DNA from: Microbacterium salitolerans
GTDB lineage: Bacteria > Actinomycetota > Actinomycetes > Actinomycetales > Microbacteriaceae
Direction of reading: 5' to 3'
Assembly: GCF_019720895.1 (NCBI RefSeq)
Contig: NZ_JAHKSH010000004.1
Span: 461,716 to 525,715 of the forward strand
Length of the DNA stretch: 64,000 nucleotides
Shown piece after piece: positions 1-64,000 of this stretch. Position 1 is the first letter of the stretch. Each line of letters starts with the position of its first letter. The position numbers and the translations under genes are program-made. The notes under the pieces are model-generated. The model saw only the letters and a list, made by a program, of their open reading frames with translations. It was not told the DNA's origin and did not search any database.

Positions 1-67
1 GCCACAGGCGCGAGCCGATGCCACCCGCGGGGATCACAGCGAAGAAGTCGTCAATCGGCTCAGCCAT
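1..67 (-). CDS. manC: Mannose-1-phosphate guanylyltransferase, N-terminal fragment
   Basis: The minus strand opens with ATG at 67 and reads MAEPIDDFFAVIPAGGIGSR before leaving the window. The AVIPAGGIGSRLW segment is the nucleotide-binding signature at the N-terminus of GDP-mannose pyrophosphorylases, which make GDP-mannose from mannose-1-phosphate and GTP. Only 22 codons are present. It is divergent from sdhC, an arrangement I know from related actinobacteria. The family call rests on a short stretch, so another NTP-transferase cannot be excluded. Confidence 0.6.
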   Translation of the reverse strand, partial: MAEPIDDFFAVIPAGGIGSRLW

Positions 68-288
68 GCGCTCCACGCTATCCGACGGCCGGTTCGCCGC
101 CTCGCGCGGCCAGACGGCGCGCCGTCTCCGACGGGCGTCCGGACCTGCGTTTTCTCTCGACGTCAAGAGAGTTAGGTTGCCCTTCATCGATCGACCGGTG
201 AGCTGGGAGTATCCTGGCTGATGGTCCGATCCGCGTGCCTGCATACGCGCTCTCGTCGGATCACGACTACCGATCAGAGAGGACGATC

Positions 289-723
289 GTGTCCGCAACT
301 GCGCGACTGACACCCGATGTGTCCCAGACCACGTCGAAGGTTCCGCGCGGCACTCTGTACCGCGGCCGTGAGGGCATGTGGTCCTGGGTGCTGCACCGCA
401 TCACCGGCGTGGCCATCTTCTTCTTCCTTCTCGTCCACGTGCTCGACACGGCGCTCATCCGAGTGTCGCCCGAGGCGTACGACGCGGTCATCGGCACGTA
501 CAAGAACCCGATCATGGGCTTCGGCGAGGTCGTGCTCGTGGCAGGCATCGTCTACCACGCGTTCAACGGCCTCCGCGTGATCCTCATCGACTTCTGGTCG
601 AAGGGCGCGAAGTACCACCGCCAGCTCTTCTGGGGTGTGATCGGCGTCTGGGCCGTCACGATGATCGGCTTCAGCGCGCGCCACATCCCGAACGTCCTCT
701 CGCACATCGGAGGTGGCCACTGA
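289..723 (+). CDS. sdhC: Succinate dehydrogenase cytochrome b556 subunit
   Basis: Membrane anchor subunit of complex II, 144 aa, carrying electrons from the SdhAB head to menaquinone. About three membrane segments are visible, beginning with the conserved [18 protein letters not shown] stretch, whose second histidine is the usual haem ligand position, followed by VYHAFNGLR typical of SdhC. I chose GTG at 289 because AGAGAGGA lies 6 bases upstream; a longer in-frame start at 235 has no such site and adds a poorly conserved tail. The stop overlaps the sdhD start (TGATG), so the two anchors are probably translationally coupled. First gene of sdhCDAB. Confidence 0.95.
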
Positions 724-1166
724 TGAGCACCCAGACCATCGCCGCTCCGCGCACTCCTGCGCGACGCAAGGGCTCGAACCTCGAGAAGTGGGGCTGGCTG
801 TACATGCGCGCGTCGGGCGTCCTGCTCATCGTGCTCATCTTCGGCCACCTGTTCGTCAACCTCATGGTCGGCGACGGCATCAGTGCCCTCGACTTCGCCT
901 TCGTCGCCGGGAAGCTCGCCAACCCGTTCTGGCAGTGGTGGGACGTCCTCATGCTGTGGCTCGCCTTCATCCACGGCGCGAACGGCATGCGCACGATCGT
1001 CAACGACTACGTGCTGAACACGACGGCTCGCGCCGTCCTCGTGTGGGTCATCGGCATCGTCGCCGCCCTCATGATCCTGCTCGGCACGCTCGTCGTGTTC
1101 ACCTTCGACCCCTGCCTGGGCGTCACCGAGAGCAGCACGCTCTGGAGCGCCTGCCAGGGCGCCTGA
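723..1166 (+). CDS. sdhD: Succinate dehydrogenase hydrophobic membrane anchor subunit
   Basis: Second membrane anchor of complex II, 147 aa, with three hydrophobic segments (near residues 28-50, 70-90 and 105-128) after a basic N-terminus. [20 protein letters not shown] and the FIHGANGMR motif match the SdhD family; the histidine in FGHLF is a probable haem ligand. The start overlaps the sdhC stop by one base. With SdhC it anchors the catalytic dimer encoded just downstream. Confidence 0.94.
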
Positions 1167-1192
1167 GGCTGACGGAAGAGATTGACAGAGGA

Positions 1193-3019
1193 ATGACTTC
1201 TCCCACGTACCCCGACGCAGAGTTCCGAGACGGCGTCTACTACCACCAGTTCGATGTCGTCATCGTCGGCGCCGGCGGCGCGGGCATGCGCGCCGCGATC
1301 GAAGCCGGCCCCGGAGCGAAGACCGCGGTCGTCACGAAGATCTACCCCACGCGATCCCACACGGGCGCGGCGCAGGGCGGCATGGCCGCGGCGCTCGCCA
1401 ACGTGGAGGAGGACTCGTGGGAGTGGCACACCTTCGACACGATCAAGGGCGGCGACTACCTCGTCGACCAGGACGCCGCCGAGATCCTCGCGAAGGAGGC
1501 CATCGACGCGGTCATCGACCTCGAGAACATGGGCCTGCCCTTCAACCGCACGCCCGACGGCAAGATCGATCAGCGTCGCTTCGGCGGCCACACCCGCGAT
1601 CACGGCAAGTCCCCCGTGCGCCGCGCGTGCTACGCCGCGGACCGCACGGGTCACATGATCCTGCAGACGCTGTACCAGAACTGCGTCAAGCTCGGCATCA
1701 ACTTCTTCAACGAGTTCTACGCTCTCGACCTCATCACGGTGAAGGATGAGGGCGGGACGAAGGTCGCCGGCATCGTCGCGCTCGAGCTGGCGACGGGCGA
1801 TCTGCACGTCTTCCAGGCGAAGTCCGTCGTGTTCGCCTCGGGCGGCTTCGGCAAGATGTTCAAGACGACGTCGAACGCGCACACCCTCACGGGCGACGGC
1901 GTCGGCATCGTCTGGCGCAAGGGACTCCCCCTCGAGGACATCGAGTTCTTCCAGTTCCATCCGACGGGCCTCGCGGGTCTCGGCATCCTCCTCACCGAGG
2001 GGGCACGAGGCGAGGGCGCGATCCTCCGCAACGCATCGGGCGAGCGCTTCATGGAGCGCTACGCTCCGACCATCAAGGACCTCGCGCCCCGAGACATCGT
2101 CGCGCGCTCGATGGTCAAGGAGGTCCTCGAGGGCCGCGGCGCCGGCCCCAACAAGGACTACGTCTACCTCGACTGCACCCACCTGGGTGCCGAGGTGCTC
2201 GAGACGAAGCTGCCCGACATCACGGAGTTCGCACGCACCTACCTCGGCGTCGACCCCGTCGTCGAGCCCGTCCCCGTCATGCCGACGGCGCACTACGCGA
2301 TGGGCGGCATCCCGACGAACACCGACGGCGAGGTCCTCTCCGATAACGAGACCGTCGTCCCCGGCCTCTACGCAGCTGGCGAGTGCGCGTGCGTCTCCGT
2401 CCACGGATCCAACCGCCTCGGCACGAACTCGCTGCTCGACATCAACGTGTTCGGCAAGCGGTGCGGCACCAACGCCGTCGCCTACGCCAACGCCAACGAG
2501 TTCGTCCCCCTCCCCGAGGACCCTGCGAAGGACGTCCGCGAGATGGTCGAGCGGATCCGCTCGAACAAGGGCACCGAGCGCATCGCCGACCTGCGCAAGA
2601 CGCTGCAGGACGAGATGGACAAGAACGCTCAGGTCTTCCGCACGGAGGAGACCCTGACGAACGTGCTCGGCACCATCCACGAGCTCCGCGAGCGCTACAT
2701 GAACATCTACGTCGACGACAAGGGCAAGCGGTTCAACACCGACCTGCTCGAGGCGATCGAGCTCGGCTTCCTGCTCGACCTCGCCGAGATCGTCGCCTAC
2801 GCCGCGCGCAACCGCAAGGAGAGCCGCGGCGGCCACATGCGCGAGGACTTCCCCGACCGCGACGACGAGAAGTACATGCAGCACACGATGGCGTACCTCA
2901 CGGGCGACCGGCACTCGCCGAACCCCGAGGATCACATCACGCTCGACTGGAAGCCGGTGACGTTCACGAAGGACGACTCAGGCGAGCTCCGCTACGCACC
3001 GATGGAGAGGAAGTACTGA
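1193..3019 (+). CDS. sdhA: Succinate dehydrogenase flavoprotein subunit
   Basis: Catalytic FAD subunit of complex II (608 aa), oxidising succinate to fumarate in the TCA cycle. An N-terminal dinucleotide fold ([14 protein letters not shown]) binds [14 protein letters not shown] contains the histidine that carries the covalent flavin; [17 protein letters not shown] and [12 protein letters not shown] are the dicarboxylate and active-site motifs. Length is normal for the family. Start ATG 1193 follows an AGAGGA site. The stop overlaps the sdhB start (TGATG). Confidence 0.97.
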
Positions 3020-3777
3020 TGGCCGACACCGCCGCTGCCGAGGCTCCTGCAGAAGAGGTCATCCAGTCCTACCTCGTCACCTTCATGGTGCGCCGATACA
3101 ACCCCGAGATCGACGCCGAGCCGCGCTGGGTCGACTACGACGTCGAGATGTACCCGACCGACCGCGTCCTCGACGCGCTCCACCGCATCAAGTGGGACGT
3201 CGACGGCACGCTCGCGTTCCGCCGCTCGTGCGCGCACGGCATCTGCGGATCCGACGCGATGCGCATCAACGGCCGCAACCGCCTCGCCTGCAAGACGCTG
3301 ATCAAGGACCTCGACATCTCGAAGCCCGTCTACGTCGAGGCGATCAAGGGGCTTCCCCTCGAGAAGGACCTCATCGTCGACATGGAGCCGTTCTTCGCGG
3401 CGTTCCGCGAGGTGCAGCCCTTCCTGCAGGCGAACAGCGCACCCGAGAAGGGCAAGGAGCGCTACCAGTCGATCGAGGATCGCGAGCGCTTCGACGACAC
3501 CACGAAGTGCATCCTGTGCGCCGCGTGCACCTCGTCGTGCCCCGTGTTCTGGACCGATGGCCAGTACTTCGGTCCTGCCGCGATCGTCAACGCGCACCGG
3601 TTCATCTTCGACTCCCGTGACGACGAGTCGCAGGTGCGACTCGACATCCTCAACGACGCCGAGGGCGTGTGGCGCTGCCGCACGACCTTCAACTGCACCG
3701 ACGCGTGCCCCCGCGGCATCGAGGTCACCAAGGCCATCGCCGAGGTGAAGCAGGCCGTCCTCAAGGGCGGTCGCTGA
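3019..3777 (+). CDS. sdhB: Succinate dehydrogenase iron-sulfur subunit
   Basis: Electron-transfer subunit of complex II, 252 aa. The N-terminal ferredoxin-like domain has the 2Fe-2S ligands in CAHGICGSDAM and NRLAC. The C-terminal domain has CILCAACTSSCP for the 4Fe-4S cluster and FNCTDACPRGI completing the 3Fe-4S ligands, so all three clusters are intact. It closes the sdhCDAB operon and is followed by a strong hairpin at 3790-3828. Confidence 0.97.
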   Translation: MADTAAAEAPAEEVIQSYLVTFMVRRYNPEIDAEPRWVDYDVEMYPTDRVLDALHRIKWDVDGTLAFRRSCAHGICGSDAMRINGRNRLACKTLIKDLDISKPVYVEAIKGLPLEKDLIVDMEPFFAAFREVQPFLQANSAPEKGKERYQSIEDRERFDDTTKCILCAACTSSCPVFWTDGQYFGPAAIVNAHRFIFDSRDDESQVRLDILNDAEGVWRCRTTFNCTDACPRGIEVTKAIAEVKQAVLKGGR

Positions 3778-3789
3778 CCTCACACACAT

Positions 3790-3828
3790 GACGCGGCGCC
3801 GGTTCCCCTCGGGGACCGGCGCCGCGTC
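3790..3828 (+). terminator. Hairpin after sdhB
   Basis: Perfect 14-bp arms (GACGCGGCGCCGGT and its complement) enclose an 11-base loop 12 bases after the sdhB stop. There is no clear T-run, but the position and stability fit termination of sdhCDAB. Confidence 0.7.
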
Positions 3829-3853
3829 GTCTGCACGCCCTACCCTGGAGAGC

Positions 3854-4735
3854 ATGACTCGCATCGCCTCCGTCAACGTCAACGGGATCCGCGCGGCCGC
3901 GCGCAAGGGAATGAACGACTGGGTCGACGCGTCCGGCGTCGACATCCTGACGATCCAGGAGGTGCGCGGCAATCGTGAGCATCTCGAGACCCTGCTGCCC
4001 GGCTGGCACGTCCTCGAACACGAGGCGCTGCAGAAGGGCCGTGCCGGCGTCGCGATCCTCTCGCGCGCAGAGCCCGTCTCCCACCGCACGGACGCGCTCG
4101 GCATCGATCCCGCCGACATGGCCGGACGCTGGCTGGAAGCCGACTTCCGCGTCGGCGGTGCCGAGATCACCGTCGTCTCCGCCTACGTCCACTCGGGCGA
4201 GGTGGACTCCCCCCGGCAGGAGCAGAAGTGGGCCTTCCTCGAGGCGATGGAGCGCCGTATGCAGGAGCTCGGCGGCGGCCTCGCTCTCGTCACGGGCGAT
4301 CTGAACGTCGGCCACCGAGAGTTCGACATCAAGAACTGGAAGGGCAACGTCGCGAAGTCCGGGTACCTCGCCCGCGAACGCGCGTACCTCGATCGCTTCG
4401 TCGGCGCCAGCGGGGAGCCGGTCTCCGGTCAGCCCGGCATCGGCCGCGGCAAGGTCGGCGAGCTGAGCGACACCCGCGCGTTCAGCGCCGATCGCGTCGG
4501 ACTCGGGTGGGTCGACGTGGGCCGCACGTTCGCGGGCGACGTCGAGGGCCCGTACACGTGGTGGTCCAACCGCGGACAGGCCTTCGACAACGACACCGGG
4601 TGGCGCATCGACTATCACCTCGCCTCGCCGTCGCTCGCCCCGACGGTCGAGTCGTACCGTGTCGACCGCTACCCCTCCTACGACGCGCGGTGGAGCGACC
4701 ACGCTCCCGTCGTCGTCGACTACGCGCTCTCATGA
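3854..4735 (+). CDS. xthA: Exodeoxyribonuclease III (AP endonuclease family)
   Basis: A 293-aa Mg-dependent endonuclease/exonuclease/phosphatase-fold protein that would cleave abasic sites and trim 3' ends in base-excision repair. Motifs in order: VNVNGIRAA near the N-terminus, LTIQEVRG with the metal-binding Glu, GDLNVGHREFDIKN with the catalytic Asp and Asn, and the C-terminal SDHAPVVVDY with the general-base His. A TACCCT hexamer lies 7 bases before ATG, so the message is probably leaderless. It stands alone between the sdh terminator and the pst PHO box. Confidence 0.93.
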   Translation: MTRIASVNVNGIRAAARKGMNDWVDASGVDILTIQEVRGNREHLETLLPGWHVLEHEALQKGRAGVAILSRAEPVSHRTDALGIDPADMAGRWLEADFRVGGAEITVVSAYVHSGEVDSPRQEQKWAFLEAMERRMQELGGGLALVTGDLNVGHREFDIKNWKGNVAKSGYLARERAYLDRFVGASGEPVSGQPGIGRGKVGELSDTRAFSADRVGLGWVDVGRTFAGDVEGPYTWWSNRGQAFDNDTGWRIDYHLASPSLAPTVESYRVDRYPSYDARWSDHAPVVVDYALS

Positions 4736-4748
4736 AGCTCCAAGTCTC

Positions 4749-4770
4749 GTTAACCCAGCGTTCACCTTCC
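4749..4770 (+). promoter_or_regulatory. PHO box upstream of pstS
   Basis: Two tandem 11-bp units, GTTAACCCAGC and GTTCACCTTCC, match the direct-repeat PHO box bound by PhoP in actinobacteria. They lie about 26 bases before a TTACCT -10-like hexamer (4797-4802) ahead of pstS, so phosphate-starvation induction of the operon is expected. Confidence 0.75.
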
Positions 4771-4866
4771 ATCTGCGATCCGGACAGACGGCACGCTTAC
4801 CTTCACTGAGTGTTGGGCGTCCCTCCCAGCGCCATCTCTGTCCTCCACAACGGATCGGATACTGAA

Positions 4867-5967
4867 GTGAAGCTCACTCGACTTTCCGGCGTCGCCGCCC
4901 TGGGCGCCGTCGCTGCCATCACCCTCGCCGGCTGCGCCGCGAACGAAGGCGGATCGCCCGCCGACGGCGCCGAAGGCGGCGACTCGGGCATCTCCGGCAC
5001 CGTCGGCGCGACCGGCGCGTCGTCGCAGACCGCCGCCCAGGAGGCGTGGGTCGCCGAGTTCCAGACGGCGAACCCCGGCGCGACGATCAACTACGAGCCC
5101 ACCGGCTCGGGCACTGGCCGCGACAACTTCATCGCCGGCGCCTCGAACTTCATCGGCTCGGACCGTGCGTTCGAGATGGAGGAGCTCGGCGAGTTCGCCA
5201 GCTGCGCCTCCGAGAGCATCGTCGAGGTTCCGGCCTACATCTCGCCGGTCGCCCTCGCCTTCAACCTTGAGGGCGTCGACACGCTCAACCTCGACGCCGA
5301 GACCATCGCCGGCATCTTCGCCGGCGAGATCACGACGTGGAACGACGAGGCCATCGCGTCGCTGAACGAGGGCGTCGAGCTGCCCGACACGGCGATCACG
5401 CCGGTCAACCGCTCGGACGACTCGGGCACCACCGAGACGTTCGTCGCATACATGGCCGCCACCGCTCCCGATGTCTGGGACTACGAGGTCTCGGGTGTGT
5501 GGCCGATCGACGGCACGGAGCGGGGCCAGGGCACGCAGGGCGTGCGCCAGATCATCGAGGACGGCCAGGGAACGATCGGCTACCTCGACGCATCGCAGGT
5601 TCCCGAGGAGGCCGGACAGGTCGCCGTGGGCGTCGATGGCGAGTACGTCGCATACTCGGCCGAGGCCGCATCCGCTCTGATCGAGAACTCGCCGCTCGAG
5701 GAGGGCCGTGAGGCCCAGGACCTCGTCTTCGCCGTCGACCCCGCGTCGGCGTCGGGCGGTGCGTACCCGATCGCGCTCGTGTCCTACCTCATCGGCTGCG
5801 TCGACTACGAGGACCCCGAGGTCGCCGCGCTGGTCAAGGAGTACTTCTCCTACATCATCTCGCCCGAGGGCCAGGCGACGGGAGAGGCCGCCGCGGGCAG
5901 CGCCCCGATCTCCGACAGCCTGCGCGAGCAGGCGCAGGCCGCGATCGACGCGATCGTCACGGAGTGA
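4867..5967 (+). CDS. pstS: Phosphate-binding lipoprotein of the Pst ABC importer
   Basis: Extracellular phosphate receptor (366 aa) that delivers phosphate to PstCA. A signal peptide ends in the lipobox LAGC, so the protein is lipid-anchored. The mature part has the phosphate-binding elements GATGASSQTAAQ, ASNFIGSDRAF and the SGTTETF loop typical of PstS. I chose GTG 4867, which begins VKLTRLSGVAALGAV just before the lipobox; the longer in-frame start at 4810 would put 19 extra residues before the signal. First gene of pstSCAB behind the PHO box. Confidence 0.93.
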   Translation: MKLTRLSGVAALGAVAAITLAGCAANEGGSPADGAEGGDSGISGTVGATGASSQTAAQEAWVAEFQTANPGATINYEPTGSGTGRDNFIAGASNFIGSDRAFEMEELGEFASCASESIVEVPAYISPVALAFNLEGVDTLNLDAETIAGIFAGEITTWNDEAIASLNEGVELPDTAITPVNRSDDSGTTETFVAYMAATAPDVWDYEVSGVWPIDGTERGQGTQGVRQIIEDGQGTIGYLDASQVPEEAGQVAVGVDGEYVAYSAEAASALIENSPLEEGREAQDLVFAVDPASASGGAYPIALVSYLIGCVDYEDPEVAALVKEYFSYIISPEGQATGEAAAGSAPISDSLREQAQAAIDAIVTE

Positions 5968-6102
5968 CTCACATCTGCTCGTGATTCAGCCTTAGGCTGA
6001 TCTCAGCATCGGTGCCCCTGCGCGTACCGGAACGAGGACGACCTCGCCGGCACCGTGGGGGCACCCGCATGATTCCCTGAACCACCCGAGACTTGGGAGC
6101 CC

Positions 6103-7095
6103 ATGAGTACGTCCGAGAAGGCGCCGGCGTCCACGACGCCGCCCTCACCGCCCGCTGACAAGATCAAGGCCAAGAAGCGCCCCGGCGACATCGCCTTCTC
6201 CGGCACCGCACTCGGCGCCGGCATCATCATCCTGCTCGTCCTCGCGGCGACGGCGGTGTTCCTCATCGGACAGTCGATCCCCGCGATCACGGAGGATCCT
6301 GAAGAGAACCCGATCCTCCATGGCCAGTCCTTCTGGAGCTACGTCGGCCCGTTCATCTTCGGAACGCTGTGGTCGTCGCTCCTCGCGCTCGTCATCGCGA
6401 CGCCCATCGCGATCGGGATCGCCCTCTTCATCTCGCACTACGCGCCGCGGCGCCTCGCCGCGGTCCTCGGCTATGTCATCGACCTCCTCGCCGCGGTCCC
6501 CTCGGTCGTCTTCGGCCTCTGGGGCGCGCTCTTCTTCTCGAGCTTCCTCCAGCCGTTCTACGTCTGGCTGAACTCCGTCGCCGGCGACATCCCGGTGCTG
6601 AACCTCTTCTTCGCCGGGCCGGTGTCGCCGGTCGGCCGCACGATCCTCACGGCCGCTCTCGTCCTCGCCGTGATGATCCTGCCGATCATGACCGCCATCT
6701 GCCGCGAGGTCTTCCTGCAGACGCCGAAGCTGCACGAGGAGGCGGCGCTCGCGCTCGGCGCGACGCGCTGGGAGATGATCAGGATGTCCGTGCTCCCCTT
6801 CGCCCGCGGCGGCATGGTCTCGGGCGCCATGCTCGGCCTCGGGCGCGCGCTCGGAGAGACGATGGCCGTGACGATGGTCCTCTCGGGATCGCCGATCATC
6901 CTCCTGCAGCTCCTGCAGTCGGGCAACCCGCTCACGATCCCCGCGAACATCGCGCTCAGCTTCCCCGAGGCCTATGGCACCGGAGTCAACGCGCTCATCG
7001 CGACGGGTCTGATCCTCTTCATCGTGACGTTCATCGTCAACGCCGCCGCGCGGTGGATCGTGAACCGCCGATCCGAGTTCTCGGGAGCGAACTGA
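6103..7095 (+). CDS. pstC: Phosphate ABC transporter permease PstC
   Basis: Inner-membrane permease of 330 aa with about six transmembrane segments. The cytoplasmic EAALALGATRWEMIRMSVLP loop is the EAA coupling motif that contacts PstB. A 135-base leader separates it from pstS. The stop is one base from pstA. The N-terminal 35 residues are hydrophilic, as is common in actinobacterial PstC. Confidence 0.94.
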   Translation: MSTSEKAPASTTPPSPPADKIKAKKRPGDIAFSGTALGAGIIILLVLAATAVFLIGQSIPAITEDPEENPILHGQSFWSYVGPFIFGTLWSSLLALVIATPIAIGIALFISHYAPRRLAAVLGYVIDLLAAVPSVVFGLWGALFFSSFLQPFYVWLNSVAGDIPVLNLFFAGPVSPVGRTILTAALVLAVMILPIMTAICREVFLQTPKLHEEAALALGATRWEMIRMSVLPFARGGMVSGAMLGLGRALGETMAVTMVLSGSPIILLQLLQSGNPLTIPANIALSFPEAYGTGVNALIATGLILFIVTFIVNAAARWIVNRRSEFSGAN

Positions 7096-7096
7096 C

Positions 7097-8194
7097 ATGA
7101 CCACGACAACCGCACCCGAGAAGAACGTCGCCCTCACGGCCGGGCACCTCCCGAAATGGGTCCCCTGGGCCCTGTTCGCCGGATCGATGACCATCGCGGC
7201 CATCGTCTTCATCGTCGCGAATGCCAGCGGCGACATCGCCGAGTTCAACATCGCCGGAACCCTCTTCTTCGGCATGGTGCTGTACATCGCGCTCGTCCTC
7301 GTCGTCTCCGGAATCGCCGAGAGCCGCCGCCACGCGATCGACCGGCTGATGACGGCCCTCGTCGCGTTCGCGTTCGGGCTGGCCTGCCTGCCCCTCGCCT
7401 CCGTGCTCTGGACCGTCGTCTCGAGCGGCATCGCGCGCTTCGACGCCGAGTTCTTCAGCTACTCGATGCGCAACGTGCTCGATGCCGGCGGCGGCGCCGT
7501 GCACGCCATCTGGGGAACCATCATCATCACGGCCCTCGCGACCGTGATCTCGGTTCCGATCGGTCTGATGACGGCGATCTACCTCGTCGAGTACGGCGCG
7601 GGAAACCGCCTGTCGAAGGCGATCACGTTCTTCGTCGACGTCATGACGGGCATCCCCTCGATCGTCGCGGGTCTGTTCATCTACTCGGTCTTCGCGCTGA
7701 TCTTCGGGCCGGGCATCCGCATGGGCATCATGGGCGCCCTGGCGCTCAGTGTGCTCATGATCCCCGTCGTCGTGCGCGGATCCGAGGAGATGCTCCGCAT
7801 CGTCCCGAACGAACTGCGCGAGGCGTCGTTCGCGCTCGGCGTGCCGAAGTGGCTGACGATCATGAAGGTCGTCCTCCCCACGTCGATCGCGGGAATCACG
7901 ACGTCGATCATGCTCGCGATCGCGCGCGTCATCGGCGAGACCGCTCCCCTGCTCCTCACCGCCGGATTCACGCACAACCTCATGCTCGACGCGTTCGAGT
8001 CGAACAACGGCCAGATGATGACCCTGCCGGTCTTCGCGTACACGCAGTACATGTACCCGAATGCGTCGAACCCCGATGCGTCCCTCGACCGCGCCTGGGC
8101 CGCCGCCCTCACCCTCATCGTCATCGTGATGGTGCTCAACCTGCTCGCGCGCCTCATCGCGAAGGTGTTCGCGCCGAAGATGACCGGCCGCTGA
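7097..8194 (+). CDS. pstA: Phosphate ABC transporter permease PstA
   Basis: Second permease, 365 aa, pairing with PstC. The EAA loop reads [20 protein letters not shown], and [14 protein letters not shown] is the PstA signature. It is longer than E. coli PstA because of an N-terminal extension with additional membrane segments, which is normal in actinobacteria. It begins one base after pstC ends. Confidence 0.94.
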
Positions 8195-8243
8195 CGCGCC
8201 GTCGCATACTGTTCTCGAGCCGAAAAGAAGAAGGATCCCTCAG

Positions 8244-9023
<780 letters not shown>

Positions 9024-9046
9024 TCCGCTCGCTCTGAGCGAATTCT

Positions 9047-9076
9047 GAGGGCCTGGGGAATGCTCCCCGGGCCCTC
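9047..9076 (+). terminator. Hairpin after pstB
   Basis: Arms of 13 bases (GAGGGCCTGGGGA with TCCCCGGGCCCTC, one G-U pair) around a 4-base loop, 24 bases after the pstB stop. Likely terminator of pstSCAB. Confidence 0.7.
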
Positions 9077-9092
9077 GTCGTTACACTGGATC

Positions 9093-9179
9093 GTGCCGGG
9101 TCGCAGTCAAAACCCCGGGCTCCAACACTTGCCGCTTCGAGCGGCCTTCCGCCGAGAGGCGTTTTCTGCGGCCCGGCAC
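9093..9179 (+). ncRNA. Candidate structured small RNA
   Basis: A TACACT -10 hexamer at 9083-9088 is followed at once by an 87-base segment that folds end to end. GTGCCGGGTCGCAG (9093-9106) pairs with CTGCGGCCCGGCAC (9166-9179) with one G-U, then AAAAC (9109-9113) pairs with GTTTT (9161-9165), and an internal GCCGC-TTCGA-GCGGC hairpin sits at 9131-9145. It lies between convergent pstB and a minus-strand hydrolase gene. I do not recognise the family: the SRP RNA core motif is absent. Transcription is inferred, and it could instead be an unusual terminator structure. Confidence 0.4.
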
Positions 9180-9203
9180 CTTCGTGCCTGCGCGCGCCGG
9201 CCG

Positions 9204-9998
9204 TCACCCGCCGACGCCGTCGAAGAGCTCGGCGACGGCCCCCTCGACGCGCGCGTTCATCTCCTCGTCGGGGATCGTCGCCTCGCCGTCGCCCGGCTGG
9301 TCGCCGTAGTCCCCGAACGATGCGTGCGCGGCCCCGTCGATCTCGTCGAACACCGCGTCGGACGGCAGCTGGTCAGCCGCCTCGGCGATCTTGTCGGGCG
9401 TCGACAGCCCGTCCTCGCTGCCGCTCAGGCTGAGGACCGGAAGGCCGGATCCCGACAGGTCCGTCGCGCAGTACGACGCGAACAGGATCAGCGCATCGGC
9501 GTCGCCTGCCAGCTGACACGAGCGCACACCTCCGAGGGAGTGGCCGCCGACAGCCCAGGTGTCGACGTCGGGCGCGAGCGCCGTGAAGTCGTCGAGCGGA
9601 CGCAGGTCGAAGAACGCGAGGTTCAGCCAGGGGCGCACGATCACGACGGTCATCCCCTCGTCGCGCACGAGGTCGGCGAGCCGATTCGCGTAGGCCGCAG
9701 CGTCGACCTTGGCTCCGGGGTAGAACACGTACCCCGCCTCCGAGGCGCCGTCAGCGGGCGCCATCGTGATCGCGGCGTCGCCGTCGTCGTAGTCGATCGA
9801 GGCGTCCTCCGTGACCTCCGCGAGCGGCGCCTCCTCGGCGCCCATCACCCCGACCTGGCTCCAGATGACCAGGGCGACGGCTCCGCCGACGATCAGCGCG
9901 CCCACGATCGAACCCGCCCATATGAGCGCGCGCCGAAGACGACGCGGCCGTCGCGCGTCTGGCGTCCCGCCGTCGACGGGCAAGGAGGAGCCGGTCAC
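9204..9998 (-). CDS. Membrane-anchored alpha/beta hydrolase
   Basis: A 264-aa protein with a basic N-terminus, one transmembrane helix (near residues 25-48) and an extracellular hydrolase domain. GGHSLGG is the nucleophile elbow, and GAAHASFGDY near the C-terminus carries the likely catalytic His. GTG 9998 overlaps the upstream stop (GTGA), favouring it over an in-frame ATG 21 bases further out. The substrate cannot be told from sequence. It is probably co-transcribed with 9995-10624. Confidence 0.75.
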   Translation of the reverse strand: MTGSSLPVDGGTPDARRPRRLRRALIWAGSIVGALIVGGAVALVIWSQVGVMGAEEAPLAEVTEDASIDYDDGDAAITMAPADGASEAGYVFYPGAKVDAAAYANRLADLVRDEGMTVVIVRPWLNLAFFDLRPLDDFTALAPDVDTWAVGGHSLGGVRSCQLAGDADALILFASYCATDLSGSGLPVLSLSGSEDGLSTPDKIAEAADQLPSDAVFDEIDGAAHASFGDYGDQPGDGEATIPDEEMNARVEGAVAELFDGVGG

Positions 9999-10624
9999 GC
10001 CAGATCGCCGCGGCGCCACATGCGCGCGGCCGCAGACAGGTCGTCGGCGAAGCTCGTGAGCCGCAGGGCGCGCGTCGTGAGGGTCGTGGCGCGCTCGGGC
10101 TCCGTCTGCTCATGGTCATCGGCGAGGTGCGCGGCACCCGAGGCCTGCACACGGCAGAACGCCGCCGTACGGTCGAGCGCGACGGCGAAGTCGCCCGTGA
10201 ACGCGCCGCGGAGGATCGTGTCGACGAGCGCGACGAGCTCGCTCGGCGTGGCCGGGGTCGGCGCCCCCGCGACGACCGCGTCGCCCGTGTGCAACTCGTG
10301 GCTTCCCCGTTCATAGAGCAGCGCGGCGGAATGCGGATCCTGATGGATGCTCACCTGCACGAGGTAGAGGCGCCACAGCACTCCGGGCAGCGTCTTGGCC
10401 GGCGAGCGCGACCACAGCTGCGCGATGTCGTCGATGCCATGCTCGGACGTGAATCCGATGAGGCGATCGACGACATCCGGATCCGCTTCCTCACGCACTC
10501 GAGCCAGCAGCGTCGCCGCGGTCGAATGGGCGGCGCGCGACACCTCGGCCGGGTCCTCGGATTCGAAGAGCCGGTCGAACGTATCGGAGGGCCGGAACAC
10601 GGGCTTCGGGAAGTCGTTCGTCAT
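9995..10624 (-). CDS. Conserved hypothetical protein
   Basis: A 209-aa soluble, mostly helical protein starting MTNDFPKPVFRP. I recall similar actinobacterial proteins carrying the label 'RNA polymerase subunit beta'; nothing in this sequence supports that name, as it has no RNA polymerase motifs. Its stop overlaps the hydrolase start by four bases, so the two are probably an operon. Function unknown. Confidence 0.6.
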   Translation of the reverse strand: MTNDFPKPVFRPSDTFDRLFESEDPAEVSRAAHSTAATLLARVREEADPDVVDRLIGFTSEHGIDDIAQLWSRSPAKTLPGVLWRLYLVQVSIHQDPHSAALLYERGSHELHTGDAVVAGAPTPATPSELVALVDTILRGAFTGDFAVALDRTAAFCRVQASGAAHLADDHEQTEPERATTLTTRALRLTSFADDLSAAARMWRRGDLA

Positions 10625-10661
10625 CGCGCACCAGGGTACGCCCGGCACCTGCCGTCGGCTC

Positions 10662-11057
10662 TCAGATCTCGCCGGGAGCGTCGTCTCCTGCATGCGTGGG
10701 GATCGCGGCGAGGACCGCGCGGCCGAGGCGCCCGGCGTCGTCGAACGTCAGCGTGATGTGCGCACCGAGCGGGTTGTGCAGCACCGACGCCTCCTCGAGG
10801 TAGACGCCCGAGTCCACGCGCCGCAGCACGTCGTCGCCCAGGATCGCGCCGACGACCATGGTGAGCTCGGTCAGCGGGCTCGGCTCTCGGGTCACCACCG
10901 CGCGGTCGATGAACCATCGATCGAGCGAGAGCAGGATGCCCTCCGCCGCCCGACGCTCGCCGATCACGTGCACGTCGCGCGCGGCGCGCAGCACCTCGTC
11001 GAACCACGAGCGCGCGGTGTCGACGTAGCCGGTCGAGAAGCTCCTCTGCTCCGTCAT
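10662..11057 (-). CDS. Hypothetical protein
   Basis: A 131-aa protein starting MTEQRSFSTGYVDTARSWFD, acidic, without membrane segments or motifs I can name. It ends 38 bases before the next minus-strand gene and is divergent from the phosphotransferase gene at 11113. Confidence 0.55.
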   Translation of the reverse strand: MTEQRSFSTGYVDTARSWFDEVLRAARDVHVIGERRAAEGILLSLDRWFIDRAVVTREPSPLTELTMVVGAILGDDVLRRVDSGVYLEEASVLHNPLGAHITLTFDDAGRLGRAVLAAIPTHAGDDAPGEI

Positions 11058-11112
11058 GCCGCTCACAGTAGCAATGCGACGGCCGTCGCGGGGCTCCTGG
11101 CACACTGGTCGC

Positions 11113-11823
11113 ATGGTCGCCGGCCCTCCTCCCCGCGGCACGCCCGTCCCGCCGTCGATGACGGCGCACGCGGGCGGCCCCGTCACGCTCGTATGGGCGA
11201 ACGAGGCGGGTGGCCTCACGGGGCGCACCCACGGCGCGGATCCGCTGTTCCTCAAGTGGAATCCGGCGGGGTCCGTCGAGTCCCTCGCCGCCGAGGCGGA
11301 GCGGATCCACTGGCTCGCGGGACGCCACCCGGCGCCGGAGCTCGTGGAGCACGTCGCGTCCGACGACGGCGAGCTCCTCGTGACGCGCGCCCTTCCGGGG
11401 CTGTCGGCGGTCGACACGATCTGGACGGCGGATCCCGACACCGCTCTCCGTGCGATCGCGGAGGGGCTGCGCGTGCTGCACGCTCTGCCGACGCGGGACT
11501 GCCCGTTCGACTGGGGCGTGGAGACCCGCCTGCCGCATGCGTCGTCGACCGTGCCCGCCGCCCCGGTGATCGATCGCCTCGTCGTCTGCCACGGCGACGC
11601 GTGCGCGCCGAACACGCTCCTCGGACACGACGGACGGTTCCTCGCGCACGTCGACCTCGGCCGCGTCGGCGTCGCCGACCGCTGGGCCGACCTCGCGGTC
11701 ACGACGATGTCGCTCGCCTGGAACTACGACGCGTACGACGAGGCGGTGTTCTGGGACGCCTACGGCGTGGAGCCCGACGTGGAGCGGATCGCGTACTACC
11801 GCGCGCTCTGGGACGCGACCTGA
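11113..11823 (+). CDS. APH(3')-like aminoglycoside phosphotransferase
   Basis: A 236-aa kinase of the aminoglycoside phosphotransferase fold. The catalytic loop VVCHGDACAPNTLL (HGDxxxxN) and the metal-binding HVDLGRVGVADRW are intact, and the layout follows the APH(3') type. ATG 11113 lies six bases after CACACT, consistent with a leaderless message. Chromosomal relatives are common in soil actinobacteria and need not confer resistance; the natural substrate is unknown. Confidence 0.8.
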   Translation: MVAGPPPRGTPVPPSMTAHAGGPVTLVWANEAGGLTGRTHGADPLFLKWNPAGSVESLAAEAERIHWLAGRHPAPELVEHVASDDGELLVTRALPGLSAVDTIWTADPDTALRAIAEGLRVLHALPTRDCPFDWGVETRLPHASSTVPAAPVIDRLVVCHGDACAPNTLLGHDGRFLAHVDLGRVGVADRWADLAVTTMSLAWNYDAYDEAVFWDAYGVEPDVERIAYYRALWDAT

Positions 11824-11839
11824 GCTCAGAGGGCCGCGT

Positions 11840-12613
11840 CTACGGCGCGAGGACGAGTTCTGTGCCCGCCGCGGTGAGCGCCGCCGCGATCGCGTCGGGC
11901 GGTCGGCGATCGGTGACGAGCATGTCGATATCTCGGTAGTCGCCGAGGCGCACAAGGTCGGTGCGCCCCATCTTCCCGTGCGACGCGATCAGCACCACGC
12001 GATCGGCCGCCGCCATGATCGCCAGCTTCGTGGACAGCTCGAGGTTGCGCTCGATGTACAGCCCGCGGGAGTCGACGCCCGCGACGGCGATGAAGGCGGT
12101 CTCGGCGCGCAGACCCTCGAGGTTCGCGATCGCCATGTCGCCGACGAAGGCCTGACTGTCGTGGAGCAGCTCCCCGCCGAGCGCGATCGTCCGGGCGTTC
12201 GGGAGATGCAGAGCGGCCTGCATCACCGGCGCCGAGTGTGTGATGAGCGTGCCGGAGAACGACTGCGGCAGCGCGCTGGCCACGGCGTACGCGGTGGTCC
12301 CCGCATCCACGAACACACGCTCGGAGGAGGAGATGAGCGTCACGCACGCCGCCGCGATCCGGCGCTTCGCCTCGGCGTCCTCCCCGGCGCGCGCGGCGAA
12401 GCCGACGCCGTGCATCGTGCCGTGCGGCAGCATGAGACCGCCGTGCACGGAGCGCGCGGCTCCTGTCTGGGCGAGTCGACGCGCATCGCGTCGGATCGTC
12501 ATGTCGGACACCTCGTACGTGGCCGCGAGCTCCGTCGTCGAGACGAACCCGCGCTCCTTGAGGTCCTGCACGATCGCACGCTGCCGAGACGACAGACCTT
12601 CGGGACCAGGCAC
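11840..12613 (-). CDS. DeoR-family regulator, probable sulfoquinovose-operon regulator
   Basis: 257 aa. An N-terminal winged helix-turn-helix (SSRQRAIVQDLKERGFVSTT followed by EVSDMTIRRDARRL) is joined to a DeoR C-terminal sugar-phosphate sensor with VFVDAGTTAYAVA and ERVVLIASHGKMG-type positions. It is the last gene of the minus-strand sulfoquinovose cluster. E. coli CsqR (YihW), regulator of the yih genes, is also a DeoR protein, so control of this operon by a sulfosugar phosphate is a reasonable inference. A candidate operator is at 22282-22300. Confidence 0.85.
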   Translation of the reverse strand: MPGPEGLSSRQRAIVQDLKERGFVSTTELAATYEVSDMTIRRDARRLAQTGAARSVHGGLMLPHGTMHGVGFAARAGEDAEAKRRIAAACVTLISSSERVFVDAGTTAYAVASALPQSFSGTLITHSAPVMQAALHLPNARTIALGGELLHDSQAFVGDMAIANLEGLRAETAFIAVAGVDSRGLYIERNLELSTKLAIMAAADRVVLIASHGKMGRTDLVRLGDYRDIDMLVTDRRPPDAIAAALTAAGTELVLAP

Positions 12614-12670
12614 CCTAACTTCTCACCTTCTGCCCGTGAGCGAGACGGAGACCGCCGCCGGGCATTTACG

Positions 12671-13414
12671 TCAGTTTACGGCCAGCACTCGCGCGACCCC
12701 CTGCGCGATGACGGCGATCGCGCCGGCGAAGGCGAGCACGATGACCATGATCCTGGCCGCCTTCGGCCCGACCACCTTCGCGAGCAGGGTACCGGCGGCG
12801 ACCCCGAGTCCGACAGCGCCGCCGCACACGACCCACTGCTGCCAGGACAGGGAGGGAAGAGCCCATTTGGCGGCCAGGGACGCGGCTCCGAGCACGAAGA
12901 AGTACAGCTGCACGGTCGCCGCGAACGCGGGCTGCGGCCATCTGGTCGCGATCGCGTAGGCCGAGATGGCGGGCCCGCCGACGCCCGCGGTGACGTTCAT
13001 GAACCCGGACGCCGCGCCGGCGGCGATCGCGCCACCCCGGCCCATCATCCGGACGCTGCCCCGCGCGAAGAGGCTCGCGCACAGCGCCACCACCGTCAGC
13101 ACGCCGATGATGAGGGTGAGAAGTCCGGCCGGGACGAGGCTCGCCACGATCGCGCCCGGCACGGTGGCGATGACCGCCGGCACGAGCAGCAGCAGCGCGC
13201 GCCTGCCCTCGACGCGACGCCAGACGGAGACCAGCACCACGAGCGCCGTCAGCGCCCCGAAGACGTTGACGACCAGCACACCCTCGAACGGGCCGAGGAG
13301 CACGACGAGGAACGGGGACGCGACGAGCGCGAAGCCCATCCCCGAGATCCGCTGGGTCGCCGTTCCGAGGAAGACCGCGAGACCCAGCGCCGTCAGCGGC
13401 AGCCATTCACTCAT
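12671..13414 (-). CDS. TauE/SafE-family membrane exporter
   Basis: A 247-aa membrane protein with seven to eight hydrophobic segments and the paired half-repeats of the TauE/SafE (DUF81) family, including GMGFALVASPFLVVLLGP in the first half and GFMNVTAGVGGPAISAYA in the second. Family members export sulfite, sulfoacetate or sulfolactate. Placed 32 bases after the aldehyde dehydrogenase gene, it is the likely exit route for 3-sulfolactate, the C3 product that sulfo-EMP organisms cannot break down. Confidence 0.85.
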   Translation of the reverse strand: MSEWLPLTALGLAVFLGTATQRISGMGFALVASPFLVVLLGPFEGVLVVNVFGALTALVVLVSVWRRVEGRRALLLLVPAVIATVPGAIVASLVPAGLLTLIIGVLTVVALCASLFARGSVRMMGRGGAIAAGAASGFMNVTAGVGGPAISAYAIATRWPQPAFAATVQLYFFVLGAASLAAKWALPSLSWQQWVVCGGAVGLGVAAGTLLAKVVGPKAARIMVIVLAFAGAIAVIAQGVARVLAVN

Positions 13415-13446
13415 TCGTCGTGTTCGGGTGCTTCCTGCTCGTCATG

Positions 13447-14871
13447 TCAGACTCGCCACGCCAGATACTTCGGTTCGGTGAACTCGTCGAGACCGAGAGC
13501 GGAGCCCTCGCGGCCGAGGCCCGACTGCTTGACGCCGCCCATCGGGGCGAATGCCACCGAAGGCAGCGGATCGTTGATGCCGACGATACCGGCTTCGAGT
13601 CGGTCGGCGACCCGCCAGCATCGCGACGCATCGCGCGAGAAGACGTACGATGCCAGCCCCATCTCGGTGCTGTTGGCCTGAGAGACGGCCTCGTCCTCCG
13701 TGTCGAACCGGAATACGCCGGCGACCGGACCGAAGACCTCCTCGCGCGCCAGGCGCGCGTCGTCCGGGACGTCCGTGAACAGCATCGGGCGCACGAAGTG
13801 CCCCGTCTCCGGGACGTCGCGCGGGGTCGTCGCCTCCACCGCGCCGCGCGCGACCGCATCGGCGACGATGTCGTTCACCGCCTGCACGCCCTTCGCGTCG
13901 ATCATGGGCCCGAGATCCGGTGTCGGCTCCGCCAGCCCGTCGCCGATCGACATCGCGTCGAGCCGGCGTGCGAGCTTCGCGACGAACTCATCATGGACGC
14001 CCGCCTGCACGAGGAAGCGGTTCGCGCCGACGCAGGATTGCCCTGTGTTGCGTGTCTTCGCCAGGACGGCCGCCTCGACGGCCTGATCGATGTCGGCGTC
14101 GTCGAACACGACGAACCCCGCGTCGCCGCCGAGCTCGAGCAGCGGGCGCACGACGCGCTCGGACGCCTTCGCCATGATCGCGCGGCCGACCGACGTCGAG
14201 CCGGTGAAGGTGACCACGCGCACGGCGGGGTGCTCGAGCAGCGCGTCGGTGATCTCGCGCGACGGGCCGTGCACCAGGCCGAGCACGCCCGCGGGCACGC
14301 CCGCATCGCTGAACGCGCGGATGAGCTCGGTGACCGCGAGCGGAGCGCGCTCCGACACCCGAACCACCACGGGACAGCCGGCCGCGAGGGCGGGCGCAAG
14401 CTTGCGCGCCTGCAGCGAACAGGGGAAGTTCCACGACGTCAGGCTCACGACGACGCCCGCGGCCCTGCGCGTGCTGAGGTGCCGGCGTGCGCCGTCCTCC
14501 TGGGAGAAGACGCTGCCCTGGGGCCGCCGCACCTCCTCGGCGAACCACCGGATGTACTCGGCTGAGAAGCCGAGCTCGCCGACCGCCTCCGGCAGGCGCT
14601 TGCCCGCCTCTGCCGCGAGGATCGGCGCGATCTCGTCGGTGCGCTCCCGCAGCAGCTCCGCGGCCCGCAGCAGGATGTCCGCGCGCTGCCGGCCCGGCAG
14701 GCTCGCCCACGCGTCGAAGGCGCGTGCCGCGGCGTCCGCGGCACGGCGAGCGTCGTCGGCGCTCCCCCAGCACACGGTGCCGACCGTCTCCCCCGTTCCC
14801 GGGGCGGTCACGCGGCGACGCGCGTCGAGCGCCGACCATTCGCCGTCGATGAGAGTGGTTTCCGTGTGCAT
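13447..14871 (-). CDS. NAD(P)-dependent aldehyde dehydrogenase, probable sulfolactaldehyde dehydrogenase
   Basis: 474 aa of the succinate-semialdehyde-dehydrogenase (GabD) type. VSLTSWNFPCS is the cofactor-binding region, VTFTGSTSVGRAI the Rossmann turn, LELGGDAGFVV carries the catalytic Glu and NTGQSCVG the catalytic Cys. In known sulfoglycolytic clusters a GabD-like enzyme oxidises 3-sulfolactaldehyde to 3-sulfolactate, and the neighbours here support that substrate. ATG 14871 has AAAGGCGAC upstream; another ATG lies seven codons earlier (14892). The substrate is inferred from context. Confidence 0.85.
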   Translation of the reverse strand: MHTETTLIDGEWSALDARRRVTAPGTGETVGTVCWGSADDARRAADAAARAFDAWASLPGRQRADILLRAAELLRERTDEIAPILAAEAGKRLPEAVGELGFSAEYIRWFAEEVRRPQGSVFSQEDGARRHLSTRRAAGVVVSLTSWNFPCSLQARKLAPALAAGCPVVVRVSERAPLAVTELIRAFSDAGVPAGVLGLVHGPSREITDALLEHPAVRVVTFTGSTSVGRAIMAKASERVVRPLLELGGDAGFVVFDDADIDQAVEAAVLAKTRNTGQSCVGANRFLVQAGVHDEFVAKLARRLDAMSIGDGLAEPTPDLGPMIDAKGVQAVNDIVADAVARGAVEATTPRDVPETGHFVRPMLFTDVPDDARLAREEVFGPVAGVFRFDTEDEAVSQANSTEMGLASYVFSRDASRCWRVADRLEAGIVGINDPLPSVAFAPMGGVKQSGLGREGSALGLDEFTEPKYLAWRV

Positions 14872-14900
14872 GGCAGTCGCCTTTCGTGTCATGTCCGTGG

Positions 14901-15716
14901 TCATCCCTTGACCGCACCGCTCGTCATACCGGCCACGAAGTAGCGCTGCAGGAACACGTACGCGATCACGACGGGGATGGAGGACAGGAGGACTCCCGCG
15001 AACAGGAGCGGATAGTTGGTGAGGTACTCGCCTTGGAACCGCAGCAGCGCAAGCGGCAGCGTCGCCTTCGAGTCGGACGACACGAACATCAGCGGGTACA
15101 GCAGCTCGTTCCAGTGCATGACGAACAGGAACGTCGCCGTCGCCGCGATCGAGGGAGCCGACAGGGGCATCGCGATCGATCGATACGTGCGCCACGGGCC
15201 GGAGCCATCGATCTCTGCGGCCTCGTACAGCCCAGACGGCAGGGTCCTCATGAATCCGCCGAGGATGAACACGGCGACCGGCAGCGTCGACACGATGTTG
15301 ATGAGGATCAGCCCGAGCTGGCTGTCGAGCAGTCCCAGCTGACCGAACTGGATGTACTGCGGGATCATGTTCGCCTGGGTCGGGACCGACATGCCGAGCA
15401 CGATGAACCCGAACAGCAGCCAGCCCTTCCATCCGGGGATCCGCGAGATGCCGTACGCGGCCAGCGACGCGATGAACAGCGTGAGCAGGACCGAGCTCAC
15501 GGTGATCACCGTGCTGTTGACGAACGCCACCGCCAGATTGCCCCCGGTGAGCACCTCGGCGAAGTTGTCGACGTTCGGCGACGTGGGCACAGCGAAGGAG
15601 CTCTCGAAGATCTCCGAGGTGGTCTTGAAGCTGCCCGACAGCACGACGAAGAGCGGGACGGCGATCAGCACCGCGTAGACGACGAGGATGACGGCGCGGG
15701 AGACTCTGCCGGTCAT
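14901..15716 (-). CDS. Carbohydrate ABC transporter permease (MalG type)
   Basis: 271 aa with six membrane segments. The EAA loop is LYEAAEIDGSGPWRTYRSIA, typical of CUT1 sugar importers. Its start overlaps the stop of the partner permease by four bases. In this operon it would import sulfoquinovose or its glyceryl glycoside. No ATPase gene accompanies the permeases, so a shared MsmX/UgpC-like ATPase encoded elsewhere is likely. Confidence 0.9.
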   Translation of the reverse strand: MTGRVSRAVILVVYAVLIAVPLFVVLSGSFKTTSEIFESSFAVPTSPNVDNFAEVLTGGNLAVAFVNSTVITVSSVLLTLFIASLAAYGISRIPGWKGWLLFGFIVLGMSVPTQANMIPQYIQFGQLGLLDSQLGLILINIVSTLPVAVFILGGFMRTLPSGLYEAAEIDGSGPWRTYRSIAMPLSAPSIAATATFLFVMHWNELLYPLMFVSSDSKATLPLALLRFQGEYLTNYPLLFAGVLLSSIPVVIAYVFLQRYFVAGMTSGAVKG

Positions 15717-16651
15717 GATTCCCCCTTCTGGATGAGCCGGAGCAGTCGCCGGATCGTGAAGGTGATGATGAGGATGAAGATGATGAACAGCACGGACTCG
15801 GTGGCCGCATAGCCGAACTCGGAGTTCGCGAAGCTGGAGTAGATGCGCGTCGACAGGATGTCGAGGGAGCTCGGCGGCGGATTGCCCGAGATGCTCAGGA
15901 CGACGTCGAACGCCTTGAACGACTGGATCGTGGTGTAGCCGACGACGATCGCCATCGCCGGGCCGATGAGCGGCCAGGTGACCGACCAGAATCGGCGCCA
16001 CGGTCCCGCCCCGTCCACTTCTGCCGCCTCATACAGCTCGGCGGGGATCGCCTGCAGCCCCGCGACGAAGATCGTGATCATCATCCCGGCGTGGAACCAG
16101 ATCTGCACGACGGCGAGCCAGAAGATGGCCTGCGTCTCGTCGCCGAGGAACGAGGACTTCCAGGCGCCGAGACCGACGGCATCGAGCGTGCTGTTGATGA
16201 CGCCGAAGTTCGGGTCGTAGACGAACTTCCAGATGAAGCCGACCGACACCGACGACAGGATCGTCGGGAAGAAGTACAGCGCCCGCAGGAAGACGTTGGT
16301 CTTCGTGTTCTTCACCAGGAAGACCGACAGGATCAGGGAGAGCACGGTCTGCCCGACGAGAACGACGACCATGAACTTCAGGTTGTTCGCGAGCGCGTTG
16401 CCGAACAGCGAGTCGTTCGTGACGGCGCGGACGAAGTTGTCGAGTCCGACGTAGTCGAAGTCGGCGCTGTATCCGTCCCAGTTCGTGGTGGCGTACTGGA
16501 AGGTCTGCAGCATCGGCAGGATGAAGAAGGTCAGGTACAGCGCGAGCGCCGGGAGGGGGAACAGGTAGAGGGCGGGCGAGACCCGCCGTCGCGAACGCCG
16601 GAATCGGCGCTTCGTGCCGCCGCCGGTCACGATCAGTTCTGTGCTGGTCAT
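15713..16651 (-). CDS. Carbohydrate ABC transporter permease (MalF type)
   Basis: 312 aa, six membrane segments after a basic N-terminus. The EAA loop reads LYEAAEVDGAGPWRRFWSVT, characteristic of CUT1 MalF-type permeases. It starts five bases after the binding-protein gene ends and overlaps the second permease gene. Confidence 0.9.
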   Translation of the reverse strand: MTSTELIVTGGGTKRRFRRSRRRVSPALYLFPLPALALYLTFFILPMLQTFQYATTNWDGYSADFDYVGLDNFVRAVTNDSLFGNALANNLKFMVVVLVGQTVLSLILSVFLVKNTKTNVFLRALYFFPTILSSVSVGFIWKFVYDPNFGVINSTLDAVGLGAWKSSFLGDETQAIFWLAVVQIWFHAGMMITIFVAGLQAIPAELYEAAEVDGAGPWRRFWSVTWPLIGPAMAIVVGYTTIQSFKAFDVVLSISGNPPPSSLDILSTRIYSSFANSEFGYAATESVLFIIFILIITFTIRRLLRLIQKGES

Positions 16652-16655
16652 GTCA

Positions 16656-17960
16656 TCACCCCGCCGCCGCGATGCGCTGGTCGACGATCACCTGTGCGTC
16701 TTCGGCCGCCTGCTCCGGCGGCGTGCCGGTCATGGCCGCGATCCCCGCCGCCTCCACGGAGTTGCGCATGTCGAGGTCGAGGAACTGGAAGCGGGTCGCC
16801 AGGGAGAGGTCCTTGTCCAACCAGGGCGTCAGCCGCTGCAGGTCGGGGTTGGTGTACTCCACCCCGGCGACCGACGTGTGCTGGGCGGTGTTGTCGCCGT
16901 AGTAGGCGGCGATCTCGGGGTCGCTGAGGAACTCGAGCCATGCCAGCGCCGTCGCCTGGTTCTCGCTCGCGGCGTTGATGCCGAGGATGAAGGTGGCGTT
17001 GTACACGCCGACGTACTTCGCCTGCCCCGGAGCATTCGTCATGGCGGGAACCAAGTCGATCGGGAACTCGGCGCCGAGCGAGCGCGCCGAGGCGATGTGG
17101 TAGCTGCCCGTCGCCAGGATCGCCGCGTCGCCGGTGGCGAACATCTGCTGCGCCGGCTCTGCCGCGGTGCCCGCCGCGTTGTCCTGCGTGTACTGACCGA
17201 GTTCCTGGTATCGCCGCAGCATCTCGACGAACCAGTCGTCCGTGCACGCGTACTCACCGGACTGGAGCTTCGTGAACATGTCGTCGCTCGGAGCGATGTT
17301 CATCGACATCGAATTGATCAGCTGCCCGGCGTTGCCGGGGTCGGCTCCCGGGATCGCGAACGGGATGACCCCGCGGCTCTTCAGCTTGTCGAGCATGTCG
17401 AGGTACGAGTCCCAGTCCTGCGGAGCCTCGGCATACCCGACCGCACTGAGCAGATCCATGTTCGCGATCGGCACGTTGAACACGATCTGGTACGGGAAGC
17501 CGTACTGTTCGCCGCCCTTCGCGCCCGCGCCGATCAGGCTCTCCTGGTAGCGCTCGACGAGACCCGACGAGCCGAGCTTCGCGAACAGGCTCGCCGCGAC
17601 GAACTGCTCGAACTGGTCACCTCGCCCCGCCGGGGCGACGTCGCCGATCGACCCGCTGCGCAGGCGTCGCAGCGCCTGCGCCGCATAGTCGTTCGACGTC
17701 GAGATGTCCTGGTCGACCCGGACATCCGGATTCTGCTCGATGAACCGGGCGATCAGCTCCTCGAACACTTCGCGATCCTCGCCGCGCCAATGTGCGAAGG
17801 AGAGCTCGCCGCCGACGCCGCCCGACGCGTCGAGCGTGGTGTCGTGCTGGATCGTGGTGCCCGGTGCGGCGCACGAGGCCAGCAGCGCACCGAGGCCGAC
17901 GGCGCCCGTGAGGCCGAACAGCTGGCGCCGGGTCGGGCGCCAATTCTGTAGCGATGACAT
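16656..17960 (-). CDS. Sugar ABC transporter substrate-binding lipoprotein
   Basis: 434 aa, family 1 extracellular solute-binding protein. The N-terminus has basic residues, a hydrophobic stretch and the lipobox LLASC; the arginine pair in PTRRQLFGL suggests possible Tat export. ATG 17960 is preceded by AAAGGAG at good spacing, so the TTG three codons upstream is unlikely. It is the receptor of the importer made with the two permeases; by context its ligand is sulfoquinovose or sulfoquinovosyl glycerol. Confidence 0.88.
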   Translation of the reverse strand: MSSLQNWRPTRRQLFGLTGAVGLGALLASCAAPGTTIQHDTTLDASGGVGGELSFAHWRGEDREVFEELIARFIEQNPDVRVDQDISTSNDYAAQALRRLRSGSIGDVAPAGRGDQFEQFVAASLFAKLGSSGLVERYQESLIGAGAKGGEQYGFPYQIVFNVPIANMDLLSAVGYAEAPQDWDSYLDMLDKLKSRGVIPFAIPGADPGNAGQLINSMSMNIAPSDDMFTKLQSGEYACTDDWFVEMLRRYQELGQYTQDNAAGTAAEPAQQMFATGDAAILATGSYHIASARSLGAEFPIDLVPAMTNAPGQAKYVGVYNATFILGINAASENQATALAWLEFLSDPEIAAYYGDNTAQHTSVAGVEYTNPDLQRLTPWLDKDLSLATRFQFLDLDMRNSVEAAGIAAMTGTPPEQAAEDAQVIVDQRIAAAG

Positions 17961-18003
17961 TGTCCGCAACTCCTTTGTTGGGGGAATGATCGGCGGGCGC
18001 CCG

Positions 18004-18888
18004 CTATCGGGCGAGCGCTCCGTCCGCGACGTCGACGAGTCGCCTCAGCCGATCGACGGCGTTCGTCGCCAGATCCGCCGGCACGTCGTCGGCGCCCAGC
18101 GACGGCGCCCACACGGCGCGCCCGGCGAGGAAGCCGGAGGCACCCTGCTCGCAGGCGATCCGCACGGCGTCCGGGAACACGTCCGGCGCGACGCCGGACG
18201 ACAGAATCACCCAGGGGCCGTCGATCGCCTCGGTCAGGCGCGTGCACTCGGCTCGCAGCACCGCGACGTCGCCGCTGCCGCGCATCGGCATCTCCGCCTT
18301 GTACAGGTCGGCTCCGAGCGAGCCGAGCTCCTCGGCCGCGCGATGCACGCCGTCGTTCCAGTCCCAGTCACCGCCGGAGATCGGGGCACGGGAGACCGGC
18401 TCGATGATGCTCGCGAGCCCGGCGTCGCGGCAGATGTGGATGAACTCGCGCGTCATCGCGATCCGCTCCTCCGGCGCCTCGTCCGGGCGCCAGAGCACCA
18501 GCAGCTTCAGCGCGACGGCACCGCGGCGCTTGAGGTCGTGTGCATCGATGAGCCGATCGATCGTCACGCGCCCGACGAGCTCGCCGTGCGCCGGCTCGAA
18601 ATGGTCGGCGGATCCGATCAGCCCGCAGGACGGATCGACGACCCGCTGTTCGATGGCCTGATCGAGAGCGAACTGGCGGTCGATGAGGACGGCAGAGGCC
18701 AGCGGCGTCAGCACGCGCGCCGCGGTGAGCTTGAAGTCGAGGAGGTCATCATCGGTGACGCGACCTTCGGTGTGCTCGGCGAGCATGTTGCGCAGCGCCT
18801 CGCGCTGGTCGACCGCGAGCATCGCGAACGCTCCGGACGGGCGTCGCAGGGGCGCGAGGGGGTCGGTCTCGATCTGGATGTCGGTCAT
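18004..18888 (-). CDS. yihT: Sulfofructosephosphate aldolase, YihT-like
   Basis: 294 aa, class I aldolase of the LacD/YihT family. Segments such as GAFAMLAVDQREALR, ALKLLVLWRPDEAPEER, ASIIEPVSR, ADLYKAEMP, PWVILSSGV and GASGFLAGRAVWAPSLG follow E. coli YihT closely; the Lys in ADLYKAEMP corresponds to the Schiff-base lysine. It would split 6-deoxy-6-sulfofructose-1-phosphate into dihydroxyacetone phosphate and sulfolactaldehyde. It lies between the kinase and the transporter genes. The isomerase neighbour makes this call much safer than tagatose-bisphosphate aldolase. Confidence 0.88.
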   Translation of the reverse strand: MTDIQIETDPLAPLRRPSGAFAMLAVDQREALRNMLAEHTEGRVTDDDLLDFKLTAARVLTPLASAVLIDRQFALDQAIEQRVVDPSCGLIGSADHFEPAHGELVGRVTIDRLIDAHDLKRRGAVALKLLVLWRPDEAPEERIAMTREFIHICRDAGLASIIEPVSRAPISGGDWDWNDGVHRAAEELGSLGADLYKAEMPMRGSGDVAVLRAECTRLTEAIDGPWVILSSGVAPDVFPDAVRIACEQGASGFLAGRAVWAPSLGADDVPADLATNAVDRLRRLVDVADGALAR

Positions 18889-18930
18889 GTCGTCGTCCTT
18901 GTCGTCGAAGTCGATGAGCAGGGGGCGGGC

Positions 18931-19839
18931 TCAGCGAGCCAGCGCCCGGATGGTCTCGTCGTGGTCGGGGATGCGCGTCCGGCCGTCGAGGCCTCGGCAC
19001 GACAGCGTCGCGACGGTGGTGGCGTACTCCACGGCGCCGCCGAAGCCGCCGTCCAGCAGGCCGCTGTCCGCGTGAAGCAGTCCGGCGATCAGGGCGCCGT
19101 GGAAGACGTCGCCGGCGCCGAGCGTGCTCACGACGTCGGCACGCGGCGGCGTGGCGGCGGCGCGCTCACCGTCCGCGCGCAGGCCGAACGACCCCCGGCC
19201 CCCGTCGGTGACGACGACGGCGTCCGCGCCCTCGTCGATCGCTCGGCGCATGCTCTCGTCGAGATCCTCGCCCCCGTAGCGGCGTTCGAGCGCCTCGCGG
19301 GTCGGGGCGAAGAGCGCCGTGCCGTCGAGAGCGAGCCCCGGGATCTCGTTGCCGGCGTCGATCGAGAGACGCGGACCGGGGATCCGGTCGCGCAGGTCTC
19401 GCACCGCCTGCCAGCCATGCTGGTCGACGTGCACCCATGCGGCCCCGGAGATCAGCTCCTGCGCGCGCGATGCGTGGGAGAGATCGAGTCGCGGGCCGAC
19501 ACGATTGACGATCGCGCGTGTGCGCTCGCGGCCACTGACGATGACGATGCTGCGCGAGGTCTCGGCTCCGGGGACCGCCACGAGTCCCGAGACGTCGACG
19601 CCTTCCGCCGCCAGCCGGGCGCGCACGCGGTCGCCGGCCTCGTCGTCGCCGACGGCTGCGATCACGGCACTCGGAACGCCGAGCCGCTGCGCCGCCACGG
19701 CGGCCGTCGCGGCCGGCCCTCCCCCGCCGAACACCATGCCGTCCGCGACCACGCGCTCGTCGGCATCCGGGTACCGGTCGACGAGAGCGATGGAGTCCTC
19801 CGTCGCGACTCCCGCGAAGACCGCCCGGGGCGTGGTCAC
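18931..19839 (-). CDS. yihV: PfkB-family sugar kinase, probable sulfofructose kinase
   Basis: 302 aa ribokinase/PfkB fold. [18 protein letters not shown] is the N-terminal PfkB signature, and [18 protein letters not shown] holds the anion hole and the catalytic Asp. GTG 19839 overlaps the isomerase stop (GTGA). In the sulfo-EMP pathway a PfkB enzyme (E. coli YihV) phosphorylates 6-deoxy-6-sulfofructose at C1, the step between its two neighbours here. Substrate assignment is from context. Confidence 0.85.
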
Positions 19840-21077
19840 GAGGTCACCGTGTCGAGGAGGCCCGCGGCGAGCGCCGGTGCCATGGCGGGTGCGAGCGGGA
19901 GGCGCGGGACGATCAGGCAGTGCATCAGATGGTAGATATCGGGCTTGCCGTCCCACACTTCGGTCGAGACGACGTTCTCCGGAGAGAGCTCCTGCCACCA
20001 CGAGCCGTTCTCGGTGTCGATGAGGTGCTCCTTGGCGTAGTCCCAGAAGCGCTGGTACCACTGCTCGTACTCGTCGTCGCCCGTGACGCTGTACAGGGCG
20101 GAGGCCCCTCCCATCGCCTCGACGACGACCCACCGGATCCGCTCGCGGACGACGGGTTCGCCATCCCAGCCGACCGAGTACACGAAGCCCGGGTTGCCGT
20201 CCGGCTCCCAGGCGTCGCGCACCGCGGCGCGGAACACGCCCGTCGCGTCCTCGACCAGCCAATCCGGCGCGTCGAGGCCGCGGTTCAGCAGCGACTGGCG
20301 CAGCGAGAGCAGCAGGCGCGCCCATTCGGTCCAGTGCCCGGGGGTGCCGCCGTAGGCCCGGAATCGGTGGGCGCGATTGTCCGAGTTGTACTCGAACAGT
20401 GGGGTGAGGGTCTCGTCGAAGTGCTCGACGACGCGGTACTCGTTGTTCCGAGCGACCTCGTGGATGATCTTCCGGCTGATCTCGAGGGCGCGGTGGAGCC
20501 AGACGTCGTCGCCTGTCACGTCCGCGACCACGAGGAAGGCCTCGACCGCATGCATGTTCACGTTGCCGCCGCGGTACGCCTCGGTCTCGGTGAACGCGGC
20601 GTCCCACGACTCGAGGCTGATCTGGTTCTCGTCGTCCCAGAAGCGACGTTCGAACAGCTCGATGGCGCGGTCCAGCAGCTCGCGGGCACCGGGCCGCCCC
20701 GCGGCGGATGCGCTGGCGGCGCCGAGCAGCACGAAGCAGTGCGCGTAGCCGGGCTTCGAGGTATCGACCGGCCCGTCCGCGTTCACCTCGGCGAACCAGC
20801 CGCCGTTGACGTCATCGTGCAGCGGGCCGTTCAGCGCCCGGATGCCGTGGTCGACCAGCGCGCCGGCGCCGGGCCGCCCCATCAGCGCCGCGAGAGAGTA
20901 CACGTGCACCATCCGACTGGTGATCCACAGCTCGGTGTTCTTGTCGTCGCGCACCACGCCCTGGTTGTTCAGCCAGCCGAATCCGGTCGGCACCTTCGCG
21001 CCGCGGCCGAACTCGAACGTGCGATCCGCTTCGGCTTCGAGCCATCGCGCGTGAGCCGGTGTGTTGAGCCACTTCAT
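19836..21077 (-). CDS. yihS: Sulfoquinovose isomerase, YihS-like (AGE family)
   Basis: 413 aa, alpha/alpha-barrel N-acylglucosamine-2-epimerase family. From memory it tracks E. coli YihS along its length: [112 protein letters not shown] and [18 protein letters not shown]. YihS interconverts sulfoquinovose and 6-deoxy-6-sulfofructose. The HFDE and GTPGHW histidines are the expected acid/base residues. This gene anchors the interpretation of the whole cluster as sulfoglycolysis. Confidence 0.92.
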
Positions 21078-21120
21078 CGGATTCCTCTTCCTCGTGTCGC
21101 GTTCAGATCCGCCGGGGCCC

Positions 21121-22251
21121 TCAGGACCGTGCGAAATCGAGATCCACCGGCTGGTGCGTCGCGGCGGAGCGCTCCGCCGCGATGCCCATCAGGACAGCGC
21201 GGAGGCCGTCCTCGAGCGTCACCTCGACGTCGGCCGCGCCCCGCACCACCTCCTGGAACCGCTGGTGCTCGAAGAACGTCGAGCCGTAGTGCCCGCCAGC
21301 CGCCTCGAGCTCGGGGTCGATGCTCACGTCGTGGTGCACGGGCCCCTGCGGCTCGCGCGGGCTGAACGTGACGAAGGCGTCGCGCTCCAGCGCGGTCCAG
21401 TGACCCGATGCCACGGGGACGCCGACCTCGGTCTTGGCGACGTCGCCGATCACCGACATGTGCTCCTGATACTGGCTGCCCTCGGCGAACATGCACAGGT
21501 TGAGCATCGCGCGACCGCCGCCCGCGAAGTCGACCGTCACGAATGCGTTGTCGAGGATGTCGGGCACGTGGCCGTCGTAGCTCTCGTCTCGATGGTTCAC
21601 GTCTGCCGCGCCCGACGCGTACACGCGCACCGGCTCATCACGCAGGATCAGACGCATCAGGTCGAAGAAGTGGCACGCCTTCTCGACGAGCGTTCCCCCG
21701 GTGCGCGCCGCGAACCGGTTCCAGTTCTCGACCTTGTGGAGGAACGGGAAGCGATGCTCCGTGATGGTCAGCATCCGCGGCGTCCCGGTCCTGCCCCCGT
21801 GCACGTCGTCCAGGAAGCGCTGGACCGGCGGCATGTAGCGGTACTCCATGGCGACCCAGATCGGTGCACCGTACTCCTCTGCGGCGCGTCGTACGCGTTC
21901 CGCGTCCTCCGGAGTGGTCACGAGGGGCTTCTCGATCAGGATCGGCAGGGCCACTCCGGTCGAGAAGACGTCGAGCAGGATCTGCGCATGCGTGTCGTTG
22001 GGGGTGGCGATGATCAGCGCGTCGAGGTGCTCATCGGCGAGCATCTCCGCGTGCGTGGCATATGTCGTCGCGTCCCGGGACAGCAGCGCGCGCGCCGCGT
22101 CGAGCGACGGTGCGTGCGGATCGGCGATCGCCGCGATCTCGCTGCCCTCGAGCATCTCGACGTAGCGGATGTGCTCACGACCCATCGTGCCCGCACCGAC
22201 CAATCCGTAGCGAAGCGTGCGGGTCTCGTCACTCGAAGCGTGGTCCGCCAT
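21121..22251 (-). CDS. Gfo/Idh/MocA oxidoreductase, candidate NAD-dependent sulfoquinovosidase
   Basis: 376 aa. The N-terminal Rossmann fold ([20 protein letters not shown]), [10 protein letters not shown] and the catalytic-type EKPLVTT motif are those of Gfo/Idh/MocA proteins, followed by the alpha/beta substrate domain. It is the promoter-proximal gene of the sulfoquinovose operon, and the operon has no GH31 YihQ-type sulfoquinovosidase. Arthrobacter sulfo-EMP clusters carry an NAD-dependent sulfoquinovosidase (SqgA, GH188) with an oxidoreductase fold, so the same role is a good inference. A plain sugar dehydrogenase remains possible. Confidence 0.8.
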
Positions 22252-22281
22252 GTCACCGTCCTCATTGCGCGATGTGCTTTC

Positions 22282-22300
22282 TCCAACGTTCAGTGTTGGA
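22282..22300. promoter_or_regulatory. Inverted repeat, candidate operator of the sulfoquinovose operon
   Basis: TCCAAC and GTTGGA arms are separated by 7 bases, 31 bases upstream of the Gfo/Idh/MocA start and just downstream of the inferred -10. This is a natural place for DeoR-type repression. Confidence 0.45.
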
Positions 22301-22309
22301 TTTCGAACA

Positions 22310-22338
22310 CGCTAGCAATGGGGAGCATCACCCGTCAA
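22310..22338 (-). promoter_or_regulatory. Candidate promoter of the sulfoquinovose operon
   Basis: On the minus strand TTGACG (22338-22333) is separated by 17 bases from CTAGCG (22315-22310), reading toward the first gene of the cluster. The -35 is near consensus and the -10 is weak, as expected for a regulated promoter. Confidence 0.45.
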
Positions 22339-22525
22339 CAGTCTGTTCGTCGCGCACTCGCCCGAAGGCGGCCGCGCCGATCGCCTTCGAAGCGGGCGAC
22401 GGCGGGGCACGAGAATCCGCGGATCCACAGCCGCCGCGGTTCGTCAGACATCTCGGCGTGGAGAATCGCCGGTCGCCGACCGACCGAAGGGGCGCCCGAG
22501 CGTCGGAGCGCAGCGCCCGAATGCA

Positions 22526-22555
22526 GAATGACCGGGGCGACGGCCCCGGCCATTC
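22526..22555 (-). terminator. Original host terminator of tRNA-Lys, now stranded left of attL
   Basis: On the minus strand GAATGGCCGGGGC and GCCCCGGTCATTC (one G-U pair) form a 13-bp stem with a 4-base loop just beyond the truncated tRNA-Lys 3' half. It lies 11 bases past the left core, where the terminator of the uninterrupted tRNA gene would be. The rest of the gene-free stretch 22339-22525 shows nothing I can identify. Confidence 0.55.
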
Positions 22556-22565
22556 CTCGTTCTCG

Positions 22566-22604
22566 GTGGGCCCAGCGGGGCTCGAACCCGCGACCCGCGG
22601 ATTA
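22566..22604. repeat. attL core (displaced 3' half of tRNA-Lys)
   Basis: The 39 bases match 62384-62422 with one difference (C at 22581, T at 62399), falling in the T-loop of the tRNA. The sequence diverges right after GCGGATTA, so only the tRNA 3' half is here. This is the original host 3' half, pushed aside by integration, next to its stranded terminator. Confidence 0.93.
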
Positions 22605-22674
22605 TCAGAGCGCTGTTTCAGAACCGCGGTCCATCGTCGACCTTGCTGAGTTCCGCGAGGCGCGGGTCTCGTGA
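22605..22674 (+). other. Stranded 3' end of the phage repressor gene
   Basis: Read in the frame set by the att core, 22603-22671 encodes 23 residues, from YQSAVSEP to EFREARVS, followed by TGA at 22672-22674. In the excised circle this segment would directly follow the repressor codons ending ...RPAD, extending the protein from 116 to 139 aa. In the prophage it has no start and is separated from its gene by 39.8 kb. Confidence 0.7.
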
Positions 22675-22825
22675 TGGCACCGCGTGTTTCTGTCCCGTCG
22701 CTGGCCATCGCCACGCCCTAGCTTTGCACGGCGACACTGTCGCCATGGTCTCTGACAGGCCGTGCACGCACGTCAATAGCGTGATCTCGTCCCCATCACC
22801 TACCCGTGCACCCGTGGAGGAACCA

Positions 22826-23731
22826 GTGACCAGCTGGACGCTTATCCGTAATGCCTGGGCCGACGAACAGCGCGCCGCCGGCCTCTCACCTCGAACGATC
22901 GAGGGCCGCGATGCCCTCCTCGCGCTCCTCGAGGCCACTGGCAGGACCCCAGAGACGGTCAGCAAGACCGACATGATCGCCGTACTCAACCGTCGCCACG
23001 CGCGCACCGGAGGAGACCTCTCACCTGGCACTCGTCAGGTTGAGCGCTCCTATATGCAGACATGGAGTCGTTGGATGCTCGAGGAGGGCTACCGCCCCGA
23101 CGACCCTGGCGCGCGCCTTCGCAAAGTGAAGGTCCCCCGGCGCCGCCCACGTCCACTCACCGAGACGCACATCACGAACATGCTCGACAGCGGCGCGTAC
23201 CAGTCCACACGCGACATGATCGTGATCGCTGCACTCACCGGCCTCCGCATCGGCGAGGTCGTGAAAATCCGAGACGAGGACATCGATCGCGTCACAAACA
23301 CCATCCGCTCGCTCCGCAAGGGCGGCCTCGAGCACATCGTCTACATGCCGCCCGCCATCCAGGAGATCGCGGATCGCCGCGGCGAGCGCGGCTGGTGGTT
23401 CCCGTCGCCGTACTCGAACAGCCGATTCCCTGACGGCGGAGGGCACGTGCTCATGAAGTCGGCGTCAACGTCAATCTCGCGTGTGTTGCGCAAGGCAGGG
23501 ATCGCGGATCCACGGATCACGGGGCACAGCTTGCGGCACTACTACGCGACTACGCTCCTGCGCCAGGGCGTGGGGGTGCGCGTCGTGCAGGAGATGATGG
23601 GACATGCAAGCCTGGCGACGACACAGCTCTACCTCGAGGTCACAGACGACGAGATGGCGGCCGCGTCGAACGTCCTACCATTCATCTCTCCTCGAGCGCG
23701 ATCCGGACGCGGGCGCGGACATGCTGCCTAG
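22826..23731 (+). CDS. int: Tyrosine recombinase integrase
   Basis: 301 aa. An N-terminal SAM-like core-binding domain (LIRNAWADEQRAAGLSPRTI) precedes the catalytic domain with Arg in ALTGLRIGEVVKI, GHSLRHYYATTLL (H-x-x-R) and GHASLATTQLYLEVT with the nucleophilic Tyr. GTG 22826 follows GGAGG by five bases; the frame is open upstream to 22643 but lacks a ribosome site. It lies 222 bases from attL. The C-terminus ends GRGHAA; a terminal Ala-Ala can act as a ClpXP degron, which is how some integration-dependent phages limit integrase. Small size suggests a simple, arm-poor recombinase. Confidence 0.92.
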   Translation: MTSWTLIRNAWADEQRAAGLSPRTIEGRDALLALLEATGRTPETVSKTDMIAVLNRRHARTGGDLSPGTRQVERSYMQTWSRWMLEEGYRPDDPGARLRKVKVPRRRPRPLTETHITNMLDSGAYQSTRDMIVIAALTGLRIGEVVKIRDEDIDRVTNTIRSLRKGGLEHIVYMPPAIQEIADRRGERGWWFPSPYSNSRFPDGGGHVLMKSASTSISRVLRKAGIADPRITGHSLRHYYATTLLRQGVGVRVVQEMMGHASLATTQLYLEVTDDEMAAASNVLPFISPRARSGRGRGHAA

Positions 23732-23819
23732 CCAAATTGGGGGCCCCGTTGCATGTGGCCCGAGGCACGCACATTGGTCGACGTCGCTACAGAGCCGCGT
23801 CATTGCGCCTCGCGACGCT

Positions 23820-24356
23820 TCAATGCGTGTGCTTCTGAGTGAGCTCCGCGGCGGCTTCTAGACGCTTGGCGGTCTCAACGGTGCGACCACTCGGCGCCTG
23901 GTTACGGGCCGCTGCCATCGCGATCTCCCGCCCCAAGTTTAGGAGATCGTCTCGATACTCACCCGGCGAGCTGGGCCCCCAGCTGTCCTCGATGCCCTCA
24001 TCTACGATCGCGTCCAGAACGAGCTCAAGTCGTTCGCGGACCGCTCGGTCGTTCACTCTGTCGACTTGATATCGCAAGGTGAGATCAGCTTGGACCCATC
24101 CTTCCGATAGAAAGATGCGATCGTCCCATGCGTCCGATCCCAGAGCGATGCTGCGGAGAGCTTTGCTCTGGCCGAGGAACGACTTAGCGACCGACTCGAG
24201 TATCCCTCGCGCCGCTTCTTCGTCCGCCCGCTCGCGATCCAATCGCGCACGTTCGTCCGCACGTCGCGCAATCCGTGCCGACCCGAGATACGTCAGCACA
24301 CCACCTGCGATCACGCCACCAACGCCGACCAGCGCCGTGAGCACTTCTGAATCCAT
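23820..24356 (-). CDS. Single-pass membrane protein of unknown function
   Basis: 178 aa. One N-terminal membrane helix (TALVGVGGVIAGGVLTYLG) is followed by an Arg/Glu-rich likely coiled coil (RIARRADERARLDRERADEE) and a helical soluble domain. TAGACT six bases before ATG suggests its own leaderless promoter. It is an accessory gene convergent with the integrase, in the lysogenic-conversion zone. I recognise no family. Confidence 0.6.
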   Translation of the reverse strand: MDSEVLTALVGVGGVIAGGVLTYLGSARIARRADERARLDRERADEEAARGILESVAKSFLGQSKALRSIALGSDAWDDRIFLSEGWVQADLTLRYQVDRVNDRAVRERLELVLDAIVDEGIEDSWGPSSPGEYRDDLLNLGREIAMAAARNQAPSGRTVETAKRLEAAAELTQKHTH

Positions 24357-24460
24357 TCTGGAAGTCTAGAGATCGACTCGTCACTTCGAAGGTCGCGCTC
24401 CGTGGATGACGAAAGCGCACACGCGCCAACGTAGAAGGGCGCACGCCGTACCCTGAGGCC

Positions 24461-24664
24461 ATGGCTCTCACCCAGGACGACGTCCGAGCAATCAAGAACG
24501 ACTGGTCCAAGCTCAGCGGAGAGGTTTGGTGCACCCATGATCACTGGGAAACTCTGATTCCCAAGCCTGAGTTCGGGCCATATGACCATGCCTGCACGAC
24601 GTGCGGTGTGACTTGGAACGGTGACAATCGACCTGACGCAACTGGCCGCCGTGGACCACGCTGA
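24461..24664 (+). CDS. Small CxxC protein
   Basis: 67 aa, MALTQDDVRAIKNDWSKLSG at the start, then WCTHDHWE and CTTCG near the C-terminus. The Cys/His pattern (C-x-H-x-H, C-x2-C) could bind zinc. A TACCCT hexamer ends six bases before ATG, so expression is probably leaderless. Function unknown. Confidence 0.5.
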   Translation: MALTQDDVRAIKNDWSKLSGEVWCTHDHWETLIPKPEFGPYDHACTTCGVTWNGDNRPDATGRRGPR

Positions 24665-24730
24665 CCGCAACAGCAAAGGGTTGTCCCTCCCGCTCGAGAG
24701 CAGAAGGGGTTGACGACTTACTCTGTCGAC

Positions 24731-24889
24731 ATGGATCTGTTCGAGCACGCCGCGCAGCCCATATGCCCTGAGTGCGGGGTCACCATGCACCCGGAAGACG
24801 GGCGCGACGAGTGTCGCGAGTGTGGGTACCGGATCGAGTGGCCCGAAGCGCAGCACCCCGGATACGGCGACGACATCGCGGACGTGTAG
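24731..24889 (+). CDS. Small zinc-ribbon protein
   Basis: 52 aa starting MDLFEHAAQPICPECG. Two knuckles, CPECG and CRECG, spaced 15 residues apart form a typical zinc ribbon. TACTCT lies six bases upstream of ATG, again pointing to a leaderless message. Role unknown; such ribbons often bind nucleic acid. Confidence 0.55.
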   Translation: MDLFEHAAQPICPECGVTMHPEDGRDECRECGYRIEWPEAQHPGYGDDIADV

Positions 24890-24967
24890 GACCACAAGGA
24901 GACGCTAGGCCTCCCGCCTACGATCGGACTAGTCGACGACGAAGGCCGAGCGGCCTACGCTGACGGC

Positions 24968-25675
24968 ATGTGCGGACGCTTCGCCCTCGACGACAAGGTC
25001 AACGCCGACATCACGGAGTTCGTGACGGCCACCGGCCGGCAGGCCGAGGAATGGTCATGGGACTGGGAGCCGCGCTACAACATCAAGCCCACGACGCAGA
25101 TCCCGATCCTCGTCGACGCACCGAAGACGCGCGAGCTGCGCATCGAGGGCGCCCGGTGGGGACTCGTGCCGCCCTGGTCCGACAGCCTCAAGCTGAAGTT
25201 CCCCACGTTCAACGCCCGCACCGAAGGCATCACCGGCAAGGCGACTTGGAAGGGCCCGCTGAAGTCGCGACGGTGCATCGTGCCGGCAGCCGGCTACTAC
25301 GAGTGGACCGGCGAGAAGGGGGCGAAGACGCCCTGGTGGATCCACCCCGACGACGGTTCGCTCGGCTTTGCCGGCCTCTACGCGTGGTGGCAGGACAAGA
25401 GCGTCGCCGACGACGACCCCGCCCGATGGACGCTCACCGCCACGATCCTGACGATGCCCACCGTCGACGAGCTCGCGTCCATCCACGACCGCAACCCCGT
25501 CGGCCTCCCGCAGGACCTCTGGGAACATTGGATGGACCCGGAGACCACCGGTGACCAGGCACTCGTCGACGAGGCCGTGAACGCCTCGCGCGGCGTCATG
25601 GAGCAGCTCGAGTACCACCGGGTCATGCCATTCAAGGCGACCGACGACGGGCCGCAGCTGCTCGAGCCCGCGTAA
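24968..25675 (+). CDS. yedK: SRAP-family DNA-protein crosslinker (YedK/HMCES)
   Basis: 235 aa SOS-response-associated peptidase. The catalytic Cys2 of MCGRFAL is exposed by Met removal and forms a thiazolidine with abasic sites in single-stranded DNA; NARTEGI and PAAGYYEWTG carry the conserved Asn, Arg and Glu; the C-terminal MPTVDELASIHDRNPV has the conserved His. TACGCT precedes ATG by six bases (leaderless). It may protect phage or host DNA; SRAP genes are frequent in actinobacterial mobile elements. Confidence 0.93.
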   Translation: MCGRFALDDKVNADITEFVTATGRQAEEWSWDWEPRYNIKPTTQIPILVDAPKTRELRIEGARWGLVPPWSDSLKLKFPTFNARTEGITGKATWKGPLKSRRCIVPAAGYYEWTGEKGAKTPWWIHPDDGSLGFAGLYAWWQDKSVADDDPARWTLTATILTMPTVDELASIHDRNPVGLPQDLWEHWMDPETTGDQALVDEAVNASRGVMEQLEYHRVMPFKATDDGPQLLEPA

Positions 25676-25684
25676 CCTGGATCG

Positions 25685-25939
25685 GTGCCCTACACCGTGA
25701 CGATCCGCCCCACCGCGACGACCGACATCGAGATCGCTGACACGGACAGCATCGACGCGTTCAACGCCGCCGTGACCGCCGCGCTCCCCGACGGACACGA
25801 CCTCGTGAAGGCAGACCTCAAGACCGGCATCGCGACCATCCGGCCACGCGAGACGAAGGACATCACCATCGCCGACCGGAGCGAGCTCGGCACGTGCGCC
25901 CCCGACGGGTGGATGGCGCTCAGCATCCGCAAGGCGTAG
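25685..25939 (+). CDS. Hypothetical protein
   Basis: 84 aa from GTG 25685, ten bases after the SRAP stop. Starts MPYTVTIRPTATTDIEIADT and has an internal repeat of the Thr-(Asp/Lys)-Ile-(Glu/Thr)-Ile type (TTDIEIADTDS and TKDITIADRSE), suggesting a small beta protein. No clear ribosome site; probably translated with SRAP. Confidence 0.45.
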   Translation: MPYTVTIRPTATTDIEIADTDSIDAFNAAVTAALPDGHDLVKADLKTGIATIRPRETKDITIADRSELGTCAPDGWMALSIRKA

Positions 25940-25996
25940 CCCCGCGGCGCGCGCGTCGCGCCGGCAGATTCATTCGAACATAGTTACTACACTTGC

Positions 25997-26015
25997 CCTC
26001 ACGTCGAACGTGAGG
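25997..26015. promoter_or_regulatory. Perfect inverted repeat over a ribosome-binding site
   Basis: CCTCACGT and ACGTGAGG arms flank a three-base spacer. The right arm runs into the GAGGAG ribosome site of the gene at 26023, so the repeat could be an operator or an RNA hairpin that hides the site. Confidence 0.45.
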
Positions 26016-26022
26016 AGACAAC

Positions 26023-26346
26023 GTGGGCAGCAGCAAGCGGTACCCCGACCACGCCGCGCGGCTCGCCGAGGAACGTGAGCTCCGCGATGCACGCAAGCAC
26101 GGAGACCTGCACACCCTCTCGACTGAGCAGCTCGCGCTCCACTCCCGCATCGTGAGCATCGTCCCCGAGCATCGGCAGCTGCGCGCGTTGACCTGGCTCC
26201 GGTTCGGTGACGCCGACGTGCGCGCGACGGTGCGCGTGCGGCGGTGGACGGAGACGGCGGTCGGGGTCGAAGTGGACGTGGACGGCGAGCGTCTGCGCTG
26301 CTGGGTGTGGCGTGGTGCCTGCGCACCAACGGGACCAATGTCGTGA
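26023..26346 (+). CDS. Hypothetical protein
   Basis: 107 aa from GTG 26023 behind GAGGAG. The N-terminal half is charged and helical (YPDHAARLAEERELRDARKH); the C-terminal half looks like beta strands. No family recognised. Its expression may be affected by the palindrome just upstream. Confidence 0.5.
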   Translation: MGSSKRYPDHAARLAEERELRDARKHGDLHTLSTEQLALHSRIVSIVPEHRQLRALTWLRFGDADVRATVRVRRWTETAVGVEVDVDGERLRCWVWRGACAPTGPMS

Positions 26347-26459
26347 TGCCGTGCGCACCCGCCGCCCCGCCACTCTCGATCAGGCCCCGTAGCGCGTCGC
26401 GGATCACAGATCCCTAACGACCCCCGCCCTTCAGCATGGGCGCTAGCTATGCTCCGGCT

Positions 26460-27053
26460 ATGACGAACTCCCCAGGTATGACACCGGGTCCCCAGGTAGC
26501 CGACGAGACGAAGCCGAAGAAGCCGTGGTTTACGCGATGGTGGGTCTGGGTGATCGCTGCGGCGGTCGTCGTGGGAGGAATCGGAAGCGCACTCGGGCTC
26601 GGAGATGACGACGAGGACCTGTCCGCCTCGGAGCCCTCCGAGACGACAGCGCCCGAACCTGCCGCGACACCGAGCGAGGATCCGGTCGAGGACGTCACCG
26701 AGGAGCCCGCTGCGGAAGAGGAGCCAGCCGAGCCCGTCGAGGAGGAGCCGGCGGAGCCCGAGATGTCGCTCTCCCAGGAGAATGCGGTGGGAGACGCGCA
26801 GTCCTACCTCGCCTATTCCGGGTTCTCACACGAAAGCCTCGTCACGCAGCTCGAGTTCGAGGGCTACCCGCGCGAAGACGCCGAGTTCGCGATCGAGTAC
26901 CTCGCGCCGGATTGGAACGCCGAGGCCGTCGAGTCCGCGGAGAGCTACCTCGACTACTCGAGCTTCTCGCGACAGGAGTTGCTCGACCAGCTGCTGCACG
27001 AGGGATTCACGCCCGAGCAGGCCGAGCACGGCCTCGCGGCCGTCGGATACTGA
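26460..27053 (+). CDS. Ltp-like membrane-anchored protein, possible superinfection exclusion
   Basis: 197 aa. A cytoplasmic Lys-rich start and one membrane helix (about residues 24-46) are followed by a Glu/Pro-rich spacer and two tandem 40-45-residue helical repeats, AQSYLAYSGFSHESLVTQLE and AESYLDYSSFSRQELLDQLL with the following GY/GF-x-x-E/P-A segments. These are Ltp (host cell surface-exposed lipoprotein) repeats. The family includes the Ltp protein of Streptococcus phage TP-J34, which blocks DNA injection by related phages. TATGCT six bases before ATG gives it its own lysogenic promoter. Here the anchor is a helix, not a lipobox. Confidence 0.8.
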   Translation: MTNSPGMTPGPQVADETKPKKPWFTRWWVWVIAAAVVVGGIGSALGLGDDDEDLSASEPSETTAPEPAATPSEDPVEDVTEEPAAEEEPAEPVEEEPAEPEMSLSQENAVGDAQSYLAYSGFSHESLVTQLEFEGYPREDAEFAIEYLAPDWNAEAVESAESYLDYSSFSRQELLDQLLHEGFTPEQAEHGLAAVGY

Positions 27054-27085
27054 GCGCACGACCACCCACACGCCTCACCCACCAA

Positions 27086-27119
27086 AAGCGCCCCTCCGGA
27101 CGAAGCCGGAGGGGCGCTT
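27086..27119. terminator. Bidirectional hairpin between the Ltp-like gene and the STAS-like gene
   Basis: Perfect 14-bp arms (AAGCGCCCCTCCGG and complement) with a six-base loop. Reading leftward a TTTT tract follows the stem, so it chiefly terminates the minus-strand GHKL/STAS operon. Confidence 0.85.
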
Positions 27120-27133
27120 GGAGTCTGCGCGGT

Positions 27134-27427
27134 CTAAACTGCTGCGCGAATGTCGACGAGCAGACGGTCGAGAACGCCGCGTAGCCGCGCCGACGTGTTG
27201 AGGTGCCGGGCAAGACTAGGCGATGCGTTGTGCACGACTAGCTCTCGGGCACTCCGCACCTCGAGGAGCTGCTTGCAGAGCTCATCGACGAACGACTGAC
27301 TCGCTGCGGACACGTTTGCGACATCGATCTCAACCGACACGCCTGCGAGCGAAGCAGGCAGTTCAGAAGCCAGTTCAGACGCGCGGGCGCGTGAACCAGC
27401 GAGGTCCGGTACGGCGAGGGCGGTCAT
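27134..27427 (-). CDS. STAS-like domain protein
   Basis: 97 aa. The fold pattern (SVEIDVANVSAASQSFVDEL followed by ARELVVHNASPSLARHL) fits a STAS-like domain of the DUF4325 type: a beta strand, the SQSF(V/I)DEL helix and a second strand-helix unit. It starts 15 bases after the GHKL ATPase stop on the same strand and shares its terminator. By analogy with anti-sigma/anti-sigma-antagonist pairs, it may be the partner or target of that ATPase. Confidence 0.65.
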   Translation of the reverse strand: MTALAVPDLAGSRARASELASELPASLAGVSVEIDVANVSAASQSFVDELCKQLLEVRSARELVVHNASPSLARHLNTSARLRGVLDRLLVDIRAAV

Positions 27428-27442
27428 GACTCACCAACTTTC

Positions 27443-28228
27443 CTAGGCGGGCAAAGATACCTGGATGACGGTGCCTTCGAACGGCTGGTCGACCGTCCGC
27501 TTCGTCACAGTATCGCCCTCGTACCTGAAAATCGCCACCCCCGACGCGATATGCACTACACCGCCAGCTGCGATCGAAGTGCTCACAGTCTCTGGGAGGC
27601 CCTGCCCTCGGCCCACTTCACCAGTGGCACTGATGTTCGCCACGGTGGCCAGTTCGATTGCGTTGGAATCATCGTTCACCGCCTGGCGCTTCTCGAGGCT
27701 CTCCCGCAGCCCGATGCCGCTGTCAGCGATCGCGAAGATGATGCGTCCGTTAATCGTCTGCGCAACTGCGTATCCACCATCGACCTCCGCGTGAAACTCG
27801 ATGTTCCCAACTGTCTCGCAGATCGCGTTGTGGAGCGCCTCAACGACGGCCGGGTCCGTGCCGTTCGCATGGAGCTTGTCCGCAACGAGTGCAGCCACCT
27901 TCTCGCCACCGTGCTCCCCCTGCACCTTCTGAAGCTCGAGCAGTTGCGCGGAAAGATCGCGCGCGTTCACACTCGGGAGATCGTGCGAGACACCCATCCG
28001 CTCCATCTCCGCTCCGAGACCGATACGGGCGAGGTAGTTCGCCACGTTGACATCCTTCGGCCTCAGCACAGTCACCTGCTGTCCCGCGCGACGAGCACGA
28101 TCCGCCAAAGCGATCGTGCCTGCAAGTGCTACAGGCTCCACGAATGTTGCGTTGGTGAAGTCCGCGATGCTTCCGTCACCCCACTGGGTGCTGAAATTTG
28201 TGGGGTTGAGACTTCCGCTGAGCTGCAT
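27443..28228 (-). CDS. GHKL-type ATPase with N-terminal STAS-like region
   Basis: 261 aa. Residues about 15-75 (ATFVEPVALAGTIALADRA, NVANYLARIGLG) resemble a STAS-like module. The C-terminal half has a full GHKL ATP site: N-box ICETVGN (E-x3-N), G1 FAIADSGIGL and G2 GRGQGL. No phosphoacceptor His or sensor domain is seen, so it is closer to SpoIIAB/RsbW-type regulators or ATP-driven switches than to a sensor kinase. ATG 28228 was chosen over an upstream start at 28306. Operon with the STAS-like gene, in the accessory zone beyond the holin. Function unknown. Confidence 0.68.
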   Translation of the reverse strand: MQLSGSLNPTNFSTQWGDGSIADFTNATFVEPVALAGTIALADRARRAGQQVTVLRPKDVNVANYLARIGLGAEMERMGVSHDLPSVNARDLSAQLLELQKVQGEHGGEKVAALVADKLHANGTDPAVVEALHNAICETVGNIEFHAEVDGGYAVAQTINGRIIFAIADSGIGLRESLEKRQAVNDDSNAIELATVANISATGEVGRGQGLPETVSTSIAAGGVVHIASGVAIFRYEGDTVTKRTVDQPFEGTVIQVSLPA

Positions 28229-28280
28229 TAGTAGACGTACCTTGCGTTGTGGGGCGGGGACCCTCCGAGCATATCGACGA

Positions 28281-28342
28281 ATCGCCCCTCCCAGGGAGCC
28301 TGCCACCGCTGTGGCGTCAGTAGCTCACCCAGGAGGGGCGAT
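28281..28342. promoter_or_regulatory. Long inverted repeat between holin and GHKL genes
   Basis: Perfect 11-bp arms, ATCGCCCCTCC and GGAGGGGCGAT, are 40 bases apart and enclose a smaller GCCAC-CGCT-GTGGC hairpin. It may end the lysis transcript or regulate the GHKL/STAS operon. Confidence 0.45.
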
Positions 28343-28369
28343 CGTGTATTGCTGGTGCGGGCGTGAAGG

Positions 28370-28888
28370 TCAGAACGTGCCCGCTGGTGGACGAGTGACG
28401 CCGCCGGGCGCGAGACCGTCGTCCGAACCTGCCGGCGCAGCCGGGGCGTCGACCGGCAGCGTCACCACTGGATCCGATGTCGGCATGGTCGGAGCCGTCG
28501 GTCCAGCGGGCAGGGTGGCGAGGATGAGGCGCAGCAGCGAGATGAATGCGGACATCGCCGCGGACTGCAGCACGAGGGCCCAGTCGACATCGGTGATCAG
28601 CACCGCGCCGGTGAGGCCGGCCGCGAGAGCCTGGCCGAACGTCTTCCCCACGCGCTCGAGTGCCGCGAGCCACCAGGGCAGCTCGACGCCGTCGGACTCC
28701 GGGAGGCCAGCGAGCGACGTCGCGAGAGAAGCGATCGCGCCCACAGCGGCGGCCGAGAGCGCGACAAGCCACGAGATGTCGGCGATGACCGTCGCGCCGA
28801 GATAGGGGATCACGACGGCGATGGCCGTGTAGAGGGCCCGGAGGCCGGCAGCGCGCCACCATGTGGCGCTCGTGATGCGGTTCTTCAT
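28370..28888 (-). CDS. Phage holin (r1t-like)
   Basis: 172 aa. At least three hydrophobic segments, including ALYTAIAVVIPYLGATVIA, VALSAAAVGAIASLATSLAG and GQALAAGLTGAVLI, then a Pro/Ala-rich C-terminal tail. The order and the late position after the endolysin fit r1t-type holins of actinophages, which permeabilise the membrane at lysis. Start overlaps the upstream stop by four bases. Confidence 0.75.
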   Translation of the reverse strand: MKNRITSATWWRAAGLRALYTAIAVVIPYLGATVIADISWLVALSAAAVGAIASLATSLAGLPESDGVELPWWLAALERVGKTFGQALAAGLTGAVLITDVDWALVLQSAAMSAFISLLRLILATLPAGPTAPTMPTSDPVVTLPVDAPAAPAGSDDGLAPGGVTRPPAGTF

Positions 28889-29199
28889 GGAGACTCCCTC
28901 GAGGGATAGTCGGGCAGGTGGTCCGCCCCGAGGCACGGGGCGTCGATGATGACGCGTCGATGCACGGCGAGGGACTCCTCGACGCGGCGGATCCGACGCG
29001 CGAGCCGGTCCTCTTCGGCTTCCGCGCCCTCGAGCGCCGTGCGCGCTTTGTCGCGTTCCTGGATCGCTCGGTCGACCTCGGCGCGCCTCTTGCTGAGGTG
29101 TCCGGCGTGGGCGTCGCGGGCCCAGTCGATGAGCTTCGTGACGACGGCGCCCACGACGCCGGATCCGAGGATCAGGGTGAGGATCTGCTCAGTCGTCAT
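28885..29199 (-). CDS. Small membrane protein with coiled coil, lysis cassette
   Basis: 104 aa. N-terminal helix ILTLILGSGVVGAVVTKLI, then a charged coiled coil (RAEVDRAIQERDKARTALEG onward). Such one-helix coiled-coil proteins are usual in actinophage lysis cassettes next to holins. Precise role unknown. Confidence 0.65.
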   Translation of the reverse strand: MTTEQILTLILGSGVVGAVVTKLIDWARDAHAGHLSKRRAEVDRAIQERDKARTALEGAEAEEDRLARRIRRVEESLAVHRRVIIDAPCLGADHLPDYPSRESP

Positions 29200-29827
29200 G
29201 GGGCGCCTCCGGTCGCGGCTCGAACGAGTACCCCCGAATGAGCAGCCACCGAACGGCGAAGAGAGCTCCCGCGAGCGCGATGACGCCAAGCTGGGTGAGG
29301 CGCGATCCGCTCGTCTCAAGCTGGCGGCCGAGCACGACGATCCCGTAGATGCCAATGCCTGCCCCGGTCAGAATGATCGCGAGGCGCTCCGCCCACCACC
29401 ACCCAGGCAGCACGGCGAGGGCGCCACCGACGCCGCCGGCGATGAGCAGGATCGCCCACGCCGTCGACAGCGGGTCGCCGAGGGATCCCTCGACGGTGCG
29501 CGGTGGGGAGACGAGGGTCGTGATCCCCGTGTAGGTGACGATGAGGTACACCACGAAGAAGGCCGACGTGATGTGTCGCGGCTCCGTGATCGATTCCCAC
29601 ACGTGCCTCAGCGCGACGGCGACGACCCGGCGAGGCGAGCTCGCCGTCACGCGCCGTCGGCCGAGCTCCTCGTGCGGCTGGTCGATCATGCGATCCGCAG
29701 CGTCGATGCTCGAGGCGCGGTCCTTCGACCGAGCCGCGAGCAACGCGCCGGCGAGAGCGCAGAGCATCGTCAGGACGATGCCGGCGACGGTGAGCACCAG
29801 CGGCGGGACGTTCGAGATGAGCTCCAT
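29189..29827 (-). CDS. Five-helix membrane protein, lysis cassette
   Basis: 212 aa with about five membrane segments, the first at residues 8-33 and the rest in the C-terminal two thirds. It sits among endolysin and holin genes with overlapping stops and starts. Possible second holin or antiholin; no family motif recognised. Confidence 0.6.
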   Translation of the reverse strand: MELISNVPPLVLTVAGIVLTMLCALAGALLAARSKDRASSIDAADRMIDQPHEELGRRRVTASSPRRVVAVALRHVWESITEPRHITSAFFVVYLIVTYTGITTLVSPPRTVEGSLGDPLSTAWAILLIAGGVGGALAVLPGWWWAERLAIILTGAGIGIYGIVVLGRQLETSGSRLTQLGVIALAGALFAVRWLLIRGYSFEPRPEAPHDD

Positions 29828-29973
29828 CACATGGCACCTCCTCGCGCCGTGAGGAACGCGATCAGCCACAGGAAGAAGACGATCGACCGGACCGCCGCCC
29901 ACGCCGCGAGCGCGGTCATTCCGAGCGTGACGAGGCCGACGATGAGGGCGAACGTCTTCGTTCCGGCGGGCAT
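29827..29973 (-). CDS. Small two-helix membrane protein
   Basis: 48 aa, MPAGTKTFALIVGLVTLGMT at the start and a second hydrophobic stretch VFFLWLIAFLTA. Its start overlaps the endolysin stop and its stop overlaps the next start. A holin-like role is plausible by size and place. Confidence 0.6.
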   Translation of the reverse strand: MPAGTKTFALIVGLVTLGMTALAAWAAVRSIVFFLWLIAFLTARGGAM

Positions 29974-31055
29974 CACGTCACCGGGGCTTCCCAAGCGGCC
30001 GCCCATGTGGCGGGGCCGATGAGGCCGTCGGCCTTCAGGCCCTTCTCGCGCTGGAAGGCGAGGGTGTTCTCGCGGGTCTCGGTGCCGTAGAGGCCATCGG
30101 ATCCGTGGAGCGGGAACAGCCAGCCGCGGTCTTCCATGCGCTGCTGCCAGCGCCAGAGGTGCTTCCGCATCTCGGAGGCGGTGCCGTGGCGGTTGCCGTG
30201 GTGTCCGCTGACGGACTCGCGCGGGCCGCTCTCGGGGCCGAAGTACCAGTCCTTCGGGAGCGGGAACGCGGGCGCCTTCGGGGTGCTCGGCTTCGGCGTG
30301 CCTCCCGACTTCGCGGGGGCCTTCTGCAGCGCGGCCCACGTGGCGGGGCCGACGTCGCCGTCGACCGCGAGCCCGGCGGCAGCCTGGAAGGCGCGCACCT
30401 TCTTCTCGGTGTCGGGCCCGTAGATGCCGTCGACGGTCGTGGCGTGGCCGTGCACGCCGAGTCGCTTCTGGATGTCGCGGATCGGATAGCCGGCCCACGT
30501 GCCGGACGTCGAGCCGCCGCCACCGCCGATCGGGGCGGGGCCGTCGCCGGATCCGAGGATCTGCTGCGCGCGGCGCGTGATCCACGCCAGGTCCATGCCG
30601 CCGGGGCACGCGGTCGCGTAGGAACCGCCGTGGATCGTGTACACCTCACGGTGTCCGAGGACGGTCCACGTCGACGGGGAGCCGTTGCGGTGCGGGTAGA
30701 AGCCGAACGACTGCGCTGCGGACGCGACGAACTGCGCGATCGATTCGTGCGTCGCAGCCGACAGCGTCCACGAGGGGGCGGCGCTGTCGTTGACGCACTC
30801 GCACGTCATACCCCAGCTGTCCCAGTAACCGTCGCCGAGGGACCAGGCGCGCCGGTTCGCGGGCACCGTCTGGATGATGTCGCGGTCCTTGATCGCGGCG
30901 TGTGCGGAGACGGTGCGGCCGCCGGGCATCATCATGCCGACGAGTGCCTCGACGCTGCCGGTCATGGCGGCGTGGTGGAGGACGACGCCACCGACACCGC
31001 GGATGCGGGGGCTGTGGTCGCTCGTCAGACGGGTTGCGGTGTAGACGCTGCTCAT
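29973..31055 (-). CDS. Endolysin: N-acetylmuramoyl-L-alanine amidase with two peptidoglycan-binding domains
   Basis: 360 aa. The N-terminal amidase_2 domain has VGGVVLHHAAMTGS, HAAIKDRDIIQTVP, WTVLGHREVY and ATACPGG, giving the zinc His and Cys/His pattern. Two C-terminal PG_binding_1 repeats follow (GTWAGYPIRDIQKRLGVHGH with VDGIYGPDTEKKVRAFQAAA; and LWRWQQRM with DGLYGTETRENTLAFQREKG). It cleaves the cell wall at the end of the lytic cycle. It follows a 40-codon gene with a TGATG overlap. Confidence 0.92.
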   Translation of the reverse strand: MSSVYTATRLTSDHSPRIRGVGGVVLHHAAMTGSVEALVGMMMPGGRTVSAHAAIKDRDIIQTVPANRRAWSLGDGYWDSWGMTCECVNDSAAPSWTLSAATHESIAQFVASAAQSFGFYPHRNGSPSTWTVLGHREVYTIHGGSYATACPGGMDLAWITRRAQQILGSGDGPAPIGGGGGSTSGTWAGYPIRDIQKRLGVHGHATTVDGIYGPDTEKKVRAFQAAAGLAVDGDVGPATWAALQKAPAKSGGTPKPSTPKAPAFPLPKDWYFGPESGPRESVSGHHGNRHGTASEMRKHLWRWQQRMEDRGWLFPLHGSDGLYGTETRENTLAFQREKGLKADGLIGPATWAAAWEAPVT

Positions 31056-31177
31056 CAGTCGTCTCCCCTGTCACCCTCGGGACGGACCATCGCGTCGGAT
31101 CCGTCGTACTCGTCGTTCGGGTCGAGAGCGCGCTTCTGTAGCGCCAGCACCTCGGCTTCACGGGCCTGCTTCGACAT
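31055..31177 (-). CDS. Small hypothetical protein before the endolysin
   Basis: 40 aa, starting MSKQAREAEVLALQKRALDP, behind a GGAGGAG ribosome site. Charged and helical with an acidic tail. The stop overlaps the endolysin start, so translation of the two is coupled. Confidence 0.6.
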   Translation of the reverse strand: MSKQAREAEVLALQKRALDPNDEYDGSDAMVRPEGDRGDD

Positions 31178-31206
31178 CACTGCTCCTCCGGTTCATGCAT
31201 GAGAAA

Positions 31207-31228
31207 AGCCGCCCCGGTCGGGACGGCT
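31207..31228 (-). terminator. Terminator between tail and lysis genes
   Basis: On the minus strand AGCCGTCCC-GACC-GGGGCGGCT, with one G-U pair, is followed by TTTT. It separates the last tail gene from the lysis cassette and may dampen rather than stop read-through, as no strong promoter is seen after it. Confidence 0.75.
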
Positions 31229-31246
31229 GATGGTGAGACGCGGCCT

Positions 31247-31630
31247 CTACGCGACCGGGTACGTGAAGTAGAACCGCATGCTGGTGGCGGATGAGCCGGA
31301 GGTGTTGAACACTCGGATCTCCCCTTCCGGCGTGACCTGCATGTATCCACCCGCGGGGTTCCCTGAGATCACAGCTCCGCCATGTGAGACGAACGGCGGC
31401 ACATACTCGGGGGCGAGCGTCCCCACGATGGACATCCCGGTTGGAATCGTTCCGCTGTGGACCCCCTGCAGGGTGACGAGGCCGCCCACCTTCCGTGCCC
31501 GATAGGCGGTGTTAGGCAGCATTTGCGTCACTGCGCCGCCCGACGTCTCCGAGAGCAACGGTCCGAATCGGTTCTTGAACTCCTGGCCGATGCGCGTCGC
31601 GAGATCGGTCACTCGAGTGGCGAGACTCAT
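31247..31630 (-). CDS. Tail-associated protein, possible receptor-binding tip
   Basis: 127 aa. Helical start (MSLATRVTDLATRIGQEF) and a beta-rich remainder with Gly/Thr-rich loops, resembling the C-terminal head of small tail fibres. It is the last structural gene before the terminator. Function inferred from place and composition. Confidence 0.45.
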   Translation of the reverse strand: MSLATRVTDLATRIGQEFKNRFGPLLSETSGGAVTQMLPNTAYRARKVGGLVTLQGVHSGTIPTGMSIVGTLAPEYVPPFVSHGGAVISGNPAGGYMQVTPEGEIRVFNTSGSSATSMRFYFTYPVA

Positions 31631-31641
31631 CCTGGGTCCTT

Positions 31642-31947
31642 TCAGACGACGACGGTGATCGTCGACAACGCGGCGCCTTCTGCGAGCGCAGTGGCGATCT
31701 CGGTGATGCGAGGTTCTTGGACGCGGGGTTCCCAGTCGACGATTGCCTGGGCGATGTCGCCCGGGTCGATGTCGACGGCGCCGAGCTGGTCGATGATTCC
31801 GTACTCGGGCAGGGCGGTCCGCTCTCCTCGAGGGGTCGACAGCAGCGACCGGATCGACTGGACGAGGTCGGCAGAGCTGTCCTGGGTGAGAGTGCGCAGC
31901 GCGCCCGTCTGACTGACCTCGAGCGGGAGACGAAGGGTGGTAGGCAT
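31642..31947 (-). CDS. Baseplate wedge protein, gp25-like
   Basis: 101 aa. VQSIRSLLSTPRGERTALPE and YGIIDQLG are the hallmark of the T4 gp25/P2 W family (region after LLxTxxGER, then YG), which joins the tail tube end to the wedges and triggers sheath contraction. Its position after the fibre gene rather than before J departs from the P2 order W-J-I. Confidence 0.85.
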   Translation of the reverse strand: MPTTLRLPLEVSQTGALRTLTQDSSADLVQSIRSLLSTPRGERTALPEYGIIDQLGAVDIDPGDIAQAIVDWEPRVQEPRITEIATALAEGAALSTITVVV

Positions 31948-31954
31948 TGGGGTC

Positions 31955-32197
31955 CTATCCATCGACAGAAACGATCCACGGCCCGGCCGTCGTGAAGACG
32001 ATGAGCACGTGCATTCCGGGAGCGATCGGAATCGCATCGACAGTGCGGGGGCCTCGGCACGGACCGATCGGATAGTCTGCCGACTGCCCGATCGGGGTAA
32101 CGAGAATCCCGGCGTCGCTGACGGCGGTGACGACTGCGCTGACCGGCTCGAGGTGGACGCGCGGCGCACGGCCCCGCACGAGGTCGTCGAGCGCCAT
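31955..32197 (-). CDS. Small tail/baseplate protein
   Basis: 80 aa, beta-rich (VSAVVTAVSDAGILVTPIG ... HVLIVFTTAGPWIVSVDG), lying between a fibre-like gene and the gp25 gene. It resembles the OB-like core of short baseplate or spike proteins, but this is only a guess. Tight spacing to both neighbours. Confidence 0.55.
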   Translation of the reverse strand: MALDDLVRGRAPRVHLEPVSAVVTAVSDAGILVTPIGQSADYPIGPCRGPRTVDAIPIAPGMHVLIVFTTAGPWIVSVDG

Positions 32198-32199
32198 GG

Positions 32200-32706
32200 T
32201 CAGAGGGCCGCTTCGAAGGCGGTGACGAAGTTGGTCTCCGGATTCCCGATGTTCGCGGCCGACTCCACCCCCAGGCTCGTGCGGGCCGCGGCGGCCGTCG
32301 CACCGCCGGTGCCGCCCTGCGCGATCGGGAGCGTGCCGGTGACGCCCGGTCGCGGCGCCGACGACAGCGGAGAAGACGCGACCGTCGACCCGAGGTTCAC
32401 GAGCAGCGACGGCGCGACCGACAGCCCCGTGCCGCCGTTACCGATCGGCACCGGGGCCGCGGCGTCGATCACCCACTTCCAGTCGCCAGCGGTGCCGGAC
32501 CGGTTCACCTCGAGGCGCTGCAGCGTCGTGTTGAAGATGACCATGCCCGGCCACAGATTGACCAGGACATCGCGCTCGGCCGTCGTGACGACCCGGATCC
32601 CGGGCACCTGTTCGAGGAACACAGCGAGCGCCTCGAGATCGAGGCGCGGCTTGTCAGGGTCGGGCGCCTCTGGGTAGGGGAAGCCCTTGCTTGTCTGAGT
32701 CGGCAT
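32200..32706 (-). CDS. Short tail-fibre-like protein
   Basis: 168 aa. After an N-terminal region starting MPTQTSKGFPYPEAPDPDKP come two Gly-rich repeats, VPIGNGGTGLSVAPSL and LPIAQGGTGGATAAAARTSL. Repeats of the QGGTG type occur in many phage tail fibres. Probably host recognition. Confidence 0.65.
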   Translation of the reverse strand: MPTQTSKGFPYPEAPDPDKPRLDLEALAVFLEQVPGIRVVTTAERDVLVNLWPGMVIFNTTLQRLEVNRSGTAGDWKWVIDAAAPVPIGNGGTGLSVAPSLLVNLGSTVASSPLSSAPRPGVTGTLPIAQGGTGGATAAAARTSLGVESAANIGNPETNFVTAFEAAL

Positions 32707-32709
32707 CGG

Positions 32710-33279
32710 TCACTCCTCGGCTGTCGCGTACGTGTCGGCGGTGGCTTCTGCGGTCTCGTAGGTGCCGGCGACGTCCCCCGCCTCCTGGTAGGAGTGCGGC
32801 GGGTAGAACTCGAAGTCGAACGTCACGCCGGCGGGGCGGTGCCGTTCGGCGAGTGCTCGGATCGTGGCCTGCGTCGTGCCGGGGGCGAAGTCCGATTCGT
32901 AGACGCGGATCGTCGCGTGCCACGCACCGGTGTCTCGCTCGTCGACGAACACGCGGCGCGTGTCGACGAGGGCGGACCTGATCGATGCGAGCAGCGCCTT
33001 GTACGTGCCACGAGACCAGCCGGGGCGCGTGCGAATGATGGTGCGCTGCTCTTCGGGGGTGAGGGTCGGATCCGGGTTGATGCCGACCAGCTGCGCGAGC
33101 CATCCGGGCTGCGGGCCGTCCACGTCGAACGCGGCCGCCCATCCGTCTGGGGTGAGCGCGACGAGCTCGTCGGTTCCGGCGACCGGCGCGGTGAGGCTCT
33201 CGACGAGCGGTGTGAGGTGCTCGCCGGCGTGGCGACGAAACGATGCGCCGAGGCCGGCGAGGACGCGGTCGGCGATCAT
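32710..33279 (-). CDS. Tail protein I-like baseplate component
   Basis: 189 aa, start overlapping the baseplate J stop (ATGA). TPDGWAAAFDVDGPQPGWLA with QLVGINPDPTLTPEEQR, and a C-terminal portion in which a DFEFYPPHSYQEAG segment precedes repeated ATAD/TYAT motifs, match the tail-I pattern (P2 gpI), which sits next to J in contractile-tail phages. Confidence 0.65.
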   Translation of the reverse strand: MIADRVLAGLGASFRRHAGEHLTPLVESLTAPVAGTDELVALTPDGWAAAFDVDGPQPGWLAQLVGINPDPTLTPEEQRTIIRTRPGWSRGTYKALLASIRSALVDTRRVFVDERDTGAWHATIRVYESDFAPGTTQATIRALAERHRPAGVTFDFEFYPPHSYQEAGDVAGTYETAEATADTYATAEE

Positions 33280-34463
33280 GAGGCGGTAACCGTCACGGTC
33301 GCGTCGACGAGCGCACCGGGGCCGGCGAGCGCGATGTCGGCCGTACCGCCGTCGAGGGTGATCCCGTTGATCGCCGCGACACCGGGGACGGTCGCGACGA
33401 CGACCGCGACATCGAGCGTGCGGAGCGTGTCGACTTCCGCCCACGTCGCGGAGTCACCGTCGGCGGTGCCCCACACGGAGGATGACAGCGCCTTGGTGAC
33501 GGCTGCGGTGACGGCTGCCTCCACGGCGGGTGTCTCCTGCCCGGTCGCGGCGGTCACCGTCACGTCGACGGCGACGGCGGTCCGCGTCGGGTCGATCAGA
33601 TGGAAGATGAAGCCCACTTCCCTGATCCCCTCGAGCGCGGCCTGCAGGCGCTCTCTCGCGAACGTGTCGAGGTCAGCGCCCGTGGCGGTGACGGGGATGA
33701 TCGTCACGGCTCGGTCGGCAGGTGTGCCCGGATCGTTCGGGTCGTACCGGTCGAGGGCGAGGGCGCGCTGCGTGCCCTCCACGGTCGTCGCGAACGCGGC
33801 GAGATCCTCGGCCCGCACACCTCCCGGCTTCAGCGTCGCGAGCCACGCGGTGAAGCGGGTCAGGAACGTCGTCAGGGTCTCTGCCCCGACGCCACCCGTC
33901 GCCGGCGCCGTCAGCGTCGCGGTGATGATGACGGGCGAGACGGTCTGGATCGACGCCTTCTCACCGATCGTGCCCGTGTTCCACTCGTCGCCGATGTCGA
34001 GGGCGAGGAAGTCGACCGCGATGTCGCCGCGCCAGTAGCCCGCGAAGTCACCGGAGGCGACCTCCGCGAACGACGCGACGAGGGTGATCTGCTTCGGGAC
34101 GACGAACGGCTGCTGCCCCACGGTGATGGTGAAGCCGGCCGGGACGGTCACCCCGCGATCGAATGGCGCGGTTCCCGCCGACGGCGGCAGCTGCGCCGTG
34201 AGGGTCACCTGCGGCAGCACCGCTTTGAGGCCGTCGATCGGCTCGAAGCCGAACGCTGCCGCGACGCCGGCGGCTGCGTACTCCGCTGCGGTCACCGCCG
34301 CCCGGTTCACGGCTGCCAGCTGGTAGCCGATCTCTTCGGCGAGCGCGACCTCGGGGGCGCCCTCGGAGGGGATCCAGCCCGGGATCTTCTGGGAGAGGCC
34401 GGTGAGGATGTTGCGGATGATCGTCCCCTCGTCGATGGGGACGGGCAGCGGTTCCCAGGGCAT
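33276..34463 (-). CDS. Baseplate J-like wedge protein
   Basis: 395 aa. N-terminal ILTGLSQKIPGWIPSEGAPE and the following AVNRAAVTAAEYAAAGVAAA helix, PFDRGVTVPAGFTITVGQ and later TVTAATGQETPAVEAAVTAA are the features of baseplate J proteins (P2 gpJ / T4 gp6). A structural wedge part of the baseplate. Confidence 0.88.
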   Translation of the reverse strand: MPWEPLPVPIDEGTIIRNILTGLSQKIPGWIPSEGAPEVALAEEIGYQLAAVNRAAVTAAEYAAAGVAAAFGFEPIDGLKAVLPQVTLTAQLPPSAGTAPFDRGVTVPAGFTITVGQQPFVVPKQITLVASFAEVASGDFAGYWRGDIAVDFLALDIGDEWNTGTIGEKASIQTVSPVIITATLTAPATGGVGAETLTTFLTRFTAWLATLKPGGVRAEDLAAFATTVEGTQRALALDRYDPNDPGTPADRAVTIIPVTATGADLDTFARERLQAALEGIREVGFIFHLIDPTRTAVAVDVTVTAATGQETPAVEAAVTAAVTKALSSSVWGTADGDSATWAEVDTLRTLDVAVVVATVPGVAAINGITLDGGTADIALAGPGALVDATVTVTAS

Positions 34464-34464
34464 G

Positions 34465-35241
34465 TCACTCTCCGATCGTGTGTGGTCGGGTCAGGCGTAC
34501 GCGGCCTGTTCCGACGAGTGGCAGGTCTCGGGTCCATTCGGCGACGAGCCAGCGGCCATCGGCCGGACCTGAGGCGTAGACCTGCACGGCGGTCCCGGCC
34601 TCGGCCGTCCATGCCGCGTCGACGGTGAACGTCGCGCGGTCGCGCGGTTGAGCGTGGTCGAGTGCGAAGTCGATGTCGCTGCGCACGAGACCGCGTGAGC
34701 TCGTGATCCTGGTCGCTTCACCGGTGAGGCGCGCGGCGTCGCGGGCGACGATGAGGCGCTGCCCGTCGGAGAAGGCCCGGCCGCCGAGGCGCTCCGCGAG
34801 TGAGGCGATCTCGCGCCACGAGTCGGTCTCACCCAGCAGCGACCGGCCGGCGCCTTCGACATGCTGTTCGCCGATGATGGGGTCGATGTCGACTTTCACG
34901 CCGGCCTCTGTGCAGAACCGGGTGATGACGTCGGCAGCAGGTAGCGCCACCTGGTACATGACCGGGTCGGTGTGCTCGCGCAGCGCGGCGATGATGGCGT
35001 CCTCGTAGACGAGGTGCACGGTGTCGCCGACGCGGCGGATCGCTGCCATGGTCCACGAGCGCCCTTCGGCGGTCGCGGCGTGTGCCGTGGCGAGTGATGC
35101 CGTGAGCTGGTCTTTCGGGAGTCGGACCTGCAGGGTGGAGGCTCCGGAGATCGTGGTGCGGACGCGTGCCGACGTCGCGGCCGACACGAGCTCGAGGCGT
35201 GGCCCGGCGGTGCTCGTGATGTTGATCAGGTTCGCCTTCAC
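34465..35241 (-). CDS. Baseplate hub protein
   Basis: 258 aa beta-rich protein that starts MKANLINITSTAGPRLELVS. Place (after tape measure and a LysM-adapter-sized protein, before J) and length suggest the hub of the XkdQ/gp27 or P2 gpD type. ITSSRGLVRSDIDFALDHAQ and the final TRDLPLVGTGRVRLTRP stretch fit the family's C-terminus. No enzyme motif seen. Confidence 0.6.
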   Translation of the reverse strand: MKANLINITSTAGPRLELVSAATSARVRTTISGASTLQVRLPKDQLTASLATAHAATAEGRSWTMAAIRRVGDTVHLVYEDAIIAALREHTDPVMYQVALPAADVITRFCTEAGVKVDIDPIIGEQHVEGAGRSLLGETDSWREIASLAERLGGRAFSDGQRLIVARDAARLTGEATRITSSRGLVRSDIDFALDHAQPRDRATFTVDAAWTAEAGTAVQVYASGPADGRWLVAEWTRDLPLVGTGRVRLTRPHTIGE

Positions 35242-35254
35242 GAGCTCCGCTCCC

Positions 35255-35749
35255 CTACTCGCCGAGCGCTTGTCTCAGCGCGTCCGCGTAGCCCTTCTCG
35301 TGCGCGTATGCGCGCTCCTTGAGCGTCACGGTCACGTCCTGGCGGATGCGTTCGCCCCGGTCGTTCGTGACGAACTCACCCCAGTCGAGCTCCGTGATCG
35401 CCCATGTGATCGACAGCGGCACGCGGACGTTGCCCGATACGCGGACGAGCGTCGGCGGAGCGTACTCCTGGTAGGAAGCACGCCCCGCCGATGCCCAGTC
35501 CTGCAGCGCACGGATCTCGCCTTCGACCGTGTACTCCCAGTTCGGGAGGAAGCGGTCGAATCGCAGCGGGAGTGTGTAGACGCGCAGCGGCTGCTCGGTC
35601 CACACCAGCAGCGGTTCGCGCAGCTGACGCGGGACCTCTTGCCACCCGCCGACGCCGCCGCTCAGCTTGTCGGTGCCGATGAGCTTGAACGACAGCGACG
35701 GACGTTCCGGGATGGCCCGGGAGATGTGGACATCGAAGTCGCGACTCAC
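35255..35749 (-). CDS. Baseplate/tail adapter protein (gp53- or XkdP-position)
   Basis: 164 aa from GTG 35749, overlapping the tape-measure stop (GTGA). Contains RVYTLPLRFDRFLPNWEYTV and PLSITWAITELDWGEFV. Proteins in this slot link the tape measure end to the hub. A LysM domain, common here, is not evident. Confidence 0.55.
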   Translation of the reverse strand: MSRDFDVHISRAIPERPSLSFKLIGTDKLSGGVGGWQEVPRQLREPLLVWTEQPLRVYTLPLRFDRFLPNWEYTVEGEIRALQDWASAGRASYQEYAPPTLVRVSGNVRVPLSITWAITELDWGEFVTNDRGERIRQDVTVTLKERAYAHEKGYADALRQALGE

Positions 35750-38700
35750 AGCCTCGCCTCCTCATCTGCGGCGTCGTCGAAGACCGCCTCGGTGAGGACG
35801 CGACCGTCGACGGTGACGACCCGGACGATGGTCCGATCGCCGCGGGGGCCGACCTCGATATCGACGTCGTCCAGCGACGCCGAGATGTCCGCGGCGGACT
35901 GACCGGCGAACGTCGGCACCTCGGGGTACACGTACCCGTCGGCGCCCGGCACGAACAGCTCGGGGACTCCGCCGTCGCCGACGATGTACCCCTCGCCCCT
36001 CCGGACCGGCCCGCCCTCGGCGAGCATCGGGAACACGCCACCGTTCGCCATCGCGAGGTGGATGTGGTCGTAGTGCTGCGCACGGACGGCCGGACTCCAC
36101 CCCGCGAACGGCTGGCCGTTCTGCAGCTGCCGGGATCCGGCGGGCGTGTAGATCAGCTCGGACGCGTTCGGGAACAGGCCCGCGATGGTGTTGAACGTCT
36201 CCATCGTTGCGGGGATCAGGTCGATCGCGCGCCCCAGGGCGTGGTACGACTGACCGCCGTTGACGGTGACCGCCCCGGGACGGTAGTTCGACGTCATCAC
36301 CAGGTTGGGGTCGGCGTTGCGGGCAACGTCCCACATCGCTTCCCAGCCCATGCCAGCCGAGCCGGTACCGGGCGAGCCCTTCGCGGAGGGGGCCGGGAAC
36401 AGCCCAGCGAACTGCTCGAGGAGCATGATCGGCAGTTCGCCGAACGCCTTCTGGAAGATGTTCCCGTCGTCGCCCAGCAGCGGCCGGACGATGCCGTCGA
36501 CAATGTGCTTCTGGATCGCACCGGCCGGGTCGGACATGAAGCTCCACGCCACCGACGCGGCCGACGTGACCGTCTCCCAGATGCCCGCACCGAAGTCACC
36601 GATCGCGCCCCACACGCCGCCGTCTGCGAACGCCTCACCCTTGCGGGCGAGAGCGTTGAGACGGTCGACGCCAGCGGGGCCGCCGACGGCGCGCGTGAAC
36701 TCCGGGCGCATGATCGCCTCACCACCGGACAGTGCAAGCCGCCCAGCGGTCGGTGAGTAGAACTCATGCACGTCACGGCCCGGCGTGTAGCCGGGCATGA
36801 CGCCACCCTCGGCGAACTCCACCAGGGGCGCGGCGGGCAGCTTCAGATCGTCGAGACCCAGCGAGCCGACGACGTCGTTCCAGAACGCGCGGAGGCCGTT
36901 GTTCCAGACGGTGTCGAGGACGAAGTTGATCGGCTTCGCGGCGGCCTGCTTGATGCCGGCCCACGCCGTGCCGATCGCACTGGCGCCGATCTCGAAACCG
37001 CGCACGATCTGCTTGATGCCGTCACGGAACGGCTTGAACACGAACGTGTCGATCCACTCCCACACGACCGAGAAGCCGACCTTGACGGCCTCCCAGATCA
37101 CAGCGAGCTCGTCGCGGGCAGTGCCCGATCCGGTGACGAGATCCGAGATCCAGCTCACCGCGGTCGAGATCCAGCCGACGGCGATCTCGAGCCAGCCGGC
37201 GAGGACGCCGATCGCGCCGACGGCGAGCTGGGTGATCGGTGCCGTCAACTCCACCACGATCGGGAGGACCGCCATGAGGAGCTCGATCAGCGGAGGCAGG
37301 AGCGCTCCGACGATCGGGATCAGGCTGGTGACGATCGGCAGGAACGCCATGCCCAGATCGAGGATCGGTGCGATCAGCGGCATCACCATCATCAGCACCT
37401 GGCCGGCGATCTCGGCGAGCATGACCAGCAGCGGTGCGACGGCGACGAGCGCCGAGCCCAGGGCACCAGCGAGAGTCTGTGCGATCTCGGTGATGATGGG
37501 CATCAGCATGATCACGGCGTTCGCCAGAGTGCCGGACAGCATCTCGGCCACGGGCATCGCAGCTTCGACTATTCGTGTCAGCACGCCCGACAGGGTGCCG
37601 CCGATGATCTTGCCGAGCATGCCGAACATCTCGGCCAGCTGTGGCAGCACAGGCTCGAGCGCGGAGAAGACCAGCGACAGCGGCGAGAACGCCGACCACA
37701 GCTCGAGCACCGGACTGATGATCGGTCCGATGGTGTCGCCCAGGCGGCTGAACCACTTGGCCGCCTGCCCGAGTCCTTCGCTGATGATCGGCGACAGCTC
37801 CTGCGACTTCTCCGCCAGCCCCGCCATCGCTCCGCTGGTGAGGTCGTAAATGGCGGTACCCAGCGGCTCGAGGGCCGTGAGAGCGTTGTTCTTGATCAGC
37901 TGCCACGACTCGGCGGCGCTGGCGGTCTCGGCACTCAGCCCGAGAATCGTGTCCCCGGTGGCACCGGTGGCCGCCATGAGGTCGTCCATGCTGAGGACGC
38001 CAGCCTCGAGGGCGCCGACGAACTGCGTCGCACCACGCGTGCCGAACACCTGACCGGCAAGGTCGAGGGCGGCGGCCGTGTTGCCCTGATCGACGAATCC
38101 CTGCACTTCGGCCGTGACGCGCTTGAACGCGTCCTGTGGCTGCTCGCCGTCCTTCGCGAGCGTCACGAGTCCGCGAGACATGCCGGAGAGGATCGACTGC
38201 GAGTTGAGGCCAGCCTTGTCGAGCGAGCCGAGCAGGCTGATGCTGTCCTCGAAGCCGAACCCGACCTGCTGCAGGGCGGGCGCGTTCTGCGAGATCCCGT
38301 TCGCGAGCTCGTTCATCCCGACACCGGTGGCCTGCGACACCTGGAAGAGGGAATCCATCGCGCCGGAGACGGCATCGCCCTCGAGCTTGAAAGCGGTGAA
38401 GGCCGCCGACGTGCTCTGGATATCGACGTCCTGCTTGAGGAGCCGGCCAGCCTCGAGGTACTGCGCAGCGACGGTGTCGAGGGTGTCCCCCGACAGCCCC
38501 ATGCGCGTGTTGAGATCTGCGACGACGGGAGCGATCTTGTCGAACTCGACCGGGACGTTGCGTCCGACGTTCTTCGCGCTCTGCGTCAGGCTATCGAGGG
38601 CCTCGCCGGACGCGCCGGTGCCGACGCGGATGGTGTCCTCTACCTCGTCGAACGCCTTGCCGACCTTGTAGAGAGCCGCCGACGAGGCGGCGCCTGCGAC

Positions 38701-39003
38701 GACCAGACCTGCAGCGACGGAAGCGGCCGCGACCTTCCAGCCGCCCATCTTCGACCCGCTCTTGCCGAGCTTGTCACCGAAGCTGTCGAGGCCGACCGCG
38801 AGAGATCCCAGGCCCGTGCGAACAGGCAGGGCGCTGCCGACGATGCCATCGAGCCCGCCCGCAAACCGCGAGAGCTTCTTGACGCCGCCGGCGGCCTTCG
38901 TTCCCGTCTTGTCGAGACTGGTCCCGACCTCGCGAGCCTTCTTCGCCGCCGTGGTAGTGCCAGACGTGCGGAAGGTGAGGAGGACGACGCCGGAACCGGC
39001 CAT
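35746..39003 (-). CDS. Tape measure protein with C-terminal M15-like peptidase domain
   Basis: 1085 aa, the longest phage gene. An N-terminal segment (LLTFRTSGTTTAAKKAREVG) leads to a phage tape-measure TP901-type domain, then long hydrophobic helices (residues ~440-640) expected to cross the membrane during DNA entry. Near residues 925-1000 it has SNYRPGAVTVNGGQSYHALG, RAIDLIPA and AQHYDHIHLA, the H...D...HxH metal pattern of VanY/M15-like peptidases, so it may cut peptidoglycan on infection. It sets tail length: roughly 160 nm at 1.5 Angstrom per residue. Confidence 0.88.
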   Translation of the reverse strand: MAGSGVVLLTFRTSGTTTAAKKAREVGTSLDKTGTKAAGGVKKLSRFAGGLDGIVGSALPVRTGLGSLAVGLDSFGDKLGKSGSKMGGWKVAAASVAAGLVVAGAASSAALYKVGKAFDEVEDTIRVGTGASGEALDSLTQSAKNVGRNVPVEFDKIAPVVADLNTRMGLSGDTLDTVAAQYLEAGRLLKQDVDIQSTSAAFTAFKLEGDAVSGAMDSLFQVSQATGVGMNELANGISQNAPALQQVGFGFEDSISLLGSLDKAGLNSQSILSGMSRGLVTLAKDGEQPQDAFKRVTAEVQGFVDQGNTAAALDLAGQVFGTRGATQFVGALEAGVLSMDDLMAATGATGDTILGLSAETASAAESWQLIKNNALTALEPLGTAIYDLTSGAMAGLAEKSQELSPIISEGLGQAAKWFSRLGDTIGPIISPVLELWSAFSPLSLVFSALEPVLPQLAEMFGMLGKIIGGTLSGVLTRIVEAAMPVAEMLSGTLANAVIMLMPIITEIAQTLAGALGSALVAVAPLLVMLAEIAGQVLMMVMPLIAPILDLGMAFLPIVTSLIPIVGALLPPLIELLMAVLPIVVELTAPITQLAVGAIGVLAGWLEIAVGWISTAVSWISDLVTGSGTARDELAVIWEAVKVGFSVVWEWIDTFVFKPFRDGIKQIVRGFEIGASAIGTAWAGIKQAAAKPINFVLDTVWNNGLRAFWNDVVGSLGLDDLKLPAAPLVEFAEGGVMPGYTPGRDVHEFYSPTAGRLALSGGEAIMRPEFTRAVGGPAGVDRLNALARKGEAFADGGVWGAIGDFGAGIWETVTSAASVAWSFMSDPAGAIQKHIVDGIVRPLLGDDGNIFQKAFGELPIMLLEQFAGLFPAPSAKGSPGTGSAGMGWEAMWDVARNADPNLVMTSNYRPGAVTVNGGQSYHALGRAIDLIPATMETFNTIAGLFPNASELIYTPAGSRQLQNGQPFAGWSPAVRAQHYDHIHLAMANGGVFPMLAEGGPVRRGEGYIVGDGGVPELFVPGADGYVYPEVPTFAGQSAADISASLDDVDIEVGPRGDRTIVRVVTVDGRVLTEAVFDDAADEEARL

Positions 39004-39018
39004 GCGAGCACCTCCGTG

Positions 39019-39252
39019 TCAACGGCGCGACAGCATCTTCGGGAGATGCTTTCCAAGCCATTTCGTGATCGACTGCGCGGTCAGGGATGCGGTCCGCGAT
39101 GCGAGATAGTCGATCCGGCCCCGCTCGCGCTCCTCGTCGAGGCGCGCTTGCTCGCCGATGATGATGTTCATCAGGCGGAAGTCGTCCTCTTCGAGAGCGA
39201 GGAACGCGAGCGGATCATGGCCGTAGATGGAGGCCACCGCCGCCGCTCTCAC
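39019..39252 (-). CDS. Second tail-assembly chaperone (reached by -1 frameshifting)
   Basis: 77 aa if started at GTG 39252 (begins VRAAAVASIYGHDPLAFLAL). It has no ribosome site of its own. A GGGAAAC slippery heptamer at 39276-39270 in the upstream chaperone gene lets ribosomes shift -1, bypass its stop and read KLKGHPAV into this frame, giving a fusion like lambda gpGT. The C-terminal part binds the tape measure during tail assembly in known systems. Confidence 0.8.
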   Translation of the reverse strand: MRAAAVASIYGHDPLAFLALEEDDFRLMNIIIGEQARLDEERERGRIDYLASRTASLTAQSITKWLGKHLPKMLSRR

Positions 39253-39266
39253 GGCGGGGTGGCCTT

Positions 39267-39761
39267 TCAGTTTCCCTCGTACTCCTCGACGGCCTGCGCC
39301 TCGGCGAAGCCCGCCCAGTTCGTCAGAGCCGCCAGCTGAGAGATGATGTCGCCGTCGGTGAAGAACAGCGCCCGAACGACATCGGCCGCACGCTCGAGCT
39401 CAGGCTCGCCGAGGTATGCGGCGAGGTCCTTGTCGAACTTCGGCCAGTCCTCCTCGCCGCCGATCGGCTTGCCATCGGCGTCCTTCTGGAAGACACCGAT
39501 GCAGCAGTCGGCGAGGAGCATCGCCTCACCGAACGCGCCCTTGTCGCGAGACTTCGACGCGCGGTCGTTGATGCGGTTGATCTGCGCCTTGGTCGGTGGT
39601 GAGTAGCGGACGTAGACCGGCTCCTCGTAGCGAGGGACCTGCAGGTCGAGGTGGAGCTTCTTCTTGATCTCCGCACGCTGGGTGCGAAGTGCGGCCAGGC
39701 CGGACGTGGGCGCGGCCGGGGTCTCACCGGCGTGCGCGTCGTACTGCTCGAAGTCGCTCAT
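39267..39761 (-). CDS. Tail assembly chaperone (zero-frame product)
   Basis: 164 aa, beginning MSDFEQYDAHAGETPAAPTS. Acidic, helical protein between the tail tube and tape-measure genes, the standard place for gpG/gpE-type chaperones. Ends EEYEGN at TGA 39269-39267, right after the slippery site. Expected to be made in excess over the frameshift product. Confidence 0.82.
   Translation of the reverse strand: MSDFEQYDAHAGETPAAPTSGLAALRTQRAEIKKKLHLDLQVPRYEEPVYVRYSPPTKAQINRINDRASKSRDKGAFGEAMLLADCCIGVFQKDADGKPIGGEEDWPKFDKDLAAYLGEPELERAADVVRALFFTDGDIISQLAALTNWAGFAEAQAVEEYEGN
39270..39276 (-). other. Programmed -1 ribosomal frameshift site GGGAAAC
   Basis: On the minus strand the zero frame reads GAG GGA AAC TGA. 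The heptamer G-GGA-AAC fits X-XXY-YYZ, and tRNAs can re-pair as GGG-AAA. It is two codons before the stop and in the right gene pair for the conserved tail-chaperone frameshift. Confidence 0.85.
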
Positions 39762-40165
39762 GCGGTGGCCCAGCAGACTGCCGAGAGCGTGATCATGCGC
39801 ACGTCGTCCGAGTTGGAATCGACCTCGCCGCCCGAGACGCTCGAGACGCGTCCCATCCAGGTTCGCGCCGGGCCGTAGCGGACGCCGTCGACGTCCGTCG
39901 GCTGCTCGGTGACCTTGATGACGCCGATGCCGACCCGGTTGCGGAGACGCTTCTCGACCGCGACGTCACGCTCCGCCTGCCAGCGGCGGGTCACGGTGAT
40001 GTCGCTGATGTCCGGTCGGCCGGCATCGACCTCCTGCTTCTTCGATCCGCCCGGTCGGTACTTGTTGACCGCGGCGGTCGACTCACCGCCGGAGCGGGTG
40101 TCCCAGATGCCCAGCGAGTCGCCGTCGAGGGAGACGGAGACGATCGCCTGAGAGTTCGTTCCCAT
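39758..40165 (-). CDS. Tail tube protein
   Basis: 135 aa starting MGTNSQAIVSVSLDGDSLGI. Small beta-barrel-like protein directly after the sheath gene, the usual place and size for the tube of contractile tails. Start is 18 bases from the sheath stop; the stop overlaps the chaperone start. Confidence 0.78.
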   Translation of the reverse strand: MGTNSQAIVSVSLDGDSLGIWDTRSGGESTAAVNKYRPGGSKKQEVDAGRPDISDITVTRRWQAERDVAVEKRLRNRVGIGVIKVTEQPTDVDGVRYGPARTWMGRVSSVSGGEVDSNSDDVRMITLSAVCWATA

Positions 40166-40183
40166 GGTTCAGTCCTTTCCTGG

Positions 40184-41293
40184 TCAGCTCGCGAGCGAGG
40201 TGACGACGTTGATGACGATCTGCTCGGCCGCCGTGGAGGCCGTGATGGCGATGTCCGCGTGCACCTCGCCGTTGGCGATGGTCTCGGGGGTGTTGTTCGT
40301 GAAGTCGGCGATGACCGTGAAGGCGTCGTCGGCGGTGTCTCCGAACAGGGCGCCCTCGTTGTAGAGGCCGAGGAGGTACCCGCTGATGTCGCCGCCGACC
40401 TGCGACAGGAGGATCCCCTGCCCATCGATCGGAGCGCCCAGGTACTGGTACATGAGCGCCGAGACGCGCGCGGAGACCTCCATCGTGAGGCGGCCGATGT
40501 TGAGCTGCCGCCACACGGGTTCCGTGCCGACCGACTTCCAGCCGGTCAGCGTGACGACACCGAGGACGTCTCGAAAGACGTTCACTCCCGCGTCGTAGAG
40601 GTCGTCGACGTCGGAGTCGCCGAAGGCCGTGACGACGCCGAGAGCGCCCGACACCGAGCCTGCGCCGCGCCCCTGGTCGAAGATCGGCGCGTTGTTCGAG
40701 TTGCCCGCCGTCGCATCGCCGCGCGCGGCGAGGCCGGCGGCGATGACCGAGGCCGGCACCGTGCGGGCTGCACCGGAGCCGGGAAGAGACACCCACGGCC
40801 CGAACACGGCCGCTCGCTCCGCACCGGCGGTCGCGGCCATGGCCGCGGCCGCGGTCGCGATCGTGGAGGCATCGTCGCCCTCGCCGACGTCGAGGAACGC
40901 GACGCGCTGCGGGTTCGCATCGACGTGCGCGAGGAGCGTCGTGGTCGCGGCCGCGTCGGCGACGCCGGGGATGGCGACCTGGCCGGGGCCGTACGACGGG
41001 GTGAGGAGGTCGAGCGCGACCTTCCACTCCGCCTCCGTGACGGCGCCGGCGTCGATGGCTTCCGCTCGGATGACGATCACCTCGGGAGCGCCCTGCGTGA
41101 GTGCGTCGCCGATCCACTGTGCTGTGGCCGTGGGGACGTCCGCGTCCTCCGCCTGCGCGACGGACGTCACGCGGGTCGGGGTGAGGGGGCCGGCGGGGCC
41201 GGCGTACACGAAGAACAGCGTGCCGGTTGCCGTGGGAAGTGAGGCCACTGGGAGTGCCCCGCTGATGTTGACAGATACCTGAGGACGCACCAT
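40184..41293 (-). CDS. Contractile tail sheath protein
   Basis: 369 aa. Starts MVRPQVSVNISGALPVASLP. Middle segments resemble the sheath core (GQVAIPGVADAAATTTLLAH, ERAAVFGPWVSLPGSGAAR, VPASVIAAGLAARGD, YDAGVNVFRDVLGVVTLTGW, QLNIGRLTMEVSARVSALM), with the conserved N-V and R positions of phage sheath subunits. This gene identifies the phage as a myovirus. Confidence 0.88.
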   Translation of the reverse strand: MVRPQVSVNISGALPVASLPTATGTLFFVYAGPAGPLTPTRVTSVAQAEDADVPTATAQWIGDALTQGAPEVIVIRAEAIDAGAVTEAEWKVALDLLTPSYGPGQVAIPGVADAAATTTLLAHVDANPQRVAFLDVGEGDDASTIATAAAAMAATAGAERAAVFGPWVSLPGSGAARTVPASVIAAGLAARGDATAGNSNNAPIFDQGRGAGSVSGALGVVTAFGDSDVDDLYDAGVNVFRDVLGVVTLTGWKSVGTEPVWRQLNIGRLTMEVSARVSALMYQYLGAPIDGQGILLSQVGGDISGYLLGLYNEGALFGDTADDAFTVIADFTNNTPETIANGEVHADIAITASTAAEQIVINVVTSLAS

Positions 41294-41304
41294 GAGGGGT
41301 CTCC

Positions 41305-41838
41305 TTAGTTGGGTTGTACGTCTGGATGGACTGAGAGGAAGAGTGGGTCGTTGCGGAGGTTGGCGAGGTCGAGGGCGACCTCGACGGACGCGTCGAACAT
41401 CACCTCGGCGCCGGCGATCGTGCGGGCGTCCTCCTTGGTCGGGATGAGGCTGTATTCCTCACCGGCCCACCGCATCCGGATCTGCGTCCCTGGCAGGGCC
41501 GGCGACATGAGCGCGGCCGTGCGGAGGACCTTCGCCCACTGCTGGACCTGCGTCTGGGTGTGCTGGTGATCGATGCCGCGGGCGAAGACCCCGACCGACA
41601 CCTGCCAGTCGCCGCCGTACTCGCTATGAGATCGACGCGGCTGGGTGGAGACGCGGGGGCTGACGATCGCGACGGCGGGGAGAGCGGCTGCAGCGATCGC
41701 GCCCGCATCCGGGACGATCTGCCAGGTCTCGATCTCGCCGAGATGCTCGAGCTCGAGCTTCTCGAGCACTGTGGGCACGTTGCGCTTCAGCTGCGCCTCG
41801 AGGGCGAGGACGATGTCATCGCCTCCGATGACGGTCAT
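41305..41838 (-). CDS. Tail terminator-like protein
   Basis: 177 aa beginning MTVIGGDDIVLALEAQLKRN. Position between a tail-completion protein and the sheath, plus an alpha/beta pattern with ending TFD-like ASVEVALDLANL, suggests the cap that closes the tail and meets the head. No motif is decisive. Confidence 0.6.
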   Translation of the reverse strand: MTVIGGDDIVLALEAQLKRNVPTVLEKLELEHLGEIETWQIVPDAGAIAAAALPAVAIVSPRVSTQPRRSHSEYGGDWQVSVGVFARGIDHQHTQTQVQQWAKVLRTAALMSPALPGTQIRMRWAGEEYSLIPTKEDARTIAGAEVMFDASVEVALDLANLRNDPLFLSVHPDVQPN

Positions 41839-42341
41839 GAGCGATAGTCCCTGGGCGTCACCATGCCGAGCAACTCACTGGTGAGCACCGCCAGGCGCTT
41901 CTCGGGTGGTCGCGGCGCAGGGTCGCGGCGTGGCATGGACCCGCCGAGGCCGACTGTGCCGCTGCGGGAGCCGCCCGCGACCTTGGAGCTGCGGGCGAAA
42001 CGGCCGCTCTTCAGGAAGTCGGCATGCTCGGGTGCACGCACCTGCACGGAAGCTTTCATCTGCCGCGGCGCGCCGGTGAGTTCTCGGAGCAGCTCCCCCG
42101 TGCGCACGAGCGGTCGGCCGGCCGTGGATGCTGCGAGTGGCTTCCACCGTTTGCCGCTGACAGCGCCCTGGGATGAGAACACCTCCTGCTGCCACTTCTG
42201 AGCGAAGCCGCTGATCTGGGAGAGGAGCCGAGGACGGTCGTCGAGTCGCTTCGCCGCGTCGGCGAGCAGCTTCTCGCCGAGCGTCGTGTTGAGCTCGGCG
42301 GTCATCTTCGACTTCGGGCCCGCTACTTTCTTCACGGCCAT
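41835..42341 (-). CDS. Virion morphogenesis / tail completion protein
   Basis: 168 aa. TTLGEKLLADAAKRLDDRPR, QEVFSSQGAVSGKRWKPL and RPLVRTGELLRELTG fit the phage virion morphogenesis (Mu gpG / HK97 gp10) family, where the SGxxW and RPLV.TG.L stretches are conserved. Basic N-terminus. Overlaps the tail terminator start. Confidence 0.72.
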   Translation of the reverse strand: MAVKKVAGPKSKMTAELNTTLGEKLLADAAKRLDDRPRLLSQISGFAQKWQQEVFSSQGAVSGKRWKPLAASTAGRPLVRTGELLRELTGAPRQMKASVQVRAPEHADFLKSGRFARSSKVAGGSRSGTVGLGGSMPRRDPAPRPPEKRLAVLTSELLGMVTPRDYRS

Positions 42342-42350
42342 GTCGGCTCC

Positions 42351-42758
42351 CTACTGTGTGTTCCGCCCGCGCCTGCGATGCCAGGCGAGGATGAGGCGTC
42401 GATGCTCCGCGGGATACGGCCGTGCTGCTGCACGTTCGAGGAGCACCGGGAGCGGCGCGGTGATCTCGATCACGTCTGCTTTCAGCGATCGCGCCAGGGC
42501 GATCACCTCGCGGCGAGGCTTCGCTCGGATGACCCACACGACGCCATCACCCGCAGTCGCCGCAGCGAGGCGCCGCCGCCACTCGTCCATAACAATCGGG
42601 AGGAGCGACTTGTCGACGTGATGCTGACGAGGCGGGAAGCCGAGATCCGTGACGATGCCGTCCCAGTCGAGGACGGTGTCGTCAGGCGCGGAATGCTCTG
42701 TCACGTACGTCGACTTCCCCGCGCAGGGCGGTCCGCACACCACGTGCACGGTCGCCAT
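42351..42758 (-). CDS. Small P-loop kinase-like protein
   Basis: 135 aa. Walker A GPPCAGKST at the N-terminus, LDWDGIVTDLG resembling the D-x-D region of polynucleotide and nucleoside kinases, and a lid-like RPYPAEHRRL. An ATP-binding kinase-type fold is unusual inside the head-tail connector block; it looks like a moron or a nucleotide-metabolism enzyme. Substrate unknown. Confidence 0.7.
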   Translation of the reverse strand: MATVHVVCGPPCAGKSTYVTEHSAPDDTVLDWDGIVTDLGFPPRQHHVDKSLLPIVMDEWRRRLAAATAGDGVVWVIRAKPRREVIALARSLKADVIEITAPLPVLLERAAARPYPAEHRRLILAWHRRRGRNTQ

Positions 42759-43183
42759 CAGCGGCCGCCGAACGGGTCCGGGTACGGGCGCGCGGCCGGG
42801 AAGCGAGCGCGGCTCACATTGCCCTTGCCGCTGCCGTCCTTCGGCAGCGTGCGGAGAGTGTTGAGCAGGTCATCGAACTTGCGCTTGAGGAAGTACCCGC
42901 GCCCCTGTGAACCCGCACCCTGCTGCTCAGGGAACTCCGCGTACTCGATGTTCGACGCGACGCCGTAGGCGATGCATTGGAGGGTGAGCTCGCGCGTCGC
43001 TCCCTGCGGGTCTGCGCCAGTCACGGGGATCACTTCGGCGGCAATCTGCTGCACGGTCGCCTCGAAGATGGTCTGAGGCGGGTCGCCGTAGGTGCGTTCG
43101 AAGAGCATGTCCGGCGAGCGCTCTTTGAGCAGCACGCCGACCATCGACTCGGTGACTTCCGAAGCGATCCCCGTCAGTGGCAT
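42758..43183 (-). CDS. Head-tail connector (adaptor) protein
   Basis: 141 aa. Helical, starts MPLTGIASEVTESMVGVLLK, contains ECTLQ-like TRELTLQCIAYGVASNIEYA and ends with a Pro/Arg-rich tail. Place after the capsid accessory genes and before tail completion fits the gp15/HK97 gp6 connector. Confidence 0.6.
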   Translation of the reverse strand: MPLTGIASEVTESMVGVLLKERSPDMLFERTYGDPPQTIFEATVQQIAAEVIPVTGADPQGATRELTLQCIAYGVASNIEYAEFPEQQGAGSQGRGYFLKRKFDDLLNTLRTLPKDGSGKGNVSRARFPAARPYPDPFGGR

Positions 43184-43449
43184 CAGTCCTGCTCCTCCGT
43201 GGAGGGCGACTCCTGATCGATCGTCGCCTTCTTCCGCGTGCGCTTCACCGTCGTCGTCTCCGGTGCGGTCTCCGTGACCGGCTCCGGGACGGGATCCGGT
43301 TCGGCGACGCGGATGACGTCGAAGCGGAGCAGTCGTGCGATCTCCGCATCCTCGACGCCGCTCGGGAGACGCGTGGACGGCTCGACCGTCTGGCACAGGC
43401 CGTCCACGCGGACGACGGTGCGGACGTTCGTGATGTACGTCTGCTTCAT
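43183..43449 (-). CDS. Capsid-adjacent small protein
   Basis: 88 aa: VRTVVRVDGLCQTVEPSTRL, then PSGVEDAEIARLLRFDVIRV and a Glu/Pro/Thr-rich Lys tail. The (L/V)P(S/A)GV(E/D)D(A/D)EI(A/L)RLL stretch is shared with the next gene, so the two are probably diverged duplicates. Function unknown. Confidence 0.55.
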   Translation of the reverse strand: MKQTYITNVRTVVRVDGLCQTVEPSTRLPSGVEDAEIARLLRFDVIRVAEPDPVPEPVTETAPETTTVKRTRKKATIDQESPSTEEQD

Positions 43450-43460
43450 CGTCTGGCTCC

Positions 43461-43808
43461 CTACTTGGTATCGCCGCTGGCCGGCTTCGACTTGTCGCCG
43501 GTCGACGTCGTGTCGTCGGACGGCTTCGAGTCGTCGCCGCCGGAGGCGGGCGTGCTCGAGCTCTGCGAGGCGTCGCCGCCGGATGCAGGCGGGCTCGAGC
43601 TCTTCGAGCTGTTGCTCGAGGTGGACGTGGCTGCCTTCTTGGCCTGGGTGATGAAGCCCTGGTCGAGCAGGCGCAGGATCTCGTCGTCGTCGACGCCGGC
43701 CGGGACCGGCTGCCCCTTGTAGACGTACGAGATCTTCCCGTCCTTGCGGCGGACGAGAGTGAGGGCTTCCTTGCCGACGAACTCGCCGGTGGGCTTGCGG
43801 CGCGCCAT
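43461..43808 (-). CDS. Low-complexity capsid-adjacent protein
   Basis: 115 aa. An N-terminal globular part (GKEALTLVRRKDGKISYVYK, VPAGVDDDEILRLLDQGFI) is followed by a Ser/Pro/Gly/Asp-rich tail with near-repeats SSSPPASGGDASQ and SSSTPASGGDDS. Could decorate the head. Start overlaps the major capsid stop by one base. Confidence 0.55.
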   Translation of the reverse strand: MARRKPTGEFVGKEALTLVRRKDGKISYVYKGQPVPAGVDDDEILRLLDQGFITQAKKAATSTSSNSSKSSSPPASGGDASQSSSTPASGGDDSKPSDDTTSTGDKSKPASGDTK

Positions 43809-44725
43809 CAGACGCCCGTCACCTTCACCGCAGCGCGCGGCTCCTGGACCATCGGCACGCCGGACTTGCGCACCTGGACCTGCCAGCCGTCACGGTCCTC
43901 GAGGCGGAACTGCTTCGTCTCGATGCCGAGGGGATCCGACACGTCGCCGAGGTAGCCACCGCCGAGGCGCTCGAAGCCGATGGAACCGAGCGCCGTGCTG
44001 TCGAGCACCATGACCTCGGTGCTCGCCGGCAGGTTCGTCGACTTCAGCAGCGTGAGGCCGGCGACCTCGAGCACGTTGCCCTTGCCGATGATGTCGGGCG
44101 TGCCGACGGCGCCGGCGAAGGTCTTCGCGATCGAGCCGACCAGACGCGCCCACTTCTCGGGACGGGCGACGACGGTGTTGGCGACGTAGCCCTCGTTCTG
44201 CTCGTCGATCGCCGCGCCCGACAGGAGCAGGTCGAGGAACTGGTCAGCGCCGGTGGTGTTCCACGCGGCGGCCGCGGCCTGCTCCTGGGTGACGGTCGAG
44301 CCGACCGCCGACATGACGAGCGAGTCGAAGTGGAACACTGCACGGTTCGCCATGCGGCGCAGCTTGCGGGCCACGACGTCGAGGCGGTTTCGGGAGACGT
44401 TCTGGTCCGACACGCGGGATGCGAAGCCGCGGTTGATCGCCTCGGCGAGCTGCGGGTCGCCGTCGGCGTCGTCGATGAGCTTGTACTCCGACAGCTCATC
44501 GACGGCTTCGGGGTCGTCGTCGACCATGATCGGGTCGTCGACCTCGTAGACGGCCGCGCCGGATCCGGTCATGTCGACACGGCCGGTGAGGATGTGACCA
44601 CCGATGAGGCGCTGCTCGGCGATGCTGCGCACGAGACGCTGCACGATCACCGGGTTCTTCATCAGGTAGTCGACGGTGAGCTTGCTGTCGGCGAGGCTCG
44701 GGGCGGAGGGTGCGTAAGTAGGCAT
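43808..44725 (-). CDS. Major capsid protein
   Basis: 305 aa. VDYLMKNPVIVQRLVRSIAE, FHFDSLVMSAVGSTVTQEQA, ANTVVARPEKWARLVGSIAK, VMVLDSTALGSIGFERLGGG and the C-terminal WQVQVRKSGVPMVQEPRAAV follow the pattern of HK97-fold actinophage capsids, with the P-domain near the end. It follows the cement protein as usual. The N-terminal scaffold is not fused. Confidence 0.85.
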   Translation of the reverse strand: MPTYAPSAPSLADSKLTVDYLMKNPVIVQRLVRSIAEQRLIGGHILTGRVDMTGSGAAVYEVDDPIMVDDDPEAVDELSEYKLIDDADGDPQLAEAINRGFASRVSDQNVSRNRLDVVARKLRRMANRAVFHFDSLVMSAVGSTVTQEQAAAAAWNTTGADQFLDLLLSGAAIDEQNEGYVANTVVARPEKWARLVGSIAKTFAGAVGTPDIIGKGNVLEVAGLTLLKSTNLPASTEVMVLDSTALGSIGFERLGGGYLGDVSDPLGIETKQFRLEDRDGWQVQVRKSGVPMVQEPRAAVKVTGV

Positions 44726-44738
44726 GGAGGTCTCTCTC

Positions 44739-45098
44739 TCAGCGCAGGAACTTGACGGGGGCGAGCTCGCCCGAGGAAGCGTCACCGAGCGCGACGCCGA
44801 GGAGGACGTCGGTGCTGTCGGTGCCGGCCGTGTAGACGGCGACCTGTCCGTCTGCGGCGGCCTTGACGAGGTCGCCCTGTGCGATCGCGGCGGATGCGAC
44901 GAGTCGCTGGACGCCGCCGCTGTAGACGGTGACGTGGTCGCCGGATGCGGCATCGCGGGCGGCGACGCCGATGACGGTCGTCGCGTCCGCGCCGGCGGGG
45001 GTGCCGGCCGCGGTGACGATCTGACCACCAGTGACGTCGGCGGTCGCGACGATGGTGATCGCCGCGCCGGGGTTGTGCTTCGGCAGGTAGCCAGGCAT
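44739..45098 (-). CDS. Head decoration (capsid cement) protein
   Basis: 119 aa, Ala/Gly/Val-rich beta barrel: GYLPKHNPGAAITIVATADV, VIGVAARDAASGDHVTVYSG and GQVAVYTAGTDSTDVLLGVA. These are typical of DUF2190/lambda-D-like cement proteins that stabilise heads, located between protease and capsid genes. Confidence 0.75.
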   Translation of the reverse strand: MPGYLPKHNPGAAITIVATADVTGGQIVTAAGTPAGADATTVIGVAARDAASGDHVTVYSGGVQRLVASAAIAQGDLVKAAADGQVAVYTAGTDSTDVLLGVALGDASSGELAPVKFLR

Positions 45099-46303
45099 CA
45101 GCGTGCTCCGTTCGTGAAGCCCATGCGGGCAGCGAAGGCGGCGACGGCGGCGTCGTCGGCGGCGGCGACGGTCTCGCCGTCAGCGTCGAAGCCGGCCTCG
45201 TCGACGGGGATCGTGTTCTCCGCGAGCTCGTCGATGACGGCGCGGGTGCCCTCGGGGTCCGCGTCGTAGAGCTTGACGAAGTTGTCGCGACGGGCGGCGG
45301 CGAACTTGCCGCGACTGATCGCGTTGTCGATGTAGCGGTCGCGCTCCTCGCGCTTCTGCTGCTTGCGAGCCTCGACGCCGGCCTGCGCCTGCGTGCGGAG
45401 GTCGTCGAGCGCGGAGGCGTCGATGGTGACGACACCGTCCGGGAGCTGCGGGGTCGGGCGGGCGGCGACGGCCGACAAGATCGCCGTCTCGTCCGCGTCG
45501 TCGGTAAGCCCGAGGGAGGCTCGCATGGTGTTGAGCTGGTCGTCGCTGAAGGCCACGGCCGTCTCCTTTCCTGTTGGGGTGCCGGACGCGGACGCGACCG
45601 GGGTCGGGATGGTCGAGGCCACGCGGAGGGTGGTGGAGTCCTCGACGTCGTCGAGATCCGCGTCGAGGTCTCCGCCGGGAGTGGCGGTCTCCCCGGCGTC
45701 GGGGATGACGGCGATGCGGTCGGCGAGGCCGAGCTCGACGGCCGCCTGCGAGTTGAGCCAGGTCTCCTCAGCGAGCAGCTCGGCCCATTCCTTCTCGCCG
45801 GCCTTGCCGGTGTAGATCTCGATGAGCGTGGACTCGAAGCTGTCGAGCACGCCCGCGGTCTTTCGCAGCTCGGACGCGTTGCCGAGCGCGAACGACCACG
45901 GCGAGTGGATCATCATCTGCGTGCCGGGGCTCATGACCGTCTCGTCACACCCTGCGGCGATGACGCTGGCGGCCGAAGCGGCGAGCCCGTCGACGACTGC
46001 TGTGACGGTCGCCTTGTGTGCGCGCAGCATGTTGAGGATCGCCACCGCCTCGGCGACCTCGCCGCCAGGGCTGTTGATCCGCAGCACGATGCGCTCGACC
46101 GTGCTGGGCAGCTGGTCGAGCACTTCGCCGATGTCGGACGTCGAGACACCGAACCATCCCGAATAGCTGTCGATCGGTCCGTAGAGCCGGATCGTCGCGA
46201 CCTCACCGTCACCGGTGGGGTTCGGGGTCGTGACCGCGTTGAAGAACTCCGCCTTCGTCTTCGGTGGCGTCCGGTCCCCCCAGTAGCGGTTCTCCCACTT
46301 CAT
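45098..46303 (-). CDS. ClpP-type prohead protease fused to scaffolding region
   Basis: 401 aa. Residues ~40-190 are a ClpP-like S14 protease: INSPGGEVAEAVAILNMLRA, VDGLAASAASVIAAG with the catalytic Ser, and MMIHSPWSFALGN with the His. The remaining ~200 residues are acidic and helical (RKQQKREERDRYIDNAISRG, AARRDNFVKLYDADPEGTRA), as in phage scaffold segments. Protease and scaffold in one chain would process itself during head maturation. Confidence 0.88.
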   Translation of the reverse strand: MKWENRYWGDRTPPKTKAEFFNAVTTPNPTGDGEVATIRLYGPIDSYSGWFGVSTSDIGEVLDQLPSTVERIVLRINSPGGEVAEAVAILNMLRAHKATVTAVVDGLAASAASVIAAGCDETVMSPGTQMMIHSPWSFALGNASELRKTAGVLDSFESTLIEIYTGKAGEKEWAELLAEETWLNSQAAVELGLADRIAVIPDAGETATPGGDLDADLDDVEDSTTLRVASTIPTPVASASGTPTGKETAVAFSDDQLNTMRASLGLTDDADETAILSAVAARPTPQLPDGVVTIDASALDDLRTQAQAGVEARKQQKREERDRYIDNAISRGKFAAARRDNFVKLYDADPEGTRAVIDELAENTIPVDEAGFDADGETVAAADDAAVAAFAARMGFTNGAR

Positions 46304-47664
46304 GCGTTCTCCTCCTGGTTGGCTGCGGCGAGCGCGGCGGTGGTCGCGGGCGGGAGGCCCAGCGTGGAGCGGATGAACTTCTCGAGGTCCTCGTCGCCGT
46401 GGATGACACCGGACTGGATGAGGGAGGCGATCGCGGTGAGGATCGACTCCTGTCGGGATCCGATCTCGTCGAACACGATCCGAGGCGCTGCGACGTCGGG
46501 GCCGTAGTTGATGTCGACGAGGTCTTCGACGACGTGCTTCGTGGCGGTCGAACGAATGTTCTCGGCGACGGCTTGGATGCTCAGGGTGAAGAAGTCCGCG
46601 AAGGTCGACCCGAGGGCCCAGCTGCCGGTCTGGCTTCCGAGGTTGAGGAAGTGCGCGAGGACGCTGCGGCTGATCTGCTCGTCGTGGTACTTGATCTTCT
46701 CGAGGATGTTCGGGAGCGATCCGGTCACGCCGACCAGCTCGAACTTGGCATCCTTCGCGAGCGAAACTCCGGAGTTGTCGCCGGCCTGCACGCCGGCCGC
46801 GATGTCGAGACCGGCGTCGAGCGAGTCGGGACTGTTGTCCGCGGCGGTATGTACGGGGATGCCGAGGCCGTTGCGTTCGACGACCTGCGCGTCGATGCGG
46901 AGGAAGCGATCCTTCAGCATCACGTTCTTGTAGGCCGAGCGCAGCACGCTCTCGCCGATCCAGTTCCCGCCCTTTCGGCGGTTCGTGTAGACGACGAGTC
47001 GGTCGACCGGGAGCGTCGTCCCATCGATCGAGACGTACCCGGTGAGGCGGTGGCTGTCGGTCTGCGTGGCGTACTGCTGCACGCCGATGAGTCCCCCGTC
47101 GGCGGCGACCTTCCACGCGGCGATCGTGCGTGCGGGGCGGTAGCCGAGCTTTCGGAGGTGGAACAGTCCGTCGCCGCCCTCGTCGATGGACCGGGGCCGG
47201 TAGTAGACCTGCTCGAAGACGGCGTGCCCGAACTGCAGGTGATCGGGCACGACGACGGCGAGGTGCTCGGTCCACGAGAAGCGACCGCGCGTGCGCGTCG
47301 AGGGGACGCTGTTCTCCTCGCCGACGATCGGGAGGCCGAGGTCACGGGACACGTGAGCGACCACCTCGGGGTCGCATCCTGTCCCGTCGATGCGCCAGCC
47401 TGTGCGCATGATCGGCGTCGCGATCGCGCTGAGCACGCTCGACGCCTGCGCATCCTGGCGGACCATGTTCTCGAACACCTGCACCGACTCCGGCCAGCGC
47501 AGTTCCGGCGTGGGCTCGTTGGTGAGATCGGTCCACCACGAGTCCGCCGACTCGGTCGTGTAGCCGCGCTCCCGCGTCGCCGCCGAGGCCGGCACGAAAT
47601 CGGCCTTCACACGGCGAGCGCGGTCGACGCGAGACTGGATGCGGGGTGCGGGGCGACGAGCCAT
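46300..47664 (-). CDS. Portal protein (DUF935 / Mu gp29-like)
   Basis: 454 aa. MARRPAPRIQSRVDRARRVK start behind AAGGGGA. RWPESVQVFENMVRQDAQAS, GTGCDPEVVAHVSRDLGL, WTEHLAVVVPDHLQFGHAVF and NWIGESVLRSAYKNVMLKDR match the DUF935 portal family. It forms the DNA channel at the packaging vertex. A longer in-frame extension to 48006 overlaps the terminase and is not used. Confidence 0.85.
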   Translation of the reverse strand: MARRPAPRIQSRVDRARRVKADFVPASAATRERGYTTESADSWWTDLTNEPTPELRWPESVQVFENMVRQDAQASSVLSAIATPIMRTGWRIDGTGCDPEVVAHVSRDLGLPIVGEENSVPSTRTRGRFSWTEHLAVVVPDHLQFGHAVFEQVYYRPRSIDEGGDGLFHLRKLGYRPARTIAAWKVAADGGLIGVQQYATQTDSHRLTGYVSIDGTTLPVDRLVVYTNRRKGGNWIGESVLRSAYKNVMLKDRFLRIDAQVVERNGLGIPVHTAADNSPDSLDAGLDIAAGVQAGDNSGVSLAKDAKFELVGVTGSLPNILEKIKYHDEQISRSVLAHFLNLGSQTGSWALGSTFADFFTLSIQAVAENIRSTATKHVVEDLVDINYGPDVAAPRIVFDEIGSRQESILTAIASLIQSGVIHGDEDLEKFIRSTLGLPPATTAALAAANQEENA

Positions 47665-47684
47665 GCGGTGTCCCCTTTCCAGAG

Positions 47685-49274
47685 TCAGAAGCCGGAGTTG
47701 CGCGGGTCGAACCCGCCGGAGCGGCGTGGGCGGAAGTGGCGCGGCTGTGAGGCGTCGCTGTGGTCGCCGCGACGGGCGCGACGGGACACGGCTGCGCGTT
47801 GGGTCTTCTTCGCGATATCGAGACCGTGGGCGGCCCATGTCGCGGCAATCACGGAACCGGAGGTCTCGGGCGTGGAGCGCTGCCAGGTCGTGGATCCCTG
47901 CACGGTGCGGGTCTCGGCGGCCGCAAATGCCGCGGTGAGGACGAGCCCGCCGCGGTGGTAGATCGTGGGCGGGCTGGCCTCGAAGCCGTCGTAGAACTTC
48001 CCCCACGCCGCCGTGACGTCGGCCGCTTTGAGGAGCGTCATCGGGATGCCGGCGTCGCGCAGCGGCCCGATGAGGGTATTGGCGGGGCCGGCGGGGTCAA
48101 GGATCACGCCGAGGTTGTCGTGCTCGGTCGTGACGCGCTTGAGGGTCTCGACGGCCCATCCGACGCCGCGCTCGTCGGCGATGCACTCGATGTGCTTTGC
48201 CCCGTCGCTGCGCAGGCCGGCGACGGAGATCGCAGTGCTGCTGCGGTCCATGCGGACCTCGACGGAGAACATCACCGGTCCGACCATCTCCGAGTACCCG
48301 TCGGTCGCGGCGTCGATGCGGCGCTGCGGGATCGCCCAGTCCTCGCCTTCCTCGCGCGGGTAGTCGCCCACGCCGAGGCGCTCTGCTGCGAACCTCTTCG
48401 GGTCGAGGTCCGCGCCCATCGCGACGTACTCCTGCGCGATGAACTCCTGAGCGATGCGGATCCCGAAGGCGGGATTCACGCGCGCCCACACCGTGGGGTC
48501 GGCGGGGTCGTCGACGTCGAGGTCCGCGGCGAAGCGCGCCATGAGCAGGCGCCGCTCCTTCGCGTCGCCACCTTCGTTGCGCAGCGCCATCTCGTTGCGC
48601 TGGCGACGCACGAGGCGGCCGAGGATGGTCGACGACCGCTTGCCGGCGGATCCGCCGTACCAGATCTGAGGATCGCCGCTCATGGACTTCGCCGCCATCG
48701 CGGGGAACAGCGCGGCGACGTGATCGTCGCGTGCGCCCTGCACCTCGTCGATGATCACGCAGTCGCCGGTGAGGCCGCGGCCGCCGTCAGGCGTCCGCGT
48801 GCGGAACTGGATCATCGCCCCGGAGTGGAGGATGATCGCTTCCTTGCCGTTCGCGGACGGGGTGCCCTTGACCTCTCGCTTCAGGTCGGGCGCGTGCTCG
48901 ATGAGGCTGACCATGCGGCGGTACGCCTGGATCGCGGTCTGGCCCTTGTGCGCGGAGTAGACGATCAGCTGCTCGCCGAACACGAACAGGCCAGCCAGCG
49001 CGCGCAGCTCGAAGATGACGCTCTTGCCGTTCTGCCTCGACAGCTCGACGCCGGCTTCGTACGCGGCCCACTTCGAGCCGCCTTCGGGCATGCGGCGCCG
49101 GCCGAGGCCGTGCCTGAGGAAATCGATCTGCCACGGGTCGAGCTGGATGCCAACCATGTCGGCGATCTCGAGGGCGGCGTCGACGTCGGAGTAGTCGACG
49201 TCGGTCGGCGTCAGCAGATGTGTCGGAGTCTGCGAGCCGACCAGCGGCTCATCCCGGATCGCCTCCTGCAGCAC
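47685..49274 (-). CDS. terL: Terminase large subunit
   Basis: 529 aa. Packaging ATPase: Walker A-like ELSRQNGKSVIFELRALAGL, Walker B GDCVIIDEVQG, coupling motif region PQIWYGGSAGK, and a C-terminal RNase H-like nuclease with VEVRMDRSSTA and GVILDPAGPAN acidic residues. GTG 49274 has GAGGAG nine bases upstream within the TerS gene; the genes overlap by 26 bases. The frame is open further upstream but lacks a start with a ribosome site. Confidence 0.93.
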   Translation of the reverse strand: MLQEAIRDEPLVGSQTPTHLLTPTDVDYSDVDAALEIADMVGIQLDPWQIDFLRHGLGRRRMPEGGSKWAAYEAGVELSRQNGKSVIFELRALAGLFVFGEQLIVYSAHKGQTAIQAYRRMVSLIEHAPDLKREVKGTPSANGKEAIILHSGAMIQFRTRTPDGGRGLTGDCVIIDEVQGARDDHVAALFPAMAAKSMSGDPQIWYGGSAGKRSSTILGRLVRRQRNEMALRNEGGDAKERRLLMARFAADLDVDDPADPTVWARVNPAFGIRIAQEFIAQEYVAMGADLDPKRFAAERLGVGDYPREEGEDWAIPQRRIDAATDGYSEMVGPVMFSVEVRMDRSSTAISVAGLRSDGAKHIECIADERGVGWAVETLKRVTTEHDNLGVILDPAGPANTLIGPLRDAGIPMTLLKAADVTAAWGKFYDGFEASPPTIYHRGGLVLTAAFAAAETRTVQGSTTWQRSTPETSGSVIAATWAAHGLDIAKKTQRAAVSRRARRGDHSDASQPRHFRPRRSGGFDPRNSGF

Positions 49275-49710
49275 GTCGTTTCTCCTCACGCTTGCGTCGC
49301 AGGTCGTCCATCCGGCCGGTCGCGTCCTGCTGCGGCTCGGCGTTCTGTTCCGACGCGCCACCCGTGGGCTGCCGCGCTTGTCCCACCCAGACAGCGGCGG
49401 GAGTCTTCGCCCACCGGTTCGGGAAGCGACGCTCGAGGAACCAGCGATGCGCGTCGGATCCGCCCTTGACCTGTTTGAGCGCGTCGAGCTCGGACAGCGC
49501 CATCGCACGGTCGAGGTCGCGCACGTACTGCGCGACGAGTGCGCCCTCCTGCGTGTCGAACGCGCTCGAGCCGTTGGGCGTCGACTGCCCTTGTTCGATC
49601 CACGCGTCGTGCTCGTCGGCCGTGATCCCCGCGGCGAGCGCCGCTCGGTGAGGCTCCATGCCGAGCAGCACGGCCTCGATGATCATCTCGGCTGCGTCTC
49701 GGTCGAACAT
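49249..49710 (-). CDS. terS: Terminase small subunit
   Basis: 153 aa. HTH-like N-terminus (AAEMIIEAVLLGMEPHRAAL ... AGITADEHDAWIEQG), helical middle (YVRDLDRAMALSELDALKQV), then WFLERRFPNRWAK, a segment common at the C-terminal side of TerS proteins. Binds phage DNA and hands it to TerL. Overlaps the TerL start. Confidence 0.85.
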   Translation of the reverse strand: MFDRDAAEMIIEAVLLGMEPHRAALAAGITADEHDAWIEQGQSTPNGSSAFDTQEGALVAQYVRDLDRAMALSELDALKQVKGGSDAHRWFLERRFPNRWAKTPAAVWVGQARQPTGGASEQNAEPQQDATGRMDDLRRKREEKRRAAGGDPG

Positions 49711-49712
49711 GG

Positions 49713-49967
49713 TCACCAGATCCGGGATGGCTTGTAGCGCTCGAGGGTGGACTTGAGCTTGGCGCCGGCGCTGCGGTTGCAGCTGGCGTGCTCGATTCGG
49801 TCGCCGACGGCGTGGGAATCGAGGGCGTGGTCGATGGTGTGGCCGAGGTCGAGGTCGTCGGACGCAAGCATCACATCGCCGCAGCGCGGGCACGGTGTGC
49901 CGTACGCGGCGGGGAGGAGTTCCTCGCGGCGCTTCTGGTGCTCGATGCCGTAGGTGGGATCGGCCAT
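49713..49967 (-). CDS. HNH endonuclease
   Basis: 84 aa. CPRCGDVM, DLDLGHTIDHAL and IEHASCNRSAGA form a short HNH fold with two CxxC-like zinc ligands and the active-site His. HNH enzymes next to terminase genes in cos phages assist DNA packaging by cutting at cos. A PATYGIEH-like start with normal spacing after the gap. Confidence 0.85.
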   Translation of the reverse strand: MADPTYGIEHQKRREELLPAAYGTPCPRCGDVMLASDDLDLGHTIDHALDSHAVGDRIEHASCNRSAGAKLKSTLERYKPSRIW

Positions 49968-50403
49968 GTCTTCCCTCCCGACGGGTCGGCGTAGGAGGCG
50001 CTCTGAGCGGTCGAGATGCCGAGGGGGTCGGATCTACCCGGTGGCCGCTTGCTGTGGCTTCCTGCGGGGCTAGGAGCGTTTCTCGCGGGGACTTCTCGGT
50101 CGACCCGGGGAGAAAAAGAGTGGATGGGCGGGATCTGGGAGCTGCGCGAGAGCCCGGATTTTTTCGAGGGGTGGCCGGCGTGACGACAATTCGTCGAGGG
50201 GTGGGGAGAAGTCCCAATGCGCGTGCGCACACGCACACGTGCAACTTGGGGGCTCGCCTCCCGGATGCATCGCTGCGTCCGGGAGGCCCTCGTGACCCAC
50301 ACGGAGCGGACATGCGAAAGGCCCGAACCCATTGGGTCCGAGCCTGATCGCAACTATCGCGCAAGCGAAGCGTACCACGCGACAGCGAAGGTGGTGAAGA
50401 AGG
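49968..50403. promoter_or_regulatory. Gene-free junction between early and late genes, with two hairpins
   Basis: 436 bases without a credible gene. On the minus strand it holds a terminator-like stem at 50345-50319 (AGGCTCGGACCC with GGGTTCGGGCCT, two G-U pairs, then TTT) and a 13-bp stem at 50286-50256 (GCCTCCCGGACGC type, one G-U). The late-gene promoter and the cos site probably lie between these and the HNH start, but I see no convincing -35/-10 or cos motif. Confidence 0.55.
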
Positions 50404-51573
50404 TTATCCGGGGTGGCGGGAGCCGGCGAGGCGGGCTGCCGCCTTGCGGTCGCGGACGGCGATCACCTCGGACTCACGCACTCGGCCGGCGAGCACCGTG
50501 ATGTCACCTGCTCGCTTCCACGTCTGCAGCGCGCGGTGTGTGCGACCGACGAGCTCGGCCGCCTCAGTGAGCGTCAGCCACCGTTCGGGTGCCGTCCGTG
50601 TGGCAGCTGCGGTCGTCGGCGCTGCCGCGTCAGCTGCGGGCGGTGGGGTGCTGCTCGCGTCCACGTCGTCGGCCCAGTAGCGGCCGGCGTCCGTCGCGAT
50701 CAGGCCGCGGCGTGCACGTCGGCGGATGGTGCCCGGGGTGACCCGGCCACGGCGTGCGGCCTCGGCGAGGGTGAGCCACCGCGGGTCGTGGGGCCGGACA
50801 TCGGCGGGCGGTTCCTCGGCGAAGTAGCCAGCCCACAGCCCGCCATCGTCGTCGGACGTGGCGATCCAGTCGCAGGTCTCTGACAGGCAGGCGTAGCGCT
50901 CCGGTCCCCCACGGCGGCGAGGCGGCGAGATCTGGACCTGGCGCAGGTGGCACTCCGGGCACAGTGCATCAGCCGTGCGCCCGCGCTCCTCGAGGGGCCA
51001 GCGTGCCACGACGTCAGCCACGGTCCAGAACGGATCCCCGCTGTTGCGGTCGACCGTGACCGCCGCGAGGGAGAGGATCGACTCGCGGTCGTTGGCGATC
51101 GCATCGAACTGCTCGAGGATCACCTCCGCCGAGGCGTGCACCGCAGCGTGAGCCGTGGCCGCGTCAGCGCCGGCTCCGAGGCCGGGCACGCGGGGCGGGA
51201 GTGTGTCTCCGCCGAGGATGTACTCCCAGGCTCGAAGCGCCCGCACGACGTCGTCTGAGGCCGTGATCAGGTCCGCAGCCACTGGGGCCGGCAGGTCGGG
51301 GCGGGAGGAGTGGACGAACATGCCGTCGAACGCTCGCGCCTTGGTCGGGTCGGCGATGCTGCGCAGGTGACCGATGGCGTCGCCCGCGTCCTCGAGCAGC
51401 CGGCGGATCGTGCGCCGGCACGGCTCGCAGATCAGCGCGCCGTCTGCGGCAGGACGGGGCGCACAGCCCCGGCAGACCGAGGGATCGTCGTGGCCGTGGC
51501 GGGCGTTCGGGCAGGCGGCCCAGTGAGCTCCCTTCGTCGCGCAGCCACGGATGCAGGACCGATCATCAGTCAT
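50404..51573 (-). CDS. Zinc-finger and HTH DNA-binding protein
   Basis: 389 aa. N-terminal cysteine knuckles (CIRGCATKGAHWAACPNARH, CRGCAPRP, ICEPCRRTI), a helical middle, another CPECH...CLSETC pair, then two helix-turn-helix units, LTLAEAARRGRVTPGTIRRR and LTLTEAAELVGRTHRALQTW. It is the last early gene before the junction. A transcriptional or replication role is likely. RBS GAGGAG precedes ATG 51573. Confidence 0.65.
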   Translation of the reverse strand: MTDDRSCIRGCATKGAHWAACPNARHGHDDPSVCRGCAPRPAADGALICEPCRRTIRRLLEDAGDAIGHLRSIADPTKARAFDGMFVHSSRPDLPAPVAADLITASDDVVRALRAWEYILGGDTLPPRVPGLGAGADAATAHAAVHASAEVILEQFDAIANDRESILSLAAVTVDRNSGDPFWTVADVVARWPLEERGRTADALCPECHLRQVQISPPRRRGGPERYACLSETCDWIATSDDDGGLWAGYFAEEPPADVRPHDPRWLTLAEAARRGRVTPGTIRRRARRGLIATDAGRYWADDVDASSTPPPAADAAAPTTAAATRTAPERWLTLTEAAELVGRTHRALQTWKRAGDITVLAGRVRESEVIAVRDRKAAARLAGSRHPG

Positions 51574-51607
51574 GTCGCGCTCCTCGAGGTCAGGGCCAGC
51601 ATCGGTG

Positions 51608-52336
51608 TCAGAACGCACCGGCGGGATCCCACCCTGTGTCGAGACCGTCGAACTCGACGGGGCGGGAGGTCTGCTCGAAGTGGGCGGCGAGCTTCGTCTC
51701 GTAGACCCGTTCCTGCAGCCAGACGTCCCTCCTGAGCCGAGCATCTCTGCAAGGACCACAGGCACCCGAGTGACCATCCGGATGATCCAGGCAGCCAATC
51801 GGCGGAGCATCCAGCAGTGTCGGACGTTCGGGACGGTCGGGCATCTCGCGGCGATCGCTCTCGACCGCTGCCCACGCCGCTGCTCGCGCTGCCTGCTCCG
51901 CTCGCGTCTCCTCGCGTGCACGCTCCCACGCCCGCGCACGCCCGCTCGCGCCCGCCCTCCCCACAGCCATGGACGTCCACGGAAGATCGTGGAGCGCCTC
52001 CTCCGGCTCGCTCCCGGGCGGGGGCGGCGTCGTGATCCTCACCCCGCGCGGGTCCGCTTTCAGCGGGCGCATGAGGGCGATCCACTCCCGACCGCTCGCC
52101 TGGTAGATCGTCAGGAAGCCAGTCTCGTCCAGCACGAGCAGGTGCTGGATCACCAGCTCCGTCGCGTCCTGCCCCGGATACAGCATCCCTGCGATCACCT
52201 CCGGGTCGAGCTCCATCCGCCCCGCGATGTCCGTGTGCAACCACAGACCCATCGCTGTCGGCTTCGCGTCGTGAGGGACGCGACGGAACTCCGGCGCCTG
52301 CAGGTCCTCCGGGCTGATCATTCGCTGCTTCGACAT
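51608..52336 (-). CDS. Putative replication-associated protein
   Basis: 242 aa. MSKQRMISPEDLQAPEFRRV and the following winged-helix-like part (LDPEVIAGMLYPGQDATELV, HLLVLDETGFLTIYQASGRE) resemble actinophage replisome-organiser-type proteins. An Arg/Glu coiled coil and a C-terminal CGPCRDARLRRD follow. A frame from the upstream gene also stays open across this region but it lacks coding character. Confidence 0.55.
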   Translation of the reverse strand: MSKQRMISPEDLQAPEFRRVPHDAKPTAMGLWLHTDIAGRMELDPEVIAGMLYPGQDATELVIQHLLVLDETGFLTIYQASGREWIALMRPLKADPRGVRITTPPPPGSEPEEALHDLPWTSMAVGRAGASGRARAWERAREETRAEQAARAAAWAAVESDRREMPDRPERPTLLDAPPIGCLDHPDGHSGACGPCRDARLRRDVWLQERVYETKLAAHFEQTSRPVEFDGLDTGWDPAGAF

Positions 52337-52793
52337 TCCACTCCGTACCTCTCGCGAATCCCTCGATGCACCTATCGAGGGCGAAATTGAGGTCGTACTC
52401 CGCGACCTCGAAACATTCGGTCCAGCCCTTCCCACCGATGAGGAAGGGCGTCGCCTCTCCCCCATTCCGGAACGCAGCCGGGAACCATCGACGCAGCACA
52501 CGCAGCGCCTCTCGCTCCCACGTTGCATCCGTGCCGCGGGCCTCGACGATCACGTGCGCACCGCGCTCGACCATGAGCGTGATGCGACGACGACGCCACG
52601 CGCGCCCGATCTTCAGCACGCCGAGACCGGGGCCGAACACGTCAGGCCAATAGACGACGTACGTGATCGCGTACGTCGGCATCTTCCCCATCACCGGGAC
52701 CCCACCGGACGACCGCGGCGAGCGCAGCGTGTGCAGGTCGGGGTCGTCGATGTCGGGGGCGAGCGTGTGGTGCTCGAGGAGGTTGCTGCTCAT
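52318..52793 (-). CDS. GIY-YIG/T5orf172-like protein with apparent frameshift
   Basis: Frame from ATG 52793 reads YAITYVVYWPDVFGPGLGVL, KIGRAWRRRRITLMVERGAH and GWTECFEV, like small actinophage GIY-YIG-related proteins. At the GGG run 52360-52362 the frame runs on without a stop to 51570, across the next gene. A -1 shift there instead gives CIEGIRERYGVECRSSE and TGA at 52320-52318, a natural end that overlaps the next start. I read it as a one-base deletion or a sequencing error; coordinates assume the shift. Confidence 0.5.
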
Positions 52794-52963
52794 CGGTCGT
52801 CGGTCCTTCCTGTGTAAATGTCTCGGCTGCGCTTGTGGTGGTCGCGCCGGCGGTTGGTGCGGATGGTGTTGCGGATGCCGACGATCAGGGCGATGGCGAT
52901 GACGGCGGCGATCACGGCGATGAGGATGGCGAGGGCCCAGAGGATGACGTCGAGCGGGGTCAT
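52790..52963 (-). CDS. Small single-helix membrane protein
   Basis: 57 aa starting MTPLDVILWALAILIAVIAA, one long hydrophobic helix and a basic, Arg-rich C-terminus (RTNRRRDHHKRSRDIYTG). Overlaps both neighbours by four bases. Function unknown. Confidence 0.55.
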   Translation of the reverse strand: MTPLDVILWALAILIAVIAAVIAIALIVGIRNTIRTNRRRDHHKRSRDIYTGRTDDR

Positions 52964-53304
52964 GGTGTGTGTCCTTCTCGGTTGGTCGTGTGGGTGTGCA
53001 TCGCGTCGATGCGGTGCTTGGCTTCGGTGGCGGCGCGGTCGATCTCGTGGTGCTGCCACTCGAGCGATGCGGCGAGCGCGCCGTTGATGGTGTCGGGTAG
53101 GCGGAGGCGGATGGCGTCACGGGGGTGCATGTAGATGACGGCGTCGCCGTAGATGACTTCACCGGGTGCGAGGTTCGGCGACTCGATGACGGGCCATCCG
53201 GCGAGTCCTGCGGCGAGCGGGAGAAGGGCGGTGCGGATCGTGTCGGTGAGGGACACGAGCGCGTCGCGGATGCCGCGGCCGGTGCGATAGGTGGCGGTGC
53301 TCAT
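52960..53304 (-). CDS. Hypothetical early protein
   Basis: 114 aa starting MSTATYRTGRGIRDALVSLT, with MHPRDAIRLRLPDTINGALA and a C-terminal helical His-rich part. Overlaps the P-loop gene upstream (ATGA). No family recognised. Confidence 0.5.
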   Translation of the reverse strand: MSTATYRTGRGIRDALVSLTDTIRTALLPLAAGLAGWPVIESPNLAPGEVIYGDAVIYMHPRDAIRLRLPDTINGALAASLEWQHHEIDRAATEAKHRIDAMHTHTTNREGHTP

Positions 53305-53591
53305 TGCTGTGTGCTCCTGGCTTCGGCGAGGGCGGTAGTGGTGGCGTGGTGTCCTCGCCGGCTGCGTGCTGACTGCAGGTGCTCGGTGATGGCGCGGCTG
53401 AGCGTGGTCCGTCCCCCGCGTCGTCCTCCGAGGACGTAGACCCGGTCGCCTCGGATCGCGGCGGCGACTATCTCGAGCTGCCAGGCCGTGAGGTCGGGGA
53501 TGACGTCGACGGCGAACACCACTTCCGGTGTTGCGAGTGACTGGCGACGGCGGCGGATCGCGCGGCCTGCTCGTCGCTTGTCTGACCTCAC
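53301..53591 (-). CDS. Small P-loop-like protein
   Basis: 96 aa from GTG 53591 (GTGA overlap). QLEIVAAAIRGDRVYVLGGR followed by RGGRTTLSRAI looks like the terminase/helicase Walker A region, but with Arg where the loop Lys should be (GGRRGGRTT). Possibly a degenerate nucleotide-binding remnant. Confidence 0.5.
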   Translation of the reverse strand: MRSDKRRAGRAIRRRRQSLATPEVVFAVDVIPDLTAWQLEIVAAAIRGDRVYVLGGRRGGRTTLSRAITEHLQSARSRRGHHATTTALAEARSTQQ

Positions 53592-54241
53592 GACGCACCC
53601 CCACGTGGGCGATCCATGGCCTCGTCGCTGGGGATGTGTGGTTCTTCGAACCACGCGACTCGACGGATCACGCGAAGGATGCCTACCCATGCGCTCCGGA
53701 TGCCCGAAGTGTAGGGAGTGAAGGGCATCAGGCCGGCCCACTTTTCAGCGTGCTCGACAACGTCGGCCATGCGTTCGAGAGCGTCAGCGCCGGCGAGGAC
53801 GTTCTCTCGGAACGCGTCGAGGCTCGGATCGTCGGCACCGGCCGAGTTGGCCGCCAACCTGAGCGAGTGCGCGCGGCCGCGAATCTCGGCGGGCGTCATG
53901 TCACTCATCGGTCCACCACCGCGATCGGGAACTCGTCGGGAGACGTCACGCCCCTCCTCTGCTCGGCGAAGTGCGATCGACTCGAGCACCTGTGAGATCG
54001 CCCGCTCGTAGCCGAGACCAACGCCCGAGAAGCCGAGTTGCATCGCGACCTTCCCCATCGACTCGATGAAGGCTCGGTCTCGCTCGTTGGCTGCGATGAG
54101 GGCGGGCAGGCGGTCGAGAGCGCCAGCACCCGCGCGGCAGGACGCCGCGTTGTTCTCCCAACCGTGCCGAGCGTTCACGTCCGCGACGGCCCTGAGTCGC
54201 ATTGCCTCTGCCCGCATCTCGTCGGGCGTCTGGTCACTCAT
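53588..54241 (-). CDS. Early protein with duplicated N-terminal domain
   Basis: 217 aa. Two copies of the same ~60-residue helical unit: MSDQTPDEMRAEAMRLRAVA ... ASCRAGAGALDRLPAL at the start and MSDMTPAEIRGRAHSLRLAA ... NVLAGADALERMADVV from about residue 112. A GGTGGACCG site precedes the internal Met, so this may be two ancestral genes now fused in one frame. Function unknown. Confidence 0.55.
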   Translation of the reverse strand: MSDQTPDEMRAEAMRLRAVADVNARHGWENNAASCRAGAGALDRLPALIAANERDRAFIESMGKVAMQLGFSGVGLGYERAISQVLESIALRRAEEGRDVSRRVPDRGGGPMSDMTPAEIRGRAHSLRLAANSAGADDPSLDAFRENVLAGADALERMADVVEHAEKWAGLMPFTPYTSGIRSAWVGILRVIRRVAWFEEPHIPSDEAMDRPRGGAS

Positions 54242-54590
54242 CGGTCTCGTCCCCTTCTTCGTCCGTGTCCTCGTCGTCAAACTCAGCGCTGTGGTGGTAG
54301 CAGCCACACAGCGGCCAGATCATCGAGCAGCTCGAGCACTGTGGGCCCTGGCCGTCCATGCCGAATACGGGGCGGGCAGTGAGCATCCCGAACCGGTTGA
54401 GCTTGTCCGCGAACCAATCGGACACGTCTCGCGCCTTCGCGTCATCGACAGCGACGCCGAGCAGGTCAGCGACTTCACGGATCAACTTCGACGAGGCCAC
54501 CGCACGGGGCGGCTTCGACATCGGGTTTCGAGAGCCCTGCCCGAGGAAGATCTCCTTGAACTCCTCCCCGTTCACCTCCGAGCGCGTCAT
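54234..54590 (-). CDS. Hypothetical early protein with cysteine cluster
   Basis: 118 aa starting MTRSEVNGEEFKEIFLGQGS. Middle helix with KARDVSDWFADKLNRFGML, then CSSCSMIWPLCGCYHH, a possible metal site, and an acidic C-terminal tail. Overlaps both neighbours. Confidence 0.5.
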   Translation of the reverse strand: MTRSEVNGEEFKEIFLGQGSRNPMSKPPRAVASSKLIREVADLLGVAVDDAKARDVSDWFADKLNRFGMLTARPVFGMDGQGPQCSSCSMIWPLCGCYHHSAEFDDEDTDEEGDETDE

Positions 54591-55672
54591 GCTGCGTCAT
54601 TCGCGAACCATGCGGCCAGCCCGCGGCGAGCGCGCTTGGCTCGGAGCTGTTCACGGAGTTCGCGGTTCTCGTTGTGGAGGGGTTGCAGCTTGCCGCTGAT
54701 GCGGGCGAAGTCGAGTCGTTCGCGGGCGAGGGCGCTGTCGAGGGCGGTGTTGTCGGCCTGCAGCTGTTGGATGCGGTCTTGTGCGGTCTCCCACTTCTCG
54801 AGTGCGAGGGCGACGCCGCGTGCGGTCGCTGCGTGGGCGGCTCGTTCGAGGTCGAGTGCTCGGGTGAGCTGGTCGCTTTCGGCTGTGGCTGCTTCGAGGC
54901 GCTGGTGGTAGCGGTCGAGCTCGGCGAGGAGGCCGTCGACGTCGTCGGATGCGATGACGGTCGCCCATTCGGGGCGGTCGTTCGACGTGTTCTTGGTGGT
55001 GTCGAGCCGTGTGGCTGCAGTGAGGATGCCTGCGACGGATTCGAGGTCTTCGGCTTCGGTCGTGTCGGACTCGGCGGCCGCGGCGCGCGCGGTGCCGTCG
55101 GGGTCGTCCGGTGTGGCGCGGAGGTCTTCGGGTGCCGGCGTCTCGGCTGCGGAGGGGGCGGGTGCCGCGGTGTGGGTCTCGATGTAGTGCTCGCGGATCG
55201 CATCCTTCACGCGGCCGCGGGGTGCGACGTCGTAGCCGCGTTCGATCGCCCACGCGCGGATGGTCTTGTTCGACGCGTTGCGCGGGTCCGTCGAGTCGAT
55301 ACCGAAGTCCTCGGGCACGAGCGTCTCGACGTCGCTGCCGGCCTCGCTGTCGGCGGCGTGCTCGTCGTGCTCGTCGTCGAGTTCAGGGACGACAGGCGCC
55401 GGGGTCGACGCTGCAGGCTTCGTGCGCTTCTTCGGCTTCGGGATGACCCGTTCGCTCTCGAGCTCGAGCTCGGCGGCGATCTCCGTCGGCGACATGCCGC
55501 GGCCGCGGAGCGTCCGGTATCGGTAGTTCCCCGCCGCGAAGCGCTTCGCCCTCGTGCACGTGAGGCCGTGCCCGGCGCCGGCGGGGCACCCGCCGTTCGA
55601 CCGGCAGCCCCGCTCGTACCCCTCGGGTGTGCCGTGCTCGATCGTTTCGTCGAGGATGATGTTGCTGCTCAT
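54587..55672 (-). CDS. Lsr2-like DNA-binding protein with coiled coil
   Basis: 361 aa. N-terminal GTPEGYERGCRSNGGCPAGA and the HGLTCTRAKR region carries a CxxxxxC-type element shared by many actinophage proteins. Residues ~125-165 hold NKTIRAWAIERGYDVAPRGR followed by VKDAIREHY, matching the C-terminal DNA-binding domain of Lsr2 (the R-G-R AT-minor-groove clamp). A long coiled coil (LLAELDRYHQRLEAATAESD onward) could multimerise. May silence or counter host Lsr2. Confidence 0.68.
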   Translation of the reverse strand: MSSNIILDETIEHGTPEGYERGCRSNGGCPAGAGHGLTCTRAKRFAAGNYRYRTLRGRGMSPTEIAAELELESERVIPKPKKRTKPAASTPAPVVPELDDEHDEHAADSEAGSDVETLVPEDFGIDSTDPRNASNKTIRAWAIERGYDVAPRGRVKDAIREHYIETHTAAPAPSAAETPAPEDLRATPDDPDGTARAAAAESDTTEAEDLESVAGILTAATRLDTTKNTSNDRPEWATVIASDDVDGLLAELDRYHQRLEAATAESDQLTRALDLERAAHAATARGVALALEKWETAQDRIQQLQADNTALDSALARERLDFARISGKLQPLHNENRELREQLRAKRARRGLAAWFANDAA

Positions 55673-55674
55673 GG

Positions 55675-55908
55675 TCAGATTCCCTTCTTCGGGAGGCGGT
55701 CGATGGTCGTGCGCCACCAGACGCTGCTCGAGACGGCGTTCGCGGCCTCGAGCTCCACAGCGCCGGTCGACGTGTTGAGGGTGCGGATGATCCACCGCAG
55801 ACCGGACACGGGGTCCGTCCACGCGTCGCCGAGCCGCCACACGATGGACTTGGGGCGCGGCGCCGGCGAGCGCAGCGGGCGTGTGGTCATGAGGGAGGTG
55901 TCGGTCAT
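55675..55908 (-). CDS. Hypothetical early protein
   Basis: 77 aa, basic; starts MTDTSLMTTRPLRSPAPRPK and contains VWRLGDAWTDPVSGLRWIIR. ATGA overlap with the upstream gene. No family recognised. Confidence 0.5.
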   Translation of the reverse strand: MTDTSLMTTRPLRSPAPRPKSIVWRLGDAWTDPVSGLRWIIRTLNTSTGAVELEAANAVSSSVWWRTTIDRLPKKGI

Positions 55909-56057
55909 CGGTGGTTCCCGTCTGCTCGTGAGGCGGCGTGACAGTCGGGGCAGGTCACGTCAGGCCATCGGGTCGTGCTGTCGTTGCGGCTCGCCTTGCG
56001 GCCGCAGTAGGCGCGTCCCTGGGTGCGAGAGCGGCCGTGGAGGGTGGCGGAGCTCAT
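55905..56057 (-). CDS. Small zinc-ribbon protein
   Basis: 50 aa starting MSSATLHGRSRTQGRAYCGR. A YCGRKA knuckle and CPDCH near the end make a short zinc ribbon. The gene overlaps both neighbours by a few bases, supporting translation. Confidence 0.5.
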   Translation of the reverse strand: MSSATLHGRSRTQGRAYCGRKASRNDSTTRWPDVTCPDCHAASRADGNHR

Positions 56058-56383
56058 GCCGCACCGGGGGTCTTCTCGCCGACTGCGGCGAGCGCTTCGG
56101 CGAGGGCCGGCCATGCCTGCTCGACGGCGACCTGGCTGCGCGTGTCGAGGCCGCGCCATGCGAACACCAGGGCATCACCGAGGTCGGCGATCTCCTGTGT
56201 GAGGTTCGGGTGCGCGATGGGCGCGGCCCACTCTGCTTGGACCATGAGTCGCAACCCGCCCGGCTGCTCGACGAGGATGGTGGGCTCATCCGAGTAGGCG
56301 AGGGCGACACCGATGATGCGTGCTGACTCGATGTCCGGGTTCTTGACGACGACCGCCTTGCCGACGAGCTCGCGACCGTTCAT
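56054..56383 (-). CDS. Hypothetical early protein
   Basis: 109 aa starting MNGRELVGKAVVVKNPDIES. Strand-rich N-terminal half, helical C-terminus (AVEQAWPALAEALAAVGEK). ATGA overlap with the ParB-like gene. No family recognised. Confidence 0.5.
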   Translation of the reverse strand: MNGRELVGKAVVVKNPDIESARIIGVALAYSDEPTILVEQPGGLRLMVQAEWAAPIAHPNLTQEIADLGDALVFAWRGLDTRSQVAVEQAWPALAEALAAVGEKTPGAA

Positions 56384-57900
56384 GCCTGCACCTCTGCATC
56401 CGTCTCGTCGTCGGCCTGGGCGGCGGCGATGCGCTGCTCGGCGTCCGTGACGATCGCGAGCTCGACGTCGGCGAGCTGGTAGCCCCAGTCGCGGAGCTGC
56501 ATCAGGTAGCGGGCCGTGCGGGGGTCCTGACCGAAGCCGTCGGCCTTCTCCTCGCCGACGACGTCCTCGGTCTGCGCGATCGCCACGGCGAGCGCGACCC
56601 GGACCGGGTCCGCGTTGTGGAGGTCGGTCTCGAAGGCGAGCTGTCCGGGGGCGACGATGTGATGTCCGGTGATCGGGTCGACCGGGTAGTGGCCTGTCTC
56701 CGGGATGTCGTCGGTGCGGAGGAAGTCGAGGGCGAGGTATTCGCCCTTGTCGTGGTGCCGGAGGTGTCCGATCGCGCCGAGGAGAGCCCCGGCGACGTAC
56801 CGCTGGTGAGTCTTGTCGTGCTTCGCGCCTCGGGCGAGGAGCGTGTCGCGGATCCATTCGCGGCGGACGACGGTCGCGGCGCGCATCGCCGCCTTCGCCT
56901 CACGCTTGGTCCGTTTCCGCTCCCGCTCGGCTTCCTTCTCCTCGTCCGTGACCGCGACCGGCGTGGAACTGTAGGTGTACCGCTGCGCGAGGCCCTGCTT
57001 CTTCCAGCCGTTCACGTACCAGTCGATGGTGTAGCCGCGGTCGGCATCGCCTCGGTGGCCCTGCCGGATCCAACCGAACAGCTGCTCGAGGCCGGCGAGG
57101 TCGGACAGCTCGAGCGCCTTCCTGTCCGGGTCGTCCGCGCGGCACAGATGCGCGAAGAGCTCCGCGCGGGGTGCGAGCTCGTCGCGCTCCGCCCAACTCG
57201 TGAGCGGCGTCGCACCAGCCTCTAAGACGTCGGCCTTGAGGCGGTCGATCACCTCCTGGTCGAGACGGTCCTCGCGGATCCGCTGAGCGACGTGCTCGAG
57301 CTGCGCCGGGTCCTTCTCCGCCTGCTCGGTGAGCTGCTCGACCGCGTCGGCATCGCCGTCGAACTCGGCGATCACTGCTGCGTGCTCGAGGGTGAGCGTG
57401 TACGCCGACGCGGCCGCGGCCGCGCTCTCGCTGCCGGCGACCCGGAGAGCCGACGTGACCTTCTGCTTCGTACTGTTCGTCTTCCGAGCGATCTGGTCCT
57501 CGCTCACACCGAATAGCGCCAGCTGCTGGTACGCGGCCGCCGTCTCGTGCGAGGCAAGCTCGGCACGCTGCTCGTTCTCGCGCAGCTGGGTGAGGATCCG
57601 CAGCTCCTCCGCACGGTCGCCCTCCGCTGTGGCCTTCGGCTTGATGACGACGGGAACGAGGGACCAGCCGATCTCGAGCGCAGCGGACGTGCGGCGCTGA
57701 CCGGTCGTGATGTGCACGTGGCCGTCGTCGTCACGCCAGCCGACGGGGTACTGCTCGAAGCCGTGCTGACGGATCGACGAGATGAAGCTCTTGTCGAGGC
57801 GGATGTCGGTGCGGACGTTCGGATCGATGACGAGATCCGCGGCCGGGATCTTCACGACCTCGCCGATGTCGGCGGTCTCGGGATCGTAGGTGATGGCCAT
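56380..57900 (-). CDS. ParB-like nuclease/partition-domain protein
   Basis: 506 aa. The N-terminal ParB/Srx domain has VKIPAADLVIDPNVRTDIRL, SFISSIRQHGFEQYPVG and ITTGQRRTSAALEIGW (GxRR motif, CTP-binding in ParB), followed by an HTH-like ALFGVSEDQIARKTNSTKQK. The large C-terminal part is phage-specific. May act in replication, partition or transcription control; the catalytic role is not known. Confidence 0.75.
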   Translation of the reverse strand: MAITYDPETADIGEVVKIPAADLVIDPNVRTDIRLDKSFISSIRQHGFEQYPVGWRDDDGHVHITTGQRRTSAALEIGWSLVPVVIKPKATAEGDRAEELRILTQLRENEQRAELASHETAAAYQQLALFGVSEDQIARKTNSTKQKVTSALRVAGSESAAAAASAYTLTLEHAAVIAEFDGDADAVEQLTEQAEKDPAQLEHVAQRIREDRLDQEVIDRLKADVLEAGATPLTSWAERDELAPRAELFAHLCRADDPDRKALELSDLAGLEQLFGWIRQGHRGDADRGYTIDWYVNGWKKQGLAQRYTYSSTPVAVTDEEKEAERERKRTKREAKAAMRAATVVRREWIRDTLLARGAKHDKTHQRYVAGALLGAIGHLRHHDKGEYLALDFLRTDDIPETGHYPVDPITGHHIVAPGQLAFETDLHNADPVRVALAVAIAQTEDVVGEEKADGFGQDPRTARYLMQLRDWGYQLADVELAIVTDAEQRIAAAQADDETDAEVQA

Positions 57901-57936
57901 GCGAAGGGTCCTTCCGGGTGGGTCAGGTGAAGTGAG

Positions 57937-58245
57937 TCAGTCGCGGCGGAGTAGCGGAGCCCGCGACTCGAGGTTCCGCCGGCGCCGCTCGCGCAGCTGA
58001 CGGGTGAGGATCGGTGCGTACTCGGCCGCGGCGTCGGTGTCGATCGCGCGGCCGAGGAGCATGTAGTAGCGGGCCGGGTCCATCTGCAGCTCGGCGCGGA
58101 TCTCGACCTCCTTGTGCGAGTCCTGCCGCGGGTGCGCCGCCTCGAAGTCGAGGAGGTCCGCGACGGCCTGCTCGGTAGACGCCCACGGCGTGGCGGGCGC
58201 CGGCGCGTGCCCGCACAGCGGCTCCGTGTCCTCACGGCCGGTCAT
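57937..58245 (-). CDS. DUF3263-like protein
   Basis: 102 aa. EQAVADLLDFEAAHPRQDSH, KEVEIRAELQMDPARYYMLL and the AAEYAPILTRQLRERRRRN end fit the DUF3263 family, small HTH-like proteins widespread in actinophages. Function unknown. Confidence 0.65.
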   Translation of the reverse strand: MTGREDTEPLCGHAPAPATPWASTEQAVADLLDFEAAHPRQDSHKEVEIRAELQMDPARYYMLLGRAIDTDAAAEYAPILTRQLRERRRRNLESRAPLLRRD

Positions 58246-58784
58246 GAAGCGGCTCCCTCGCGCATGCGCGGGCAGAGCGGCTGGTGTGCAGCGCGGGCGA
58301 GCGTCGCGAGCTCGGTGATCAAGTCCGTCTGTCCCCCGTCGACGCGGTCGTCGCGGATCCACGGGCGCAGGAGGGCGAGCACAGTGTCGCGGTCGCCGTT
58401 CGCCTCCGCCGCGCACAGCTGCGCCGCCACGACCTGCGCGCGAGGCGCGCCCTCCGGGTACTCCGCCCGGAACGCGTCGTCCTCGGTCTCGACCGCCGGG
58501 AGGTCGAAGAGCTTGCGCCACCAAGGGCGAGACGCCTCACGGTCGTGGTGGCGCTTCTCCCGCTGATCCGTGGCAGTGACCTGCACGAGCACGGCGACCA
58601 GCGCCTCGAACTGGAATCGCGACTCCGGTTCGATCGCACGTCGGGCAGCCACGGCCTCGGCGTAGGTGGTCGCATGGAGGACATCCGCGAGGCCGGCGCC
58701 CTCCAGCAGCCAGTGCATGTATGCGGCCGTGCGCAGTGCCTCGATCGCTGTGTCGGCGTCGGGCTCGTGGTCATGGTGGAACAT
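58242..58784 (-). CDS. Hypothetical early protein
   Basis: 180 aa, starts MFHHDHEPDADTAIEALRTA. Helical, acidic, with AVLVQVTATDQREKRHHDRE. Start overlaps the RusA stop (TGATG). No family recognised. Confidence 0.5.
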   Translation of the reverse strand: MFHHDHEPDADTAIEALRTAAYMHWLLEGAGLADVLHATTYAEAVAARRAIEPESRFQFEALVAVLVQVTATDQREKRHHDREASRPWWRKLFDLPAVETEDDAFRAEYPEGAPRAQVVAAQLCAAEANGDRDTVLALLRPWIRDDRVDGGQTDLITELATLARAAHQPLCPRMREGAAS

Positions 58785-59239
58785 CAGCGGTCCTCCTGTG
58801 TGAGGCGGGTGACGGTGAGGGTGAAGCACGGGGTCGTGACCGGGGCCTCGGGCGTCGAGGGGATGTGGCGGATCTCTCCGCGGGGCTTGACCATCAGCTC
58901 GGGGCGGTCGTCCTCGACGACCTCGGCGCGGACGAGTCCGTCGAACATGCGCTTCTCGAGGCGCCCGAGGTTGTCGGGGTCGCGGACGTGCTTCGTCGCG
59001 ACCCACCAGGTCACCAGCGCCCGGCAGCGGTCCATCTCCGGGATGCGTGCGGCCATCGCCTGCACGTAGACCTGGTTCCGGACCCGGCGCTCCTCGGCGG
59101 CCTTCGCCTGCCAGCGGTTCCCGCGCCCGCCATTCATCGGTAGCGGGTTCGTCGGCCACGCGAACCGGAGGATCCACGTGTCGGCGTCCGGGTGGGCGTG
59201 TCCGCGGACCTCGAGGTCCGTCGGTGTGCGGCGCTTCAT
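58784..59239 (-). CDS. rusA: RusA-like Holliday junction resolvase
   Basis: 151 aa. NPLPMNGGRGNRWQAKAAEE and the DPDNLGRLEKRMFDGLVRAE segment followed by VVEDDRPELM contain the three conserved Asp groups of RusA. It would cut four-way junctions before packaging. ATG 59239 chosen behind GAGGAAG; a longer frame to 59317 has no site. Confidence 0.85.
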   Translation of the reverse strand: MKRRTPTDLEVRGHAHPDADTWILRFAWPTNPLPMNGGRGNRWQAKAAEERRVRNQVYVQAMAARIPEMDRCRALVTWWVATKHVRDPDNLGRLEKRMFDGLVRAEVVEDDRPELMVKPRGEIRHIPSTPEAPVTTPCFTLTVTRLTQEDR

Positions 59240-59328
59240 CGGAGGTTCTTCCTCGCCTGAGCAGCCGCGTAGACGACGGCCTTGGCGTGCTGGCCCGGGC
59301 CGAAGTGCCGTCCCCATCCACGAGTCAC

Positions 59329-59664
59329 CTAGTCGGGCTGGATGCCGCGGGCCGGGACCGGCTCAGCGATCCACACCCACCGGATCGCCGACTGTCCGGA
59401 TACGAGCACCTTGCGGCGCACTCGCCATGCCCCCGTCGACAGGCCCGTGTCGTCATGCAGTCGGGACATGCGGCGAGCGCGGTATCGGTCGCCGATGACG
59501 ATCACGTAGCCGTCGTCGCAGCGCACGATGGCCTGCCCGTCGTCGGTGACTCCGGTCACCACGCCGAGCTCGCCGAATCGTTCGACGGGCGCGCGCGTCG
59601 TGGCCTCGTAGACGCGGACGGAGTCGCCCGGGATCAGCGGGCGTACAAGGTCGCGGGCGTTCAT
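59329..59664 (-). CDS. Hypothetical early protein
   Basis: 111 aa, strand-rich; starts MNARDLVRPLIPGDSVRVYE and looks like a small SH3-like barrel (VVTGVTDDGQAIVRCDDGYV). ATGA overlap with the large HTH gene. Ninety bases without a gene separate it from RusA. Confidence 0.5.
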   Translation of the reverse strand: MNARDLVRPLIPGDSVRVYEATTRAPVERFGELGVVTGVTDDGQAIVRCDDGYVIVIGDRYRARRMSRLHDDTGLSTGAWRVRRKVLVSGQSAIRWVWIAEPVPARGIQPD

Positions 59665-60815
59665 GCTGTGGCCTTCTCTCGAATCGTGGCGAGGTCGTGT
59701 GCGGGCAGACCGAGCTCTTGGCGGTCGCGGAGGACAGTGCGGTCGGTGCGGTGGAGGAGCTGGGCGATGCGCCGGTCGCTGCAGCGCAGCGCGTGGAGCC
59801 GGCGGACGGCCTCGAGCCGTTCCGGCTTCGACAGGCGCACCTGCTCGCCGGCACAGGCGAGCTCGATAGCCACCTCGTCGAGCACCGGCTCGTCGCCGTC
59901 CGTCGGCTCCACGCGGTCGGGTACGACCGGCGGCTCCGCGTCCGTGTCTGGGTCATCCCAGGCGAGCGGCGGCAACCACCGGCGCTCACGTGCGAGGCGA
60001 CGTGCTCGCGAGTAGGCGGCCGCGTCGTGCCACGCCGCGCGGGGCGGAGCGATGTTCCACAGCTCGTCGTAGGCGGCAGCGACCGCGCGGTGGGTAGCGA
60101 CTGATACGCGGTCGCAGGTCATGACGCGCGTCATGTTCGTCGGTGACAGGCCCACCCGAGGCGCGATGCGCTGCGGTGACCAGCCGAGCGTCACCAGCGC
60201 CTGCAGGCGGCGGCGCGTTCCGAGCGCAGGAACCGACGCCGAGGGTGCGAGGGCGTCGAGGTCGGGCTTCACCGCAAGGATGCGTTCTGCGGTCTCGCGC
60301 TTCACGCGCTTGACGTGCTCGCCCTTCCGCGGGCCCGCGTCCTGCCGGCCATAGACGAGGTTCCGGACGACGGTCACGCTGACGTCCGCCAGGCGAGCGA
60401 CGCGCTTGTAGCCGATGCCGAACTCGCCGAGCAGCTCGACGTGCTCGCGCGCCGGATCCGCGTCGACGAGGCCCGTGTCCCACCGGCCGAACGCGACCTG
60501 ACGGCGACGGAGCAGCTCGACCTCGCTGCGGTGCTCGCGGCACGCGTCGCAGCGGCACTTGTGCTGGATGTAGCAGACCGTCGTGTCGGCGTGGGCGTGC
60601 TCCGGCGGGCAGATGAGTCCGGGCTTGCGACTGCGCGGCTGCGGCACGAACTCGTCGAGACGGCCGGCCTTCCACATGGCCTGGTAGTGGCGATGGCAGA
60701 GGCCGCGCGTCTTCGGCTTTGCAGGACAGCCGTCGAGCAGGCAGATTGCCGGCGCGTCCTGGCCGGCGTAGAGAGCCGCTCCGGGCTTCATCTCGGTGGG
60801 TGAGGGGACGTTCAT
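59661..60815 (-). CDS. HTH and cysteine-motif DNA-binding protein
   Basis: 384 aa from ATG 60815. CLLDGCPAKPKTRGLCHRHY and CRCDACREHRSE are cysteine knuckles, and the middle holds HTH segments (GYKRVARLADVSVTVVRNLV, ALVTLGWSPQRIAPRVGLSP) plus a final LHRTDRTVLRDRQELG. The design resembles actinophage regulatory proteins with several HTHs. Function unknown. Confidence 0.6.
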   Translation of the reverse strand: MNVPSPTEMKPGAALYAGQDAPAICLLDGCPAKPKTRGLCHRHYQAMWKAGRLDEFVPQPRSRKPGLICPPEHAHADTTVCYIQHKCRCDACREHRSEVELLRRRQVAFGRWDTGLVDADPAREHVELLGEFGIGYKRVARLADVSVTVVRNLVYGRQDAGPRKGEHVKRVKRETAERILAVKPDLDALAPSASVPALGTRRRLQALVTLGWSPQRIAPRVGLSPTNMTRVMTCDRVSVATHRAVAAAYDELWNIAPPRAAWHDAAAYSRARRLARERRWLPPLAWDDPDTDAEPPVVPDRVEPTDGDEPVLDEVAIELACAGEQVRLSKPERLEAVRRLHALRCSDRRIAQLLHRTDRTVLRDRQELGLPAHDLATIREKATA

Positions 60816-60832
60816 GGTGGATCCTTCGTGGG

Positions 60833-61498
60833 TCAGTCGAAGAGGGGCCGGAGCGTGTCCGGCGCTGCGGGGATCGGCTCGGGCGTCAGCTCGTCGCGGA
60901 GCTGCTCGAGTCCGGAAGGGGTGATGTAGATCTGGCCGTACAGGGCGCGGCCGCGGCGGGACGGGTCCGGGTGCGGGATCCGGCGAACCGTCACCCACCC
61001 ACGCGAGCGCGACATCGTCGTCGGCGCCCACGCGTCATCGATGCGCTCGATCCAGCCGTGGTGCTCGAGGTACGCGAACAGACGGTCGCGTCCCATCGAG
61101 ATCTCCGGGTGGCGGTCAAGGTGACGGGCGGCGGATGCCACCGGGTACGCGCCCACGAACGACACGTCGCCGCGGGCAGCCTCAACCACGCGCGGCTCGA
61201 GGAGATTCGGGAGCTCGACATTCAGCCACGCGAGGAACTGGCGAGGCGTCTCGCGGCCGGCGTGCTCGTTGACCTTCGCGACGGCCGCATCGAGCGTGTA
61301 GAACGGCACGCCATCGAGGTCAGCGGGCCACTCGTCGCCGACGATCGTCTCGCCGGAGGACCAAGCGGGCACGTCGGCGAGCTGCTCGAGCTGGTCGGCG
61401 CGGAGGTAGACGTAGTCGCCGTCGACGACGATCGAGAGGTCTCCGTGGGAGATCCAGCGGGCGATGATCCGGACGGGCTCTTGCAGAAGGGTGTTCAT
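60833..61498 (-). CDS. Phage antirepressor-like protein (KilAC type)
   Basis: 221 aa. The C-terminal ~110 residues (SAARHLDRHPEISMGRDRLF, AYLEHHGWIERIDDAW, TTMSRSRGWVTVRRIP, YGQIYITPSGLEQLRDEL) follow the KilAC domain of phage antirepressors; the N-terminal half is unique. It lies two genes after the Cro-like gene and would help switch the phage from lysogeny to lysis. Confidence 0.72.
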   Translation of the reverse strand: MNTLLQEPVRIIARWISHGDLSIVVDGDYVYLRADQLEQLADVPAWSSGETIVGDEWPADLDGVPFYTLDAAVAKVNEHAGRETPRQFLAWLNVELPNLLEPRVVEAARGDVSFVGAYPVASAARHLDRHPEISMGRDRLFAYLEHHGWIERIDDAWAPTTMSRSRGWVTVRRIPHPDPSRRGRALYGQIYITPSGLEQLRDELTPEPIPAAPDTLRPLFD

Positions 61499-61538
61499 GA
61501 CGGGGTCCTTCGACGCAGAGGGAGAGGGGGCGCTCGAG

Positions 61539-61715
61539 TCAGGAGCGGGGGTCTTCGCGAGACCACGTCTCGCGGGAGAAGAGACCGAACGTCGCCAGCA
61601 GCAGTAGCGCGGCGATGAGCCCGAGCAGCCACGCGCCGTCGTAGCGACCAGTGGCCGCGGACGCGGCGAGCGCGACCAGGCCGATGAGCGCGAGGGCGAG
61701 GCGGAAGATCGTCAC
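61539..61715 (-). CDS. Small two-helix membrane protein of the early operon
   Basis: 58 aa from GTG 61715: hydrophobic segments MTIFRLALALIGLVALAASA and WLLGLIAALLLLATFGLF, then a charged tail. Overlaps the Cro-like stop (GTGA), so it is translated with it. Could be a superinfection or lysogeny-state membrane factor; unknown. Confidence 0.6.
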   Translation of the reverse strand: MTIFRLALALIGLVALAASAATGRYDGAWLLGLIAALLLLATFGLFSRETWSREDPRS

Positions 61716-61951
61716 GTCGTTTCCTTTGCAGGCTGACGTGCCGGATCCGGGAAGAACCGGTCGATCGGCTCATCGAGGGCGGCGGCGAGCGCGTGGATCT
61801 CGGGGGCGGAGAATGGGACACGCCCGTTGATACGGGCGACGAGGCTCGTGCGCGACAGCCCCAGGAGGCCGGCTAGGCGCTGCTGAGTGAGGCGGTGTTC
61901 CGCAGCGAGGCCGCGCACTTTGCCTGCGATTCGTTCCGTGGTGGTTGGCAT
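61712..61951 (-). CDS. Cro-like HTH regulator
   Basis: 79 aa, XRE-type HTH: MPTTTERIAGKVRGLAAEHR, then LTQQRLAGLLGLSRTSLVAR with recognition helix SRTSLVARING. It is divergent from the plus-strand repressor and heads the leftward early operon, as Cro proteins do. TACAGA at 61966-61961 lies about ten bases before ATG, so the message may be nearly leaderless. Confidence 0.78.
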   Translation of the reverse strand: MPTTTERIAGKVRGLAAEHRLTQQRLAGLLGLSRTSLVARINGRVPFSAPEIHALAAALDEPIDRFFPDPARQPAKETT

Positions 61952-61992
61952 GCGGTTGAGTCTGTATCGAATCCCTGCCACCTGCAACCAGC

Positions 61993-62007
61993 GACACGCG
62001 TCGTGTC
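61993..62007. promoter_or_regulatory. Palindromic operator candidate of the phage switch
   Basis: GACACG and CGTGTC arms with a CGT spacer form a perfect 15-bp palindrome in the 121-bp region between the divergent HTH genes. It lies between the two promoters, as expected for a shared operator. Confidence 0.6.
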
Positions 62008-62036
62008 TCGGTTTTCAATCCAGCGCGTTCGCCGTA

Positions 62037-62066
62037 TTGATCAAACTGGTCGGAATCCCATACACT
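62037..62066 (+). promoter_or_regulatory. Candidate repressor promoter
   Basis: TTGATC (62037-62042) and TACACT (62061-62066) are 18 bases apart. The first transcribed base would be near the ATG at 62073, so the repressor mRNA is probably leaderless. TTGATCAA here is also a palindrome. Confidence 0.55.
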
Positions 62067-62072
62067 GTGGAC

Positions 62073-62423
62073 ATGGCCCCGATCACGGAACTGCACCCCG
62101 CTGCAGACGACACACGCGCCTCACGCGCCGCATTCGTGCGCGACTCCCTGAAGAGTGAACGTTGGTCCATTCGCCACGCGGCCAGCGAGCTGGGCATGAG
62201 CCACACGGCACTCAGCACTCGCGTTCGCGGAGCGACGCCATTCCTCGCCGACGAGCTCGAGGCGATCGCTCGCTTCCTTCTCAAGCGGGACCCGATCGAG
62301 TTCTACGCCGAGTACCTCGCTGCCGGCCAGCCGCCGGCAGACACAAAAAACGCCCCCTTCCCGAAGGAAGGGGGCGTGAGCGAGTGGGCCCAGCGGGGTT
62401 CGAACCCGCGACCCGCGGATTAA
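62073..62423 (+). CDS. Phage repressor, prophage form, ending inside attR
   Basis: 116 aa. XRE-like HTH: DSLKSERWSIRHAASELGMS followed by HTALSTRVRGATPFLADELE, then LLKRDPIEFYAEYL. The gene continues over the tRNA terminator hairpin (KNAPFPKEGG) and the att core (WAQRGSNPRPAD) and meets TAA at 62421-62423, whose last A is host sequence. In the circular phage the same frame would continue 23 codons (see 22605-22674). GTG 62067 is an alternative start two codons earlier. It is divergent from the Cro-like gene. Confidence 0.8.
   Translation: MAPITELHPAADDTRASRAAFVRDSLKSERWSIRHAASELGMSHTALSTRVRGATPFLADELEAIARFLLKRDPIEFYAEYLAAGQPPADTKNAPFPKEGGVSEWAQRGSNPRPAD
62351..62376 (-). terminator. tRNA-Lys terminator carried by the phage
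   Basis: Perfect 11-bp arms (CGCCCCCTTCC and complement) with CGAA loop; on the minus strand the stem is followed by TTTTTT (62350-62345). It ends the reconstituted tRNA-Lys transcript and at the same time encodes residues of the repressor on the other strand. Confidence 0.88.
62384..62422. repeat. attR core
   Basis: 39-bp partner of 22566-22604 with one difference in the T-loop. Here it is joined to the host 5' half of tRNA-Lys, so the phage supplied the 3' half and the gene stays whole. Confidence 0.93.
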
Positions 62424-62457
62424 AAGTCCGATGCTCTGCCAACTGAGCTATAGGCCC
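62385..62457 (-). tRNA. tRNA-Lys(TTT), integration site
   Basis: 73 bases. Acceptor arms GGGCCTA and TGGGCCC pair with one G-U, the D-arm reads GCTCAGTTGGCAGAGC, the anticodon loop CTTTTAA gives TTT, and the T-arm is GCGGG-TTCGAAC-CCCGC. Discriminator A, no encoded CCA. The 3' half came with the prophage. A TAGGCT hexamer a few bases upstream is a possible -10. Confidence 0.97.
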
Positions 62458-62554
62458 GGATCCAGCCTACTTGACGACTCCTGTGCGAGCCGACGACGCC
62501 TCACCGCCGGCGGATCCCCCTGTGCGGCTCTTGACACGCCGATAGTCTCCCCGC

Positions 62555-62701
62555 ATGACGCTTCAAGACTTCTGGCTCGCGTACTGGCTTCCCGGCCTCC
62601 TCGTGGCCCTCGCGCTGATCGGCATCCAGATCCTGATCCTCTGGTTCATCATCTACACCGCCGTGCGCGCGGCCCTGCGCTCGATGCGAGATCAGTCGTA
62701 G
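62555..62701 (+). CDS. Small membrane protein
   Basis: 48 aa: MTLQDFWLAYWLPGLLVALA, then hydrophobic LIGIQILILWFIIYTAV and a basic end. TAGTCT lies seven bases before ATG, so the message is probably leaderless. Function unknown. Confidence 0.55.
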   Translation: MTLQDFWLAYWLPGLLVALALIGIQILILWFIIYTAVRAALRSMRDQS

Positions 62702-62842
62702 AGCGCGCACAGGCGGCCGACGGCGCACCCGAGGTCGCCGGGCCTCCCGCGCCTCCCTCCTCCTCACATCCCGACGGAATCCGCCCGCGGGAGGCGATCC
62801 GTGAGCCAGAATGATCCCGTCCGCATTCGAAGAGGAGCCGTC

Positions 62843-63787
62843 ATGACCGCAGTCCGCATCGCCGTCGTCTGGAACCCCGCCAAGACCACGCGGGAAGAGC
62901 TGGAACAGGCGCTCCAGGACGCGTCATCGACAGAGTCCGCCCCCGAGGTGCTGTGGTTCGAGACGAGCGTCGACGACCCCGGCTACGGGGCGGCGTCGCG
63001 GGCAGTGGACGCCGGAGCCGGGCTTGTCATCGCCGCGGGCGGCGACGGCACGGTGCGCCTCGTCGCCGAGCGCCTCGCAGAGTCCGACGACGTCGACCTC
63101 GCGATCGCACCGCTCGGCACGGGGAATCTGCTCGCTCGCAACCTCAAGGTGCCGATCGACGACCTCGCCGGCGCCATGACGCGCGCCCTCACCGGGACGC
63201 CCCGCGCCATCGACCTGGGCTGGGCGACGGCCGAGATCGACGGAGAGTCGCAGCGCCACGCGTTCGCCGTCATGGCGGGCTTCGGCATCGATGCGCACAT
63301 GATCACCGAGACCGACGACGATCTGAAGGATCGCGCCGGCTGGATCGCCTACGTCGAATCCCTCGGTCGCGCCGTCGCGGCGAGCGAGGTCATCTCGCTG
63401 CGCCTGACGGAGGACGGTGGGGAGCCGGTGGACGACGAGGCGCACACGCTCATCGTCGGCAACTGCGGGACGATCCAGGGCGGCCTCACGGTGCTGCCCG
63501 ACGCGGACCCGTCCGACGGCGAGCTCGATCTGCTGCTGCTCGACGCCGACGGCGTCTCCGGATGGCTCGACACGATGCGCAACATGCTGTGGGACAACGG
63601 CCTGCGCCGCCTCGTCGCCGGCGGAGCATCGTCCGCGCAGAGCAGCGAGTCAGCCGCGCACCACCGCACGACGAATGTCGTGATCGATCTCGCCGAGCCG
63701 CGCGACTTCGAGGTCGACGGCGACGTGCTCGGTCAGGTCACGCGCATCGAGTTCGAGGTCCAGAAGGCCGCCGTGCGGATCCGCTGA
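62843..63787 (+). CDS. Diacylglycerol kinase-family lipid kinase
   Basis: 314 aa. WNPAKTTREELEQAL, AAGGDGTVRLVAERL (the GGDGT nucleotide motif), PLGTGNLLARNL and GTIQGGLTVLPDADPSDGEL are the DagK/YegS signatures. It phosphorylates diacylglycerol or related lipids at the membrane. ATG 62843 follows GAGGAG; the frame is open to 62801 without a better site. Chromosomal gene to the right of the prophage. Confidence 0.92.
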   Translation: MTAVRIAVVWNPAKTTREELEQALQDASSTESAPEVLWFETSVDDPGYGAASRAVDAGAGLVIAAGGDGTVRLVAERLAESDDVDLAIAPLGTGNLLARNLKVPIDDLAGAMTRALTGTPRAIDLGWATAEIDGESQRHAFAVMAGFGIDAHMITETDDDLKDRAGWIAYVESLGRAVAASEVISLRLTEDGGEPVDDEAHTLIVGNCGTIQGGLTVLPDADPSDGELDLLLLDADGVSGWLDTMRNMLWDNGLRRLVAGGASSAQSSESAAHHRTTNVVIDLAEPRDFEVDGDVLGQVTRIEFEVQKAAVRIR

Positions 63788-63789
63788 CT

Positions 63790-63872
63790 CTAGGGCGTGT
63801 CTCACAATTGATCGCCGACTGCGCAGGTCGTGAGCGCGCGCCTCGCGGCTCCAATTATGAGACACACCCTAG
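63790..63872. repeat. 83-bp MITE-like palindromic element
   Basis: 21-bp ends CTAGGGCGTGTCTCACAATTG and the reverse CAATTATGAGACACACCCTAG differ at two positions. The ends look like terminal inverted repeats of IS elements (GGGTGTGTCTCA type) with CTAG at both tips as a likely target duplication. It has no room for a gene: a non-autonomous or decayed element. Confidence 0.6.
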
Positions 63873-63878
63873 GTGTGA

Positions 63879-64000
63879 TGTCCGGGGACGTTGTTTCCCG
63901 ACACGGGGCTGAGTCTTCCGACAGGTGAGGGCCCCCGGGCTGTGAAGTGGAGCTGTCTAGTTCAACGCTTCACAAGCACCCAGGAGGCCCTCGTGTCCCA
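63879..64000 (+). mobile_element. Left end of a probable IS481-family element
   Basis: Begins with TGTCCGGGGACGTTG, a terminal-repeat-like sequence, then a short leader, AGGAGG at 63983-63988 and the first codons of a GTG-started gene. The leader layout matches IS481 elements I know from actinobacteria. The window ends before any catalytic motif, so the family is provisional. Confidence 0.5.
63993..64000 (+). CDS. Transposase start, cut by the window edge
   Basis: GTG TCC CA reads V(M)-S-H or Q behind an AGGAGG site. Many IS481 transposases begin MSHA. Only two full codons are visible. Confidence 0.4.

Follow-up and report, generated by a model that had tools for sequence, protein, structure and literature searches.

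How does a temperate phage make its repressor when the repressor gene runs across the phage's own attachment site? Such an arrangement lies in the window, by which we mean the whole 64,000 nt stretch of a Microbacterium salitolerans contig analysed here (host genome, 3.46 Mb). A first-pass annotation had read it as integration-dependent immunity (IDI), a scheme described in phages such as Charlie, Brujita and BPs (PMC9262239, PMC5559632, PMC9934374, PMC4557955, PMC8092301). Charlie is one of the founding IDI phages. From the anatomy, frame and junction of the repressor and integrase locus, and from their conservation in relatives, all of which we establish below, we hold with considerable confidence that the locus is an IDI cassette.

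The repressor gene crosses attP

The repressor reading frame passes through the att core and ends on a stop codon that host DNA completes (Table 1). attL and attR share a 39 bp core, identical at 38 of 39 positions with C22581/T62399 as the sole mismatch; the base after the core is T at 22605 on the phage side and A at 62423 on the host side. Rejoining the prophage ends at 62421+22604, equivalent to 62422+22605, gives a predicted attP that reads ..GGATTATCAG.. in the repressor frame, which places the attP core within the repressor gene as in IDI phages. With the core rejoined to 22605, the gene encodes a 139 aa viral repressor with the C-terminus YQSAVSEPRSIVDLAEFREARVS, and the first codon of its tail is shared with the core. 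Integration shortens the repressor from 139 to 116 aa and sets the stop near the junction, another mark of IDI. The first-pass annotation had claimed a frame running through the core to a 116 aa product whose TAA takes its last base from the host, a 23-codon extension to TGA at 22672-22674 giving 139 aa, and an integrase about 150 bases past the tail on the same strand. The coordinates and lengths stand, rejoining recovers the extension, and the integrase probably starts 151 bp after the tail stop. It was also right that the lost tail has no ssrA-like LAA end: the viral form ends ARVS, departing from a typical, though not universal, feature of IDI. The missing tag does not exclude IDI membership, because published IDI prophages without one exist; the repressors of the M. 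abscessus prophages MabC, N, O and H are likewise untagged (PMC8092301).

Table 1. Features of the prophage and its repressor/integrase locus in the window.
Feature	Coordinates	Strand	Remarks
Prophage	about 22605-62422		encodes tail sheath, baseplate wedge, tape measure, major head protein, terminase
attL core	22566..22604	+	host copy of tRNA-Lys 3' half
Separated 3' end of viral repressor gene	22605..22674	+	last 23 codons of 139 aa form; homologous tails in 14 relatives
Tyrosine integrase, 301 aa	22826..23731	+	C-terminus GRGRGHAA; start GTG 22826 probable, GGAGG ahead
Baseplate wedge subunit	33276..34463	-	PHROG 6, E 9.9e-12
Tail sheath	40184..41293	-	PHROG 23, E 3.7e-28; contractile virion
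Divergent Cro-like HTH gene, 79 aa	61712..61951	-	
Candidate operator GACACG-CGT-CGTGTC	61993..62007	.	
Possible repressor promoter TTGATC-18-TACACT	62037..62066	+	read by eye
Predicted immunity repressor, lysogen form, 116 aa	62073..62423	+	ATG 62073; TAA closed by host base 62423
Intrinsic terminator of tRNA-Lys	62350..62377	-	inside repressor coding sequence
attR core	62384..62422	+	antisense tRNA-Lys 3' half, within repressor frame
tRNA-Lys(ttt), attB target	62384..62457	-	rebuilt at attR; ARAGORN

The integrase resembles that of Charlie. In the viral form it shares a strand with the repressor and lies 3' of it, with a Cro-like gene diverging. It aligns to PHROG 1 from profile position 172 onward only, and may lack an arm-binding domain. 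The ssrA-like integrase end characteristic of IDI is present: the window protein ends HAA, and AA closes 16 of 18 integrases across the clade, all but those of G415 (LTA) and L057 (NAP). IdentityCrisis (39.5% identity) and Charlie (36.7%) are the top-listed named relatives, and a search with the integrase of a clade relative also matches Brujita.

The target of integration is a tRNA gene. tRNA-Lys(ttt) is the only tRNA that ARAGORN finds in the window, a search of the genome for its 5'-half pattern, allowing up to 2 mismatches, gives a single site, and the overlapping attB leaves it rebuilt upon integration, as in IDI. When 292 genomes were searched for an empty attB site, 10 matched the joined flanks, its own included, and the match in the other nine extends at most over the tRNA and its immediate vicinity. 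The right-flank gene (62801-63787) adjoins tRNA-Lys in one genome, G201, and no other genome matched among the 13 loci searched. Close to it, near the contig end, positions 63790-63872 hold an imperfect inverted repeat, read by eye as CTAGGGCGTGTCTCACAATTG ... CAATTATGAGACACACCCTAG, which is perhaps the end of a mobile element.

Judged by its tail sheath and baseplate wedge PHROGs, the phage is contractile-tailed, as the annotation had proposed. Adjoining the major head protein gene is a 725 aa open reading frame (45098-47275, minus strand) with a Clp-protease domain at residues 394-522 and a weak match to a Mu-like protease.

Frame, stop and tail recur in relatives

A single open tail is weak testimony. 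The 23 codons of the window tail stay open in 52% of mononucleotide shuffles; in this G+C-rich DNA an open tail is unremarkable, so one locus proves little and comparison is needed. Scans seeded with four integrases yielded 18 distinct clade members: the window, G142, G232, G210, G347, G415, L057, L059, L064-L072 and L091. Duplicates were counted once (L054 and L063 equal G142, L055 equals G232, L056 equals G210, L083 equals L058 and L082 equals L057; likewise L129-L133). Clade integrases are at least 44% identical to the window's wherever a figure was given, which it was not for G415; integrases below 44% were not scored for tails. L064 and L067 begin at int with nearly no upstream sequence and were dropped from the tail count.

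Relatives keep both the frame and the position of the layout. In 15 of 16 readable members GGATTA leads into a tail that stays open in the phase of the repressor; the exception, L057, has no core within 1.2 kb and an integrase without the AA end. Wherever a prophage attR could be read (6/6), the helix-turn-helix (HTH) frame enters GAT-TA in the same phase and a host A closes TAA. Five viral contigs (L066, L068, L070, L071 and L091) carry the uninterrupted order repressor, tail, int. The probability that all 15 related tails are open by chance is about 1e-5 as a product and 5e-5 as counted, and past the first 9 codons the tails have a coding composition (GC at the three codon positions 0.72/0.50/0.72, over 246 codons). 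Chance is thus adequate as the entire explanation of the lone window tail but rejected for the set of 15. The comparison is convincing despite the chance-open single tail because frame, host-completed TAA and open tails recur in relatives. Together with the -AA end of an integrase that resembles Charlie's, and with the Brujita match of a clade relative's integrase, this conservation supports the IDI logic that the first-pass annotation had suggested.

The same comparison bears on a reading without regulation, in which the overlap is a by-product of a frame running through captured tRNA DNA and the two repressor forms are alike in being stable and functional. The tRNA-Lys 3' half and its terminator do encode the final ~30 residues of the window repressor, and a 26 nt terminator hairpin identical to the window's adjoins tRNA-Lys in L008 (G201) and L010 (G175), which suggests that both elements were captured from a host. 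Such capture accounts for the end of the short form, and the chance-open window tail taken alone would fit as well. A by-product does not account for the shared frame and host-completed stop in all six prophages, for 15 open tails of coding composition, or for short-core relatives that keep the tail without a captured tRNA half; the close parallel with experimentally tested IDI phages (PMC4557955) also speaks against it. We consider this reading very unlikely.

The cassette looks modular, since virion genes are scarcely common to the relatives. Five window virion proteins searched against 22 loci found the tape measure in G142 and a weak terminase large subunit (TerL) in G142 and G182; the tail sheath had no match among the 22 loci, and the G232 prophage, covered whole, gave no virion match. 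Repressors fall into groups, the window with G232 and G142 with L066, L068 and L070, and the window and G142 repressors compare at background score.

A control region with one candidate operator

The repressor gene lies opposite the diverging Cro-like gene. Residues 23-116 of its product match PHROG 2328, transcriptional repressor, and the 116 aa protein is weakly similar to the annotated repressors of Min1 (E 5e-10), Butters and Hedwig; no close relatives were found in viral_contigs. Opposite the homologous repressor of G232 lies a palindrome of the same form as the candidate operator, GACACG-CCA-CGTGTC. The GACACG-N3-CGTGTC form was not found in the stretches searched of Min1, Charlie, Butters, Hedwig and G182, and a set of several operators is ruled out, with just one exact copy in the window. 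The promoter-like pair would give a leaderless repressor mRNA; a consensus promoter scan found no promoter at its threshold.

Could the two regulators have swapped roles, the 79 aa minus-strand HTH protein being the true repressor and the 62073 gene a lytic regulator, which would put the attP overlap on the other arm of the switch? Both are small HTH proteins that match the same PHROGs, and the 79 aa protein outscores the 62073 product against Pfam HTH models. It is nevertheless the 62073 gene that is co-oriented with int at attP and whose product is similar to proteins annotated as repressors in Min1, Butters and Hedwig, whereas the 79 aa gene points the other way and is followed by a gene for a KilAC antirepressor-domain (ANT) protein (60833-61498, minus strand). 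We give this exchange of roles hardly any credence.

A probable switch set by integration

We propose that integration itself turns on immunity. In the circular phage the repressor gene would run through attP and on for 23 more codons, with repressor and integrase probably on one transcript opposite the Cro-like gene. The integrase would recombine attP with tRNA-Lys(ttt), cutting off the repressor 3' end; an A from the host tRNA anticodon loop would convert TAT (Tyr) to TAA, and phage DNA would rebuild the tRNA together with its terminator. The 139 aa form would be kept inactive, most likely by its unstructured tail serving as a protease signal, and we infer that this long form is degraded. 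Stable repressor would be made by integrated genomes alone, and the integrase would be short-lived owing to its -AA end.

The tails carry some of the signature of a portable tag. Across 11 loci, tail similarity tracks that of the integrase (r 0.48, p 0.003) but not that of the repressor (r 0.10, p 0.17), the behaviour expected of a generic tag. Taken over the full set of 15, tails correlate with the integrase at 0.38, falling to 0.33 when 6 residues are removed (p 0.0014) and to 0.14, no longer significant, when 8 are removed (p 0.087). A strong reading is tempered by the start of the tail, whose first codons look like the right half of attB and probably serve as the integrase right half-site; tail conservation as a purely peptide-level property is rejected in part on account of that resemblance. 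It also counts against the proposal that AA ends only 3 of the 15 tails and A ends 8. A structure model of the full-length relative L070 (mean pLDDT 67.9, only four sequences) shows the tail as disordered. We considered whether the repressor N-terminus might pair with the tail, since each holds a short V-h-x-L stretch, and dropped the idea, both ends being disordered in that model.

In a variant of the same switch the tail would shut the repressor off with no proteolysis involved, for instance by hindering oligomerisation or DNA binding. The lack of an ssrA-like end in the window tail would suit such a block, as would a hydrophobic patch, a pattern chosen post hoc, that fits 11 of 15 tails, the window's not included. 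Similar tails on dissimilar repressors fit a generic signal better, however, and the -AA ends on integrases also point away from blocking, as does the report that both BPs forms bind DNA alike (PMC4557955). Blocking is possible and, we judge, unlikely, and proteolysis stays our preferred account. Since most of the 15 tails lack an AA end, they form a set in which the inactivating signal can be mapped.

Sister lineages apparently join IDI to tRNA-dependent lysogeny

The clade contains two states of integration. A tRNA-Lys(ttt) gene lies right after int in 13 of 18 members and is absent in the window, G142, G415, L057 and L072. In every carrier with a readable attR (G232, G210 and G347; 3/3) integration has left the host tRNA broken, and GGATTA is the whole core; in every non-carrier read (the window, G142 and G415; 3/3) the tRNA is rebuilt. 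A host tRNA left unrebuilt and a cognate phage tRNA are marks of tRNA-dependent lysogeny, and G232, G210 and G347 have both. By their gene order and junctions, these carriers apparently combine IDI with tRNA-dependent lysogeny. Directly behind an integrase ending in -AA, each carries a tRNA-Lys(ttt) of its own; the loci are L039:2442-3425 with L139 for G232, L042:12549-13523 with L140 for G210, and L083 with L136 for G347.

The integrase tree places both states side by side. The three rebuilding members and two carriers form a five-row group (100/99) beside a further carrier; the single branch separating rebuilding and carrier states is weak (63/23), and G415 sits on a long branch. From this placement, the ancestor of the window phage was probably a tRNA carrier. 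On balance we favour a fusion of two switches that have so far been described separately, in which one recombination at the 6 bp core, within the tRNA anticodon loop, both trims the repressor to its active form and breaks tRNA-Lys, and in which the window phage left this state by capturing the tRNA half and terminator. A carrier phage would replace the broken tRNA-Lys from the tRNA gene behind int. If this is true, immunity and host survival are tied to one recombination event, and the clade shows one way in which tRNA-dependent integration gave rise to the tRNA-rebuilding kind: both states occur within one well-supported integrase group, and the common terminator hairpin would be the trace of capture. 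How the two modes relate is a question raised in PMC10865867, and these relatives bear on it.

Isolated phages may carry the combined system at another tRNA. In Microbacterium phage Min1 (L052 2468-3839) the repressor holds GGATTA plus a tail, and the annotated int end is overlapped by a tRNA-Arg(tct). In Arthrobacter phage Zaheer (L155 2627-5061) the repressor, also with GGATTA plus a tail, reads ..LD-YK..; three genes separate it from int, which has a tRNA-Arg(tct) as its neighbour on the opposite strand. Each is a candidate for carrying the combined system at tRNA-Arg, although neither is annotated so. In antisense, tRNA-Arg(tct) of the host genome gives GGATTAG, so that a TAG would form at such a site, a possible attB of Min1 and Zaheer. 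Isolated phages with these features, such as Zaheer, make the combined system testable. In a more distant prophage, G182 (L006, L148; integrase identity 39%), the repressor crosses a tRNA-Val(tac) core, the stop TAA is entirely host DNA, the viral tail is ESERFRNTLAPVTSITDAPRLRQSQQKDSADVA and the integrase ends VIAA; G182 is likely a further IDI system at another tRNA.

Comparison with known systems

Reports of such systems were sought in the literature. In the texts searched, which include few subscription journals so that an absence there is weak, we found no pairing of IDI with tRNA-dependent lysogeny, no report of IDI in Microbacterium and, in the passages on IDI and myoviruses, no contractile IDI phage. 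Passages on cluster FF phages in PMC13097055 and PMC12821334 speak of tRNA and of integrases, and neither 'attP' nor 'integration-dependent' was found there.

tRNA-dependent lysogeny is known from Fionnbharth, LeBron and other phages (PMC10865867), and the same source contrasts it with IDI, its Table 2 naming no IDI. The window phage differs from that type in that it rebuilds the tRNA and carries none. G232, G210 and G347 are like it in breaking tRNA-Lys and holding a tRNA of the same anticodon near int. In the Fionnbharth type, integrases possess an arm-type domain and immunity does not depend on integration (PMC10865867), whereas the three sisters have short integrases and a repressor across a 6 bp core.

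The M. abscessus IDI prophages come near in description. PMC8092301 reports that the first bacterial base forms the stop, that 20-35 residues are lost and that the tRNA faces the repressor in some. The host-base stop of the window phage is like that of MabC, N, O, H, K and B; attB sites and hosts differ, and the likeness drawn here is between descriptions.

Closely akin are the mycobacteriophages Charlie and Butters (cluster N), BPs (cluster G) and Brujita. As in these phages, the repressor crosses attP in a tRNA core and is truncated on integration, the integrase lies downstream on the same strand, and a Cro-like gene diverges. The Charlie repressor runs through the core as ..GSNQRPAD-YQ.., that of the window as ..GSNPRPAD-YQ.., in the same frame, and the integrases are 36.7% identical. 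Unlike them, the window phage has a contractile virion, a viral tail that ends ARVS and a terminator within coding sequence; as annotated, the integrases of Charlie and Butters end AVS and AAS against HAA here. The window phage is, on well-supported grounds, the IDI scheme already known in actinobacterial phages, now in a contractile-tailed phage, which extends IDI to a contractile-tailed Microbacterium phage and, through its relatives, to prophages of other Microbacteriaceae.
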